Of a stretch of DNA of 64,000 nucleotides, positions 1 to 64,000 are shown piece by piece. Under the pieces are notes generated by a model. That model had not been told where the DNA came from, did no database searches, and was given only the letters and a program-made list of their open reading frames with translations. A program made the position numbers and the translations under genes. The stretch's first letter is position 1; each line of letters opens with the position of its first letter. Origin of the DNA: Cylindrospermum sp. FACHB-282 (GTDB lineage Bacteria > Cyanobacteriota > Cyanobacteriia > Cyanobacteriales > Nostocaceae); the NCBI RefSeq assembly GCF_014697195.1, contig NZ_JACJRJ010000022.1, positions 29,571-93,570 of the forward strand, given 5' to 3'.

Positions 1-572
1 TCATCCACCTCAAAACCAATCTCTCTTAACAAGCCAGGTAAATCAGTTTTCAACAATTCCCAAGCTGTTTCTGTTTCAAACAACAGTAAAAACAGAGATA
101 CCCCAGGCCAAAAGATCGGATTTGTGGGAGCGTGAAAATCCACAAGTGTAAACACTCCACCCGGCTTCAACACCCGATAAACTTCATTAATGATTTTTCG
201 CAATTGCGCCGGCTGCATTTCGTGTAAAGCCGCGCTGGTATGCACCACATCAAATAGATTATCTGCCAAGGGCATATCTTCAGCAAAAGCTTCCACATAA
301 GTAGCACTAGGGACATTTTGCCGTGCCCTTTGCAAAGACAGGGGTGAAGCATCCAGTCCTGTTACATTTTGTGAATATTTAACTAAAACTTGTGTCGCTT
401 GACCACTGCCGCAACATACATCTAATATCTGAGTATCTGAGTGAATTGTTAAGCCTTGCAAAGCTATTTGGCGAAAACGCCCTTCACCGCCTACAGCTAG
501 GGCGGCTAACCGCGATATTCCATCATATAGCCACTGATAGCGGTAACTCCAATCCCTTAAAATTGTTGCCAT
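1..572 (-). CDS. SAM-dependent methyltransferase (class I), C-terminus cut by window edge
   Basis: Reverse-strand translation from ATG at 572: MATILRDWSYRYQWLYDGISRLAAL...ILDVCCGSGQATQVL...EVYRVLKPGGVFTLVDFHAP; motif I DVCCGSGQ; open to position 1, so absent from the supplied ORF track. Confidence 0.9.
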   Translation of the reverse strand, partial: MATILRDWSYRYQWLYDGISRLAALAVGGEGRFRQIALQGLTIHSDTQILDVCCGSGQATQVLVKYSQNVTGLDASPLSLQRARQNVPSATYVEAFAEDMPLADNLFDVVHTSAALHEMQPAQLRKIINEVYRVLKPGGVFTLVDFHAPTNPIFWPGVSLFLLLFETETAWELLKTDLPGLLREIGFEVD

Positions 573-670
573 TTTATCTTTCCTGTAGATAAAGCTTTAT
601 ATTTAATAAAGATATAGATATATTGTTAACATTAGTAAAAAAGCTGAAAGGTTAGGGGAAAGTAACTGCT

Positions 671-1837
671 ATGGGTCGTGTAGGCGTATTATTACTCAAT
701 CTCGGAGGCCCTGATAAATTAGAAGATGTCGGGCCATTTCTGTATAACCTCTTTTCTGATCCAGAAATTATCCGCCTACCTTTTAGCTGGATGCAAAAGC
801 CCCTAGCTTGGTTGATTGCTACGCGGCGTCAGAAAACATCTCAGGCAAACTATAAGCATATCGGTGGCGGTTCACCACTGCGACGCATCACTGAAGAGCA
901 AGGGGAAGCCCTGAAAGCACAGCTGGGTGCTATGGGTAAAGAAGCCAATATTTACGTTGGTATGCGTTATTGGCATCCTTACACAGAAGAAGCGATCGCA
1001 CTCCTCACCCAAGACAATATCGAAAGCTTGGTAATACTGCCACTGTATCCCCAGTTTTCCATCAGTACCAGTGGTTCCAGTTTCCGGCTTTTAGACAGGC
1101 TTTGGCAAGAAAACCCCAAACTTCAGCCCCTGAAATACACCGTCATTCCCTCCTGGTACAAAGAACCAGGCTACCTCCAGGCAATGGCGGAACTAATCAC
1201 CCAACAACTCAATCAATATCCCAACCCTGATGAGGTGCATATCTTCTTTAGCGCTCATGGTGTTCCCAAAAGCTATGTTGAAGAAGCCGGTGACCCCTAT
1301 CAGCAAGAAATTGAGGAATGTACTGCTCTGATCATGCAAACCCTCAATCGCCCCAATCCCCACACCTTAGCCTATCAAAGTCGCGTTGGCCCAGTAGAAT
1401 GGCTACAACCCTACACAGAGGATGCCCTCAAAGCACTAGGAGCAAAAGGGGTAAAGGATTTGGTAGTCGTACCGATTAGTTTTGTTTCTGAACACATCGA
1501 GACACTACAAGAAATCGATATTGAGTATCGAGAAATAGCCGAAGAAGCAGGAATTCACAACTTCCGTCGCGCAGCTGCTCCCAACACCCATCCGGTATTT
1601 ATTAAAGCACTGGCAGACTTGGTGATTGATTCCCTAGAAAGACCCAGCCTGAAGCTTTCACAAGTTACCCAGATGAAAAAAAGAGTCAAAATGTACCCCC
1701 AAGAGCAATGGGAATGGGGTTTGACTACTAGCGCCGAAGTATGGAATGGTCGGATTGCTATGCTAGGCTTTATAGCCTTAGTAATCGAGTTGGTTACTGG
1801 TCAAGGTTTACTGCACATAATTGGACTGTTGCAATAA
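671..1837 (+). CDS. hemH: Ferrochelatase with C-terminal chlorophyll-binding (CAB/HLIP-like) helix
   Basis: [43 protein letters not shown]-terminal [24 protein letters not shown]. Confidence 0.97.
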
Positions 1838-1913
1838 ATCACCAGAGAATAGCCGAAGGGCACGGAAGCCACTTGGCTTGACTGGTAATAGAGGCATCGG
1901 GCATTGAGTTATT

Positions 1914-2348
1914 TTAACTGCCAGTCCCATCTCCCCCGAAAATAATTGCTCTCTCTGCCTGTTGAGCCATACTTACCGCTTTGCTTCGCGCTTCGATAAT
2001 TTGACCAATCTCACGCCCCAAGCTTGGTTGGCGTTCAATCATCGTATTTACAGCATCTGAGTAGATCACAAGAACTTGCAAATCGTCAACAGCGCCGACC
2101 GATACCGGACTTGGTTCCCCACTAAATAGTGCCATCTCGCCAAAGAACTCACCACGCAAGATAGTCATTACCGCCAACTCCATGCCCAACTCGTTCGTGA
2201 CGGTGACTAGAGCCTGACCCGCAATGATAATATACAAAGCATTACCAGGCTCGCCCTGTCGGATGACTTTCTCGCCAGCACCGAACTGCTGTAAGATAGT
2301 TCCCTTAGCTAAGTCATCCAAATTTTTTGGCTCTCTAGCTAGAGGCAT
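1914..2348 (-). CDS. Cyclic nucleotide-binding (Crp/cNMP) domain protein
   Basis: GEKVIRQGEPGNALYIIIAGQALVTV...LRGEFFGEMALFSGEPSPVSVGA cNMP fold; no HTH. Confidence 0.85.
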   Translation of the reverse strand: MPLAREPKNLDDLAKGTILQQFGAGEKVIRQGEPGNALYIIIAGQALVTVTNELGMELAVMTILRGEFFGEMALFSGEPSPVSVGAVDDLQVLVIYSDAVNTMIERQPSLGREIGQIIEARSKAVSMAQQAERAIIFGGDGTGS

Positions 2349-2568
2349 AAATTTTCTTGATACTATTTGCCTTATTTCTTTTGATTACTGTCCGTTTGTT
2401 TATTTTGAAAGGACAAAAGGAAATTAGTTATTCGTAATTCGTAATTGAGGGGTAATAATTACAAATTACGAATTATCAATCAGGAATTACTGCCTTACCT
2501 AGCCAGAATTGTGTTTACTAAATCCCACAAAATGTGGTAATTTGGCTAGTGGCTTTCCTGAACGCAAA

Positions 2569-4578
2569 TTATGTTCCTACCTTGGATGCAGCAGAGACAA
2601 CGTTAAGGTTAGCAACTAACCCGTAGGTTGACACATAATCTTCTAACTCTGCTAAATCAACCGTGCCATTTTTATCGGAATCAAGAGTGGCAAAAAGATA
2701 ATCAGTTACGTAGCTCCTGATATCTTCAGAGGAGCGTTCGCCTGTTGTCATATCTTCTATTCGGCCTAAAAGCTCCATAATCTCTTCTCTATTGAGTGCA
2801 TTGCTGCCATCTGTATCCAATTGATGGAAAAGTTTTCTCACATCTTCTGTGGCCATTCTCGAAGAACGCAGTGTTTCTCGCAATAATTCATTCCCAAATG
2901 AATTCATAAACAATATTTGCTCGACGAGTGGTATGCAGAAGAACCCAAGTGCTGCCCAAAAAATTGCATATTTTACGGCTTCGGGATTGGCGGTTGCACT
3001 AACTCCGAGGAAAAGAGCGGCCCAAAGGAAAAAGTTGGGATTAACAAGCAAAATATAAGCATCTCTAGCTTCTGCCTTACTCAGCTTGCCTTTTGTAAAC
3101 ACTGAAGTTAATACCGCAAAGATGCGAATTAAGACAAAGACTAATGTTGCTACTGCCAGTTGTTGCAGACAGGCTAGAGAGCGGTTTGTATCCGTTGAGA
3201 AAAATAAATCGCTGAGGAATGTTGATGGAGTAAACTGAAACCCTGTTGCCAAAGCCATTAAGGCGACAGCAAGCACTCCAATAAATTTCCAGTTCTTACT
3301 ATGGTGGTTTGATTCAACAGGAGATTTGTCACGCCAAAATTGGGCTAAAGCTCCCGGTATTGCCAAACCAACAATGAGAATCACACCAAAAAATATCAGG
3401 CTTGAACTGTTAATTGGTAATTGTTTTGCCAAGCCAAATGTCACAATTAGTGCAACTGGTGCGATGATTGATAACGTCCTTGATAAGATAGCAGACGGAT
3501 AAAGATTACCGCCCCAGAGTACCGATAAAACTGGGGAAGTAAGTGCGGGTGGAACCATCCAAAAAAGCACCCACATAACTTTGTACAAATCTCCGGGACC
3601 TTGATACAAGATTCCAGAAAATATTAAAAGTAGCCCAACTGCCCATCTGGCCAACATCCAGGCGTAGACTATATACTTGACAGTTGAAGTTACTTTGCGT
3701 TTACTCGCTGCAAAGTCAATGTCCAGATAGGTATAAAACGTTGAAGCCGCGAGACAAGCAACGATTATCCCTCGAAATAGCTCTGATGGAATTCCTGCTG
3801 AGGAGGCGCTTATTGTCCTTACCAAGCATCCTAGTAAGAAAGCAGCAGCATAGAGAAAAATTGCCCACATAATAGAAAGATCGTTGATCTCTTTCCGCAG
3901 GGAAGCAGCACCACCCGATTCTTTATCACGAAACTTGACTAACTCCTCTCCACTGAGAGCTTTACCGTTAGGGAGTTTCAGGTGTTTATAAGCAGTTGGT
4001 GGTAAATCACTTAAATAAAGTGCTAAAGGCTCCAATACATATTGGTGGCACACAACTAAAACAGTTTCACCCCGTTTTAAGTGAGGTACAACCCGCTCCT
4101 CATAGAAAGAAGCCGCGCGTCCGTAAACTTGTGAAATCTTCTCTCCAGCCGGGGGTGCTTCGTTATGGGAATGCAACATTTCCTCAAAACCTTCGTAGCC
4201 AAGGGCAAGACGAAGCAGATTTAGATTACGACCGGCAAAAATGCCAAAGGATTTCTCGCTAATCCGATGGTCTATCTGAACAGGAATATCGGTTGACTTC
4301 AATGCCTCACTTTCAGCCAGGGCAATTTCACAAGTTTGCCGCGCACGTCTCATGTGAGAGACGTATACTGCATCAAACTTAACACCTTTTTTCTTAATAT
4401 CAACACCTGCACGGCGTGCCTGCAACCTACCAAATGCGGTCAGGTCAACATCCAGTACTCCTGCAAAAATGTTGCGTTCGTTGCTGGTGCTCTCACCATG
4501 CCGAATAAAGTACGCACATCCAGGATAATCATCCTTTTGTGCAATAGAGGCGTTGGCAGAATTATTAGTTTTTACCAC
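2569..4578 (-). CDS. Histidine phosphatase - polytopic membrane - tandem EF-hand fusion protein
   Basis: N-term FIRHGESTSNERNIFAGVLDVDLTAFGRLQARRAG (RHG phosphatase signature); about ten hydrophobic segments; C-term DTDGSNALNREE and DSDKNGTVDLAE EF-hand loops. Confidence 0.85.
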   Translation of the reverse strand: MVKTNNSANASIAQKDDYPGCAYFIRHGESTSNERNIFAGVLDVDLTAFGRLQARRAGVDIKKKGVKFDAVYVSHMRRARQTCEIALAESEALKSTDIPVQIDHRISEKSFGIFAGRNLNLLRLALGYEGFEEMLHSHNEAPPAGEKISQVYGRAASFYEERVVPHLKRGETVLVVCHQYVLEPLALYLSDLPPTAYKHLKLPNGKALSGEELVKFRDKESGGAASLRKEINDLSIMWAIFLYAAAFLLGCLVRTISASSAGIPSELFRGIIVACLAASTFYTYLDIDFAASKRKVTSTVKYIVYAWMLARWAVGLLLIFSGILYQGPGDLYKVMWVLFWMVPPALTSPVLSVLWGGNLYPSAILSRTLSIIAPVALIVTFGLAKQLPINSSSLIFFGVILIVGLAIPGALAQFWRDKSPVESNHHSKNWKFIGVLAVALMALATGFQFTPSTFLSDLFFSTDTNRSLACLQQLAVATLVFVLIRIFAVLTSVFTKGKLSKAEARDAYILLVNPNFFLWAALFLGVSATANPEAVKYAIFWAALGFFCIPLVEQILFMNSFGNELLRETLRSSRMATEDVRKLFHQLDTDGSNALNREEIMELLGRIEDMTTGERSSEDIRSYVTDYLFATLDSDKNGTVDLAELEDYVSTYGLVANLNVVSAASKVGT

Positions 4579-4862
4579 AAATTTTAAGCGTTTTTAATCT
4601 AAGCTATTTTAAAGTACAATAAGGCTAAATAACTAATTTATCAATAGGTCTTTCAGTGAGCTTTTATAAGTTAAGTAAGGATTTAATAAATTTTAAAAAA
4701 TAGGGAAACACTGACTACAGCTATCAGATAACTGATAGCTTTGCTGTATTAGGTACTATGTCTTCAAAGCTGACGGCAAAGAAAGAAATTTGTTTGCATA
4801 TATTTTTTCAGGGAATTTACTTTCTATTTTTTGGGTGAACTAATGGTATGATATCCACTTTT

Positions 4863-4893
4863 TGTAGAGACGCGACACCCAAGCGTCTCTACA
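4863..4893. repeat. Palindromic intergenic repeat (TGTAGAGACG...CGTCTCTACA)
   Basis: Perfect 10 bp inverted repeat flanking an 11 nt spacer. Confidence 0.7.
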
Positions 4894-5277
4894 ATGTCTT
4901 TACGTCTTATATCCTGTGTAGACTAGGGGCAAGATGGTAGAAGAAAGTTTAGCGATGTTTCGGATCGGCAACAAGAACAGGACTTGCGCAAAAATCGCCA
5001 AAAAGCTTAATTTATCGAACCCGAACAGCGTGCGGTCGGCATACCGCCAAGGCGAGGCAGTGTGTTGCTCTGCTTCGAGACCTTGTAGCAACTGCCGTGC
5101 CAAGAACGCCAAAAATTCGTGGAATGTGCGTAAATCCTAAAAAAATGGAACCGCTTTCAGGAAATGGTCAAGTCAAATGGAACTTACGCCTCAGTCCTAT
5201 TGAAGCAGTTAATTAATTCCTAAAGCGTTTTTTTGATTAATGCAGAATAAATCCTCGTGTCTTCAGACCGGAAAAGC

Positions 5278-5826
5278 TTAATTTTTCCTTCTACCTCTGT
5301 GAGACCACTCATACCACTGCTTGGCACTGCGAACTGCAAACCAAAGGAGGATTAAAGCAATTAATCCTCCTTGCCAGGGAGCATCAAAGGCAAAAAGTAC
5401 TAAAGCTATACACAAGGTATCTTGCAGAAAGACTGCCCACAACGGTAAGCCACGCAAGCGATAGAACCAACCAATTTGCACTAGCTGGAGTACAAAGGCT
5501 AACAAACCACCAATAGAGGCAATTAGCCAGTTTGGTGTTGACGTTGCTGAAGCTACTGCTAACCCCATGATCGCCCCAACAAGAGGAGACAATAGTAATT
5601 GAACCACTTGTAGGAGTCTTTGTCCTAGTAGCCTTTTGGATGCAAATAGCTCAAACACCGACCAACTAGTGAGTGACCATAGCAAAACATGGGGGGAAAT
5701 GTGAGATAATAACGGGACTTCTGACCAGAGGTTACTGCCCTGCAACAGTCCAATGATTAGCAAGGGCATACCTATTCTCATTCCTGCTGCTGCTGAAGCA
5801 GATAGTGTGGCGAGGATTTCTATCAT
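5278..5826 (-). CDS. DUF4126-like integral membrane protein
   Basis: 182 aa, IEILATLSASAAAGMRIGMPLLIIGLLQG, multiple TM segments. Confidence 0.65.
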   Translation of the reverse strand: MIEILATLSASAAAGMRIGMPLLIIGLLQGSNLWSEVPLLSHISPHVLLWSLTSWSVFELFASKRLLGQRLLQVVQLLLSPLVGAIMGLAVASATSTPNWLIASIGGLLAFVLQLVQIGWFYRLRGLPLWAVFLQDTLCIALVLFAFDAPWQGGLIALILLWFAVRSAKQWYEWSHRGRRKN

Positions 5827-6194
5827 CAGAGTATCTAAGGCATGACTAAATAAGCAACTGGTCGTTATTTAAACGAAGGTTTGCCCGTCATAGTGTCCGA
5901 ACCATACTAAAATTATTCTGCATTCCCATAGTAAATAATGTTGGTATTAAGTAAGTATGCAAAAAAAACAAACTATATTAAGGAAAGTAACAAATGTTCA
6001 AACTAGGTCGTAGTGAGGGCTTTAGCCATCAAAGTAGGGCACAGAGCCGCTTACTACAAACCTTTAATTATTTACGTTGCTCTACTTAATATATATATAT
6101 TAATGTTGTACTACATATATTTGAGTTTTGGGAAGAGCTAATAGGTAATGGGTAATGAGTAATGGGTGCAAAAATTACCAATTACCCATTAGTT

Positions 6195-7490
6195 TTAAAT
6201 GCCCAAACGTTGGTAAACCTGTTCTAAATACCTGAGATGGTTCTGTGGGTCAAAACAGTTCTCAATTTCAGCAGGTGACAATTTTTGAAGAACACGAGGA
6301 TCTTTGCTAATCAAATCGTGGAAATTGCCTTCTGGCTTGTTCCAAGCAGCGTGAGCGTTTTCTTGGACGATCGCATAAGCTTCTTCACGATTGCTGCCTT
6401 TGTCTACCAAGGCGAGTAGTACTTTCTGGCTGAAGACAACGCCTCCATAACAGTTGAGATTCCGTTCCATGTTCTGGGGATAGACCAGGAGGTTTTTCAC
6501 CAGATCAATTGTCTCTAAAATCATAAAGTGTGTTAAAATGCAAGCATCTGGTAAAACTACTCGTTCTACAGAACTGTGGGAAATATCCCGCTCATGCCAT
6601 AAAGCAACGTTTTCTAAAGCTGCGCCGGCATGACTTCTCACAAGTCGCGCCATTCCCGTTAGTCGTTCTGAACGGATGGGGTTACGTTTGTGGGGCATGG
6701 CACTGGAGCCTTTTTGACCTTTGGCGAAGAATTCTTCTACTTCCAAAACGTCTGTTTTTTGCAGATTGCGAATTTCTACCGCAAAGCGTTCGATAGATGC
6801 TGCTAATAAGGCTAATTGTTGCACGTAGTCGGCATGGCGATCGCGAGAAATAACTTGTGTGGAAGCGGTATCGGCTTGGAGACCGAGTTTTTCGCAAGCG
6901 ATCGCTTCTACACGGGGTTCAATATTGGCATAAGTTCCCACAGCGCCAGAAATCTTCCCCACAGCAATGTTTACCCGGAGAATTCGCAACCGTTCTTGGT
7001 GTCGCAACACTTCCGCCAACCACCCAGCCAGCTTAAAACCAAAGGTAATCGGTTCTGCATGAATCCCATGCGATCGCCCAATCATCACTGTCTGCCGATG
7101 TTCCCGTGCCTTGTGGCGAATTACCTGAATCAAATCTTCTAGGCGTTGCGCTAACACATCCAAACTAGCAACCAATTGCAGCGCTAACGCCGTATCCAGC
7201 ACATCCGAACTAGTTAAACCCAGGTGAATATAGCGACCCGCATCGCCTACATATTCATTGACGTTTGTCAAAAAAGCGATCACATCATGACGGACTTCAG
7301 CCTCTATTTCCAGCACCCGCTGTGGGTCAAAATTCGCCTTTGCCTTAATTTCCTCAACCGCACCAGAGGGAATGTAACCCAACTCAGCCTGAGCTTCGCA
7401 AACAGCGATTTCCACTTGCAGCCAGGTTTTTAGCTTATAGGCTTCGCTCCACAGATTGCCCATTTCGGGCAAAGTATAACGCTCAATCAC
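6195..7490 (-). CDS. purB: Adenylosuccinate lyase
   Basis: MIERYTLPEMGNLWSEAYKLKTWLQVEIAVCEAQAELG; signature GSSAMPHKRNPI. Confidence 0.98.
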   Translation of the reverse strand: MIERYTLPEMGNLWSEAYKLKTWLQVEIAVCEAQAELGYIPSGAVEEIKAKANFDPQRVLEIEAEVRHDVIAFLTNVNEYVGDAGRYIHLGLTSSDVLDTALALQLVASLDVLAQRLEDLIQVIRHKAREHRQTVMIGRSHGIHAEPITFGFKLAGWLAEVLRHQERLRILRVNIAVGKISGAVGTYANIEPRVEAIACEKLGLQADTASTQVISRDRHADYVQQLALLAASIERFAVEIRNLQKTDVLEVEEFFAKGQKGSSAMPHKRNPIRSERLTGMARLVRSHAGAALENVALWHERDISHSSVERVVLPDACILTHFMILETIDLVKNLLVYPQNMERNLNCYGGVVFSQKVLLALVDKGSNREEAYAIVQENAHAAWNKPEGNFHDLISKDPRVLQKLSPAEIENCFDPQNHLRYLEQVYQRLGI

Positions 7491-7978
7491 GGTCTGGCAC
7501 AGAATACAACCGTCATATTTTACAGTTTAATTAGCATATATCATTTTTTAATCGCCTTTTTGTTCAGCAATGGAACTAGCCTTTGACACTCTCCGACCGT
7601 CGGATTTAAACCCCGACTGAAACACAAGCTACATGTAGATGTATGCCCTTGGCGTTCCCCTAGGGTAGCTGATAACGGTTAAGGCGATGGTTTACCCTGA
7701 TCAATCAACCCACACCATGAAAGCGAACTGTTATTAACAGCATATATAAAGTTATACGTCTTGGTTCATCAACTTTTTTAGAGATTTTATGAAGTAATTT
7801 CCTAAAATTTTCCTAGCTGTAAAGTATTGATGAATTAATCTGCGGCAGACATCTGGAATATTTTATGTAGAATTACTTATACAAAACATATCTTATAGAA
7901 AAAAAATCGTTATCATCACTGTAGAAAATATTAATAGTATGGTGGAAGCTAGAGGTAGGCATCTACCATAAGACACAA

Positions 7979-8419
7979 ATGTTAAATCTAGAATTTTTTG
8001 CTGCTGTTGATGGTATGGCTCAATTATGGGCTGCTGATGGACAATTCTTGGGCGTAATATCGAGCGATCAAAATAATCCATACTCCATCAATAATCTTCA
8101 TGGAGACTACGGTAGTTCTAATGGAATCTACAGCATCCGCAACTCTGCTGGATTATATGGTAACACTTCTGGGATATATAGCCCCTATAATACTAACTGC
8201 CTTCATCCTCCCATTTTTTACTACGATGGGCAAGCAGTTTTAGTTGTCACTAAAAATCTCTCTCTGGAAAAACAGGTGCATGGCTTGATTCTTATTGACC
8301 CTGATTTACTGTTAGCAGTATATGGAAATCTCTCCAATTTTGAGTCAAAAATTGGCCGATATCAACCAGTAGAAAAGAGACAATTTTTTAACTCCACATT
8401 CTCACCCGCCGCTTCCTAA
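7979..8419 (+). CDS. Conserved hypothetical protein with GIYS/GLYGN-type internal repeats
   Basis: 146 aa ORF; AQLWAADGQFLGVISSDQ and repeats GSSNGIYSIRNSAGLYGNTSGIYSPYN. Confidence 0.6.
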   Translation: MLNLEFFAAVDGMAQLWAADGQFLGVISSDQNNPYSINNLHGDYGSSNGIYSIRNSAGLYGNTSGIYSPYNTNCLHPPIFYYDGQAVLVVTKNLSLEKQVHGLILIDPDLLLAVYGNLSNFESKIGRYQPVEKRQFFNSTFSPAAS

Positions 8420-9292
8420 ATTACCAGTGAATCAAAATTTTGAGACCTTTAAAACTGAGTGATTGGCGCTGAACCAGCGTGGCATTCGGCTGTAAGCTGT
8501 AACTCTGAATTAAAAACTAGGTGCTAGAATTCACGACATTCTATCTAGAGTTGGATACTGAATTGCCGCCGCCTCATGGTAGGATGGGGTTGCATTTCAT
8601 ACTCTGCTTCTAAATATGTAATAGTTCGCGCAATGCCTAAAAATCAAAATGCGCTCGCTAGACAATAATCTAAAAATTGGTGAAGGCGATGGCGCAAAGC
8701 GTCCACCGGAAATGAACGCACAGATAATTTTAAAAAATAAGGCTTTATTTCCCGACCCAGTTTAATGCCTAAGTTTTTTGTATAAAAAATAACCTCAACT
8801 TCTGGTTGTGAAGAGCGCTTAAGCAAAAAGGAGAGCAGCATACTCAGAAGGTCAATCATCAAGAAGCAAATAATAAGGGCAGCTAATTACACAACCAATT
8901 AGGCGATCGCTTCTGAACATAACCAATTTGATATGTATTCCTTAACTTTTGCTTAATGACTAAGGGTTAAAATTCATTGCGTCCATGAACTTTAATAATT
9001 TGCGTAACATTGAAAATGTGTTCACCTAGCGTGCCGGAGGCAATCACTTAATTATTGACAATCAACCTAAACTATTCAAAAAAAACCTACAGCACTTTTC
9101 ATATTAACGAAAAATATGAAAGAGGTATATAACCCCGCACTTCTGAAAATTATATCTATTTGACAGTACTAAAAATTGTTGTAACATTTTGCATAATGCA
9201 AAGATTTGCGAACCCATTGTGGGAAAACTACCTTTAGCAGTACCACAAATTATACCGAGCATAAATATTACCTTTTGGTCAAGGATTGAAAG

Positions 9293-10702
9293 ATGCTGGC
9301 TATGCATAGCATTAAAAATGCTGATGATCTGGATCTGCAACTAGAGTCAACTTTGCAGGAAGTACCAGTTTGGGCGGTTCAAATCGAGATAGATCGTCCA
9401 GGGAATGAATTAGCTACACTCTTTGAGCAAGAGCCTTTATTACCAGGAATTATCCTGACTAGGAATCAGCAATATCAGGGAATGATTTCACGGCGGATAT
9501 TTTTTGAGCAAATGAGCCGTCCCTACGGTTTGGGGCTATTTGCTGGACGACCTATCGAAAGTCTTTACAATTTTCTTCAGCCAAAAGTATTTGTATTTGC
9601 TGAGGACACGCCTATTGTAGAAGCGGCTCAGGTAGCACTGGAGAGATCGCCACAACTTGTCTATGAGCCAATTTTAGTAAAAACTAAGTCCTTCAAACAT
9701 GGACTAGTTGATTTTCATCAGTTACTTTTAGCCTATTCTCAAATTCAAGTTTTAACACGTGCTCAACTAGAGAAACAAGAGGAAAAAACCAGAATAGCTA
9801 GGGCAGGTTTTCGTGAACTTCAGCATAACTATACCCGATTACTACAGAATGAAAAAATGGCTGCATTGGGACAACTTGTAGCTGGTATTGCACACGAAAT
9901 CAATAATCCTATTAGTTTTATTTACGGCAATCTTTCCTACGCTACTCAATACGTTCAAGACCTGGTATACCTGCTGCAATGCTACCAGCAGCAGTATCCT
10001 AATGCTTATGTGGCAATGCAAGCTGAAATGAAGGGAATTGAACTGGACTTTATTATAGAAGACTTACCCAAATTGTTATCTTCTATGATGGTCGGTGCTA
10101 ATAGAATACATGAAATTGTCTTATCCCTGCGTAACTTTTCGCGCCTAGATGAAGCTGAATTTAAATCGGTTGATATTCACGAGGGTATTGACAACACATT
10201 AATAATTTTACAAAATCGTCTAAAATATCAACCTGATCGCCCAGAGATTAAGGTCTTTAAAGAATACGGTAATCTTCCCTTGGTGGAGTGCTACGCTGGG
10301 CAACTCAATCAGGTATTTATGAATATTTTGGCAAATGCTATTGATGCTCTTTCTGAGAGTTATCAGTTATCAGTTATCTGTTTTGATTTTGCTCCTGTAA
10401 CTCCAAAGCCGCTGACGATTCACATCCGGACTGAAGTCACTGATGACAATCACATTATTATTCACATTATCGATAATGGGCCAGGAATACCGGAGAGTAT
10501 TCAAAAGCGCTTATTTGACCCTTTCTTCACCACCAAAAGTGTTGGTAAAGGGACAGGATTGGGTTTATCTATCAGCTATCAAATTATAGTCGAAAAGCAC
10601 GGTGGTCAACTGAACTGTATATCTACTCAGGGAAAAGGGGCTGAGTTTATAATTAAAATTCCAGTAAGACCTGAAAGTAAAAATCAACAACTGCTCCCAT
10701 AG
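9293..10702 (+). CDS. Sensor histidine kinase with divergent N-terminal (CBS-like) sensory region
   Basis: H-box MAALGQLVAGIAHEINNPISFIYGNL; N box, G1 DNGPGIPESIQKRLFDPFFTTK and G2 GKGTGLGLSISYQIIVEKHGG. Confidence 0.92.
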   Translation: MLAMHSIKNADDLDLQLESTLQEVPVWAVQIEIDRPGNELATLFEQEPLLPGIILTRNQQYQGMISRRIFFEQMSRPYGLGLFAGRPIESLYNFLQPKVFVFAEDTPIVEAAQVALERSPQLVYEPILVKTKSFKHGLVDFHQLLLAYSQIQVLTRAQLEKQEEKTRIARAGFRELQHNYTRLLQNEKMAALGQLVAGIAHEINNPISFIYGNLSYATQYVQDLVYLLQCYQQQYPNAYVAMQAEMKGIELDFIIEDLPKLLSSMMVGANRIHEIVLSLRNFSRLDEAEFKSVDIHEGIDNTLIILQNRLKYQPDRPEIKVFKEYGNLPLVECYAGQLNQVFMNILANAIDALSESYQLSVICFDFAPVTPKPLTIHIRTEVTDDNHIIIHIIDNGPGIPESIQKRLFDPFFTTKSVGKGTGLGLSISYQIIVEKHGGQLNCISTQGKGAEFIIKIPVRPESKNQQLLP

Positions 10703-11034
10703 ATATTTTATTTGCATGATTGTCAATAAACCTACATAAGAGGCAAAAAATGCAAAAGCTTGGGAGGATAAGCTGTTCCCAATTTAAATTGTATATTCTG
10801 GGCAGGCTTTAGCGTAGCGGCACGTAGCGCGACGCCTACCCTATAATAAATGTATAATTTCACACTATACAAACTATATCTGGTTTAGCTTATTTTCCAG
10901 GACTATTTCATTATTTATTAATACAAACAATACCGTAGCCGTAGATCCACGAGAAATAAATAATTGATTTTAATTCTTGATAGATTTCTAGTAAAAGATA
11001 TGTTAAGATGCCAAATCTCTAAAGTAAGATTTCT

Positions 11035-11730
11035 ATGAAAATTTCTAAACTTCCCGGTTCTTGGCAGGCGGTACTTACAGAAGAGTTTGATAAACCCTAC
11101 TTTGGTAAACTTCAAGATTTTTTGGCAGACGAAAGGCTATTTGATACTGTCTATCCACCTGATGAAGATGTCTTTTCTGCCTTTGAATTAACACCATACG
11201 AAAAAGTGAATGTTTTGTTGCTGGGGCAAGATCCCTACCATGATGAGAACCAAGCGCATGGTTTATGTTTTTCAGTCAGGCCGGGTATTAAACCGCCCCC
11301 ATCATTGGTTAATATCTTCAAAGAACTTAAAGAAGATGTTGGGTTTGATCTTCCGAATAATGGCTATCTTGTAACCTGGGCTAAACAGGGTATGCTGATG
11401 CTAAATGCGGTATTAACGGTGAAGGCACATATACCAAATTCTCACAAGAATAAAGGTTGGGAAACTTTTACAGATGCGGTAATTAGTAAGGTTAATCAAA
11501 AGTCCGATCCTGTTGTTTTTGTTCTATGGGGCGGGTATGCACAAAAGAAGCTCAAGTTGATAGATACAAATCGGCACATTGTTATTCAATCGGCACACCC
11601 TTCGCCCCTTTCTGCACGTAATGGATTTTTTGGCAGCAAACCCTTCTCCGCGATCAATTCAGCATTGCGTTCCTGTGGCAAATTAGAGATTGATTGGCAG
11701 ATTCCAGACATTGAAAATTTAAAGAATTAG
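11035..11730 (+). CDS. ung: Uracil-DNA glycosylase
   Basis: LLGQDPYHDENQAHGLCFSV, HPSPLSARNGFFG. Confidence 0.98.
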   Translation: MKISKLPGSWQAVLTEEFDKPYFGKLQDFLADERLFDTVYPPDEDVFSAFELTPYEKVNVLLLGQDPYHDENQAHGLCFSVRPGIKPPPSLVNIFKELKEDVGFDLPNNGYLVTWAKQGMLMLNAVLTVKAHIPNSHKNKGWETFTDAVISKVNQKSDPVVFVLWGGYAQKKLKLIDTNRHIVIQSAHPSPLSARNGFFGSKPFSAINSALRSCGKLEIDWQIPDIENLKN

Positions 11731-11923
11731 GCTTAGGGGTAGGCCATCTTAGGCATTGGCATCAGAGTATTTTTTAGCCGCTTTTAGCCTGGAATCTCGA
11801 TGGTAGCGATATCCTACCCTTGGGAAAAACCTGTCCAATATTGGTCGGCCAATGCAAGGAAAGCGGCTTGGAGAATCTCGTTTTCACCCAAAATCTTGGG
11901 TGATGCCGCGCTGCGCACCGAGT

Positions 11924-13336
11924 TTACCCATCTAACGAGTAGATTTTGGATAAGGAACCGCCAATTTTGGATAACTTTAATGAAACCCCACAAACAGCAG
12001 CTAAAAGCCACCATGAGAACAGATTTAATCGGAAATCAAATAAGGTGACATCTACTGTATTAAATAGCATCCACCCGATTAGGACTAGAAGATAACTAAA
12101 AAATATTAATCTGTCTTTTGGCTCTATATCTTGTGACTTCCATAGCAATTGAACAGCTGCAATCAAAATACAACCGATGAAGCCAGAATATAAAAGAGCG
12201 CTGGGAAAGCCGGTTTCAGCAGATAGCATTAAAAACAAGTTGTGAGGATGACCTATGTTAATCTGCGTGTGTGCTTTGTAAAGTCCACTAAAACTGCGTA
12301 ACCCCCAACCAGTCAAAGGATGCTGTTGACTTAAAGACCAGGCAAATTCCCATTGGGTTTTTCGCATGAGGGCGACTGGTCTATCTGGATACATATCATC
12401 ATTTAACCGTGCCCAAATGGAATAAGGAACGAACTGGCGAAAAAATTGGGCGATCGCATTGGGAGCAAAAGCTGCTAATAGCACACCAGTGACCATAGCA
12501 GCGACACAACCCACCAGCAGCCGCCAACCTTGGTAGAGTGTAAAAGCTAAACAGGCAAAAATAGCGATCGCCCATCCATTCCTGGAGTTGGTCAAAATCA
12601 AGGCTACGAAATTAGCCACCACCGCTACGGTTAAGAAGATGAAGGGGATTGGGGATAAGGAAGAGGGAGGGGAATTATGGGAGAAAATTTTCCCTTGTCT
12701 CTTGCTAATAGCTGATATCCAATACCTGATATCCAATAGCTGATATCCAATACCTGATTGCCATTGTTCTAACCATAACCCTAATGCCAAGATGAAAATG
12801 AACGCCAGATAGGCAGCTAAACTGTTAGCGTGCATCAAAATTGAAGCCATCCGGCCTGGTGGTTCTCCCGTGGGTGCGATCGTCCACTCTAAAACAATCC
12901 ACAAAAATTGTAAATTCAAAGACCAGCCCCAAAACAACTGCCCAAAGCCCATAATGACTATGGGAGAGGAACTGATTACCAAAATCCAAGCCATTTGCCG
13001 TAATTGGGCGGGGGTCTGAATCAGGGCGCTAAGTCCGATAAAAACGAGAAAGAATGGCAAAAAATTAAATAAACCGAGGAGAGCATCTATTTTATTTTCA
13101 GCAAATCCAGCGGTGATGAGCAGAAATACGCTGAGGAGTGCCAATCCCCAATTCAGGGGGCGACGGTTAATTGTCTGGGATTGTTGCAGCCAAGTGAATA
13201 ATACTGCAAAACCTAAACCCACAGCCCCCAGAAATGGACTCAAGGGAAAGACAAACAATCCCAGTTGAGCGCAGTTCCAAGGGGATTGTAAACTAGGGTT
13301 GGGATGGTAAAAAGCCTTGTTCAAGCTAGCTCCCAA
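11924..13336 (-). CDS. O-antigen ligase/polymerase family membrane protein
   Basis: Polytopic; GRMASILMHANSLAAYLAFIF, NSRNGWAIAIFACL, HPLTGWGLRSFSGLY...HPHNLFLMLSAETGFPS Wzy_C-type signature. Confidence 0.85.
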   Translation of the reverse strand: MGASLNKAFYHPNPSLQSPWNCAQLGLFVFPLSPFLGAVGLGFAVLFTWLQQSQTINRRPLNWGLALLSVFLLITAGFAENKIDALLGLFNFLPFFLVFIGLSALIQTPAQLRQMAWILVISSSPIVIMGFGQLFWGWSLNLQFLWIVLEWTIAPTGEPPGRMASILMHANSLAAYLAFIFILALGLWLEQWQSGIGYQLLDIRYWISAISKRQGKIFSHNSPPSSLSPIPFIFLTVAVVANFVALILTNSRNGWAIAIFACLAFTLYQGWRLLVGCVAAMVTGVLLAAFAPNAIAQFFRQFVPYSIWARLNDDMYPDRPVALMRKTQWEFAWSLSQQHPLTGWGLRSFSGLYKAHTQINIGHPHNLFLMLSAETGFPSALLYSGFIGCILIAAVQLLWKSQDIEPKDRLIFFSYLLVLIGWMLFNTVDVTLFDFRLNLFSWWLLAAVCGVSLKLSKIGGSLSKIYSLDG

Positions 13337-14163
13337 GATTCAGCACGGGTGAGACGAATTTGGGCTAGGGCGAAGATAGTGGGGATGATGCGACCGTAAT
13401 TAGTAGCGATCGCTCTCCATCCCAAATCGGCAAAAAACCAAGCCCACATCACTGGCCCAGCAACGGCAAACACACTGCGAGCCGCCCCATAACGAGCTGC
13501 ATTGGCAGTCATACCCCGCCGCGCCATTTGCACAGCGACATAGTTTTTAAACTGGGTTGACGCTGCTTGAGTACCTGTAATTGCAGCTTCTTTAGCTACT
13601 TGATAGGTAGCAAAATGAAGAGCAAATTGACGAGCGATTTGTTTGAGTACCAAGGGCTGGAGGACAGAAGTCACAGCAAAGGCACTACCACCTTTAAAAA
13701 TTAACCCTAAAGGATCACGTTGCAATAACAGCGGTAGTGGTTGTTTGAGGTCAGATTTGACCAACTGGCGCTGCACCCGGACAGTCAATTTTTGCTTTTC
13801 CCGTTCCGGCAGTTTTTTCCACACCTTTCCTAATAGATGCAAAAATACCTCTGCTTCTAAATCAACAGTTGCTAACTGTTGAGAATAGGGAATTTTTAGA
13901 TAATTACATACTTGAATAAGTGCTTGTCGGTAACTTACTTGGTTAGTGCGTCCCCGCAAAACAGTCATTCCATCTGCTGCTAAAAAACGAAAGCGATTTT
14001 CTAGTGCGTCTAGCCAAGCCTCGCGGTTTTGGCTTTGGACTTGAATGGGTTCGGGTGTGTGAACATAATCCAGGGGATTAAACTTACGACTAAAGAGAAT
14101 TGCCGTTAAGTCCTGCAATTCACTTTCAGTTGCTAATTCTAGTACCGTCCTCAGTTCATCCAA
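13321..14163 (-). CDS. YaaW/UPF0174-like family protein
   Basis: MDELRTVLELATESELQDLTAILFSRKFNPLDYVHTP; overlaps start of the downstream O-antigen ligase gene. Confidence 0.75.
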   Translation of the reverse strand: MDELRTVLELATESELQDLTAILFSRKFNPLDYVHTPEPIQVQSQNREAWLDALENRFRFLAADGMTVLRGRTNQVSYRQALIQVCNYLKIPYSQQLATVDLEAEVFLHLLGKVWKKLPEREKQKLTVRVQRQLVKSDLKQPLPLLLQRDPLGLIFKGGSAFAVTSVLQPLVLKQIARQFALHFATYQVAKEAAITGTQAASTQFKNYVAVQMARRGMTANAARYGAARSVFAVAGPVMWAWFFADLGWRAIATNYGRIIPTIFALAQIRLTRAESWELA

Positions 14164-14315
14164 TTTTTCTTCCTCAATTCTGTGCAGCTTTTCTGTAACC
14201 TATTCTACTATTAGCCTTTGGCAGTCATGAGTAGTGTTGTGTCGAAGTGCTAACCTCTGTTGGGAAAACAATACAGCAGATGGGAAAATTTTTCACCCTT
14301 GATTTTTGAGGTTTT

Positions 14316-15380
14316 ATGACTGATATTGCGGTAATTGGTGCTGGTATGGCGGGTTTAGTCTGTGCCCAGCAGTTAAGTTTAGCGGGATATTCGGTGGTGG
14401 TTGTAGAAAAGTCTCGTGGTTTAGGGGGAAGAGTCGCCACACGGCGCTTGCAGGGAACTGTGGCGGATCATGGGACTTGTTATTTGAAGCCAAAGGGAGA
14501 ATTATTGCAACGGTTTGTGGAGTTGTTGGAAAAACGTCAAATTATCGAAGTTTGGACAGACAAAGTTGAGCAATTCAATTCTGACTCAAGACTCACAACC
14601 CAGAACTCCGCACTCTGTTATGTTGCACCAGAGGGCATGAGTGCGATCGCTAAATTTCTCGCCCAAGGTTTAGATATTTTACTAAATCAGCGTGCGATCG
14701 CCATCAACCCAACACCCGAAAATACTTGGCGTCTCACCTTAGAATCTAGCAACGCAGAAATCACCGCTAAAGCTGTAGTCGTCGCCATACCTGCACCCCA
14801 AGCTTTGGCCCTCTTAGCACCCTTGAGTGAAACTATATTAGATGCAGAGTTCTTGGATAACTTGGGTTCTGTAGAATTTTCCCCATCTATCAGCGTCATG
14901 GCTGGATATCCTCCCACCTCCCAGCCCTTCCCAAATTGGAAAGCCCTGACTTTTGTCAATCATGCCGATTTAGCATGGATTGGTTTAGATAGCAGCAAGC
15001 GCCCTCACCCCCAGCAACCACATTTTGTACTGCAAAGTAGCGCGAATTTCGCCCAACTTCACCTAGAAACTCAAGATTTACAACCAATTGGCAAATATAT
15101 GTTGCAAAAAGCAGCTGAGGCCTTATCCCTTCCTTGGCTATTCAATCCCGACTGGCTGCAAGTACATCGCTGGCGTTATGCCTTTCCTATCCAACCTTGG
15201 AATGCAGCTTTTTTATCTGCCACTTGTTCCCTACCTTTAGTTTGCTGTGGTGATTGGTGTGGGGGTAATCTTGTAGAAGGTGCAATGCTTTCTGGACTAG
15301 CAGCAGCTGGTGAAATTAACCATCAATTGCGGCATTTACCCCTAGACAACGTGAAGTTTTTTGAACTTTTCAACTCATAA
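14316..15380 (+). CDS. NAD(P)/FAD-dependent oxidoreductase (renalase-like)
   Basis: DIAVIGAGMAGLVCAQQLSLAGYSVVVVEKSRGLGGRVATRR Rossmann FAD motif; CGDWCGGNLVEGAMLSGLAAA. Confidence 0.9.
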   Translation: MTDIAVIGAGMAGLVCAQQLSLAGYSVVVVEKSRGLGGRVATRRLQGTVADHGTCYLKPKGELLQRFVELLEKRQIIEVWTDKVEQFNSDSRLTTQNSALCYVAPEGMSAIAKFLAQGLDILLNQRAIAINPTPENTWRLTLESSNAEITAKAVVVAIPAPQALALLAPLSETILDAEFLDNLGSVEFSPSISVMAGYPPTSQPFPNWKALTFVNHADLAWIGLDSSKRPHPQQPHFVLQSSANFAQLHLETQDLQPIGKYMLQKAAEALSLPWLFNPDWLQVHRWRYAFPIQPWNAAFLSATCSLPLVCCGDWCGGNLVEGAMLSGLAAAGEINHQLRHLPLDNVKFFELFNS

Positions 15381-15888
15381 TTTCATCTTTCCCTAGACTT
15401 AATTATCAGAATGGTAAGTTGCTATTTTTGTGACTTACCAAACCTATATCAAAAAATTCCGTTTAATCAACTACAAAAAATCAAAATTTTCAGAATTTTC
15501 ATAAGTAATGTAAATTACATAGGAAGTTTCACATTCTGAACATTTTACACTAATTAACATTGATTTATTCCATCTGAAATTGATCCCTGACTGTTTATGC
15601 TGCGTTTTGTGTATTTTTGGTCAAAGTTCTGAAAATCTGAAATAATTAGGACTATAGATATAAAATAACGCTGCTTTACCAGTCTATTGATGGCTATTTT
15701 CAGGGGATAGACTTTAACCGAAAATCAGCAAAATCAAATGTCTGATATAGTACCGTGATAAAACTTTGGGTTAGAGGCTAGATATCTATTACTAAAATTT
15801 CCTCTAACTAGTTATTAAGGCAGTTGGCATTGAGATAATTTGTGTGCCCTACAACTCACGAACTAGATTAACAAAGAAATAAGAAATC

Positions 15889-16242
15889 ATGAAAACATTA
15901 GTCAACCTACCACACCAATCAGTCATCAGCGAAATTGAAAGTGTTTTGGATACATATCCATACCATCCTTATCAACAAGCTTTTGCAAATCCTAACTTAC
16001 GCCAAGAGTTAATTACCTTCATTCTCAATCGTCTTCCTAGCTTTTACAGCGGTATTTCTGAAGAGCAAACGCCACTCCTAAACTACAAGTTACCCCGCAA
16101 TTCCTTTGAGCAAGAACTACACCTACAAAATTTAATTCACCAAGGTATTTGCTCAATCATCCAAGAAAAACCAGAATGGATGAATAATCAGCTACAGGAA
16201 CTAGTTAAACCAGTTTGTGAACCTGCTAACTGGTTTGGTTAA
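15889..16242 (+). CDS. ComFB-like family protein (candidate)
   Basis: 117 aa; RQELITFILNRLPSFYSG resembles the ComFB 'ALNRLPPLY' core. Confidence 0.5.
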   Translation: MKTLVNLPHQSVISEIESVLDTYPYHPYQQAFANPNLRQELITFILNRLPSFYSGISEEQTPLLNYKLPRNSFEQELHLQNLIHQGICSIIQEKPEWMNNQLQELVKPVCEPANWFG

Positions 16243-16616
16243 TATTTGGATCTTTTAGGACTTTTTTGTGGTTTAAGCTCATATCATGATTAACATCTGT
16301 GGTATGGGCTTTTTTTGCTAATCAATATTCACCGTTGAGTTGTGAGATTTTGTTTTACAAACCGTAGAGGCACAGGGAAAAGAGTGACAGGTTTCAGAAT
16401 AGATGAGTTACAGCTTTGTTTACGATATAGAGGGAAGAATTTCAAATCCTCGTGAACTAGAAAAGGATTTGAGTAAAACTACAGATGATATGAAAGTTCA
16501 AGTTTTCATTAGACCAAAATAGCTATATAGAAGTCCTAAACCATTCGTGAAAATCTCTCTTTATTCTCTCTGTGTCCTCTGCGTCTGTAGCGGTTAGTTT
16601 AAAAACACTTGTCTTT

Positions 16617-16998
16617 TCACCCCAAAGTCAATATTGCGGCTGAAAAATTTACAGATAACGGCAATAATTTCAACCATTGCAAACCTAACAGAGGTTCACG
16701 AATACCTGCACCAGCTAAAACAGGAATGATGTACTTCCTGTCCATCAAGTACAACTTTTCCTTCATACAAGTCAAATAAATCCTCACCCCTCGCCATCTG
16801 CATAATAACTTCACTGTCAATCTTAGACCAACCTAAAGTTTGAACATCTTGGATATCAAGTGCTAACCAACCTGTGGTAAAACCAGTATCTAATAAAGCT
16901 TCAACAGGAAAACTTTCTCCATCAGCAGTAATTAAATCAATTTCAAAAATTAACTCTCCAATCTCGCCGAACTTGCCAACAATCATATTCTTCCGCAA
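16617..16998 (-). pseudogene. Clan AA (retropepsin-like) aspartic protease, frameshifted
   Basis: 16696..16998 gives FPVEALLDTGFTTGWLALD...GKVVLDGQEV then HHSCFSWCRYS*; the other frame (16617..16820) continues IIPVLAGAGIREPLLGLQWLKLLPLSVNFSAAILTLG. Removing one base near 16731 joins the frames. Confidence 0.75.
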
Positions 16999-17300
16999 GT
17001 TCCTGTTTCATTCAAACGCATAATACCAATCATCCCACTGGGGTACTTTTGGCGAGCCTTTTTTACAGCAGCATTCTGATCTGGATCAATAAAATAGTCG
17101 CCGCTGTTTGGTTCAATAATAAAAAACCAATTGTAATGTTCCTCTATCAATTGAGGACTTACACTATCAAAAATTTCTCGATAGCGCTGTAAATGAGCTT
17201 TTTTTTCAGCTTCTCTTCTAGCTAATTCTTCCGGCGCTATTGTAAATTCTGGGAAGATTCTACCTTGACGATAACGGCGAACAGGTTTTGCTTGAGTCAT
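16983..17300 (-). CDS. Small conserved 'SGDY' protein partnered with aspartic protease
   Basis: RQGRIFPEFTIAPEELARREAEKKA...EEHYNWFFIIEPNSGDYFIDPDQNAAVKKARQKYPSGMIGIMRLNETGTCGRI; close paralog of 45232..45549. Confidence 0.8.
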   Translation of the reverse strand: MTQAKPVRRYRQGRIFPEFTIAPEELARREAEKKAHLQRYREIFDSVSPQLIEEHYNWFFIIEPNSGDYFIDPDQNAAVKKARQKYPSGMIGIMRLNETGTCGRI

Positions 17301-17413
17301 AACTTACTTACCTAATTCTATCTCACCCCAAAACACAAAGCTTTTCTTGGTGGTATCTACATTATAGGCACGTTGCAGCTAAATGAGGTGTAAATATTAA
17401 TTGTAAATCTCTT

Positions 17414-18211
17414 GTGGGGTGGGCCGGACAGCCCGCCATTGTGTACGCTTTATTGCAACAAGTGTATTCATCTAAAAAATACTGTAAAATTTCTTATTTG
17501 GTAACTGTTGATATTATAAAAGCTCTTTTTGATTATCATATAATCATATCTAACAGCAAACTACACCAAACAGAGATAATGGAAATGCTAATAATGAAGA
17601 CAACAGCAAAGTATTCACTATCAAAAATAAACTATTACCTGATATTTACCTTTCTAGGAATGTTTCTCATGTTCCCCGCCAAAGTATACGCCTGTGCGTG
17701 TTGTGCAAATGTAGGTACATGGTCAGAAACTTCCCAAAAAATTAGTGATTATGAATTTAATGAAATCAATCGTTTGCAGTTTTCCCCAACCGCCAAAGTT
17801 AACCAAACTCAAAGGGATGAGAATGTGGGGATATCTTCAAACTCAGCCAATTACACTTTTTCAGTAGTCAAAAATCAACGCCGCTGGAATTTACAGTTTA
17901 AAGATGAACAAGGAAAAACCGGAATTTTAACTTTAACCATTCCCCGCAACGCAGTTTCTTTCAAAACAGATTTGTACGATAATAGTCAAGGTGGAGGCAG
18001 TGGTGCATTACTCTATCAGGAATTGCGTTTAGAAGGTAAACTTTCAGGAAATGGTATCTTCACTAAAGGGATAACCCCTGATACAAAATTTCGGTTGGTA
18101 TTACAAGGAAGAGGAAATAATTGCACTTCCGCCGAAAACTTTAAAACATGGAATTTACAGGTTTTTGGTTCCCGTGCTGACTACTCATTTCGTGGTTCTT
18201 TTAAACCGTAA
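17414..18211 (+). CDS. Secreted/hypothetical protein with signal peptide (true start probably near 17581-17599)
   Basis: KINYYLIFTFLGMFLMFPAKVYACACCANVGTWSE hydrophobic leader followed by a Cys-rich mature start. Confidence 0.65.
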   Translation: MGWAGQPAIVYALLQQVYSSKKYCKISYLVTVDIIKALFDYHIIISNSKLHQTEIMEMLIMKTTAKYSLSKINYYLIFTFLGMFLMFPAKVYACACCANVGTWSETSQKISDYEFNEINRLQFSPTAKVNQTQRDENVGISSNSANYTFSVVKNQRRWNLQFKDEQGKTGILTLTIPRNAVSFKTDLYDNSQGGGSGALLYQELRLEGKLSGNGIFTKGITPDTKFRLVLQGRGNNCTSAENFKTWNLQVFGSRADYSFRGSFKP

Positions 18212-18387
18212 ATTTTTATTCTTTCATTTGGCGAAAACGCAAAGTTATTTTAAAAGATGTTGGAAAAGTCTTAAAATTGAAGTAGAAAACATCTCTCCTA
18301 CAAATGTAGAGATTTTACATGCAATGTCTCTACACACATTTAGGCTATAATTTATAGCATATTTCATCTGAGGGAGGTACACAAGGG

Positions 18388-18523
18388 CAGGCAAGATGCC
18401 CACCCCACAAGATTTATAATATTAAGATGTGTTGTGTACTTTATTCACTTGTGAAGTACTGTAAGCTGTTGGGCTTTTAATTTGAACATCAAGGGCGGGC
18501 AGGATGCCCACCCCACAAGAGTT
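18388..18523. repeat. Two copies of GGGC(A/G)GGCA(A/G)GATGCCCACCCCACAAGA interspersed repeat
   Basis: Near-identical units around 18388-18413 and 18492-18523; inverted related copy near 17410 (cttgtggggtgggc). Confidence 0.7.
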
Positions 18524-18545
18524 AGATTGAATGATCGTATGCAAA

Positions 18546-21500
18546 TTATAGGATTGTCAGCTTATCTATCTCTCCATAACCTCCACCACCGGGAGTTTCA
18601 ATTACAAAGATATCTCCCGCGTTCATTTCTACTACTGCTTTACTTCCTAATTCCTCCACAGTTCTATCACTCCTCTCAACATAATTTTTACCAACTTTAG
18701 CCACCTCACCACCATATAAACCAAAAGGTGCAATCACGCGATGATTTGACAAAATTCCTGCTGTCATTTTCTCTAGAAAACGTAGGCAACGGATTACACC
18801 ATTTCCCCCATGATGCTTTCCTTCACCACCACTATTTTCACGAATAGCAAAACTTTCTAAAATTACAGGAAAACGCCATTCTAAAACTTCGGGATCTGTT
18901 AAGCGGGAATTTGTCATGTGAGTGTGAACAGCATCTGTTCCATCAAAATCAGCACCTGCACCAGAACCACCGCAGATGGTTTCATAATATTGATAGCGTT
19001 GATTCCCAAATGTAAAATTATTCATTGTTCCTTGGGAAGCTGCTAATACACCCAACGCACCATATAAAGTATCGGTAATTGCTTGGGAAGTTTCCACATT
19101 TCCCGCCACAACAGCAGCAGGATAACGGGGATTTAACATACAACCGACGGGGTTGATGATTTCTAATGGTTTCATACACCCAGCATTTAAGGGAATATCA
19201 TCATTTACCAAAGTACGAAAAACATACAAAACGGCTGCTTTACATACTGCGGCTGGAGCGTTAAAATTGTTATTTAGCTGCTGGGGCGAAGTTCCTGTAA
19301 AATCAATTTTGGCACTACGATTTTCCCGGTTAATAGTAATTGCTACCTGGATAATGCTACCATCATCTAATGTATAGCTAAAACTCCCATTCTGTAAAAC
19401 TTCAATTATCCGCCGTACTGATTCCTCGGCGTTATCTTGCACAAACCCCATATAAGCTTGGACGGTTTCTAGGCTGTAGTGTTCTACCATTTTATACAGT
19501 TCTTGAACACCCCGCTCATTAGCAGCAATTTGTGCTTTTAAATCGGCGATATTTTGAGTTATATTTCTGGCTGGATAAGGTGTACTTCCTAGTAGTTCTA
19601 CTAATTCCTGTTCGCGGAATTCACCAACAGCAACAAGCTGAAAATTATCTAATAAAATTCCCTCTTCATCTACACTTTTGCTATTAGGTGGCATCGAACC
19701 GGGAGTAATTCCACCAATGTCTGCATGATGTCCCCGTGAGGCGACATAAAACAGAGGAAGATCCCCCTTTAAAGGAGAGGAAACAAATACCGGGGTGATA
19801 ACGGTAATATCTGGTAAATGAGTACCGCCGTTGTAGGGATTATTAGAAGCGAAGACATCACCAGGTTTGATAGTGTCGCCATAAGTTGCAATCAAAGCTT
19901 GCACACTTTCACTCATGGAACCGAGATGTACGGGAATATGGGGCGCATTTGCCACTAATTGTCCAGAAACATCGAAAATTGCACAGGAAAAATCTAACCT
20001 TTCTTTGATATTGACTGAAGAACTGGTATTTTGTAATGTGATGCCCATTTGTTCGGCGATCGCACGAAACAAATTATTGAAAATCTCCAGCATCACCGGA
20101 TCAGGGCGATTTTGGATTTTAGATTTTAGACTTCGTCGTGAGCGCTCAGTCGAACGATTTTGGATTAAAAATTGAGAATTGGTTTGTCTTTGCAATACTA
20201 GATGGTTGCGTGATGTTAACTCCGCTTTCCAATGGGGTTCAATCACATTCGTACCAGTTGCTTCCACAATAATTGCTGGGCCAAAAACAGAATCACCTGG
20301 TTGCAAATCTTCCCGCTGATAAACTGGCGTATTCCACCATTCCCCAGCCGTATACATCTGCACTGTAGCCATCGGCACAGCTTGATTATCATCCCTACGG
20401 GAAAATACCTTCTCCTCCGGCGCATCATGCCTCGCCACCACCTCAACCGTAACCGCCTCCACAATCAGCCGCTTCTCCGGTGCAACAAACCCATAACGCT
20501 GACGATGCAACCCCTCAAACTGACTTCGCATCGCCACCACATCACCAAAATCCACACTCAACGGCCCATCCGTCCCCTCATACCGCAAAAGCACCCGCCG
20601 ATAAACCTCTATCTTGGCGTCCTTGGCGTCTTGGCGGTTCAATTCCTCTTCCCCCTCCCTCACCAAAACCGCCAAAACCCCCTCCAAATCCAACCCAGCA
20701 CTCAAAACCGATTCCACCGCCCGTTCTCGAAACGCCCGTACATCCGCCAAACCCATACCATAAGCAGATAACACCCCAGCGTAGGGATGGATAAAAACCT
20801 GCTTCATCCCCAAAGCATCAGCAATTAAACAAGCGTGTTGCCCGCCCGCGCCGCCAAAACAACACAAAGTATACTCAGACACATCATAACCGCGCTGGAG
20901 AGAGATTTTTTTAATCGCATTTGCCATTTTATCAACGGCGATCGCCAAAAAACCTGCGGCTACTTCTTCCGGTGTGCGGTGATCCCCAATTTCCGCCGCC
21001 AATTTGCCAAAGGAACGCCTTACCACCTCTGCATCTAAAGGCAAATCCGCATTTAGTCCAAACACCTTGGGAAAAAACGCCGGTTGCAACTTCCCCACCA
21101 TCACATTACAGTCAGTTACCGTCAAGGGCCCCCCTTTGGAGTAAGCAGCAGGACCCGGATTTGCTCCCGCCGACTCTGGCCCCACCCGATAGCGAGAACC
21201 ATCGTATTGCACAATTGAACCACCACCCGCCGCTACAGTGTGAATTGCCATCATCGGCGTTCGCAGCCGCACCCCTGCCACTTCCGTTTCTAAAGTGCGC
21301 TCATATTCGCCATTATAATGAGCCACATCCGTAGATGTACCGCCCATATCAAAGCTGATAATCTGGTTAAATCCCGCCATCAGGCTAGTTTGCACCGCCC
21401 CCACAATCCCACCAGCAGGCCCTGATAAAATACTATCCTTCCCTTGGAAATTATGAGCGTCAGCCAGTCCTCCATTCGACTGCATAAACTGGAGGGAAAC

Positions 21501-22193
21501 ATTATTTCCCAACTGACTCGCCACCTGATCCACATACCGCCGCAGAATTGGCGATAAATAGGCATCAACAACAGTTGTATCACCCCGACTAACTAATTTC
21601 ATTAAGGGGCTAACAGCGTGAGAGACAGAAACTTGAGTAAATCCCATATTCTCGGCTAGGGTAGCAACTTGCTGTTCATGGGCGGTGTAGCGGTAACCAT
21701 GCATAAATGCGATCGCACAAGAACGAATCCCATCATCAAAAGCTGCTTGTAATTGGGGGCGAACAGTATCCAGATTTAGGGGAATTAATTCCTCACCTTG
21801 GGCGCTGTAACGTTCCTCAACCTCAATTACCCGCTGATAAAGCATTTCTGGCAAAATAATTTGACGGGCGAAAATGTCGGGACGGTTTTGGTATCCGATT
21901 CGTAGCGCATCTCCAAAGCCTTTGGTTATCACTAGAACTGTGCGATCGCCTTTTCTCTCCAGCAAGGCATTTGTCGCCACTGTAGTTCCCATTTTCACCA
22001 CCGAAATGCGATCGGCGGGAATCGGCGCATCAGCAGAAATTCCCAAAATTTCCCGAATTCCCTGCACTGCTGCATCAGAATAGCGATCGGGATTTTCTGA
22101 CAACAGCTTATGAATCACCAACTCCCCATCAGGGCGTTGCGCCACAATATCAGTGAATGTCCCCCCCCGATCAATCCAAAATTCCCAATTCAT
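18546..22193 (-). CDS. 5-oxoprolinase / hydantoinase, fused HyuA+HyuB
   Basis: [44 protein letters not shown]; HyuB part [41 protein letters not shown]. Confidence 0.96.
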
Positions 22194-22360
22194 ATAGGTT
22201 CCACCCTCTCAAGAAATATGATGTCTATGCTTTTCGCAACTATACTTGCGTTATGTTGACTGCTACAAATCCAGCCTGACTGAATCAATTAGAGTTATCA
22301 TTTTAAAATTATCAGGTCTACACCATATCGGGTTACCAAATACTCCTTTGGCAAAACAGC

Positions 22361-23266
22361 ATGACAAACATAAAATTACAATGGTTTAAACAGGCTTTTC
22401 AGCTTAGAGGCTCAGTAGTCTCGGCAATTTATAAACGAGTTTTATGGGGTGGGCTTTTTGGCTTTTTTATTTCTATAATGTACCATTTAAAATTCCCAGT
22501 TTCTCAACCTATTTTAGGCAGCGTTATCCCTAGTATTGTTTTAGGTTTATTACTTGTTTTTCGCACAAATACAGCTTATGAACGCTTTTGGGAAGGTCGA
22601 AAATGCTGGGGTTCTATAGTAAATAATGTCCGAAATCTGGCACGGCAAATTTGGGTATCTGTCGATGAAATTTCTCCAGAAGATAAATACAATAAAATTG
22701 CTGCATTGAACTTATTAATAGCTTTTGCCGTGGCAACTAAATTACATTTACGGGGAGAACCTGTAGATAGTGAGATAGAAGAATTAATATCACATTCTAA
22801 GTATATCAAGCTAAAATTGATGAATAATCCTCCCCTAGAAGTTGCTTTCTGGATTGGAGATTATTTACAGCAACAATATAACCGTAATTGCCTAAATAGC
22901 TACCAGTTAACATCCATGCAAGAATTATTGAATAATCTGGTGGATAATTTAGGCGCTTGCGAACGGATATTAAAAACACCTATACCTCTAGCCTACGCTA
23001 TTCATCTTAAGCAATTGCTATTACTGTATTGCTTGCTGCTACCATTTCAAATGGTGGAGAGTCTCGGTTGGTGGACAGGTTTAATTGTTGCTTTAGTTAG
23101 TTTTACCTTATTTGGTATTGAAGCCATCGGACTAGAAATAGAAAACCCCTTTGGTTACGATGTCAACGATTTACCCCTAGATACAATCTGCAACACTGCG
23201 AAGCGCAATCTCAACGATTTAATCAGCCTTACTCCCAGCGTGCAATCATATACAAAAAAAATATGA
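22361..23266 (+). CDS. Bestrophin-like family (YneE/UPF0187) membrane protein
   Basis: PSIVLGLLLVFRTNTAYERFWEGRKCWGSIVNNVRNLARQ; IEAIGLEIENPFGYDVNDLPLD. Confidence 0.92.
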   Translation: MTNIKLQWFKQAFQLRGSVVSAIYKRVLWGGLFGFFISIMYHLKFPVSQPILGSVIPSIVLGLLLVFRTNTAYERFWEGRKCWGSIVNNVRNLARQIWVSVDEISPEDKYNKIAALNLLIAFAVATKLHLRGEPVDSEIEELISHSKYIKLKLMNNPPLEVAFWIGDYLQQQYNRNCLNSYQLTSMQELLNNLVDNLGACERILKTPIPLAYAIHLKQLLLLYCLLLPFQMVESLGWWTGLIVALVSFTLFGIEAIGLEIENPFGYDVNDLPLDTICNTAKRNLNDLISLTPSVQSYTKKI

Positions 23267-23285
23267 GTAAAGTATCCACAACCAT

Positions 23286-24362
23286 TTATTTTTCTAGAAT
23301 TGAAAATACTTCTTGAACAAATTGCTCATATTTTTCTAAATCTTTGCTCAGTACTTCTGTCAAGTTGAAATAGGCAGATATTATTGGATCATTGTGAATC
23401 CGAATATTTACTTCAGTAGTAATACAACTAGCAATGAGTATGGATTTAACCTCTGGGTTCTTACGAAAAGCTTCTTCAAAGGATTTTTTAGCAGCGCCAT
23501 AACGTTCTAGTGCGCCAGCAGGATCAGTTCCTCCTTTAACCTCAATTACACCAACTGTTGTACCCTCATTGTTCAAAAGTGAAATATCTGGCTCACTAGA
23601 AAAAAGTATAGAGGTATGATTCGACAACATTAGACCCCGATAACTTTCTATATTTCCTAGTTTTTCCTCAATTCTATCAGGGTTGTATACTTCAATTACC
23701 ATACCTTTACGTGGGATAAAGGCAGCAATAATATTGCGTTCTTTTGCCTCTTTAATCAGAAGTCGCTGCACAACTTTTTCTGCTTCTTCCCCAATAGCAT
23801 TACGCCATGAACCGTCAATTTGTGTTCCTGTTGATGCTAGTAGGATTCCATATATTTCTTCCTCAGTCAAATTTTCTATAGCACTATCAATAATGAGCGA
23901 TATATGTTCATTACAAAGTCGAGACAGCACTAAGGCTTTGTCTTCTGCTAGAGAATATTTATTTTCTTCATCAGTTTCAATATTCTTTACGTCTACTGCT
24001 ACTAAATACTTAACAGCTTTCTGAGAAAGTGCTGCAATATTACGATAGTAAGCTATTAATGAAGAGTGTTCTCGAATTAACCTGGGGTGGCAAAATACCT
24101 GAATTAGTTGCAAGCTAGGATGCTCATTGATATAGGTGAATGCTTCTTCCCCAATACCCCAATTTACCCAACTTTCCCAACTGTATAAATGCTTGACTGG
24201 TAATAATGCATCTATTCTCGCTCTAAAAGACAGAGTTTTATATTCTTTAAGTTTGCGATAAAAGAAGGTTGAACGTAACCGATAGTTTAGGCGATGCGCC
24301 TCAGTTAAGGGATTTATTTCCTCTAATGTCATAGCGGTTACTTTTCCCAAATATACACGCAT
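23286..24362 (-). CDS. Type II restriction endonuclease, PD-(D/E)XK candidate (possibly XcyI-like)
   Basis: SSEPDISLLNNEGTTVGVIEVKGGTDPAGALERYGAAKKSFEEAF; directly downstream of and overlapping a DNA methyltransferase gene. Confidence 0.7.
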   Translation of the reverse strand: MRVYLGKVTAMTLEEINPLTEAHRLNYRLRSTFFYRKLKEYKTLSFRARIDALLPVKHLYSWESWVNWGIGEEAFTYINEHPSLQLIQVFCHPRLIREHSSLIAYYRNIAALSQKAVKYLVAVDVKNIETDEENKYSLAEDKALVLSRLCNEHISLIIDSAIENLTEEEIYGILLASTGTQIDGSWRNAIGEEAEKVVQRLLIKEAKERNIIAAFIPRKGMVIEVYNPDRIEEKLGNIESYRGLMLSNHTSILFSSEPDISLLNNEGTTVGVIEVKGGTDPAGALERYGAAKKSFEEAFRKNPEVKSILIASCITTEVNIRIHNDPIISAYFNLTEVLSKDLEKYEQFVQEVFSILEK

Positions 24363-25831
24363 TTACGTAATTCTGTTCGACCATGATCTCCCATTTGCTG
24401 GCTGCTATTGCCTTTTCCTCTCCCTAATGTCCAAATATATCGCGTTTTCAGTCCAAAAGACTCTGCTATATCAGATAAAATTAGGTCTACAGGAATTTCC
24501 TCTCCAGCATATCTAACGTTGTCATTTACCATTGCGATTATGCCGCCAGATTTGACAATACGAGCTAATTCATAGATAACAAAGCAAATTTCATAAAAGT
24601 AATTATGTACCATTCTGGCAATATTTTTATTATTCAATTTGCCTTCTTTTTTATAATTGTCTAATATAGTTAAGACTTCTTGTAAAGCAGCCTGTTCTTT
24701 AAAAGTTGAATCTATTCTCAAAAAATCTTGATATCTTCCTCTATTAGTATAATAATCCTGTAAATAATTCCTCTTCTCACGGTTCTCGACAGTACATGAA
24801 AGCATTTGTTGACGTAAATGCTTTACTTTTTCTTCACTGCATCCCAAAAAGGCAAGTTCAAGGGCATAGGTGCGAGTGTAATCATATCTGTTAACATAGG
24901 GTGGAGATGTAATAACACAATCAATACTATTTTCTGGAAGAGTTGGAAGAATGTCTAAGCAAGAACCTTCGTGTATTTTAGGCTCTAAATTCTTAACAAG
25001 ACTGGATTTTTGATCGGTTAACTGCAATTTTAGTTGCTCACCAAATAAATCTAGTTGAATAGGGCTGATATTGAAATCTGATGTAATCTGTTTTAGCTTG
25101 CGGTAAATTGCATCTTCAAAAGATAAAACTTCTCCCTTATTAAATTCATTTTTCCCTTTTGAACGACCAGAACGAACATCCCAGCGTAGATATTGTCCAT
25201 CTTTTCTGGTATAACTAATATCTTCAAGAATACAAAACACACTGTATATGAGTAGGGTTCGTATGTCTTGATTAGCAACAAAATTATGGCAATAAGATAT
25301 GTAACCAACTAGTTGTTCTTCATTTATTGAAGAAAATGCTCCACGGGTTATTGCTAAATGACTAAATGCGAAACTTTTGTCATAATAGTTTTGGAAGTTT
25401 ATTTTTTTTAATTCAGAAATGACAATATTTAATGATTCAATATTTATTTTCTGAGCTATTATTCGAGCTTGTGTTGCAAAAATGCCGACAGGTAAAAGTT
25501 CAATTCCAGTAGTTTGCCACCCCAATGTACTTGCAGTAAATAAAGATGAACCAACTCCTGAAAATGGATCTAGTAGGATACCTGGCTGTGGTTTTAATGT
25601 TTGAAGAAGATAGGTAACTAGACGTTCTGAAAATCCTTCTCTATACTTAAACCAGAAAAAGGGAACTTGTTTATTACCCTGAAAGCTCACCAAAGTTCTA
25701 TCCAAATAAGGGTTATGAACAATCCTTGATTTAAATTTTTGGTAAAGATTAGTTCTTTGGTTTAAAGACAAAATGACTGATACAGGTTGGTTTAATGTTA
25801 AATCCGAACATTCTTGATTATTTTTCATCAA
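24338..25831 (-). CDS. DNA methyltransferase (probable N4-cytosine) of type II R-M system
   Basis: Motif I ILLDPFSGVGSSLFTASTLGWQTTGIEL and catalytic motif IV DCVITSPPYVNRYDYTRTYALELAFLG. Confidence 0.88.
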   Translation of the reverse strand: MMKNNQECSDLTLNQPVSVILSLNQRTNLYQKFKSRIVHNPYLDRTLVSFQGNKQVPFFWFKYREGFSERLVTYLLQTLKPQPGILLDPFSGVGSSLFTASTLGWQTTGIELLPVGIFATQARIIAQKINIESLNIVISELKKINFQNYYDKSFAFSHLAITRGAFSSINEEQLVGYISYCHNFVANQDIRTLLIYSVFCILEDISYTRKDGQYLRWDVRSGRSKGKNEFNKGEVLSFEDAIYRKLKQITSDFNISPIQLDLFGEQLKLQLTDQKSSLVKNLEPKIHEGSCLDILPTLPENSIDCVITSPPYVNRYDYTRTYALELAFLGCSEEKVKHLRQQMLSCTVENREKRNYLQDYYTNRGRYQDFLRIDSTFKEQAALQEVLTILDNYKKEGKLNNKNIARMVHNYFYEICFVIYELARIVKSGGIIAMVNDNVRYAGEEIPVDLILSDIAESFGLKTRYIWTLGRGKGNSSQQMGDHGRTELRKCVYIWEK

Positions 25832-25987
25832 ATCAATTTAAAGTTTATTAAAAATATAGTTGTCTTTCGTTAAACTACAAATATCGGAAAGCTGGATCAA
25901 ATAAACATCGTACACACAAAATATATACTCTAATAAACTATCGGCTAAAAGTTAGCTGATTTTTGAATGCTGAAAAATAACTGATAT

Positions 25988-26836
25988 TCACAAACTTCTA
26001 ATGCCAATTTCTAACCCCTCGCATACACCAGTGAGAAAATCTAAATTCAAGGTGGCAATGGTGTCGCTAGGTTTGTGATAATGTGGATTTCGCAGGAAAG
26101 CTGTATCTGTCACCATAATTGCTGGATAACCCGCATCCCAAAAAGGTGCATGATCACTGAGCCTGGTGTGGGGAACTATTAAACCTTTATTGGGTGCTGG
26201 TAGCCACTGACTAGGTACACCAGCTTTGCGAATATTCCGACTTAGGCCAATTAAGTCACCCAATGTCCGCCAATTCCCAATTAAAGCAATAAAATCGCCA
26301 CGATTTGGATAAAAGCGTTCTAAAAAAGGTGGGTAACTTTGAGAGCCAGGAGTAGTATCGCAATAGCCCAACATTTCTAAAGACATCATTAAGCGTAGGG
26401 GTTGCTGTTGTTGACGCAAGAGGTTTACATAATCAGCGCTACCCAGTAAGCCGTATTCTTCCATGTCAAAGGCAACTAGTCGCAGGGGATATCTGGCTGG
26501 AACGGCTGCAAATTTTTTGGCAAACTCCAACAAAACTGCTACACCTGTGGCATTATCATCAGCTGCTGGGGTTCCGGGTACGCCATCATAGTGAGCACCA
26601 ATTAAAATAGGTGGTAAATCCCGCTTTTGTCCTCTAGCTTGGGAAGGTAAATTTAAAATGAGATTTTTGCAGGTTTTGCCCCTAACTTGAAAGGTGTGGA
26701 TTTCCACACTTCCCCATTGGACAAGTTGTTGGCGAATGTATTCTTGGACAAAAAAGTGTCCGGCTGTCGCCATGTAAGGATCGCGTTCTCGCGCGATCGC
26801 ACTCAGATGAGTTTGTAATCGCTCTTTTAAATTCAA
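25988..26836 (-). CDS. M28-family metallopeptidase
   Basis: ILIGAHYDGVPGTPAADDNATGVAVLLEFA; AFDMEEYGLLGSADYV; TRLSDHAPFWDAGYPAIMVTDTAF. Confidence 0.93.
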   Translation of the reverse strand: MNLKERLQTHLSAIARERDPYMATAGHFFVQEYIRQQLVQWGSVEIHTFQVRGKTCKNLILNLPSQARGQKRDLPPILIGAHYDGVPGTPAADDNATGVAVLLEFAKKFAAVPARYPLRLVAFDMEEYGLLGSADYVNLLRQQQQPLRLMMSLEMLGYCDTTPGSQSYPPFLERFYPNRGDFIALIGNWRTLGDLIGLSRNIRKAGVPSQWLPAPNKGLIVPHTRLSDHAPFWDAGYPAIMVTDTAFLRNPHYHKPSDTIATLNLDFLTGVCEGLEIGIRSL

Positions 26837-27155
26837 ATGTTTAAACTATTGGCAATATCATATTTTTCAGGACGGGGGAAAGGGCAAAGCAGCTGTTATA
26901 AATCTGAATTTTTCATTGATCATATCTTGTGAATCAAGCTCCTGGACTACAAGATTTGCGGCTACTTCGGCACACTCAACCATTGTCAATGTTATCCTAG
27001 ACTTGCAAGTAGCTCCTCAAGCTTCTATTCCCACCCTTCTGGCCTTGATGATGAGTATTATACCATTGAGGGGGTTTAATCATTTAGCACAAAGCTAGAG
27101 GTAGTTTCGCCCAATGTTCATAAATATATAAGACACGCTAGGAGAAGAGTAACGC

Positions 27156-29207
27156 ATGGGCAAGGTAGTCGGCATCGACTTGGGTACAACCAACTCAGTA
27201 GTCGCCGTGATGGAGGGTGGCAAGCCGGTGGTGATCGCCAATGCAGAAGGAATGCGAACAACCCCCTCCGTCGTTGGCTTCAGCAAAGAAGGTGAAAGGG
27301 TGGTTGGGCAAATGGCACGACGGCAAACCGTCCTCAATCCCCAAAATACTTTTTTTTCAGTCAAACGCTTTATTGGGCGGAAGTATGGCGAACTTAGTCC
27401 AGATTCTAAGCGTGTACCCTACACTATCCGCAAAGATGAAGTGGGGAATATTAGAGTTGCCTGTCCCCGTCTCAATAAGGAATTCGCCCCTGAAGAAATT
27501 TCGGCTATGGTTCTCAAGAAATTGGCTGACGATGCCAGTCGCTACTTGGGTGTACCAGTGACGGGGGCAGTGATTACTGTTCCTGCTTATTTTAATGATT
27601 CCCAGCGGCAAGCAACGCGGGATGCAGGAAGAATTGCTGGGTTGGAGGTGTTGCGGATTCTCAATGAACCCACTGCGGCATCTTTGGCTTATGGTTTGGA
27701 TCGGGGTGATACGGAAACAATTTTAGTCTTTGATTTGGGCGGTGGCACTTTTGATGTGTCGATTCTAGAGGTTGGTGATGGGGTGTTTGAAGTCAAAGCC
27801 ACTAGTGGAGATACGCAACTTGGTGGTAATGATTTTGATAAAAAAATAGTAGATTGGTTGGCAGAGCAATTTTTAGAGGCGGAAGCTGTAGACTTAAGAC
27901 GCGATCGCCAAGCTTTGCAACGTCTCATGGAAGCAGCAGAAAAAGCCAAAATAGAACTTTCTGCTGTCAGCGTCACTGATATTAACTTACCTTTCATCAC
28001 CGCCACAGAAGATGGCCCCAAGCATTTAGAAACTCGCCTGACGCGATCGCAGTTTGAGGGCTTGTGCGGTGACTTGGTAGGGCGTTTACGGACTCCAGTC
28101 AAAAGGGCACTGAAAGATGCCGGTCTTTCACCTGTAGATATTGAAGAAGTTGTCCTAGTTGGTGGTTCCACCCGCATGCCAATGGTGAAGCAACTAGTGC
28201 GCGACTTGATTGGCACCGAACCCAACGAAAACGTCAACCCCGATGAAGTGGTAGCCGTGGGTGCAGCCATTCAGGCAGGCATTCTCGCCGGTGAACTCAA
28301 GGATGTGCTGCTTTTGGATGTCACTCCCCTATCTTTGGGATTGGAAACCATCGGCGGCGTGATGAAAAAACTCATTCCCCGTAACACAACCATACCAGTA
28401 CGCCGCTCTGATATCTTTTCCACATCAGAAAATAACCAAAATACAGTGGAAATCCACGTAGTCCAAGGCGAACGGGAAATGGCGGCAAATAACAAGTCAT
28501 TGGGACGTTTCAAGCTGTATGGCATTCCCCCAGCACCACGGGGCATCCCCCAAGTCCAAGTATCTTATGATATCGATGCCAATGGAATTTTACAGGTTAC
28601 AGCCCTAGACCGCACCACAGGACGAGAGCAGACGATCACCATTCAAGGGGCTTCTACCTTGAGTGAGTCGGAAGTAAATCGGATGATTCAAGACGCCCAG
28701 AAATATGCCGACGTTGACCGGGAACGGAAAGAACGAGTAGAAAAGCGCACTCGTGCTGAGGCGATGATTTTACAAGCAGAACGACAACTCAGAGAAGTGG
28801 CGCTGGAAATGGGGATGCAGTTTGCCCGTAGCCGCCGCCAACGAATTGACAATATTTGTCGGGAACTGCGTGAAAGTTTACAGCAAAATGACGATCGCGG
28901 CATTGACCAAGCTTATGCTGACCTGCAAGATGCTCTGTATGAGCTAAACCGGGAAGTCCGCGAGTATTATGCTGAGGATGAAGAAGAAGATTTGTTTGGA
29001 ACTATCCGGGAAATCTTTACTGGTGACAAAGAACGGGAGCGGGATCTATCAAGAGATACATATCGGGAACGGGATTCCTACAGCAAGGATTATGGTAATA
29101 AGGACTATGGCCGGGACAGTCGTTCCTCCTCCTATGACAGCCGTCCGGCACGCAAACCCCGTCCCAGCTACCAAGATAACTGGGATGATGACGACGATTG
29201 GTTGTAG
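27156..29207 (+). CDS. dnaK: Chaperone DnaK (DnaK3-type, with charged low-complexity C-terminal tail)
   Basis: [46 protein letters not shown]; tail [60 protein letters not shown]-type; followed by dnaJ. Confidence 0.95.
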
Positions 29208-29336
29208 TAGTCGCCAATTCAATGCCAGGATTTTAGATTTTGGATTGAATATCTTGAATCTAAAATCCCAAAGCCAAAAATGACAGTACCCATTACCAAA
29301 ATCTAACATCTAAAATCTAAATTTAAATAACTAACT

Positions 29337-30326
29337 ATGCAAAATTTGCAGAATTTTCGCGATTACTATGAGATTTTGGGAATTTCTAAAGATGCCTCTA
29401 GTGAGGAAATTAAAAAGGTTTATCGGCGGTTAGCAAGGCAATATCACCCCGATCTCAATCCAGGAAATAAAGAAGCAGAGGAAAAATTTAAGGTGATCGG
29501 CGAGGCTTACGAAATCCTCTCTGACCCAGCCAAACGGGCCCATTATGACCAATTTAGCCGCTACTGGAAACAAAAAGGCTTTGCGGGTAACAAAACACCA
29601 AAGTCTAAAGATTGGGAAAATCGCCCTAACGGTCGTAATGGTAATGACGTAGATCCTAGCCAGTTTTCCGATTTTGAGAGCTTTATTAATCAAGTAATTG
29701 GTGTTAGCAGTCGCAAAGATACTAGAAATACAGGAAGTACCACTACTACCGATCCATTTCGCGCCCCCAGAACTTCAAAAGTTGAATACACAGTTAATAC
29801 CCCACCCCGCGCTACCCGTCGAGATATCGAAGCCAGATTGACTTTACCACTAGAAAAAGCTTATCAAGGTGGTAATGAGCGCATTCGTTTGGAAGATGGG
29901 CGATCGCTAGAAGTGACTATGCCCCCAGCTATGGTAACAGGTCAAACTATCCGGCTGCGAAATCAAGGCATTGGTGGCGGCGATTTGTACTTAAAAATTA
30001 CAGTCGAGCCTCATTCTTTGTTTAAGCTAGAAGGGGCAAATATCTTTTGTCAGGTGCCTGTAACTCCCAGTGAAGCAACTTTAGGGGGACAGGTAGAAGC
30101 ACCAACTCTCGATGGCCCAGTGAAAATGACAATTCCCCCAGGTGTCAGGTCTGGTCAAAGATTCCGTCTTTCCAATAAAGGCTACCCCAGCGAAAACGGT
30201 AAACGTGGCGACCAATTGGTGGAAGTTCAGATAGTTACACCTAAAAATATTAGTCCTGAAGAACGGGAACTTTACGAAAAAATTCGGGAAATTGAAACCT
30301 TTAAACCCCGCGCTGATTTACTTTAA
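29337..30326 (+). CDS. dnaJ: DnaJ-family chaperone (J domain + DnaJ C-terminal domain)
   Basis: [67 protein letters not shown] present. Confidence 0.95.
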
Positions 30327-30388
30327 TTACCCGTTCACGGAATCAAACAATATTATAGTGAAGGTAACTATAGTTACTACTTAGGCAC

Positions 30389-33300
30389 TTGTGTACTCTT
30401 GCCATGCCTTTTACCTTCACCTTTTCCCCCAGCCAAAACCAAACCTTTGAACTGCGTTGCGATTATGGTACACGCCGTTTAGATATTCATGAATTAGCTA
30501 ATCTCATTAATCAGTGTGAAGAAAATTACTATTCCCAAGAAGACGATGATATAGGACTATTGCGAGAAATTGGATGCAAACTATATTCCTGGTTAGATGG
30601 GAAAGAAGGATGGTTACGTCGGGCATTAAGTGAAAGCACAGATAGAAGAATATATTTAGATTTAATTAAAACCAGTGAAGCACAGGGTTTAAACCCAGAA
30701 ACAAAGCCTGTAGCCTTGGGTTTAGCGCATTTACCTTGGGAATTATTACATAATGACACAGAATTTTTACTGTATATTTTACCAGTAAGGAAAGTCAAAC
30801 AAGAGAATAGCAGTATTTTGGGTGAGCAAAATCGCCCACTGCGGCTGTTATTTATGGCAACTTCCCCAGAACATCCAGGTATTGCCTTATTACAATTTGA
30901 AAAAGAAGAAACAAATATTCTCCAAGCGACAAAAGACCGGCGTAATGACTTAAACTTAGTTGTGGAAGAAAGCGGTTCAGTTGCAGAATTAGGTAATTTA
31001 GTCAACTCCTACGCTGAAAATTATTTTGACGTATTCCATTTAATGGGGCATGGCGTAATTTATACAAAAGCAGCCTATAGCGGTTATTTGCCCCCAGGTA
31101 AGCAAATTGCAGACTATACCCCCTGTTTCATCACAGAAGATGAACTGGGAGATATGGTATTTACAACCGTTGATGATTTAGCAAAAGCCTTTAAAAACAG
31201 ATTCCCCAGAGTAGTATTTCTTTCTGGCTGTCACACCGGACAAATTGCCAATCAAGGTACAGTTCCCTCAATGGCTGAGGCATTGGTAAAAGCCGGGGCG
31301 GCTGTGGTTTTGGGCTGGGCGCGTCCCGTTTTTGATAGCACGGGTATTATTGCCGCACAGACACTTTATCAAGCTTTAGCGACCGGGGAAACCGTAGAGG
31401 CAGCAGTCAAAGCCGCACAAATGGAGATGATTGCCCAAAAATGCAGCGACTGGCATTTATTACGGATTTATCGGGATACACGCTTAATTGAAAAATTGGT
31501 AACTCCACTGAACACCAAAAAGCGGGAGAAACTGAAATTTAACCCACCTGAAAACGAATTTTTAGATGAAAATAACATCATCAAAGTTGCCAGTCGGGTG
31601 GAATTTGTCGGGCGCAGACGTGCCTTGCAGCGCGGGTTAAAGGCTTTACGGCAAACTAGCGACGAAATTGGGGTATTTATTGCGGGAATGGGCGGTTTAG
31701 GTAAAAGTTCCTTAGCAGCGCGGTTGTGTACGCGGGTACAGTCCCAACGGGATAATTTTCAGCGGGTGGTATTAATTGGACCAGTGGATGAAATCAAGTT
31801 AATTGGTAAACTGGCGAGTAAGTATGAAAGATTTGCTGGTGTACCCGCGTTGTTAAATGATCCAAATGTTCCTTCTTTGAAAGGGCGGTTACAAAACTTT
31901 TTTGAACACATTGAAGACGAATTAGATCAGCCTTTATTGTTGGTTTTGGATGACTTTGAGCAGAATATTCCCGAATCCAACATTGCAGATGGTAGCTTGC
32001 GGATGACGACAGATGCTTACCGAGTTTTAGAGGCTGTGTGTGCAGCTTTGGCAGAAAATCAAGCCGAAAGTCGGTTAATTGTCACCTGTCGCTATCTCCA
32101 ACCAGAGACATTACCACCCCATAGATTACATTTGGAAACTTTAGCGGGGATGGGTGAAACCGATATTGAGAAAATTTATCGCGGCTGGGATAGACAAATT
32201 CAGCTACAAGCCAGAACACAGAGAATTTCCAAGATTGCATCTGGGAACCCCCGCTTATTAAAGTGGTTGGTAGAGGTATTGCAACAACCAGGTTTAGCAG
32301 CAGATGAGTTGTTGACTAAGTTGGAGAATACAGAGTTAAAGTTTCGAGAAAATATTCTGGCAGAAACTTTGTTGAGTGGGTTGAAAGAAGAGGAAAAAAA
32401 GTTTCTGGCTAGGTTGAGTGTGTTTCACTTGCCGGTGCAGGGAAAAATTATTGAAAACCTCTCTCCAAACCTCTCTCCTGCGAGGAGAGAGGCTTTGAAT
32501 TCTCCCCCTTCCCTCGATGTGGGGAACTTCTCTCCAAACCTCTCTCCTACAAGGAGAGAGGCTTTGAATTCTCCCCCTTCCCTCGTAGGGAAGGGGGTTG
32601 GGGGGTTAGGTCTCCTCCCTAAACTCATAAGTCTGAGTTTGGTGGAATCAGCGACGGTATATGCCGGGCAAAATGTTGAGTATCGGGTGACGACAATTTT
32701 AGCACCCCTACTGCAACCCCTATTAACTGAAGCCGAATGGCAAACAACACACCAAGCAGCAACTAGAACGATTTATCAAACTTGGTGGGAAGAATCAGAT
32801 AATTGTAATTTAAGACAAGGGCTGGAAATTGTCAGGTTAGCAGTGCGGGCACAAGAACAAGAAATTGCGGTTACGGTGGGAAATGCGATCGCAACTCGTT
32901 GGGTGAATCGTAGCCGAGTTCGGGAAGCGTGGGAACTATGCCAAGAAATTCTCCAGCTAGGGGAAGATTACCGGATATTGGAAACCATTGCCAGGGCGGA
33001 AGTAATTTTAGCTTTGCTTGAGTTAGCCTTGAGTCATTTTCAACAAGCTTTAAAACTTTGCCCAGAGGATGATTTAAAAGTTAAAGCCTCCATCCTCCAC
33101 AACGTGGCAATTTTAAAAGCCACACAGGGAGACATCGTTGGGGCTTGGGCTCTTTTCCAGCAATCTCGGGATATTAAGGAAAGCATCAATGATGTCCAAG
33201 GAGAAGCCGCTACACTGCACGAAATGGCAAATTTAAAAGCCACACAGGGAGACATAGCCGGGGCATTCCCTCTTTTCCAGCAATCTTTGGAGATTACCGA

Positions 33301-33994
33301 CAGTATCAACGATGTCAAAACCAAAGCCGCTACACTGCGCCAAATGGCAAATTTACAAGCCAGACAGAGAGATATAGCCGGGGCATTCCCTCTTTTCCAG
33401 CAATGTTTGAAGATTCACGAAAGTATCAACGATGTCCAAGGGAAAGCCGCTACATTGGCAAGTATGGCTTATTGGGAAGGGCAAAGGGGAAATAAAACCG
33501 AACAGTTAGAACTCAACCTACAAGCCGCCCAATTATTCGCACAAGTCCGCGCTTACTTGGATTTGCGGCGGGTTTTGACAAACTTAGGTTTAAGTGCGGA
33601 AACCAACGGTATCATCTACCTTGCCCAAGCTGTGTGGTTGTGTCTGCGGATTGAAGTACCTTTGCATGATACTGTCAATACCCTGGTAGCCATGTACTAT
33701 AAACTACCCCAAGGTGATGAAATGCAAGGTTTGCTGGGTGAAACGGCGGTGTTTTTCTGTCGGCTGCGAGGGGATGGACATCCGCAGTTAGAGGAATTGA
33801 AAGATCGGAGTTTGAAACTTTTGAAGCTTTTATCAGGTGCTGCTGCGGCTCAAGGGATTGAAAACCCGGAAGCCATTGATGTTTGGTTTGCGGAGAAACA
33901 GTTGAGTGATCCTCAAGACTTTCGCCCGCGTCTCAATCAGCAGCTAGAGGCAATTATTGGGGATGGGTGGCTGTTTAATCCTGGGGTTAATTAA
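30389..33994 (+). CDS. CHAT protease-like - NB-ARC NTPase - TPR (STAND/NLR-like) protein
   Basis: CHAT: YFDVFHLMGHG...VVFLSGCHTG; NTPase: VFIAGMGGLGKSSLAARL and LLLVLDDFEQN; C-terminal 40-aa TPR-like repeats. Confidence 0.9.
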   Translation: MCTLAMPFTFTFSPSQNQTFELRCDYGTRRLDIHELANLINQCEENYYSQEDDDIGLLREIGCKLYSWLDGKEGWLRRALSESTDRRIYLDLIKTSEAQGLNPETKPVALGLAHLPWELLHNDTEFLLYILPVRKVKQENSSILGEQNRPLRLLFMATSPEHPGIALLQFEKEETNILQATKDRRNDLNLVVEESGSVAELGNLVNSYAENYFDVFHLMGHGVIYTKAAYSGYLPPGKQIADYTPCFITEDELGDMVFTTVDDLAKAFKNRFPRVVFLSGCHTGQIANQGTVPSMAEALVKAGAAVVLGWARPVFDSTGIIAAQTLYQALATGETVEAAVKAAQMEMIAQKCSDWHLLRIYRDTRLIEKLVTPLNTKKREKLKFNPPENEFLDENNIIKVASRVEFVGRRRALQRGLKALRQTSDEIGVFIAGMGGLGKSSLAARLCTRVQSQRDNFQRVVLIGPVDEIKLIGKLASKYERFAGVPALLNDPNVPSLKGRLQNFFEHIEDELDQPLLLVLDDFEQNIPESNIADGSLRMTTDAYRVLEAVCAALAENQAESRLIVTCRYLQPETLPPHRLHLETLAGMGETDIEKIYRGWDRQIQLQARTQRISKIASGNPRLLKWLVEVLQQPGLAADELLTKLENTELKFRENILAETLLSGLKEEEKKFLARLSVFHLPVQGKIIENLSPNLSPARREALNSPPSLDVGNFSPNLSPTRREALNSPPSLVGKGVGGLGLLPKLISLSLVESATVYAGQNVEYRVTTILAPLLQPLLTEAEWQTTHQAATRTIYQTWWEESDNCNLRQGLEIVRLAVRAQEQEIAVTVGNAIATRWVNRSRVREAWELCQEILQLGEDYRILETIARAEVILALLELALSHFQQALKLCPEDDLKVKASILHNVAILKATQGDIVGAWALFQQSRDIKESINDVQGEAATLHEMANLKATQGDIAGAFPLFQQSLEITDSINDVKTKAATLRQMANLQARQRDIAGAFPLFQQCLKIHESINDVQGKAATLASMAYWEGQRGNKTEQLELNLQAAQLFAQVRAYLDLRRVLTNLGLSAETNGIIYLAQAVWLCLRIEVPLHDTVNTLVAMYYKLPQGDEMQGLLGETAVFFCRLRGDGHPQLEELKDRSLKLLKLLSGAAAAQGIENPEAIDVWFAEKQLSDPQDFRPRLNQQLEAIIGDGWLFNPGVN
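32457..32615 (+). repeat. Two tandem units of an intergenic-type repeat embedded in frame in the CHAT/NB-ARC gene
   Basis: CTCTCCAAACCTCTCTCCT(G/A)C(G/A)AGGAGAGAGGCTTTGAATTCTCCCCCTTCCCTCG present twice, ending GTAGGGAAGGGGGTTGGGGGGTTAGGT. Confidence 0.85.
33100..33460 (+). repeat. Approx. 120-nt tandem repeat (three 40-aa TPR-like units) inside the CHAT gene
   Basis: ATQGDIVGAWALFQQSRDIKESINDVQGEAATLHEMANLK / ATQGDIAGAFPLFQQSLEITDSINDVKTKAATLRQMANLQ / ARQRDIAGAFPLFQQCLKIHESINDVQGKAATLASMAYW. Confidence 0.85.
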
Positions 33995-34097
33995 CAGTTA
34001 GCGAAAAGCTAACAATTACTACCAATTGCTCACATTTAATTTGCCACCAAATTCATCAAATTAAGATCAAGTTAGCATTTTTATGTAAAATACAATC

Positions 34098-35264
34098 ATG
34101 CTACTAGGATTCAAGACAGAACTGAAGGTAAGCAAACAGCAGCGTCTACTACTGGCACAACACGCAGGAGTAGCAAGACACGCTTGGAATCAAGGGTTAG
34201 CATTATGTCAACAGTTACTAATACATAATCGTACCAACCCAGACGAGAAAATCAAATTTCCCACAGCCATAGACTTACATAAATGGTTAGTAGCATCAGT
34301 CAAATCTACCCATTCATGGTATTACGAAGTATCTAAATGCGCTCCTCAGTACGCATTGAAACATCTAGCAGATGCCTTTAAATCTTTTTTTAAGAAAAGC
34401 AAAGGGTTTCCTAATTTTAAGAAAAAGGGTAAACATGATTCTTTTACTCTGGATGGTGCGATTCACATTGACGAGAGAAAAGTAAAAGTTCCTGTGATTG
34501 GATGGGTAAAAACCTATGAACTTTTACCAAAAGGATATCAACCTAAATCAGTGACAATTAGTAAACAAGCTGATAGCTGGTTCATTTCTTGGAAACTAGA
34601 GGTAGAGACTAGTCAAACGCCTAAACAACAAGAGTTTGTCGGCATTGACTTAGGAATAAATCATTTAGCCACATTATCAACAGGAGAAGTATTTGATGGA
34701 GCCAAGAGTTATAAAAAGTCTGAAAATAAACTAGCAAGAATGCAGTACTTGAATCGCCATAAAAAAATCGGTTCAAGTAATTATAGAAAAGCGCAGATAA
34801 AAATAGCGAGACTACACCAAAAAATAACTAACGTCCGTAAAGATACATTACACAAAGTTACTACCTATATTAGCAAAAACCACGCTTTTATTGGGATCGA
34901 AGATTTGAATGTATCAGGAATGTTAGCCAACGGTAAATTAGCTAAAGCTATCGCTGATATGGGTTTTTATGAGTTTCGTAGACAGCTAGAATACAAGACT
35001 CAACTATATGGCAGTAAGTTAGTAGTTGTAGATAGATTCTATCCCAGTAGCAAAACTTGCTCTAGTTGTGGTGAGAAAAAAATATCTCTGTCACTGTCTC
35101 AAAGAGTATTCCAATGTGAACACTGCGGTTTTGAGTGCGATAGAGATTTAAACGCTGCTATTAATTTAAGTTCCTATGCGGCTAGATTAGTCGTGTTAGC
35201 CTGTGGATTGGATAGTGCCGACACTTCCAGGTGCAAACAGGAAGAAAAAGCCGACAATTGTTAG
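34098..35264 (+). CDS. tnpB: RNA-guided endonuclease TnpB (IS200/IS605 family), no adjacent tnpA
   Basis: RuvC motifs FVGIDLGINHLATLSTG, HAFIGIEDLNVSGM, DRDLNAAINL; zinc ribbon CSSCGEKK...CEHCGFECD. Confidence 0.93.
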   Translation: MLLGFKTELKVSKQQRLLLAQHAGVARHAWNQGLALCQQLLIHNRTNPDEKIKFPTAIDLHKWLVASVKSTHSWYYEVSKCAPQYALKHLADAFKSFFKKSKGFPNFKKKGKHDSFTLDGAIHIDERKVKVPVIGWVKTYELLPKGYQPKSVTISKQADSWFISWKLEVETSQTPKQQEFVGIDLGINHLATLSTGEVFDGAKSYKKSENKLARMQYLNRHKKIGSSNYRKAQIKIARLHQKITNVRKDTLHKVTTYISKNHAFIGIEDLNVSGMLANGKLAKAIADMGFYEFRRQLEYKTQLYGSKLVVVDRFYPSSKTCSSCGEKKISLSLSQRVFQCEHCGFECDRDLNAAINLSSYAARLVVLACGLDSADTSRCKQEEKADNC

Positions 35265-35300
35265 CAATTGTTAGCATTTTTGGATCGGAAATTGTCTGAA

Positions 35301-35453
35301 TCAGGATTTTCTGGATTTGAGGATGAACAGGATGATGATGAGGATTTGATTATCGAAAAGATTATCAGCAGCTTTTAAGTTATTTTGCGCGATATAGTTC
35401 CAGATATTCTCAATATCTTGTGCTGCTTGAGTAGAAATCCGAAATTGGCTCAT
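35301..35453 (-). pseudogene. ParE/RelE-type toxin, C-terminally truncated at a repeat
   Basis: Reverse translation MSQFRISTQAAQDIENIWNYIAQNNLKAADNLFDNQILIIILFILKSRKS*; ParE-like N-terminus, then repeat-derived sequence. Confidence 0.65.
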
Positions 35454-35464
35454 ACAACATCATT

Positions 35465-35809
35465 CTAAGTCAATTTTTGCAGTCCCCGTGTTTTAATATC
35501 TGCAAAAAAAGCCGAAAGTGACTCTTCATTGTATTCAGTATATTGACCGCTTTCAAGTTGCTGAATACCAAGGTTGATTTCATTGCGTAAGGCTTCTAGC
35601 TTGAGTTTTTGCAGTTCTTCCTCAAGGTGCTGGAGTTGATCTATCATCTGTTGGAATGCTTGGGCATCTTGCACTACAACCTCAGCTTTGCCGTTAACAG
35701 TTAGTACAAGGGGAGACTTTGTTGACTTGATGCGATCTACGTATTCCTTGGCGTTGCGCTTGAAGTCGGTGAGAGTTTGAATATTTTCCAGGTTAATTTT
35801 AATGTGCAT
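35465..35809 (-). CDS. Phd/YefM-family antitoxin
   Basis: NIQTLTDFKRNAKEYVDRIKSTKSPLVLTVNGKAEVVVQDAQAFQQMID. Confidence 0.88.
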   Translation of the reverse strand: MHIKINLENIQTLTDFKRNAKEYVDRIKSTKSPLVLTVNGKAEVVVQDAQAFQQMIDQLQHLEEELQKLKLEALRNEINLGIQQLESGQYTEYNEESLSAFFADIKTRGLQKLT

Positions 35810-35860
35810 CGCATCTAATCTAATGCTTTATAAAATATTTTATCAGATACTTGAACTTCT

Positions 35861-36460
35861 ATGGCTTCCCCGATTCACAAAAGATTTAAAATAAAAAAGA
35901 TATCTTTAAGCAAGGTGACTCAAACAGCCGTGAATCAGAACGGGGTAAGGGGACAAGGTAGCGAACCAACTTATTACTCCTTGCTAGGACTGCATCCCTC
36001 GGCATCGGTAATCGATATTCGCCGTGCTTATCGGGAACTGAGTAAACGCTATCACCCTGATACTACAGAATTACCTGCTACTGTTGCTACCGCTAAATTT
36101 CAGCAAATCAACGAGGCTTACGCTACTTTGAGTAACCCAGAACGGCGGTTAAGCTATGATTTAAAAATTGGCTATTCGCGTTTTGGGGTGATTCAAGCAC
36201 CCTCGGATTTGAACCATCCTGTTTCCCATCCTTATAACTGGTCGAAGTCAGCTTACCTCGACCCTAGCGATCGCCCTTTGTCCGCGGGTGAGATTTTTGC
36301 TCTGTTTATGCTATTGTTGACCTTTTTGGGTTGTGTGCTTTTAGCGATCGCCATCGGCTTAACTCGTGGTGAATCCGCTTTTCAAGGGCAACTGCTACCA
36401 ACAATCACCACCGCACCACAACAAATTTCCCATTTATTAACTCTAAGTGTCCCTCTGTAA
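35861..36460 (+). CDS. J-domain protein with C-terminal TM segment
   Basis: TYYSLLGLHPSASVIDIRRAYRELSKRYHPDTTELPATVATAKFQQINEAYATLSNPERRLSYD; hydrophobic FALFMLLLTFLGCVLLAIAIGL. Confidence 0.9.
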   Translation: MASPIHKRFKIKKISLSKVTQTAVNQNGVRGQGSEPTYYSLLGLHPSASVIDIRRAYRELSKRYHPDTTELPATVATAKFQQINEAYATLSNPERRLSYDLKIGYSRFGVIQAPSDLNHPVSHPYNWSKSAYLDPSDRPLSAGEIFALFMLLLTFLGCVLLAIAIGLTRGESAFQGQLLPTITTAPQQISHLLTLSVPL

Positions 36461-36517
36461 ACTAAAATTTTTAAATTAAAAATTACCCAATCCCCAATCC
36501 CTAATCCCCAATCCCCA

Positions 36518-36790
36518 ATGCCCCTACTACCCTCAGAAACCCCCCTATATAGCCATCCCTTACCACAAATTGAACAGTGGCTTAAAAACCAAGGCTGTCA
36601 ACAAGATGAGTCCGAACTGCATTGCTGGCATCTGCTGCGACCCAATTGGAAAGCCGAACTCTGGCTTGATACTGAGCAAGTCACAGTGCGATATATCCAA
36701 GCTGGAGACAATGGGCAAGATATTCAGCGATCGTTTAAATATTCTCTCAGTCGAGATGATATAGAACAAGCAGTCTTTTCTGGTCCATAA
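36518..36790 (+). CDS. DUF3143-like conserved cyanobacterial protein
   Basis: PLLPSETPLYSHPLPQIEQWLKNQGCQQDESELHCWHLLRPNWKAELWLDTEQVTVRYI. Confidence 0.75.
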   Translation: MPLLPSETPLYSHPLPQIEQWLKNQGCQQDESELHCWHLLRPNWKAELWLDTEQVTVRYIQAGDNGQDIQRSFKYSLSRDDIEQAVFSGP

Positions 36791-36828
36791 ATGGGGTAAT
36801 AGAAGTTAATCACCCTTCCCGAATCCCT

Positions 36829-36950
36829 AATTACCAATTACCAATTACCAATTACCAACTACCAATTACCAATTACCAATTACCAACTACCAATTACCAA
36901 TTACCAACTACCAATTACCAATTACCAATTACCAATTACCAATTACCAAT
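36829..36950. repeat. Short tandem heptamer repeat (AATTACC/AACTACC)n
   Basis: About 17 uninterrupted 7-nt units between the DUF3143-like gene and uppS. Confidence 0.95.
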
Positions 36951-36953
36951 CCC

Positions 36954-37703
36954 TTAAATTTTCCCAAACCGCCGTTCCCGTTGCTGGTAAGCACATAAAG
37001 CACGATGGAATTCAGCGCGGTCAAAATCTGGCCAGAGCGTATCGGTAATATAAATTTCCCCATAAGCCATTTGCCAGAGGAGAAAATTCGAGAGGCGCAT
37101 TTCCCCACTGGTACGAATTAACAAATCTGGGTCAGTAATTCCCGCTGTGTAGAGGTGGCGTTCAAACACTTCTTCGGAAATTTCATCAGGTTTTAGTAGA
37201 CCTTGCTGGACTTTTTCAGCGATCGCCCGACAAGCTTGTAAAATCTCCTGCCGTCCACCATAATTTGTGGCTACTGTAAACCGGATAGCACGATTATTTC
37301 TAGTTTCTGCCATGGAACGGGAAATTTCTTCTTGAAGCGATCGCGGCAGCGCCTGCAAATTTCCCACAAACTGAATTTGAACATTCTCCTCGACCATTTC
37401 CCGGAGTTCTTGGCGTAAAACTCTCTGGAACAAACTCATCAAAAAATCCACTTCTTCCTGGGGTCTTTTCCAGTTTTCCGTAGAAAAAGCATAGGCAGTC
37501 AGTGCCTGAACTCCCCAATCCTTACAACAACGGAGCAGATCCTTCAGGGCATCTACTCCCCGTTTATGACCCATAATCCGCGGTAAACCTTGACGTTTAG
37601 CCCACCGACCATTGCCATCCATAATCACTGCAACATGCTTAGGCAGTAGTTCTGGTTTCAAGTCAGAGGGCAAATCTTGCAGTTCAGTTTGTTGAGTTGT
37701 CAT
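36954..37703 (-). CDS. uppS: Isoprenyl transferase (undecaprenyl diphosphate synthase)
   Basis: [56 protein letters not shown]. Confidence 0.97.
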
Positions 37704-38623
37704 TTTTTATTTCGAGAAGCGGTCGATGGGAATCTGAGTAAACGTGAAACTAGTGTTCGTGCCTTACCACCAATCTGACGAAACAAACTTAACAGACCAG
37801 GTGCTACAGCTTCCCGATCTACAGTTGGCGACAATCGAGTTTCTAAAGACTCTTTCAGCTTCCTAATCGTCAGTGGTCTGTATAGGGTTCCCCGTTCCGC
37901 CAAGGAAATAGAACCCGTTTCTTCTGATACAACGACACAAATGCAATTTTCGACCCGCTCAGTAATTCCCATCGCCGCCCGGTGGCGTGTTCCCAACTGG
38001 CGCGAGGCTGTGCGTCCCGAAAGTGGTAAAATTATACCCGATGCCACGATCCGCGAGCCACGAATCAACGTCGCCCCATCATGTAACAAAGTTTTCGGCT
38101 GAAAAATTGTCTGTATCAGTTCCTTTGAAACCTCCGCATTCAGCTTGACCCCTGGCACAGAAAAATCTCGCTCATCAATTGGGCCTGTCGTTTCCAAAAT
38201 TAGCAAAGCGCCAATCCGATTTTTCGACAGTTCTTTAACTGCATCAATAATTTCATCAATCACACTATCAGACTTAGGGACTGCCAGACTGGATGATTGA
38301 AACAAGTGCCGAAATTCACCACGTCCCAATTGTTCCAAAAACCGACGAAACTCTGACTGAAGTGCCACCGCCATTGCTACAGCGCAGCCAATCACTAACT
38401 TTTCCAAGACAAAATTTAGTAGGGGTAGCCCCAATCTGCCACTTAGCGCTGAAGCAAGCATCAAGACTATAAATCCCCGCACCATCCACAGTGTTCGTCG
38501 CTCACTAATGATCACTAGGATCATGTACGTTAGCGCCAGCACTAACACAATATCCAGAGTCCCAAGCAGCAAGGACTGTGACCATCCCAGGTTTATCAGC
38601 CATTGCTTCCACCAATCTCTCAT
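37700..38623 (-). CDS. cdaA: Diadenylate cyclase (c-di-AMP synthase)
   Basis: DAC domain: [46 protein letters not shown] (DGA, RHR motifs). Confidence 0.95.
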
Positions 38624-38826
38624 GACATCTGGATTCTAATAGTCATTAGTCATTAGTCATTGGTCATTAGTTATTAGTCCTTGGTTCTTAGCTAATGACC
38701 CTCTGGGTGGTGCCGACCGCAGGCCTGACGGCGTTAGCGTAGCTCTCGCGCTGTGGCACGCCAGTTGCTCATAGAGGAAACAAGACGGTTCTGCACACAG
38801 GCTCGCTAATGACCAGGGACTAATGA

Positions 38827-40221
38827 CTATTTTTTAAGTCTTTCTGGTAGGCAATCTTGTCGAATCAGGTCTTGATAAGTTTCACGTTGCAAAATTAAAT
38901 TTGCTTCGCCGTTCGCCACTAAAACAGCTGCAGGTCGGGGCAGGCGGTTATAGTTAGATGCCATACTGTAATTGTACGCACCAGTTCCCATAACGACGAG
39001 AATATCTCCTGGTTGGGTTTTTGGCAGTTGGGCATTTTTAATTAAAATATCCCCTGATTCACAATGTTTACCAGCTAGTGTGACTGTTTCCGTTAGGGGT
39101 TCAGACATTTTATTGGCAACTACTGCTCGATAAACTGATTGGTAGGTAATTGGGCGCGGGTTATCTGACATTCCCCCATCAATGGCTAGGTAGGTACGAA
39201 TTTCGGGAATAGTTTTGGCAGAACCGATAGTGTAGGCAGTAACGCAGGCTGTGGCAATTAGCGATCGCCCTGGTTCACATAGTAACTTTGGTAAAGGCAG
39301 ATTTTCAGCTGCACAAGCTTCTTGAACTATTTCACAAATCGCCTTTGACCACTCTTCTATGCTGGGGGGATCATCTGATTCTGTATACTTAATCCCTAAA
39401 CCACCCCCAACGTTTAATTCTGTCACTGTTAAATCATACTTTGCCGCATCCCGCAACCACTGCACCATCACAGCGGCTAAATCTCTATGGGGTTGACGTT
39501 CAAAAATTTGGGAACCAATGTGAGCGTGTAACCCTACACAGTTTAAGCTTGGTTGTTTGCTAACAAAGGCAAACACCTCATCCAAATTGTTGGGATCAAA
39601 GCCAAATTTACTATCTAGATGTCCTGTACGAATATATTCGTGGGTATGACACTCAATACCAGGAGTCAGCCGCAACATGATGCGAATTCCTGGAGAGTTA
39701 TCCGCCAAGCCTACCAAGGTACGTAATTCATGCCAGTTATCAACGACAATGGTACAACCAGAGTCAATGGCTAAAACTAGCTCTTCAATCGATTTATTAT
39801 TCCCGTGCAGGTAAAGTTTTTTCGGACTAACACCCGCATTCAGGGCGGTGTAAAGTTCACCCCCAGAAACTACATCTACTCCTAAACCTTCTGAGGCGAC
39901 GATCGCACAAACTGCTAAACAATTCCATGCTTTTGAAGCATACAATACTTGAGATTCACCTTGATAGTATTTCTGGAAAGTATCCCGGTATTGCTGGCAA
40001 GCAGAACGTAGGGTCTCTTCGTCTAAAATATACAAAGGTGTACCAAATTGCTGAACTAGGGTTGTGACATCACACCCACCAATTTCTAACAAGCCATGAT
40101 TAACCCTGGCTGTTAAGGGTAGAAGTTCTTGATTAGGCGAAACAGCTGCCTTGGTGTCGCGCCTTTGGGGTAGATACTGACTACCAGAATTTTGAACCCC
40201 AGTGGGGTAAGTCGATACCAT
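38827..40221 (-). CDS. lysA: Diaminopimelate decarboxylase
   Basis: TPLYILDEETLRSACQQY; VLYASKAWNCLAV; LNVGGGLGIKY; CEPGRSLIA; GTGAYNYSMASNYNR. Confidence 0.97.
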   Translation of the reverse strand: MVSTYPTGVQNSGSQYLPQRRDTKAAVSPNQELLPLTARVNHGLLEIGGCDVTTLVQQFGTPLYILDEETLRSACQQYRDTFQKYYQGESQVLYASKAWNCLAVCAIVASEGLGVDVVSGGELYTALNAGVSPKKLYLHGNNKSIEELVLAIDSGCTIVVDNWHELRTLVGLADNSPGIRIMLRLTPGIECHTHEYIRTGHLDSKFGFDPNNLDEVFAFVSKQPSLNCVGLHAHIGSQIFERQPHRDLAAVMVQWLRDAAKYDLTVTELNVGGGLGIKYTESDDPPSIEEWSKAICEIVQEACAAENLPLPKLLCEPGRSLIATACVTAYTIGSAKTIPEIRTYLAIDGGMSDNPRPITYQSVYRAVVANKMSEPLTETVTLAGKHCESGDILIKNAQLPKTQPGDILVVMGTGAYNYSMASNYNRLPRPAAVLVANGEANLILQRETYQDLIRQDCLPERLKK

Positions 40222-40263
40222 AACTAAATAAAATTTGTCCTTGTTAAAATTACAGTCGTGATA

Positions 40264-40450
40264 AACTTTTCCCCGGAAGATAATTCCGGGGACTCATCCG
40301 TGAATGTGGTATTTTTCCGAGTCCGTGTCATGCCAAACTGGAAATTGCTATTCGTGACGGCTATTACTTACCAGTCGTTGGGTCTTAGCAGTTTTACTGC
40401 TAATTTCCCCCGGCGCCGGAGTTTTACCGGACTCACCACCCATTAAGGCA
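40264..40450 (-). ncRNA. Candidate structured RNA in the lysA 5' region (family unassigned)
   Basis: Hairpins TCCCCGGAA-N5-TTCCGGGGA (40270-40292) and TTAGCAGT-TTT-ACTGCTAA (40385-40403); long-range GAGTCCG (40319-40325) / CGGACTC (40428-40434); promoter-like TGTACAAT upstream on the minus strand. Confidence 0.4.
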
Positions 40451-40696
40451 ACCACGGTTGTTTTTACTCGATTTGCTCTTTTTATTGTACAAGATATACG
40501 CCAGCTTCCTTCAAGGGGAGCAACTGCCTTTCATTTCCTGCTTGAAACGCTTGTTAACCAGCCTCAGTGCCGGCTAATTTTCTAGAAGTTGAAAGTAACA
40601 CCAATTAAAAAAAAGAATGCGACAGATACAAGCCCGGAAACCCTATCAAATCAAGCTTTCTTAATTTTGAATTTTGAATTTTGAATTGGTATAACT

Positions 40697-41245
40697 GTGA
40701 TTTTATTAGATTTAACAATTCAATCTTTGACAATAGAGCATTTGAGTGCATTGCTAGAACTGGATCTAGCCTGTTTTGGCGGTTTGTGGTCTCTGTCCGG
40801 CTACCAAAGGGAGTTGGAGAGTCCTAACAGTCATTTTCTTGGTTTATTTTCTCCTCTTACTGGCTCCAGGCTGTTGGGAATGGGTTGCTTTTGGTCAATT
40901 TTAGAAGAGGCGCACATTACAATTTTGGCGGTTCATCCCCAATATCACCGTCAAGGTTTGGGACAAGTTTTACTATATTCTCTTCTGAAAACAGCTAGCG
41001 ATCGCGGTTTGGAACGAGCTACCCTCGAAGTCAGAGCCACCAACGAGGGGGCAATCTCTTTGTATGAAAAATTTGGCTTGAAAATAGCTGGGCGACGACG
41101 ACGTTACTACCAAGATAACGATGAAGATGCCCTGATTTTTTGGCGTTCAGATTTACAACAGCCAGAATTTTCAGCAACTTTGGCAACCTGGCATACCATA
41201 GTTAGCGATCGCCTCAGCCCATCCTCTTGGCAGTTGCTTAATTAA
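40697..41245 (+). CDS. rimI: Ribosomal protein S18-alanine N-acetyltransferase
   Basis: GNAT fold: ITILAVHPQYHRQGLGQVLLYSLLKTASDRGLERATLEVRATNEGAISLYEKFGLKIAGRRRRYY. Confidence 0.92.
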   Translation: MILLDLTIQSLTIEHLSALLELDLACFGGLWSLSGYQRELESPNSHFLGLFSPLTGSRLLGMGCFWSILEEAHITILAVHPQYHRQGLGQVLLYSLLKTASDRGLERATLEVRATNEGAISLYEKFGLKIAGRRRRYYQDNDEDALIFWRSDLQQPEFSATLATWHTIVSDRLSPSSWQLLN

Positions 41246-41658
41246 TCCCTGGTAAAAAACAACTGACAATTAATCTCCTTAATCCCAAAAAAAGGCAATT
41301 TTTCTGCGCCTTTTTACATCAGAATATTTTAATTATATTTAACTTTTTATAAACAAATACTATATGTTATAGTAATTTCTTGACAATGACGGGCTATATA
41401 TGATATCTATCGTTGTTTGGAATTGAATAAACAAATTCTTAACCCTGGCGGTCTATTATTTGTCATCAATGCCAAAAAGGCTGGAAAAATCAAGCTCCTC
41501 AGTACACTAGCCAGAAAAAAAGTAATAAATAGTTAGCAATTAACCCATCAACCTGAGTGATAGGTTTTGGATGTCTATAATCTTTATACAGGCATCCAAA
41601 CTCTTTGCCTGTGCTAAAATCAGCATACCGGCACGACGCAGGTGATGGGAAAAATGCC

Positions 41659-44130
41659 ATGTTTGAACGCTTCACAGAAAAAGCCATTAAGGTAATCATG
41701 CTGGCCCAAGAAGAGGCCCGCCGTTTAGGTCACAACTTTGTCGGAACTGAACAGATCCTCTTGGGTCTGATTGGTGAAGGCACTGGAGTAGCCGCCAAGG
41801 TGCTGAAATCGATGGGCGTCAATCTCAAAGATGCCCGAATTGAAGTTGAAAAAATTATAGGTCGAGGTTCTGGCTTTGTGGCCGTGGAAATTCCGTTTAC
41901 GCCACGGGCAAAGCGAGTTCTAGAACTATCCTTGGAAGAAGCACGCCAACTGGGGCATAACTACATTGGCACCGAGCATCTGCTGTTGGGCCTAATCCGC
42001 GAAGGTGAAGGTGTAGCAGCCAGGGTGCTAGAAAACCTCGGTGTGGATCTATCCAAGGTCAGAACCCAAGTAATTCGTATGTTGGGAGAAACTGCTGAAG
42101 TTTCACCAGGGGGCCCATCCGGTCGCACAAAAACCCCGACTTTGGATGAATTTGGCTCTAACCTGACCCAAATGGCGGTGGATAACAAACTCGATCCTGT
42201 GGTGGGACGCGCCAAGGAAATTGAGCGAGTGATTCAGATTTTGGGCCGCCGGACTAAAAATAATCCAGTGCTGATTGGTGAACCAGGGGTTGGTAAAACG
42301 GCGATCGCTGAAGGTTTAGCGTCACGTATTGCCAATAAAGATGTCCCCGACATCCTGGAAGATAAGCGCGTGGTGACACTAGATATCGGCTTGCTGGTAG
42401 CTGGAACCAAGTACCGGGGTGAATTTGAAGAACGTCTGAAAAAAATCATGGATGAAATCCGCTCTGCGGGTAATGTCATTCTGGTGATTGACGAAGTACA
42501 CACCCTAATTGGTGCAGGTGCAGCTGAAGGGGCCATTGATGCGGCAAATATCCTCAAGCCAGCTTTGGCAAGGGGTGAGTTGCAGTGCATCGGCGCGACA
42601 ACCCTAGATGAATACCGCAAGCACATTGAGCGGGATGCAGCTTTGGAACGTCGTTTCCAACCAGTCATGGTGGGTGAGCCGTCAGTGGCTGAAACCATTG
42701 AAATCTTATTTGGACTGCGCGAACGCTACGAGCAACACCACAAGCTGAAAATCTCCGATGAAGCATTGGAGGCAGCGGCGAAGTTGTCTGACCGTTATAT
42801 TAGCGATCGCTATCTCCCAGATAAAGCCATCGACTTAGTTGATGAAGCTGGTTCGCGGGTGCGCTTGATTAACTCCCAACTGCCACCAGCAGCCAAAGAG
42901 TTAGACAAAGAACTGCGGCAAATCTTAAAAGAAAAAGATGATGCAGTGCGCTCCCAAGACTTCGACCGAGCTGGGGAATTGCGCGATCGCGAAATGGAAA
43001 TTAAAGCCGAGATTCGGGCGATCGCCCAAAGCAAGACCAATGCCACAGGTGGTGACGGTTTAGAACCAGTCGTCACCGAAGAAGACATTGCTCACATTGT
43101 TGCTTCCTGGACAGGCGTACCGGTCAACAAACTCACCGAATCCGAATCCGAAAAGCTGCTGCACATGGAAGACACCTTGCACCAGCGGCTCATCGGTCAA
43201 GACGATGCAGTGAAGGCAGTTTCACGGGCAATTCGTCGCGCGCGTGTCGGTTTGAAAAACCCCAATCGACCAATCGCCAGCTTTGTCTTCTCCGGGCCCA
43301 CCGGCGTAGGTAAAACCGAATTGGCGAAATCCCTAGCCTCATACTTCTTCGGTTCTGAAGAAGCCATGATTCGCTTGGATATGTCGGAATATATGGAGCG
43401 TCACACCGTCAGCAAGCTGATTGGTTCACCTCCTGGCTATGTAGGTTACAACGAAGGTGGTCAGCTGACCGAAGCCGTGCGGCGGCGTCCTTACACCGTG
43501 GTGCTATTCGACGAAATCGAAAAAGCGCACCCCGATGTATTCAATATGCTGTTGCAAATCTTGGAAGATGGTCGGTTAACCGATGCTAAAGGACGCACGG
43601 TGGACTTTAAAAACACCTTGCTGATTTTAACTTCCAATATTGGTTCTAAAGTAATTGAAAAAGGCGGCAGCGGCATCGGTTTCGAGTTCGCTGACGATGT
43701 CACCGAATCAGCCTACAACCGCATTCGCTCTTTAGTCAACGAAGAACTCAAGCAATACTTCCGTCCTGAATTCCTCAACCGACTAGATGAAATTATCGTC
43801 TTCCGTCAGTTGAGCAAGCCTGAAGTTACACAAATTGCTGAAATCATGCTCAAAGAAGTGTTTGGTCGTCTCACTGAAAAGGGTATCACCTTAGAAGTCA
43901 CCGACCGCTTCAAAGACCGCCTCATCGATGAAGGTTACAGCCCCAGTTATGGCGCCAGACCTTTACGGCGGGCAATTATGCGCTTGTTAGAAGATAGCTT
44001 GGCGGAAGAAATTCTGTCAGGACGCATCAAGGATGGCGATGTCGCTACTGTTGATGTCGATGAAACCGGCACTGTCCGCGTATCTTCTGAAAAGCGTCGT
44101 GAATTGTTGCCTCAAGGTGTTGAGTCGTAG
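41659..44130 (+). CDS. clpC: ATP-dependent Clp protease ATP-binding subunit ClpC
   Basis: [26 protein letters not shown] start; two AAA+ Walker A sites ([16 protein letters not shown]); UVR region. Confidence 0.98.
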
Positions 44131-44228
44131 TTAGGAATTTGGGATTAATCAAGTCTCAACTTTAAAAGTTTAAATAAACGGTAGAGTGTTAATTGCTCTA
44201 CCGTTTTTTATTTTTTTAACCTTCAATC

Positions 44229-44567
44229 ATGAGCGGAATTAATCGTCAAATCGCCCTTGACGTTAGACATATTGCCAAGCATTTACCAGAAACACCGCAA
44301 ATGCAAAGGCTTCTTAAAAAAGGAATTGCGGCTCATGTATTTAATGACGAAAATACCATGAATCGAGTTGCCCAGTCCATAATAGAAGCAGGGGACTTTA
44401 TCGGCATAATTCGAGAATATGAACGTTATGGAATGTTTTTTAACCAGCCAATAGGTTATAGAATTAGTCCAGATAGTAGCCGTATTCCACTTTATTATGG
44501 GGAGATAAAAATCAATGCAGATAACCAATACCACGTCGTCCCCCGCACCAGACCTAGTGAAGAATAA
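44229..44567 (+). CDS. Conserved hypothetical protein
   Basis: 112 aa; RHIAKHLPETPQMQRLLKKGIAAHVFNDENTMNRVAQSI...GYRISPDSSRIPLYYGEIKI; overlaps the next ORF. Confidence 0.7.
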   Translation: MSGINRQIALDVRHIAKHLPETPQMQRLLKKGIAAHVFNDENTMNRVAQSIIEAGDFIGIIREYERYGMFFNQPIGYRISPDSSRIPLYYGEIKINADNQYHVVPRTRPSEE

Positions 44568-44784
44568 CTGGGAATTTACAGAAGTATGGATAGATCCAAT
44601 GTTATCTCCTCCATATATTCTTTTATTACTTTGTGACAGTGAAGGAAACTGTCAAATTTATGACCCAAAAGAGGGCGATAAAATTGTATTTTCTAGTAAT
44701 AATTATGAAGAAGCTAAATTGTGGTTACTAGAAGATGAATATGAACCAGTTGAAGGTAGGCTTTTAGCTGCGGAATTGGTGTGA
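44515..44784 (+). CDS. Conserved hypothetical protein, overlapping upstream gene
   Basis: 89 aa acidic ORF NWEFTEVWIDPMLSPPYILLLLCDSEGNCQIYDPKEGDKIVFSSNNYEEAKLWLLEDEYEP. Confidence 0.7.
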   Translation: MQITNTTSSPAPDLVKNNWEFTEVWIDPMLSPPYILLLLCDSEGNCQIYDPKEGDKIVFSSNNYEEAKLWLLEDEYEPVEGRLLAAELV

Positions 44785-44893
44785 ATTAGCTGTAGGTTGA
44801 GCTTACCGTGTGAGAAGTCAATAAACCCCTTGTTAGTTAGCGTTGGGTTTCGTTCCTCAACCCAACCTACACACTAAACTATATTTACCTATA

Positions 44894-44998
44894 AACCTGG
44901 TTCGAGTTGATAAACGCACAGGTAATGTGTTTATCCTCGCGAGTGAAGAGAATATGATAGAAATATATCCTAATGCTAAATGGAGGTATTTGGTATGA
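44894..44998 (+). pseudogene. C-terminal remnant of DUF6888-like protein
   Basis: In-frame NLVRVDKRTGNVFILASEENMIEIYPNAKWRYLV* ending in TATGA overlap with downstream ATG; upstream half replaced by a repeat. Confidence 0.55.
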
Positions 44999-45219
44999 GC
45001 CAGCCTAACTTCCAAGGTATGAGTCCAAAAGAATTACGTGCTTATGTTTTATCTCATCGGGATGACCAAGAGGCATTCTACACTTATGTAGATAAATTGA
45101 ATGCTGAGGCAAATTGGGTAGAAATGCCACCATCAGAATCTGTTGATGATCTGAGGAATTATCCTGAATTTTTGCAGCGTTTTAGTAATGGTAAAAAATT
45201 ACTTGAAAGTGAAGAATAA
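44995..45219 (+). CDS. DUF6887-like small protein
   Basis: MSQPNFQGMSPKELRAYVLSHRDDQEAFYTYVDKLNAEANW; start ATG overlaps stop of upstream remnant. Confidence 0.65.
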   Translation: MSQPNFQGMSPKELRAYVLSHRDDQEAFYTYVDKLNAEANWVEMPPSESVDDLRNYPEFLQRFSNGKKLLESEE

Positions 45220-45231
45220 GTGGGGTTAATT

Positions 45232-45549
45232 ATGACTAATACAAAACCTGTGCGTGGTCGTCAACCAGGTAGAATCTTTCCAGAATTTACGATACCACCG
45301 GAAGAATTAGCTAAACGGGAAGCTGAAAAAAATGCTCGTGGACAAAAAGCGCGTGTTGTTTTTGATCAAGTTTGTCCGCAATTAATAGATGAACATTACA
45401 ATTGGTTTATTGTGATTGAACCAAACAGTGGTGATTATTTTACTGATCCTGATGAAAATGTTGCTGACAAAAAAGCGCGTGAAAAATATCCTACTGGTTG
45501 GCTTGTTACACTCCGTCTCAATGAAACAGGTGCTTGTGGACGGATATGA
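45232..45549 (+). CDS. Small conserved 'SGDY' protein (paralog of 16983..17300)
   Basis: MTNTKPVRGRQPGRIFPEFTIPPEELAKREAEKNA...EHYNWFIVIEPNSGDYFTDPDENVADKKAREKYPTGWLVTLRLNETGACGRI. Confidence 0.8.
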   Translation: MTNTKPVRGRQPGRIFPEFTIPPEELAKREAEKNARGQKARVVFDQVCPQLIDEHYNWFIVIEPNSGDYFTDPDENVADKKAREKYPTGWLVTLRLNETGACGRI

Positions 45550-45575
45550 TTTTAGGTTTTTACTAATTAATACTT

Positions 45576-46184
45576 ATGGATGTAGCAGACAAAATAATTG
45601 ATTTGACTGGTTGTCAAATTTGGGATAGGCAAGAAGTAAAACGCATTCCAATTAATGGAAACTACACATTAGAAGAACTCACGGATTTACTAAAAAAACA
45701 CTGGATACCTTTTTTTGAATGTCACCAATGTGGACGTTTTGACTATTGCAAATTTGTTGAAGTAACATCTTACACTGATAAGGCAAAAGATATACAATGT
45801 GGTGTTGCTGTTACTTCACTAAAAGCATTAATAACTAGATGTATATCAGTTTTACAAATATTAGATTCTCAAAAATTGCAATATTTCCTTGACGCTGCAT
45901 ATCATTTCACACAATTTATATATAAATCTGAATTAAGAACGGGAAATTTTATCAGTACAGACCATTTAGATTATTTCAACAATCTAGTTCCTATGGCTTT
46001 TAGCCAGATTATTGATCTTAGGAACCACCTGACAAAGTTTTCATATGAAATGAGCCGCTTTCCTGAGTTTAGGAGTAGGCAGTCTATTTTACTTGTAGAG
46101 GGGTACTCAGAAAAAGTATTTATTGAGCGACTAAAGCATTCTGGACTTGCTTGTTTTCTATATATTACTGTTAAAAGCGATTAG
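45576..46184 (+). pseudogene. TOPRIM/OLD-like protein, truncated at start of TOPRIM domain
   Basis: Cys motif FECHQCGRFDYCKF; C-terminus RQSILLVEGYSEKVFIERLKHSGLACFLYITVKSD* stops just inside a TOPRIM-like LLVEGxSEKxFIExL motif, where a repeat begins. Confidence 0.6.
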
Positions 46185-46186
46185 AA

Positions 46187-46325
46187 ATCGCGGCTACACA
46201 GACAAAACCCACCTTTCCTGCGGAACGCTACGCGAACGTGGGTTAAAAACCCTTAATTTTTCATTAGTACACGGAGGTGGACTTCGTTTGTGTAGTAGCG
46301 TTCGCGGAGCGTGCCGGAGGCTCTA
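46187..46325. repeat. MITE-like interspersed repeat with inverted ends plus adjoining GCGTTCGCGGAGCGTGCCGGAGGC unit
   Basis: CTACACAGACAAAACCCACCT ... AGGTGGACTTCGTTTGTGTAG imperfect inverted repeat. Confidence 0.75.
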
Positions 46326-46616
46326 TTATATTCGCCCAATACTTTTAAAACATCCTCTTAGGCAATAGCATAAGTGTCAAATTATTTTTTCTCCAAGTGT
46401 CGAAATAAATTTAGGTTTGAAGCCACTACAAATTATCAAGTATAATTAATACAAATTTGAACGAAGTGAAACCCAATAAACATCCTTTTAGCGTTGGGTT
46501 TAGTTCCTCAACCCAACCTACATACTCAAAGATAAGCAAGGGTGCAAAATTCGCTTTCAAGCCATAACAGATAATCAAGTACAATTAATACACAGTCACC
46601 AGAAAGGATTAAGAAC

Positions 46617-46886
46617 GTGCAAGCCATTCTCTTAAGCCGCGAAGAAGTTGGAAGACGTGCCAGAGATTTATACGACAATGGCATTCGTCAGCAAGTAGAA
46701 ACAGAAGAAAACATCGGTAAGATGGTAATTATCGATATACAAACAGGTGAATATGCAGTTGATAAAATAGGTTTAGAATCAGCGCGATATTTACGCCAGA
46801 AAAATCCCTTTGCGCGACTATATGGTATTCGCATTGGCTATAAATTTGCTGTTTCTTTCAATGGCCATCTGGAGCGTGATTCTTAG
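46617..46886 (+). CDS. Small 'TGEY' protein preceding aspartic protease
   Basis: NIGKMVIIDIQTGEYAVDKIGLESARYLRQKNPFARLYGIRIGYKFAVSFNG; same motif spacing as the SGDY paralogs. Confidence 0.75.
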   Translation: MQAILLSREEVGRRARDLYDNGIRQQVETEENIGKMVIIDIQTGEYAVDKIGLESARYLRQKNPFARLYGIRIGYKFAVSFNGHLERDS

Positions 46887-47251
46887 TGATTTCTGGCATT
46901 GTCAAAGATGGAAATGCAACTGTTAATGTCATATTCCGACTGCTAAATCTACCAGATTTTACTATTGAATTTGTTATAGACACAGGTTTTACAGATTACC
47001 TTTGTCTACCACCAGAAGCAGTTGCTTTGTTGAGTTTACCCTTCCTGTATGATATGCCTGGAAGACTGGCTGATAATAGTTGGATAGAAATACCAATGTA
47101 TGAAGCTACCATTATCTGGAATGGAGAAGAAAGAGAAGTTAACGTACTTGCTACAGGAAAGCGACCTTTACTAGGAACTGCGTTACTTGATGAACATGAA
47201 CTTGTAATCCAATTTACTGAAGGCGGTTTAGTCATAATTGATGAGTTATAA
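46886..47251 (+). CDS. Clan AA (retropepsin-like) aspartic protease
   Basis: FTIEFVIDTGFTDYLCLPPEAVALLSLP...RPLLGTALLDEHELVIQF; overlaps upstream stop (TAGTG). Confidence 0.8.
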   Translation: MISGIVKDGNATVNVIFRLLNLPDFTIEFVIDTGFTDYLCLPPEAVALLSLPFLYDMPGRLADNSWIEIPMYEATIIWNGEEREVNVLATGKRPLLGTALLDEHELVIQFTEGGLVIIDEL

Positions 47252-47265
47252 ATGCCAGCATATCC

Positions 47266-47358
47266 TCAAAATATTGACTGAGTTAATTGTTCAACAGCCT
47301 TGAACAAGTCTTCTAAAGAGAATTGTACTTCAACTTTGATTGTTGAGGTTTTGGACAT
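47266..47358 (-). pseudogene. Short fragment of a cyanobacterial conserved protein
   Basis: MSKTSTIKVEVQFSLEDLFKAVEQLTQSIF* on the minus strand. Confidence 0.3.
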
Positions 47359-47750
47359 CTCACCAGCTAGTCTATTGTTATTAGATAGCAGTCCTAAGTT
47401 ATGCTTGAGTTGCTGATAAAGCTTGTAATGTTTACAAAAGTACGAATCAGAAATTGCACAAGCTCACTGCATCCTCTAAGATGAAGCTATGTATTGCACT
47501 AGCCTTTTGTATACATTACACTCTTTTTAAGGATTACTACTCATTTACGGATATATCCTTAATTCAGTGCTGAAATCTTCATTATTTTATAAGTAAAATC
47601 ACAGATGTTTTTCCATATTTAATTAGATTAATCTAACGTTACAGTCCACTTAAGTACGTTGATGCAACATAAATTAAATCTTGGTACTATTGAACATCAA
47701 TTTTAGGCTTAAATACGAAAATTTATATAATTCAATTATTTGGGCAGATT

Positions 47751-49967
47751 ATGGGCAAGGCAATAGGCATTGATTTGGGGACGACTAACTCCGTCGCCGC
47801 TTTTAAGTTGGCAGAAGTTGAAGTGGTGACAGCTAAGGATAACACGCCCCCAGAGAGGAAACTGACGCGATCGCTTGTTGCTTGCGATCAACAAGGAAAA
47901 TTCTTGGTTGGAGATCAAGCTTACAACCAGCTACGGGCTGATCCAGAAAACGTAATTATTTCGATCAAGCGTTTGATGGGTAGGGGTTTCGGCGATTCAG
48001 AAGTCCAAAAGCAAAAATCAGAATTAAGTTACAAAATTGCCCAACCAACTCAGGGAACAGACAACAGCATAGCAGTTTGGCTAGCAGACAAAGAATATCA
48101 GCCAGAGGATATTTCGGCGGAAATTCTCAAAAAAATTGTCAAAAATGCCCAAGCTTATCGCCTCTCATTTGACAAAACAGGGGAAGCCATCGACCAAGCT
48201 GTGATTACCATCCCCGCCTACTTTAATGATAAACAACGTTATGCTACCCGCACAGCCGCACTTAAAGCCGGAATAACTCCCCTAGAACTATTACCAGAAC
48301 CGACAGCCGCAGCTATCTCCTACGGCTTTGCACCAGATGGCGAAGATGTGAAGACGATTTTGGTGTACGACTTTGGCGGTGGGACATTTGACGCTTCACT
48401 GATTACCGCTGGGGGAACTTCATTTATCGAACAGGGGAAAGCGGGAGATTTGTGGCTGGGAGGGGATGACATCGACTCGCGAATCATTAAGTTTGTCAAA
48501 GAGCAAATTTCTCAACAGGAAAAAATTAGCGATATTGACGGCTTGATTGCTAATATGCCCCATTATCAACGGGTGCGATTTAATGCTGATTTAAAGTTAG
48601 CGGTAGAACGGGCTAAAGTTGAATTAAGCAGTTCTTCAATAGCACAGATTGCTCCTGCGGCTCAATTACTTGATGAGTTGGGAATTGCGATTCCCATTGA
48701 GGTAGAAATTACCCGTGAGCAATTTGAGGAATTGATTGCTGATTTGGTAGACCGTTCGCTGCAAATTTGCCGCCAAGCTTTAGAATACGCTGAATATCAT
48801 TTAGAAATGGTGGATGTGGTGCTGCTGGTGGGTGGTTCTTCCCAAATTCCTTTGGTACAAAGCAAAATTAAAGGGGTTTTTGGGGCTAATAAGGTGGTGG
48901 TGCATCCCCGGCCAATGTATGCAGTAGCTGAAGGTGCGGCGATTGTCGCTGCTGGACAGACTGATAAAGTAACAACGGTTTCCCGCGACTATTTTATTAA
49001 GCTTGTGGATGGCAATTATCAAGTGATTAATCGGGGTGATATTTTGCCAGTGACGACATCCCACACTTTTAAGACTGTGGCTGAGGGACAACGGCTGATT
49101 CACTTTCAATTTTTTAGCCCTGATGAAGTCAAAGAAAAGTTAGATGGGGTTAAATCTGATGAAAGTATTGGGGATATCTGGTTGGGGTTAGACAAAAAGT
49201 ATCCAGCCGGAACGGAAATTATGGTGAATGTGGAGTTGGATGAAAAAAATAGCGATTTGCGAATGACGGCGACTTTGAAAAATGACCCTGCGGTGAGAGT
49301 GAGTTGTATTTTTTCCCGTGGTCGTTCAGATGAGAGAATATATCAAGAATTAGAGGAAGCGATCGCAGAACTCAATCACCAAGATTTAACTGAACTGGGT
49401 GTGGAAGCAGCGCTAAAGTTAGCAGTCCCAGTTGTGCAGTCAGCAAACCAAATTATCGATTCTAGAACGGGAGAAGAACGCAGCGATTTACGCGATCGCG
49501 CTCTTGTTAATTTGCAAAAATTCCAGGTTTCTATGTCTCCACAACGCTTAGAAGCTGAATCTCTGCTGCATGAATGCGATCGCATCCTTCAACTCTGTGG
49601 TTTTCTAATTCCCCAAGCCCAGCAAGAACGATTGCAAAAGCTGACTCAACAGTTGCAAACGGCGATTGACACCAATAACGGCTCTCAAATGGATGCTCAG
49701 AGCGAAGAGGCAAGAAGGGAACTCAGTAATCTCCCTGATGAGGTACAGTTGGTGCAGGCGTATCTTTTGGCAATTCGCCTAGCTAAAACAGTTGCACCCA
49801 CCCAAGCAAATGCCATGTTTGATAAACTCTTGCGGATGCTCAACGCTATGGAAAGAGATGATAAACACGAAGCTGATCGTTTATTGCATGAACTGCAACC
49901 AGACGTCAATCATTGGCTAAATCAAGAATTGCCCATTAATAGCATTGTCACAGGACTAACTCGATGA
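47751..49967 (+). CDS. Hsp70-family protein (divergent DnaK paralog)
   Basis: [66 protein letters not shown]; no DnaK-like acidic tail. Confidence 0.93.
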   Translation: MGKAIGIDLGTTNSVAAFKLAEVEVVTAKDNTPPERKLTRSLVACDQQGKFLVGDQAYNQLRADPENVIISIKRLMGRGFGDSEVQKQKSELSYKIAQPTQGTDNSIAVWLADKEYQPEDISAEILKKIVKNAQAYRLSFDKTGEAIDQAVITIPAYFNDKQRYATRTAALKAGITPLELLPEPTAAAISYGFAPDGEDVKTILVYDFGGGTFDASLITAGGTSFIEQGKAGDLWLGGDDIDSRIIKFVKEQISQQEKISDIDGLIANMPHYQRVRFNADLKLAVERAKVELSSSSIAQIAPAAQLLDELGIAIPIEVEITREQFEELIADLVDRSLQICRQALEYAEYHLEMVDVVLLVGGSSQIPLVQSKIKGVFGANKVVVHPRPMYAVAEGAAIVAAGQTDKVTTVSRDYFIKLVDGNYQVINRGDILPVTTSHTFKTVAEGQRLIHFQFFSPDEVKEKLDGVKSDESIGDIWLGLDKKYPAGTEIMVNVELDEKNSDLRMTATLKNDPAVRVSCIFSRGRSDERIYQELEEAIAELNHQDLTELGVEAALKLAVPVVQSANQIIDSRTGEERSDLRDRALVNLQKFQVSMSPQRLEAESLLHECDRILQLCGFLIPQAQQERLQKLTQQLQTAIDTNNGSQMDAQSEEARRELSNLPDEVQLVQAYLLAIRLAKTVAPTQANAMFDKLLRMLNAMERDDKHEADRLLHELQPDVNHWLNQELPINSIVTGLTR

Positions 49968-50461
49968 ATCTGAAGCTCAACTGTCCTGTGTGCGGGTATC
50001 AAGAAATAGAGGGCAACACTTGCCCTAACTGCGATACCGATCTTTCCCTCATGCGGATGCTCCAAGAGTTACCACAACGGCAAAACTCACTTTTAGCAAA
50101 TTTTGCTGGCTGGCCATTAGGAATCGCTCTATTAATGCTAATTGTTGGTATTGGGTTGGGAGCATTTAGCAGTTTTGTCTTCGTGCAACCCAATTTCTAC
50201 ACAGCTACTATCTCTCCTGCCAATCCAGTGGTGATGAGTACCACCAGCCCAAAACCTGCTATTGCACCTCGGAAAGCTCCAGCAACCAATACCTACATTG
50301 TTAAAGCTGGAGATTCTCTAAGTGCGATCGCTAAAAAATTATGTGGTAAAGAAACTTTTTGGTTCGTGATGGTTACAGCTAACCCGCAATTAAAAGGGCG
50401 AGAAAATGATCTAGAGGTGGGGGATAAGTTAGAAATTCCTAACTGTCAGGAGGGGAATTAA
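49964..50461 (+). CDS. Zinc-ribbon / single TM / LysM protein
   Basis: CPVCGYQEIEGNTCPNC; TM PLGIALLMLIVGIGLGAFSSFVFV; LysM YIVKAGDSLSAIAKKLCGKETFWFVMVTANPQLKGRENDLEVGDKLEIP. Confidence 0.85.
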   Translation: MNLKLNCPVCGYQEIEGNTCPNCDTDLSLMRMLQELPQRQNSLLANFAGWPLGIALLMLIVGIGLGAFSSFVFVQPNFYTATISPANPVVMSTTSPKPAIAPRKAPATNTYIVKAGDSLSAIAKKLCGKETFWFVMVTANPQLKGRENDLEVGDKLEIPNCQEGN

Positions 50462-52956
50462 TGAGCATCCTAGGCAGTTTCAACGCTTTGAGTAAAGTTT
50501 TACTGGGGGTGGGAATTGTTGATGCCTGGCAGCAAGGGCCACAAACTAAGGAAGCCAGCCGCAAAGCTGAACAACTTGCCAAAAAAAAGTACCTGCGGGA
50601 GGCAGTTACTATTGCCGAAAAAGCGATCGCATTTTGGTCGAAAAATCCAGGGTTTTGGGAACGCTGGATTTGCAAATTATTATTAAGTAATGTTTTAGAC
50701 GAAATTAAACAGCAACTTCTACAATGGCGTCAACAAGTAGCCGAAGCGGATAAGCTGGCTAATCAAGCCAAAAACCATCTTCAGCAAGATACTGGCAACC
50801 CTTTAGAAACGCAAACAATCTTAAGTGCGATCGTACTTTATCAGCGCTGTAGCCAGATTATCCACGATGAGCGAGTATTGCAGTCAATTCAGCAATGCCA
50901 ACAGGAACTGCAACAGCGGCAGCAATTTCAAGTATTGTTCACACAGGCAGAGTCACAGGCAGAAAATCGATATTTCAAAAATGCGATCGCCATTTACCAC
51001 CAAGCCGCAGCACTCTATCCCACAGAATCCGTAAAAAATGCGATCGCCACAGCCGAAACCCAAGTTCCCCAAGAAGAAGTTTATGACACTGCTCTCCAAA
51101 AAGCCCAACAAGCTGAAAGTGAGGGTAGATTAAAGGGAGCGATCGCCCTTTTAGAATCTGTTCTCACTAACTTTCCCCGCACAGACGGACTTGATTTAGT
51201 TAACAAGCTACAATTAACAGTCAAAGGTAGAACACTTTACCGTCAAGGGTTAGCAGCGGAAAAAGCAGGTTATTTACCAGCAGCAGCGTCTTTGTACGAA
51301 AATGCTCAATCCCTCCTACCAGATATCACAAACTGCCGCATCCGATTAGGGCTAGTAGCAATTAAAACTCAAGACTGGGTAACGGCAATATCTCACCTAG
51401 AGGGTATACCTGGAGAACAAGCCGCTTATCTGCGGGGATTTGCCCTGGCTCAACAAGACAATTTACAGCCAGCTTATCGAGAATGGCAAGAAGTATCTGC
51501 CGCTGCAATTACCCAACAACGGGAAGTTCTCAAACATCTTTCCCAACGGCAACGCTTGCTTTCTTTAAAGAATATTGAACAATTGGTAAAACTTGAAAAT
51601 ATCGAGCAGGCTAAAACCCACAGTAGGGAATTTCTCCAAAAATTCGGTTTTGACCCCTTAGTCGAGGCCAATCTCAATCAACATATTCAACCACGGCTAG
51701 AAGCAGGAATTTGGCAAGGGTCAGACTGGGGAATTATTGCCGATCAAGTCGAAACAAACTGGATTTTACAACCGAATATTACTACATTACATAATTGGAC
51801 AGTTGCTACTTATTATCATGCCCAAACTGACCCCACAAAGCTCAATAGTTTGATTATTGCCTTATCTACAGCCTTGGCAAATATCACTGAAGATCCAAGC
51901 CTGCAAAATCCCCCTTGGTTAGGAAATAAACCTGTTGAGTTTGCAGTATTATCTTCAGAACTAAAACGCCGATTAGAATCAGCTATTGATAAAGTTAAAG
52001 ATACCAATATTCAAGATTATTTACAGTTGCGCGATCATTGCCGTAGAGAACTAGTTTCTCTAAAATTAATGGGTGAATCGTCAAAGTCAGGAATGAAAGT
52101 CAACGATGTATTTATTACTCCAGGTTGTTACCATCGTTTTCTTTCCCAATGGCAAAATATCATAGTAGACATAACACATCCTAGTCAAAAAATACTCCGT
52201 TCTCTTTATACTCCTTGGGGATTAGCTGTAGCCGCTTGTTTAGAAGGCGATAGTCAAAGAGCAATTCAACTTAAACCTGCACCTAAAGCTACGATTGGCA
52301 TCGAAAAATTTGCTGAGGATTTCGTCGCTTACTACGAAGGCTGCTATTATCTACAGCAACAAAAATGGCGCAAAGCAATGATTTCTCTGAAGCCAGCAAA
52401 ATCAGAGATTGAAGATAATCCAGATTGGCAACAAGAAATAGATAAACTTTGTGGATTACAGCGTCAAGCCATATCAGAATTTTCCGAACATTTAGAATTT
52501 GCTGAATTTTGGTATGACCTGATAGGCAGCAATTCTGCTAAGAATTATTTAGCTGAATATAAAGCAGAAGAACTGAGAAAACAAGTTATTAATCAAAATA
52601 TTTCCTTAACCAAAGCCTTAGACAAACTTCAAGAAATTAAAAATATCGATCATCATAATCCGGTAGTTATTGACCTAATAGAAAGTATTGAACTCACCCA
52701 GGAACTAGAAGAAATTGATTGGCTGCTCAAAAATCGTCAGTTTGAAGCAGTCGTCATCAAAGCTAGATGCTCCCACCGTGAAAGAGTTCGTTATATTGTA
52801 GCTGATTTCTTTATTAATATATTAATTAATGGTGTGAAAGATGGAGATTTAAATAGCCCAGAAGCAATTCAGCAACTAGGACTCTGGGCTTACGAAATAT
52901 GTCCCCACGAACCAGCATTTCAAGAAGTTTACCGTGGTTTGAGATTGTGTTGGTAA
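50461..52956 (+). CDS. Large helical/TPR-like protein of Hsp70 operon
   Basis: 831 aa, Q/A-rich helical repeats (e.g. YFKNAIAIYHQAAALYPTESVKNAIATAE; GRLKGAIALLESVLTNFPRTDGLDLVNKL); start overlaps upstream stop (TAATG). Confidence 0.75.
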   Translation: MSILGSFNALSKVLLGVGIVDAWQQGPQTKEASRKAEQLAKKKYLREAVTIAEKAIAFWSKNPGFWERWICKLLLSNVLDEIKQQLLQWRQQVAEADKLANQAKNHLQQDTGNPLETQTILSAIVLYQRCSQIIHDERVLQSIQQCQQELQQRQQFQVLFTQAESQAENRYFKNAIAIYHQAAALYPTESVKNAIATAETQVPQEEVYDTALQKAQQAESEGRLKGAIALLESVLTNFPRTDGLDLVNKLQLTVKGRTLYRQGLAAEKAGYLPAAASLYENAQSLLPDITNCRIRLGLVAIKTQDWVTAISHLEGIPGEQAAYLRGFALAQQDNLQPAYREWQEVSAAAITQQREVLKHLSQRQRLLSLKNIEQLVKLENIEQAKTHSREFLQKFGFDPLVEANLNQHIQPRLEAGIWQGSDWGIIADQVETNWILQPNITTLHNWTVATYYHAQTDPTKLNSLIIALSTALANITEDPSLQNPPWLGNKPVEFAVLSSELKRRLESAIDKVKDTNIQDYLQLRDHCRRELVSLKLMGESSKSGMKVNDVFITPGCYHRFLSQWQNIIVDITHPSQKILRSLYTPWGLAVAACLEGDSQRAIQLKPAPKATIGIEKFAEDFVAYYEGCYYLQQQKWRKAMISLKPAKSEIEDNPDWQQEIDKLCGLQRQAISEFSEHLEFAEFWYDLIGSNSAKNYLAEYKAEELRKQVINQNISLTKALDKLQEIKNIDHHNPVVIDLIESIELTQELEEIDWLLKNRQFEAVVIKARCSHRERVRYIVADFFINILINGVKDGDLNSPEAIQQLGLWAYEICPHEPAFQEVYRGLRLCW

Positions 52957-53128
52957 TAATGATTTTCCATGGCCGTATTAAATCATTCGTAAACAACAAG
53001 GTTTCTAATTTATCCAAGAAGTCAGAAATCGGAAATTTTCGATGTTTGCAAATAAAATAGGAATGCTATATATCTAGAATAATTGCCAACAATAAAAAAT
53101 TAATTTTTAATTTATTAAAAGGTGTGTA

Positions 53129-53743
53129 ATGGAAAATAACCCTTATGATATTCTTGGTGTATCCCCAGCAGCTTCAAAAGCAGAAATTACAAAAGCTTTA
53201 GCAACAGCAATGAAGCGCAAGCAATATCCTGTAGCTGTGATTGCGAAAGCACAAAAAAGCTTGATGAAGCCTGAAGAACGCATAATAGCTGACTATTTGC
53301 GCCCTATATTGCCGCCGATTAAACAATTGCAATATAGTGATTTATCAAAATTGGATCAGCCAGCACCAACATTAGTGTTATTGCCAGAATTTGATGGCTT
53401 AGAACAAGCTATGGCTCAAGCTATCCAAGAAGAGCACCTAGAAGGAGAGTATTTAGCCATGCCCTTATCGGCATTATTTACCGAGGGTATTACAGCTTGC
53501 CAAGAGGGACGTTACCCCAAAGCCATAAAATACTTAGAAGACTACTGTCAAGGCTGCACCGAACGCCACAGTCAAGAATATATCAAAGCTACTATTTGGC
53601 TGATCAAAGCCTATAAAATGGGTGGACAGAGACAAAGAGCGATCGCCCTTTGTCAGCTTTTAACTAGCCATGACCATCCCCAAGTCCAAACTTGGGCAAA
53701 AAATAACTTACCTTTGCTATCTAAAGAGATTTCTCGTGCCTGA
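53129..53743 (+). CDS. Degenerate J-domain-like protein (no HPD)
   Basis: NPYDILGVSPAASKAEITKALATAMKRKQYPVAVIAKAQKSLMKPEERIIADYL; HPD replaced by Q-Y-P-V-A; C-terminal TPR-like helices. Confidence 0.7.
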   Translation: MENNPYDILGVSPAASKAEITKALATAMKRKQYPVAVIAKAQKSLMKPEERIIADYLRPILPPIKQLQYSDLSKLDQPAPTLVLLPEFDGLEQAMAQAIQEEHLEGEYLAMPLSALFTEGITACQEGRYPKAIKYLEDYCQGCTERHSQEYIKATIWLIKAYKMGGQRQRAIALCQLLTSHDHPQVQTWAKNNLPLLSKEISRA

Positions 53744-54215
53744 CTCATCCCCAACCTATATTCTCAGCCAAGAACAGCGTGACTTGCTGATACAAAAGCT
53801 TGGCACCCTCGAAAAGCAAAATGTTGAATTACAGCAGTCCTTGCGAGAACAGCAAACCCAAGCAGCAGCCAACACCGAAGATTTATTTTTGGAACTTTTA
53901 GAAGTTGCTGATGCCCTAGAAGCCTTACTAGACTATCTAGAAAATAACTCCAACCCCAGTCCAGAATTTATTGAGCGCTTACCCAGAAATATAGGCGCAG
54001 TAAATCGGAAATATCTCAGTGTATTAGGAAAGCGTCAAGTCTTGCCTATAGAACTGCAAGGCGATCAGCCCGATTTTAACTTGTGTCGCGTCGTAGATCG
54101 AGAAGTACGCCCTGATGTCCCAGACCAAACAATTACGAAAGTTGTCCGTCGCGGGTTTCGTTTGGGTGAAAAAATCCTGCGTCCAGCAGAAATAGTTACA
54201 TCCAAATCAGAATAA
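53736..54215 (+). CDS. GrpE-like nucleotide exchange factor (probable GTG start at 53736)
   Basis: Coiled coil EQRDLLIQKLGTLEKQNVELQQSLREQQTQAA; C-term VDREVRPDVPDQTITKVVRRGFRLGEKILRPAEIV beta-domain-like GrpE tail. Confidence 0.75.
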   Translation: MPDSSPTYILSQEQRDLLIQKLGTLEKQNVELQQSLREQQTQAAANTEDLFLELLEVADALEALLDYLENNSNPSPEFIERLPRNIGAVNRKYLSVLGKRQVLPIELQGDQPDFNLCRVVDREVRPDVPDQTITKVVRRGFRLGEKILRPAEIVTSKSE

Positions 54216-54326
54216 AGTAGGATAAATATTTGTATAGGTTTTTACAGAACCCAGATTGCTGATGAATATACATTTAGCGTCACAATAATCAAAGTATTTC
54301 ACTTTTTAAATTGGCTGAAAATTTAT

Positions 54327-54899
54327 ATGACTCCTCACGAAAGTGATACAAAAGATGCTTCTGCGTCATCGAAAGCATGGCGCGGTTGGCAAGAAAATTT
54401 CACCTTAATTGCGATCGCCTTATGTTTGGCATTCCTGATCCGGACTTTTATCGCCGAACCCCGCTATATTCCCTCTGAGTCAATGTTTCCCACCTTACAT
54501 ACAGGCGATCGCCTAGTGGTGGAAAAAGTCTCCTATCGTTTTCACCCGCCGACATTCGGAGATATTATTGTTTTTCAGCCACCAGCAGAATTACAACGCC
54601 GGGGATATCCCAAAGACCAAGCTTTCATCAAGCGGGTTATTGGTCAACCAGGAGAAGTAATTAGCGTTGCTCAGGGCAAAGTTTATCTCAACGGTCAACC
54701 TTTGTCTGAAAACTATATCGCTGAACCACCTAATCAGCCATTCCCACCGGTGAAAGTCCCAGAAGGGGAATTTTTTGTCATGGGAGACAACCGCAATGAT
54801 AGTAATGACTCTCGCTACTGGGGCTTTTTACCGAGAAAAAATATTATCGGTCGGGCAACTTTCCGCTTCTGGCCTTTCGACCGCATCGGCTTAATTTAA
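54327..54899 (+). CDS. lepB: Signal peptidase I
   Basis: FIAEPRYIPSESMFPTLHTGDRLVVEKVSYRF; FFVMGDNRNDSNDSRYWGFLP. Confidence 0.97.
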   Translation: MTPHESDTKDASASSKAWRGWQENFTLIAIALCLAFLIRTFIAEPRYIPSESMFPTLHTGDRLVVEKVSYRFHPPTFGDIIVFQPPAELQRRGYPKDQAFIKRVIGQPGEVISVAQGKVYLNGQPLSENYIAEPPNQPFPPVKVPEGEFFVMGDNRNDSNDSRYWGFLPRKNIIGRATFRFWPFDRIGLI

Positions 54900-54924
54900 T
54901 TATCGGGGTGGGGTTCTCCCGCCC

Positions 54925-55476
54925 TTAAAACTGGAGATAATACATTAATTGGGCGATCGCATCCCCAGGTAATTCCAAGCGTTGTTGGAAATCAATCAAG
55001 TTCCGGTAAGGGCCAGCAGCTAGACGGTTTTCCACCACTGCTTGAGCTAGAAGCAAATCGATAAAGGGAATTTGTACCAGCTTCTCCACCGTTGCTGTAT
55101 TCGGGTTGACTAAAAACCCAGGTTTATCTAGAGACTCGTCATCATAGTAACTAAAACTCAGCAGGGGATTTAGGGGTGCTAGTCGCTGCACTGGCATACT
55201 CAAAGCCGCCGCAATATCTTCAATACAGTAAAATTTAACACCAGCCCGTGAAAGTTCTACAAGCGATCGCCCTTGGTGAATCGACAAACCAGGTAAGCGT
55301 AGCCAATCATCTACAGTAGCAAGATTTGCATCAATACGAATACCCAGTTTTGCCGCCATCTGAATTTCTTCCCCAGATTGTAGTCGATAGTAGGGGTCAT
55401 TAAGCAGCTTGGCTCGGAGTTTTTGTAATTTGAGGTTCAAAGGTAGCCAATTGTTCATGATTATTGCTTGTGTCAA
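54925..55476 (-). CDS. ComEA/helix-hairpin-helix-type domain protein
   Basis: ATVDDWLRLPGLSIHQGRSLVEL; VNPNTATVEKLVQIPFIDLLLAQAVVENRLAAGPYRNLIDFQQRLELPGD. Confidence 0.7.
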   Translation of the reverse strand: MTQAIIMNNWLPLNLKLQKLRAKLLNDPYYRLQSGEEIQMAAKLGIRIDANLATVDDWLRLPGLSIHQGRSLVELSRAGVKFYCIEDIAAALSMPVQRLAPLNPLLSFSYYDDESLDKPGFLVNPNTATVEKLVQIPFIDLLLAQAVVENRLAAGPYRNLIDFQQRLELPGDAIAQLMYYLQF

Positions 55477-55847
55477 GAAATTTGATCTAGCAACTGGCGG
55501 CGCTTTTGCTCAAATTCGTATTCAGTGATCAGTCCATCTTGACGGAGAGCATCTAACTCACGCAAGGCATTAGCTACTGCTCCCACTTGATTACTTGTCT
55601 GCTGAGAGGCGTTTACCGCTGACTTACCCAGATTAAAATGACGATCAAAAGCCTCTTCATCTTGGGCTAAATACCAAACTCCCTCAATAGCACTAGCTAC
55701 CTTAGGAATAGGCGTCCAGGAAAGTAAAACATACAACAGTCCCCACAGCGGCTGTCCCAAATAAAACTTATGTAATCCTGAAATTGTCAGCGTGCCAGAA
55801 AAAGCTAAAATAACAGCGACGCTTCGGCTCTTTCGCTTAGTTAACAT
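55473..55847 (-). CDS. TM2-domain protein with C-terminal SHOCT-like motif
   Basis: MLTKRKSRSVAVILAFSGTLTISGLHKFYLGQPLWGLLYVLLSWTPIPKVASAIEGVWYL; LRELDALRQDGLITEYEFEQKRRQLL. Confidence 0.85.
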   Translation of the reverse strand: MLTKRKSRSVAVILAFSGTLTISGLHKFYLGQPLWGLLYVLLSWTPIPKVASAIEGVWYLAQDEEAFDRHFNLGKSAVNASQQTSNQVGAVANALRELDALRQDGLITEYEFEQKRRQLLDQIS

Positions 55848-56062
55848 ATTTATAATCAATCTACCATTACCATAGTTCAGACAATCAGACAGCCATAGTA
55901 CCAAAGCCTGTTGATAAATTCAGCATGGACAAATTCCTAATTATTCACAAACATATTCATCTATTGTAGTCAATAACCCCTCAACTGCTCACCTGGGGAC
56001 TCCCGCGATTTTGATGATGAATCTAGGAGAAGATAGTTGTAAAAAATATAGACAAATATCTT

Positions 56063-57274
56063 TTACTTTGAAAGTTTTACCTTTACTGGGGAAACTACAA
56101 TCCCCTTTATCCCATCTGCAAAAGCATTAGGGATTGCTTTTCTGAGAATATTTAGTGATCCATTTACATCTGCGTTAACTAAAATACCTTGAGCAGATTT
56201 ATAAAGACCACGTTTAATTCTGTTACCGCTAAAAGAATGGTTTTCCCCTTTTTTATATATGGGGAGTACATCTTGATCTAAAAAACTAGATTTAGATGTA
56301 TAGCTTTCTTCGGTGATAATTACAGATATCCCCTCTAATTCTGCTTTATAGGTCAACTGTTCAATAAATCTGGTATGTGGTATTTGAGTAAAATTTTGGT
56401 TATTTTTAGAACCTATATTGAGTTCTTGTTTCCAACCTTCATTTTTCCCAATTACCAAAGTACCTATATCTAATTCAATCAACTTATTTATTAAATATCT
56501 GCTGGCTTTATGCAAGTAGTCATCAACCTTAAAATTGCGTTTTGCACAGAGAGTCTGTAATTTTTTTGAAGTCCTGGTTTTGAGAATCGCCTGTAATTGG
56601 TGCTTCTTTTTGTTAAAAAAATGATTAATGGATTTTAAAGGTCTGCCATTAATCAAGAAAGGTATTAAACCTGCTTGATTGAAAGTTACAGAAGCCAAAT
56701 TATTTAATCCTAAATCAATACTGGCAATTTTCTTATTATCTGCCTGTTTTGGTTTTTCTTCTTGATTATAAATCACCTCAACAACATAATGATTAAGCTT
56801 GGGAATCACCCTAACTTGTGCTATTTCTTTAGCCTTAGTAGGGAAAACTATCTCAGTCTGGCTAAGTTTAATAAGTCCTTTTGATAGAAATGGTTTAGAC
56901 AAAGCCTGTATGGTATAAACTAACAGGTTTCTCCCATTTTCCTTATGTTTGTATTTAGGTAATTTTGGTTGGCCCAAAAATCTAGATGGGTTTTCTTGAT
57001 AAGCCTTTTGTGCTTGCAAAAATGCTTTCCAATTCTTATCTAAAATTATTAGTATTTGCTGACTTACTTTAGCTGGTAGATTTTTGTAATCAAACTCACT
57101 TTGTAATAATTTTTGGGTCTGATTATAATTGAGAATTTTACCAGTTTCAAAGAAGGATTGCCTAATTAAGTAGTTGGCAGCATTATAGAGATTTTTGGAA
57201 AGAAAGCACAGCCTATCAATTTCTTGATAGTTTTTATGAGGTTTTTTGATGATATGTCTTTCTGCTAGTTTCAT
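56063..57274 (-). CDS. tnpB: TnpB (IS607-associated RNA-guided nuclease)
   Basis: KKIASIDLGLNNLASVTF; GTLVIGKNEGWKQELNIGSKNNQNFTQIPHTRFIEQLTYKAELEGISVIITEESYTSKSSFLDQD; LVNADVNGSLNILRK. Confidence 0.92.
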   Translation of the reverse strand: MKLAERHIIKKPHKNYQEIDRLCFLSKNLYNAANYLIRQSFFETGKILNYNQTQKLLQSEFDYKNLPAKVSQQILIILDKNWKAFLQAQKAYQENPSRFLGQPKLPKYKHKENGRNLLVYTIQALSKPFLSKGLIKLSQTEIVFPTKAKEIAQVRVIPKLNHYVVEVIYNQEEKPKQADNKKIASIDLGLNNLASVTFNQAGLIPFLINGRPLKSINHFFNKKKHQLQAILKTRTSKKLQTLCAKRNFKVDDYLHKASRYLINKLIELDIGTLVIGKNEGWKQELNIGSKNNQNFTQIPHTRFIEQLTYKAELEGISVIITEESYTSKSSFLDQDVLPIYKKGENHSFSGNRIKRGLYKSAQGILVNADVNGSLNILRKAIPNAFADGIKGIVVSPVKVKLSK

Positions 57275-57834
57275 TCATCCTCCTCAAGACATTTTACAAT
57301 GCACTCAGTTTTCCGAGTCCGTCTTCTAATTGAGTAAAGTCTTGCACAAAAAGAAGTAATAATAGAAACAAAGTCGTGCATTAAATCATCTGTTCTTTCT
57401 GTTGCTAAATTAACAACTTCAATATCTCTACCAAGTTGATTCAGTAAAACTTTAAGATAATTAAATCCTACTCTTGATAGTCGGTCTTTGTGTTCACATA
57501 TAATCAGTGTGTAATCATCTTGGTTTAATAGATGAATTAACTTACGTCTGTTATCATTAACACCACTACCAACTTCTTTTACTATTCTGACAACCGTATA
57601 TCCTTTGGCGCAACAATAAGATTCTAGCCTCTGAGCCTGAGTGTCCAGGTTAGATTTATTTTCACTACTACTGACTCTGGCATAGATAACTACTCCTTTG
57701 TTGATTGGTTTATCGAAGTTGACTATGACTGTACCTGTTGTTAATTGTGTAGCGTTGAGTTCACCACGTTTCCACATTCTCCAGGCTGTTTTATAACTAA
57801 CTCCTATTGATTTAGCATAATCTGATAGTTTCAT
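57271..57834 (-). CDS. tnpA: IS607 serine recombinase TnpA (MerR-like N-term + resolvase)
   Basis: LSDYAKSIGVSYKTAWRMWKRGEL; VIYARVSSSENKSNLDTQAQRLESYCCAKGY; EHKDRLSRVGFNYL. Confidence 0.95.
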   Translation of the reverse strand: MKLSDYAKSIGVSYKTAWRMWKRGELNATQLTTGTVIVNFDKPINKGVVIYARVSSSENKSNLDTQAQRLESYCCAKGYTVVRIVKEVGSGVNDNRRKLIHLLNQDDYTLIICEHKDRLSRVGFNYLKVLLNQLGRDIEVVNLATERTDDLMHDFVSIITSFCARLYSIRRRTRKTECIVKCLEEDE

Positions 57835-58240
57835 GGAGAGTCTTTCTCGACCTTCACAATTATTTTAAGACATTTGTCTATATTTAGCAATGCCTGTCTA
57901 TAAAATCATAGAAGTTTACCAATACTAGTGCACCATGGCGAAAATAACTATGCCTCCTGCCTTTTAGCGACTGCCAAATTGTACTAGCTATCAACCCAAT
58001 AACCTCAAGAAACACTGATGGCCATGTCTGCACCGAAAGCTGAGTTTTTTGAGCAAAAGGCGATCGCATCGCCTCTAATCCCTAATTTAGTAGGCAAAGA
58101 TGGCATTAGAATGCATAGTATAACCATCATGGCGATAAAACACTTCACAGTATTTACAGTATTAGAACTTACGCACTATACAAATTGAACACGATATGGA
58201 GCAACGATAGTTGGTCATTTTCGGCTTTTGAACATGGCTT

Positions 58241-58308
58241 TGTAGGGTGCGTCAGATGTCAAAAATCTGTTCATTATTGCCAAATTATTGGGTCTGACGC
58301 ACCCTACA
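58241..58308. repeat. MITE-like palindromic repeat (TGTAGGGTGCGTCAGA...TCTGACGCACCCTACA)
   Basis: 15-16 bp perfect inverted repeat ends, about 68 nt in total. Confidence 0.85.
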
Positions 58309-58669
58309 ACAGACTTAAGCAATGCTTCATATTTGATGTTTCCTGTCTGTTAAGTCCTAAGTATTTATAGTCTATAGGAGAAATCTTTTCTTTACCCCCA
58401 GCACCCACTAGCTTTAAAATACACGTACAAAATCAACATTAAAGCAACTGAAAGCGCCAAACCTCAATTAATGGCTAAAGCTTTGGGTATCGCCGGTTTA
58501 TTGAGGACATTTTTAGCGAAAAAAGGTTCTTAAGTCAAGTGTAGAGATTTCGGTAAAAAACTGTACTCAAACCGAAGCTTCTTCCCTAGATTATTAACCT
58601 AAACTAGAATAAGACTAGAGGCAAAACAATAAGCTACTGAGCAGCATCACTCAGTTGAGTAGAAGCAAG

Positions 58670-58993
58670 ATGGGATTCTTTGACTCGGAAATAGTTCAGC
58701 AAGAAGCTAAACAGCTGTTTGAAGATTATCAAGCACTGATTCAGCTTGGCAACAGCTACGGCAAATTTGACCGTGAGGGTAAAAAGCTGTTTATTGAGCA
58801 AATGGAAGCGATGATGGATCGATATCGCATCTTTATGAAGCGCTTCGAGCTATCAGAAGATTTCATGGCGCAAATGACTATACAGCAGCTAAAAACTCAG
58901 CTAGGTCAGTTTGGCGTTACACCGCAACAAATGTTTGAGCAAATGCACGTCACCCTCGAACGGATGAAATCCGAGCTAGAAAAACAGATTTAG
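58670..58993 (+). CDS. DUF1825-like family protein
   Basis: MGFFDSEIVQQEAKQLFEDYQALIQLGNSYGKFDREGKKLFIEQMEAMMDRYRIFMKRFELSEDF. Confidence 0.85.
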   Translation: MGFFDSEIVQQEAKQLFEDYQALIQLGNSYGKFDREGKKLFIEQMEAMMDRYRIFMKRFELSEDFMAQMTIQQLKTQLGQFGVTPQQMFEQMHVTLERMKSELEKQI

Positions 58994-59043
58994 TCAATTT
59001 GGGGTTTGAGATTGGTAATTAATCCCAAATCCCAAATGCTAAA

Positions 59044-60966
59044 TTACTGTGATCTAGGGCGGGGAAACTGGCTCGGAGACTTAAAGTTCTCCACCGGCAC
59101 CCCATTAAGCGCTTTCACCATAAAATCACGCCAGATGGGAGCAACCATTCCCCCACCCGTTGCACCGCTAGCTAATTGCCTGTTGTCGTCTCTCCCTACC
59201 CAGACAGCAGTCGCTAACTGTGGCACAGTACCGACAAACCAGATATCCTTTTCTGAGGAGGTTGTTCCTGTCTTGCCAGCAGATGGGCGATCTATGGCGG
59301 CACCCTTACCAGTACCCTCAGTCATTACCGATCGCATAATATCGATAGTTGCTGCTGATGCCCAAGGATCGAGAACGAGCTGGGGTTTAGGCGTATTGTC
59401 TAGCAACACATTGCCACTACTATCAGTGACACGGACAATTACTGTCGATGGTGACTGCCAGCCATAATTGGCAAAGGTAGCATAGGCACTAGCCATTTCT
59501 AAGGGCGTAACGCCAATAGCACCTAGAGGCAAAGAAGATACAGGTTCCATCGGACTCATAATGCCCAAAGTCCGGCAGGTCTCGATCACTTTATTCATCC
59601 CCACAGACTTACCAAGCTTAATCACGGGAATGTTGCGCGATTGTGCTAGAGCAGTGCGAATTGACATTGCACCTTTAAAGCTACCGTCATAGTTTCTCGG
59701 AAAGTACCAACCGTCACCATCTCGATAGCTAACTGGGGCATCAATCACCGTTGTATCTGGAGCAAACTTACCAGTAGCAAAAGCAGTATAGTAAACAAAG
59801 GGTTTAAAAGAAGACCCAGGCTGACGTTGAGCTTGGGTAGCCCGGTTGAACTCGCTGACTTTAGGATCTACGCCACCCACCAGGGCTTTGACAAAATGTG
59901 TGCGCGGATCAATGGCCACCAAGGCTATTTGATTCCTCGATAACCCATTACCCCGGAGTCTTTCATGCCACTTAACGACGGTTTCCTCTGCCATTTCTTG
60001 GAATCTGGCATCAACTGTAGTTTGCACCCGCATCCCGCCTTTTAGCAGTGCCTCTCGCCCAAATCTTTTCGCCAACTCCTGGGCTACGGTATTGGTAACA
60101 TAAGGTAGGGCACTACCTTGAAAAGACCTGATTCTGCCAAGTTTAATTTCTTGTTTCAGGGCGTTGTCGTACTCTAGCTGGGTGATCCAGTTCAATTCCA
60201 GCATCCGTCCCAGCACTTCTTTTTGTTTCTGTTTTGCCAGCTTCATGCTCGCAAACGGGCTGAATTCTTCTGGCGCTTGGATCAAACCCGCCATCATGGC
60301 TGATTCACCCAAGGTTAAAGTTTCCGCTGACTTGTTAAAGTAGCTGCGTGCTGCTGTTTGCACACCATAATTGTTATGCCCCCAATAAACTTGATTGAGG
60401 TACATTTCCAAAATTTGGTCTTTACCGAGAATTTGCTCTAACCGAATTGCTAGCACCGCTTCTGCTATCTTCCGGGTAAAGGCACGCTTTTGAGACAAAA
60501 ATAAATTTTTCACCAACTGCATGGTGATAGTAGAGCCACCCTCTTTTACACTACCTGCTTTGGAGTTGGCTACGATCGCTCGTCCAACGGCGGTGGGGTT
60601 AATCCCGTGGTGATCATAAAAATGACCATCTTCGCTGGCTAATACGGCTCGTTTGAGATTTGGAGAAATTCTATCTAGAGGTACAACTTCCCGGTTAGCT
60701 TCCCCGTGAATACTCGTTAAGAGTTTGCCCTTAACATCATAGATATATGAAGTTTCTGAGGGAAAAAAGTTACGTAATTGTCTCACGTCTGGCAAATTGC
60801 GGAAACTAATGGCTAGGCCAACCAGTCCTCCGGCTACAATGGAACTTGCCAACATAGTGATTGATAAAAGAGTACTGCCAGTTATCTGACCTACTCCTTT
60901 CAACAACTCAAAACCTGATGAAGCCCGACGTTGCGGCTCTTTGTCTTCAAAAGTCCTAGACGACAC
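59044..60966 (-). CDS. Class A penicillin-binding protein (transglycosylase/transpeptidase)
   Basis: [91 protein letters not shown]. Confidence 0.97.
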
Positions 60967-61140
60967 GGCGATTCCACTTCCTCACTTGTAAATATAACTG
61001 TAATTCAATGCAATGAAGTTAGACGGTTAGTTTTTTGCAATTATATTAGTTTGGCAGATGAAAGAACGGACAACTTGCCAGTGAACATAACCCACTTAAC
61101 GAATAGTACAGAAAACGTAGTTTATGGCGAATCTCCGAGT

Positions 61141-62334
61141 ATGGCGCTAAATTTTTCTTGGTTGCGTCGTGGTATAGCAGAAATTTTTCCTCAACCCCAT
61201 GATGCTGACAGTGAAACGGAAAGTCTGGAAAAGCGGTTGGCGAATACTAACCGTCCTTTAAGAGTCAAATTGGGTATTGATCCTACAGGTGCGGATATTC
61301 ATCTTGGTCATAGCATACCAGTTAGAAAACTGCGAGCTTTTCAAGATGCTGGTCATACAGCAGTTTTGATTATCGGTGATTTTACGGCACGCATTGGTGA
61401 TCCAACGGGTAAATCTGATGTGCGTCGTCAGCTAACAGAAGATGATGTGGCCCTGAATGCCCGGACTTATCTCGACCAAGTGCGCCCTATTTTAGATTTT
61501 GACACACCAGGACGGTTAGAGGTGCGCTATAACTCGGAATGGCTTTCCCGGTTGGATTTGGGGAAGATTTTGGAGTTACTTTCAACGATGACTGTGGGAC
61601 AGATGTTAGCCAAAGAGGGTTTTGCAGAACGCTATAAACAAGAGAATCCAATTTTCCTCCATGAGTTCCTTTATCCACTGATGCAGGGTTTTGATTCTGT
61701 CGCCGTTGAGGCTGATGTGGAGTTAGGTGGGACTGACCAAAAGTTTAACATCGCGGTGGGGCGAGATTTGCAACGGCATTTTGGATTAAAGCCTCAGTTT
61801 GGGCTGTTGCTGCCAATTTTGATTGGCACGGATGGGGTACAAAAAATGTCTAAATCCCTTGGTAATTATGTGGGTTTGGGGGAACATCCTTCACAAAAGT
61901 ATCAGAAGTTGCAAGGTGTGCCAGATAATTTACTGTCACAGTATTTTGAATTGCTGACAAATTTACCTTTAGATACACTGCCAGAAAATCCACGCGATCG
62001 CCAAGAATATCTCGCTTGGGAAATTGTCAGACAATATCATGGCGAAGTTGCAGCAAACGAAGCTAAGGAAGCGGCAAAAAGCGGTGGTAAGGAAGGCGCT
62101 GTTCCTGAATTCCCTCTTGGTAATGTCCAGTTCCCAGCTAAGTTGGCTTATATGCTCAATGCTACAGGCTTGTGCAAAAGCACTGGGGAAGGCAAGCGAA
62201 AAATCCAAGAGGGTGGGGTACGCTTAGATGGCGATCGCATTACGGATGTAGATACAACTTACCAAGATCCTAGCGAACTACAAGGTAAAGTCTTACAAGT
62301 TGGTAAAAACAAATTTGTCCGACTGAAACCCTAA
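61141..62334 (+). CDS. tyrS: Tyrosyl-tRNA synthetase
   Basis: [47 protein letters not shown] (KMSKS); S4-like C-term. Confidence 0.97.
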
Positions 62335-62524
62335 AAAATTCAAAATACCAGATATACGTATAGCTGGGGTATCCCCAGCCATACAGAGATGATTTTAGGA
62401 CTTACGCAATAAATCTCTCAAACCTTCTTCCTTCTTCCTTCTTCCTTTGTGTCCTTTGCCCCCTTTGCGGTAGCCTACGGCACGCCGCTTTGCGTCTACG
62501 TTTACAAAACTTAAAATAAAAAGA

Positions 62525-63244
62525 ATGAATACAAATGAGCGAATTATCGTCCCTTTAGATGTAACAGATTTGCAAAGTGCGATCGCCCTGATTGATCAAT
62601 TTCCCCAAGTTACCTTCTGGAAAGTTGGCTTAGAACTGTTTACCAGCACAGGCCCGACAATTCTGGAAATCCTCAAATCCCGACAAAAGCAGATTTTTCT
62701 GGATTTGAAATTTCACGATATCCCCAACACCTGCGCCGGTGCTTGTCGGGCTGCATCCCGTTATGGGGTAGATTTATTGACAATTCACGCAACTTGTGGA
62801 ACAGATGCTTTAAAAGCGGCAGCAGAAGCAGTGCAAATCGGCGCCAATCAAGCAGGTGTCAAACCGCCCAAACTAATCGCCATTACCCTGTTAACTAGCA
62901 TTTCTGCGAGACAGTTGGCATTTGATTTAAAAATCCCCCTAGAATTGCCAGAATACGCCTTAGAGATGGCACTTTTAGCCCAGGAAACCGGGTTAGATGG
63001 AGCAGTTTGTTCACCGCAAGAAGTAGCGCAATTGCGGGGAACTTGCAAAGATGACTTTGTGCTAGTTTGTCCGGGAGTACGTCCCACTTGGGCAGATAAA
63101 ATGGATCAAAAGCGATCGCTAACTCCCAAACAAGCAATACTTGCAGGCGCAAACTATCTAGTAATAGGGCGCCCCATCACCGCAGCCGCCGATCCTGAGT
63201 TAGCTTGGAAGAGAATTTCTGAGGAGTTAAGCGCGATCGCATGA
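62525..63244 (+). CDS. pyrF: Orotidine 5'-phosphate decarboxylase
   Basis: [50 protein letters not shown]...[14 protein letters not shown]. Confidence 0.97.
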
Positions 63245-63870
63245 ACCCAGAAAGCAGGAAGAGAAATCATAGCTTGTGGTTTGTAGCTTGTAGCTGCTGG
63301 GTTTTAACATCCAATAGCCTTAATTATCCTGCATACTCCCAAAACCTTACCCCATATCAAAGCAAGGGGGAAAATGAAAAGATCAAAAGCTCCTGTTCAG
63401 AGCAAAATTTAGAAACATTAATAACCCAATTATTGCGGGACTTACCCAACTACACCAACCGTGCCACCCAACGCGCACGCCGTTTGAGCAGACGTGTTGA
63501 CCTTTTCAGCTATATGCTAGTTGCCGGAAAACCTGAGTTTACACCCTTACCCTTAAACCCTGGTGGTAATACCGCAAATGAATATCAATCAGAAGGAGTA
63601 GAGCAGGTTTTCTTTACTACCTTAGAGCGGCAGTATATAAATAAGCAAGCGGTAGAATTGCAGCAATTCCACAGATTGTTGTTAACGAAAACTCAAAGCG
63701 GTTGGGCAGTGGTAATGATGTTTACCCAAACTGGTTCTTACTCCAAGGAACAAACGCCATCACCACCACGAGATAGTAGTAATAGTGCAGTAGCCCAAGG
63801 TGTTAAACTCTGGTTACGCGATTGTCAGGCGGGAAGCGTGCGATCAGGATTTTCAAGATTAGAGGATTAA
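63241..63870 (+). CDS. Hypothetical secreted protein, overlapping pyrF stop
   Basis: 209 aa, hydrophobic leader [28 protein letters not shown] overlap with pyrF; C-terminus encoded by a repeat. Confidence 0.65.
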
Positions 63871-64000
63871 CAGGATTTTATGGGAAGGTTTATCTTCTCA
63901 GATTTCGGATTTTTAAGATTAGTGTTTTTTCTTTATCCTGAAAATTGTCAGAATCAGGATTTTCAAGATTAATTGTCAGAATCAGGATTTTCAAGATTAG
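63843..64000. repeat. Interspersed/tandem repeat ATTGTCAGAATCAGGATTTTCAAGATTA
   Basis: Tandem copies at about 63943-63971 and 63972-64000, and a partial copy at 63843-63870; related sequence at about 35290-35335. Confidence 0.85.

Follow-up and report, generated by a model that had tools for sequence, protein, structure and literature searches.

The HPD motif defines J-proteins, and current models of Hsp70 activation centre on its contact with R167 and D393 of Hsp70; N170 also belongs to the residues by which Hsp70 reads the HPD. Hsp70 may also be held at a membrane, as in the mitochondrial PAM import motor, which consists of mtHsp70, the J-like protein Pam16, Pam18, the GrpE-type factor Mge1 and Tim44. 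Normally, the J-domain contacts R167 of Hsp70 through its HPD, and R167 in turn pairs with D393 of the linker (PMC7289447). J-like domains may lack the motif: that of CJD1 neither bound Hsp70 nor replaced a J-domain in the tests done (PMC3196505). Among the Hsp70 systems described at bacterial envelopes, DnaK1/DnaJ3/GrpE of Nostoc punctiforme serves type IV pili and polysaccharide and is reportedly conserved across almost all motile cyanobacteria (PMC9239167). In the GAP1-N2 conflict systems, Hsp70, GrpE and DnaJ/TPR proteins are found beside zinc-ribbon, TM and wall-binding GTPases (PMC7159879, Kaur et al. 2020). Here, these systems are compared with a locus of Cylindrospermum sp. FACHB-282, located in a stretch of 64,000 nucleotides that was analysed as a whole (hereafter, the window).

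Organization of the five-gene unit

The locus at 47751-54215 consists of five open reading frames, all on the + strand and co-directional as the first-pass annotation had it:

47751..49967, + strand: divergent Hsp70 of 738 aa with an ATPase domain, a beta substrate-binding domain and an extended helical C-terminus (Pfam HSP70, AlphaFold2, Foldseek)
49964..50461, + strand: protein of 165 aa with a zinc ribbon, one TM segment and a LysM domain (ZnR/TM/LysM), a predicted inner-membrane tether (LysM match, C4 ribbon, ectodomain cysteines, conserved position between the Hsp70 and TPR genes)
50461..52956, + strand: TPR-repeat protein of 831 aa, a probable scaffold (weak TPR models)
52957..53128, no strand: 172-nt gap between the TPR and J-like genes, at the site where relatives encode the last C-terminal repeat of the TPR protein (ORF coordinates and relatives)
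53129..53743, + strand: J-like protein of 204 aa without HPD, with a J-like domain at about 4-60 followed by TPR-like helices (weak Pfam DnaJ, AlphaFold2)
53736..54215, + strand: GrpE-family nucleotide exchange factor of 159 aa with a GTG start at 53736 (Pfam GrpE; the start agrees with relatives)

Overlapping junctions had been noted, and three of the four do overlap: the Hsp70 and LysM genes share ATGA at 49964, the LysM and TPR genes meet in TAATG at 50459-50463, and GTG 53736 of the GrpE-family gene overlaps the J-like stop by 8 nt. This GTG matches the starts in relatives (A1); an in-frame ATG is present at 53670, too. The TPR-to-J junction, in contrast, is the 172-nt gap, compared to a median of ~20 nt in relatives. 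TPR relatives of ~900 aa or more possess an extra C-terminal repeat that is absent from the window protein; only the last coding residues of the window gene resemble it, and no convincing remnant of the repeat was found in the gap. Promoter and terminator scans yielded signals that were not above those of shuffles.

The canonical dnaK/dnaJ pair is located at 27156-30326, in agreement with the first-pass annotation, which regarded the two sets as separate. The genome contains four canonical DnaK loci and, elsewhere, a separate canonical GrpE (156 bits); the unit is thus an extra chaperone set. Its own GrpE-family protein exceeds the Pfam GrpE cut-off (2.7e-17, 63.4 bits versus 25.8), but is below the NCBIfam GrpE equivalog cut-offs listed.

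Conservation and genomic surroundings

A profile of the J-like protein recruited 45 named cyanobacterial loci. Gene calling with five family profiles revealed the order Hsp70-LysM-TPR-J-GrpE in all 38 complete ones, with median intergenic gaps of -4, 2, 20 and 11 nt; one locus (L061) differs only by a contig cut, and another (L052) is shortened, having lost the LysM, TPR and substrate-binding parts. Loss of synteny had been named among the findings that would refute the unit; the order is also kept in a Bacteroidales MAG (L077) with a complete five-gene set. Eight further genomes, taken from a phylum-wide draw and chosen for holding the Hsp70, all possess the five genes, the LysM gene being first in the distant L026; three of them (L021, L022 and L023) score the same as L043, L029 and L059, so not all eight are additional. 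Values of dN/dS between 0.11 and 0.34 indicate purifying selection. The existence of a conserved Hsp70 unit of five genes that stands apart from the canonical dnaK set is supported.

Its distribution is patchy and variable within genera: the GrpE-like gene is present in 35 of 386 sampled cyanobacterial genomes and 24 of 142 genera, and all but one belong to the window's own order. Beyond the Bacteroidales MAG, a short Erysipelotrichaceae contig carries TPR and J-like genes, and Oscillochloris a looser cousin with a Clp-type ATPase. A wide spread outside cyanobacteria was rejected, because the J-like protein was matched only in the seed genome of each phylum when ~700 genomes of three phyla were searched (1/248, 1/245 and 1/201).

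ORF clustering around 44 loci recovered the Hsp70, GrpE, TPR and LysM genes at 37-44 of them; for the short J-like ORFs, a profile was used instead. No flanking gene is common to more than 10 of the 44 loci. The commonest is lepB, which lies 3' of the unit in the window and had been noted earlier as following it on the same strand; adjoining 10 loci including the window, it is a lineage-specific neighbour, and was rejected as a sixth member. The chromosomal surroundings differ between lineages, suggesting that the five genes are moved or retained together. A plasmid-borne system was rejected, as the J-like protein had no match in plasmids.

These surroundings bear on the main rival explanation, according to which the unit is a GTPase-free cousin of the GAP1-N2 conflict systems and its chaperone set senses or assembles at the envelope in immunity. 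The published parts list, the patchiness within genera and the defence-type neighbours at some loci would fit: ZorA/B/C are found near L059, partial sets near L055, L057 and L060, and STK_OB near L026. However, no GTPase, GAP1 or FNIII gene turned up in the 25 commonest clusters flanking the 44 loci, and no effector gene recurs among the commonest neighbours. A PADLOC scan covered the five proteins together with eight neighbours from four of the loci; the five gave no match, for which reason a known defence system was rejected. The Zorya linkage is retained as no more than a weak lead: ZorB1 is common (165 of 386 cyanobacterial genomes, many of them small-genome ones) and is linked to the GrpE-like gene in one of ~13 genomes with both. 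Overall, a role in immunity appears unlikely.

An Hsp70 with a rewired J-protein contact

The window Hsp70 is over the gathering cut-off of Pfam HSP70 (2.6e-93), but below the NCBIfam DnaK/HscA equivalog cut-offs (313 bits versus 648, 307 versus 822 and 257 versus 709); scores of 264-313 bits compare to DnaK equivalog cut-offs of 648-1019. The AlphaFold2 model (mean pLDDT 89.3) comprises the ATPase domain, the beta domain and a long helical tail, and Foldseek retrieves DnaK structures as best matches. Phylogenetically, all Hsp70s of the system, including that of Bacteroidales, are split from the four canonical DnaKs by a branch supported at 100/99; owing to the length of the Bacteroidales row, its exact placement is unsure.

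The ATPase residues D8, T11, K70, E171, D194, T199 and D201 are retained wherever the 46 family Hsp70s align to them, one row not extending to D8/T11. The residues that read the J-protein are not: in DnaK numbering, E replaces R167 in 43 of 46 (E179 in the window Hsp70) and P replaces N170 in 42, and 45 are without the VLLLD linker. On the other side, HPD is found in none of 54 J-like proteins; Y-P-x or Y-S-x takes its place in most of them. In these alignments, the canonical contact between J-protein and Hsp70 has thus been rewritten on both sides together, while the ATPase residues stayed intact. With HPD absent from the J-like protein, and the residues that read it absent from the Hsp70, ordinary J-stimulation is not expected in the known way. 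The claim that the locus encodes every role of an Hsp70 cycle was therefore too strong. The genome contains thirteen other DnaJ-domain matches elsewhere; none of the five proteins of the unit is an HPD-bearing J-protein.

Is the J-like protein a partner of the Hsp70 at all? Pfam DnaJ matches it weakly, below the cut-off and over no more than residues 4-28 (8.8e-4), and the AlphaFold2 model shows four J-type helices (5-9, 17-30, 35-46 and 48-57) with a 4-residue loop between helices II and III. Foldseek gave no match to this model at E<=0.001; the weak ones are mostly generic TPR, with J-domains (2och, 2ctp) among them. It is conceivable that the protein is an ARC6/Ftn2-type adaptor, in which case Hsp70 and GrpE would be the chaperone and the remaining proteins the scaffold acted upon. 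ARC6 and CJD1 indeed possess J-like domains, the HPD-less one of CJD1 being without Hsp70 binding (PMC3196505), and the Ftn2 J-like domain of the same genome aligns with the J-like family through the loop region, albeit weakly (6 bits). On the other hand, the Hsp70 side of the contact is altered in the same family, and two lineages have a fusion of the J-like domain with Hsp70 (L024, where the fusion is a second Hsp70, and L052), which argues that the two bind; the locus may be degraded in L052, but not obviously in L024. An adaptor that does not engage the Hsp70 is consequently improbable.

Predicted tethering to membrane and wall

The first-pass annotation had proposed a link of the chaperone to membrane and peptidoglycan. 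Comparative data support tethering more strongly than the window alone could; physical assembly and wall binding are predictions. Three subunits contribute:

(i) The ZnR/TM/LysM protein of the window has a LysM match above cut-off (2.9e-5, 24.3 bits versus 20.9), and the CxxC...CxxC zinc ribbon is present in 49 of 49 proteins encoded by the LysM gene. Relatives mostly have exactly two cysteines past residue 45, in two alternative placements around the LysM domain. These pairs imply a probable disulphide in an oxidising periplasm, where the LysM domain is predicted to reside. L046 and L050 have kept the zinc ribbon and TM segment and lost LysM; wall binding thus appears dispensable in these two lineages.

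(ii) The TPR protein of the window is matched weakly by TPR models of Pfam. In L054 and L065-L069, a hydropathy scan places a TM segment at the N-terminus of the TPR protein, and in L077 the N-terminus, read by eye, is hydrophobic.

(iii) In L055-L057 and L059, a TM segment is found in the J-like protein; in L055-L057 it is followed by SPOR-like repeats of the wall-binding type, with which the protein ends (above the Pfam cut-off in L056, 23.9 versus 21, below it in L055, and assigned in L057 by likeness to L055).

In the window, the LysM protein alone has a TM segment, the TPR and J-like proteins having none. Taken together, the recurrent and independent anchors on three subunits point to the plasma membrane and the wall.

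Two further explanations can be weighed against this pattern. An ordinary duplicated DnaK operon without special location, with LysM and zinc ribbon as incidental features, would account for the DnaK fold of the Hsp70, but neither for the concerted rewiring of the J contact nor for gene partners that are fixed in 38 of 38 loci, nor for wall or membrane domains recurring on three subunits; it was already disfavoured and is very improbable. A motor or clamp that moves proteins across or into the plasma membrane, similar to the PAM motor, would have a matching parts list (Hsp70, HPD-less J-like protein, GrpE and a membrane-bound scaffold), and the window copy precedes lepB. This position is not general, as lepB adjoins so few of the loci; moreover, the unit has no HPD-bearing J partner, and PAM has no counterpart of the wall-type ectodomains. 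Such a translocation motor is therefore distinctly improbable.

A proposed wall-anchored remodelling machine

The favoured explanation, and in our view the probable one, is an Hsp70 machine that is anchored to the wall and dedicated to remodelling an envelope client. It would sit on the cytoplasmic side of the plasma membrane, with a connection across the membrane to peptidoglycan. The ZnR/TM/LysM protein would serve as the wall tether, with the zinc ribbon inside and LysM outside, and the TPR protein as a scaffold that brings in client or partners. The J-like protein would be a structural partner that binds Hsp70 via a rewired, HPD-independent contact, and the GrpE-family protein would reset the nucleotide on Hsp70. 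General folding is not its likely job; rather, the machine would use ATP to remodel, assemble or pull one particular protein or complex of the envelope where this is attached to the wall. Several observations speak against this explanation: neither the TPR nor the J-like protein of the window has a TM segment, L046 and L050 do without LysM, L052 has lost several parts, promoter and terminator scans stay at the level of shuffles, and the HPD-less domain of CJD1 did not bind Hsp70 (PMC3196505). More tentatively, the J-like subunit may act as an HPD-independent switch of a wall-tethered Hsp70 motor, the contact having been replaced on both partners and the client being dedicated and found at peptidoglycan-attached sites; this more specific proposal is plausible, with the odds somewhat against it.

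A natural family in which the ATPase is kept and both contact sides are rewritten provides a direct test of which parts of the Hsp70 mechanism are essential. The unit would furthermore place a bacterial Hsp70 at the plasma membrane and cell wall by anchors that are independent of one another and differ between lineages; neither such a case nor the five-gene unit itself was found described in the open-licence literature (combinations of Hsp70, LysM, GrpE and J-domain).

Comparison with known systems

With the canonical DnaK-DnaJ-GrpE system, the unit shares the Hsp70 fold and ATPase residues, a GrpE-family exchange factor and a J-type partner; it differs in the absence of HPD, in the replacement of R167, N170 and the VLLLD linker, and in its fixed TPR and ZnR/TM/LysM partners. 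The Nostoc punctiforme DnaK1/DnaJ3/GrpE system is likewise a specialised cyanobacterial Hsp70 at the cell envelope, but there dnaK1 is located between grpE and dnaJ11 (PMC9239167), so that gene order and partners differ. The PAM motor resembles the proposed machine in combining a GrpE homologue and an HPD-less J-like protein with an Hsp70 that is held at a membrane, whereas the unit is devoid of an HPD-bearing J-protein, possesses wall-type ectodomains and has no known link to a translocon. J-like domains also occur in ARC6/Ftn2 and CJD1, at the cyanobacterial or plastid envelope, that of CJD1 being HPD-less; the roles of these proteins, however, are in cell division or lipids, and the Ftn2 domain of the same genome is related to the J-like family by no more than the 6-bit alignment. 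The nearest published kind is the Hsp70/GrpE/DnaJ-TPR theme of the GAP1-N2 conflict systems, minus the GTPase: in both, an Hsp70 with GrpE and DnaJ/TPR proteins occurs near zinc-ribbon, TM and wall-binding domains (PMC7159879), but the unit described here, in which no GTPase, GAP1, FNIII or effector was seen, combines zinc ribbon, TM segment and wall domain in one small protein and is mainly cyanobacterial.

Neighbours of the Hsp70 block in cyanobacteria

Upstream of the Hsp70 gene in the window lies a small two-gene module, and a similar pair precedes the block in the cyanobacterial locus L055. Von Willebrand A-domain proteins adjoin the block in three Nostocaceae genomes (L029, L031 and L038), with a mean of two ORFs per locus.

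Window 46617-47251: two-gene module, one protein retropepsin-like in appearance
L055:2856-3535: pair similar to this module
L029:12543-13826: Von Willebrand A-domain ORF, one of two in this locus that belong to one cluster

Zorya type I-like genes are found within ~10 kb of the block in four cyanobacterial loci. Their arrangement varies among these loci, and ZorB1 is widespread across cyanobacteria in general.

L059:12607-16819: ZorA, ZorB and ZorC by PADLOC match
L060:16550-19077: ZorA and ZorB by PADLOC match
L055:242-2637: ZorC by PADLOC match, ZorB by similarity
L057:855-2656: two genes, both by similarity

Downstream of the block in the distant cyanobacterium L026, another defence model is matched.

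L026:8008-9843, minus strand: STK_OB-model protein (PADLOC, E 4e-113)

Mobile-element-like genes

A small protein and an apparent tyrosine recombinase, read by eye, are encoded just upstream of the block copy in the Bacteroidales MAG locus L077, and may explain the horizontal arrival of that copy. In the window, adjacent genes downstream of lepB resemble mobile-element genes by the look of their sequence.

L077:3482-4574: small protein and tyrosine-recombinase-like gene
Window 56063-57834: IS607-type resolvase-like and TnpB-like genes

Related genes elsewhere

Away from the block, the Cylindrospermum genome itself (G000) holds a weak third GrpE-family match and two partial Hsp70-like proteins.

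G000:C103:83602-83982: GrpE-family match (35.6 bits)
G000:C36:36462-37304 and G000:C34:8505-8726: partial Hsp70-like proteins

A looser cousin of the block, in an Oscillochloris locus, combines Hsp70 with a Clp/ClpB-like AAA+ ATPase.

L073:4292-13325: Clp/ClpB-like AAA+ ATPase, large TPR-like, HPD-less J-like, GrpE-family and Hsp70 genes

This gene row is possibly a related unit of the disaggregase type.
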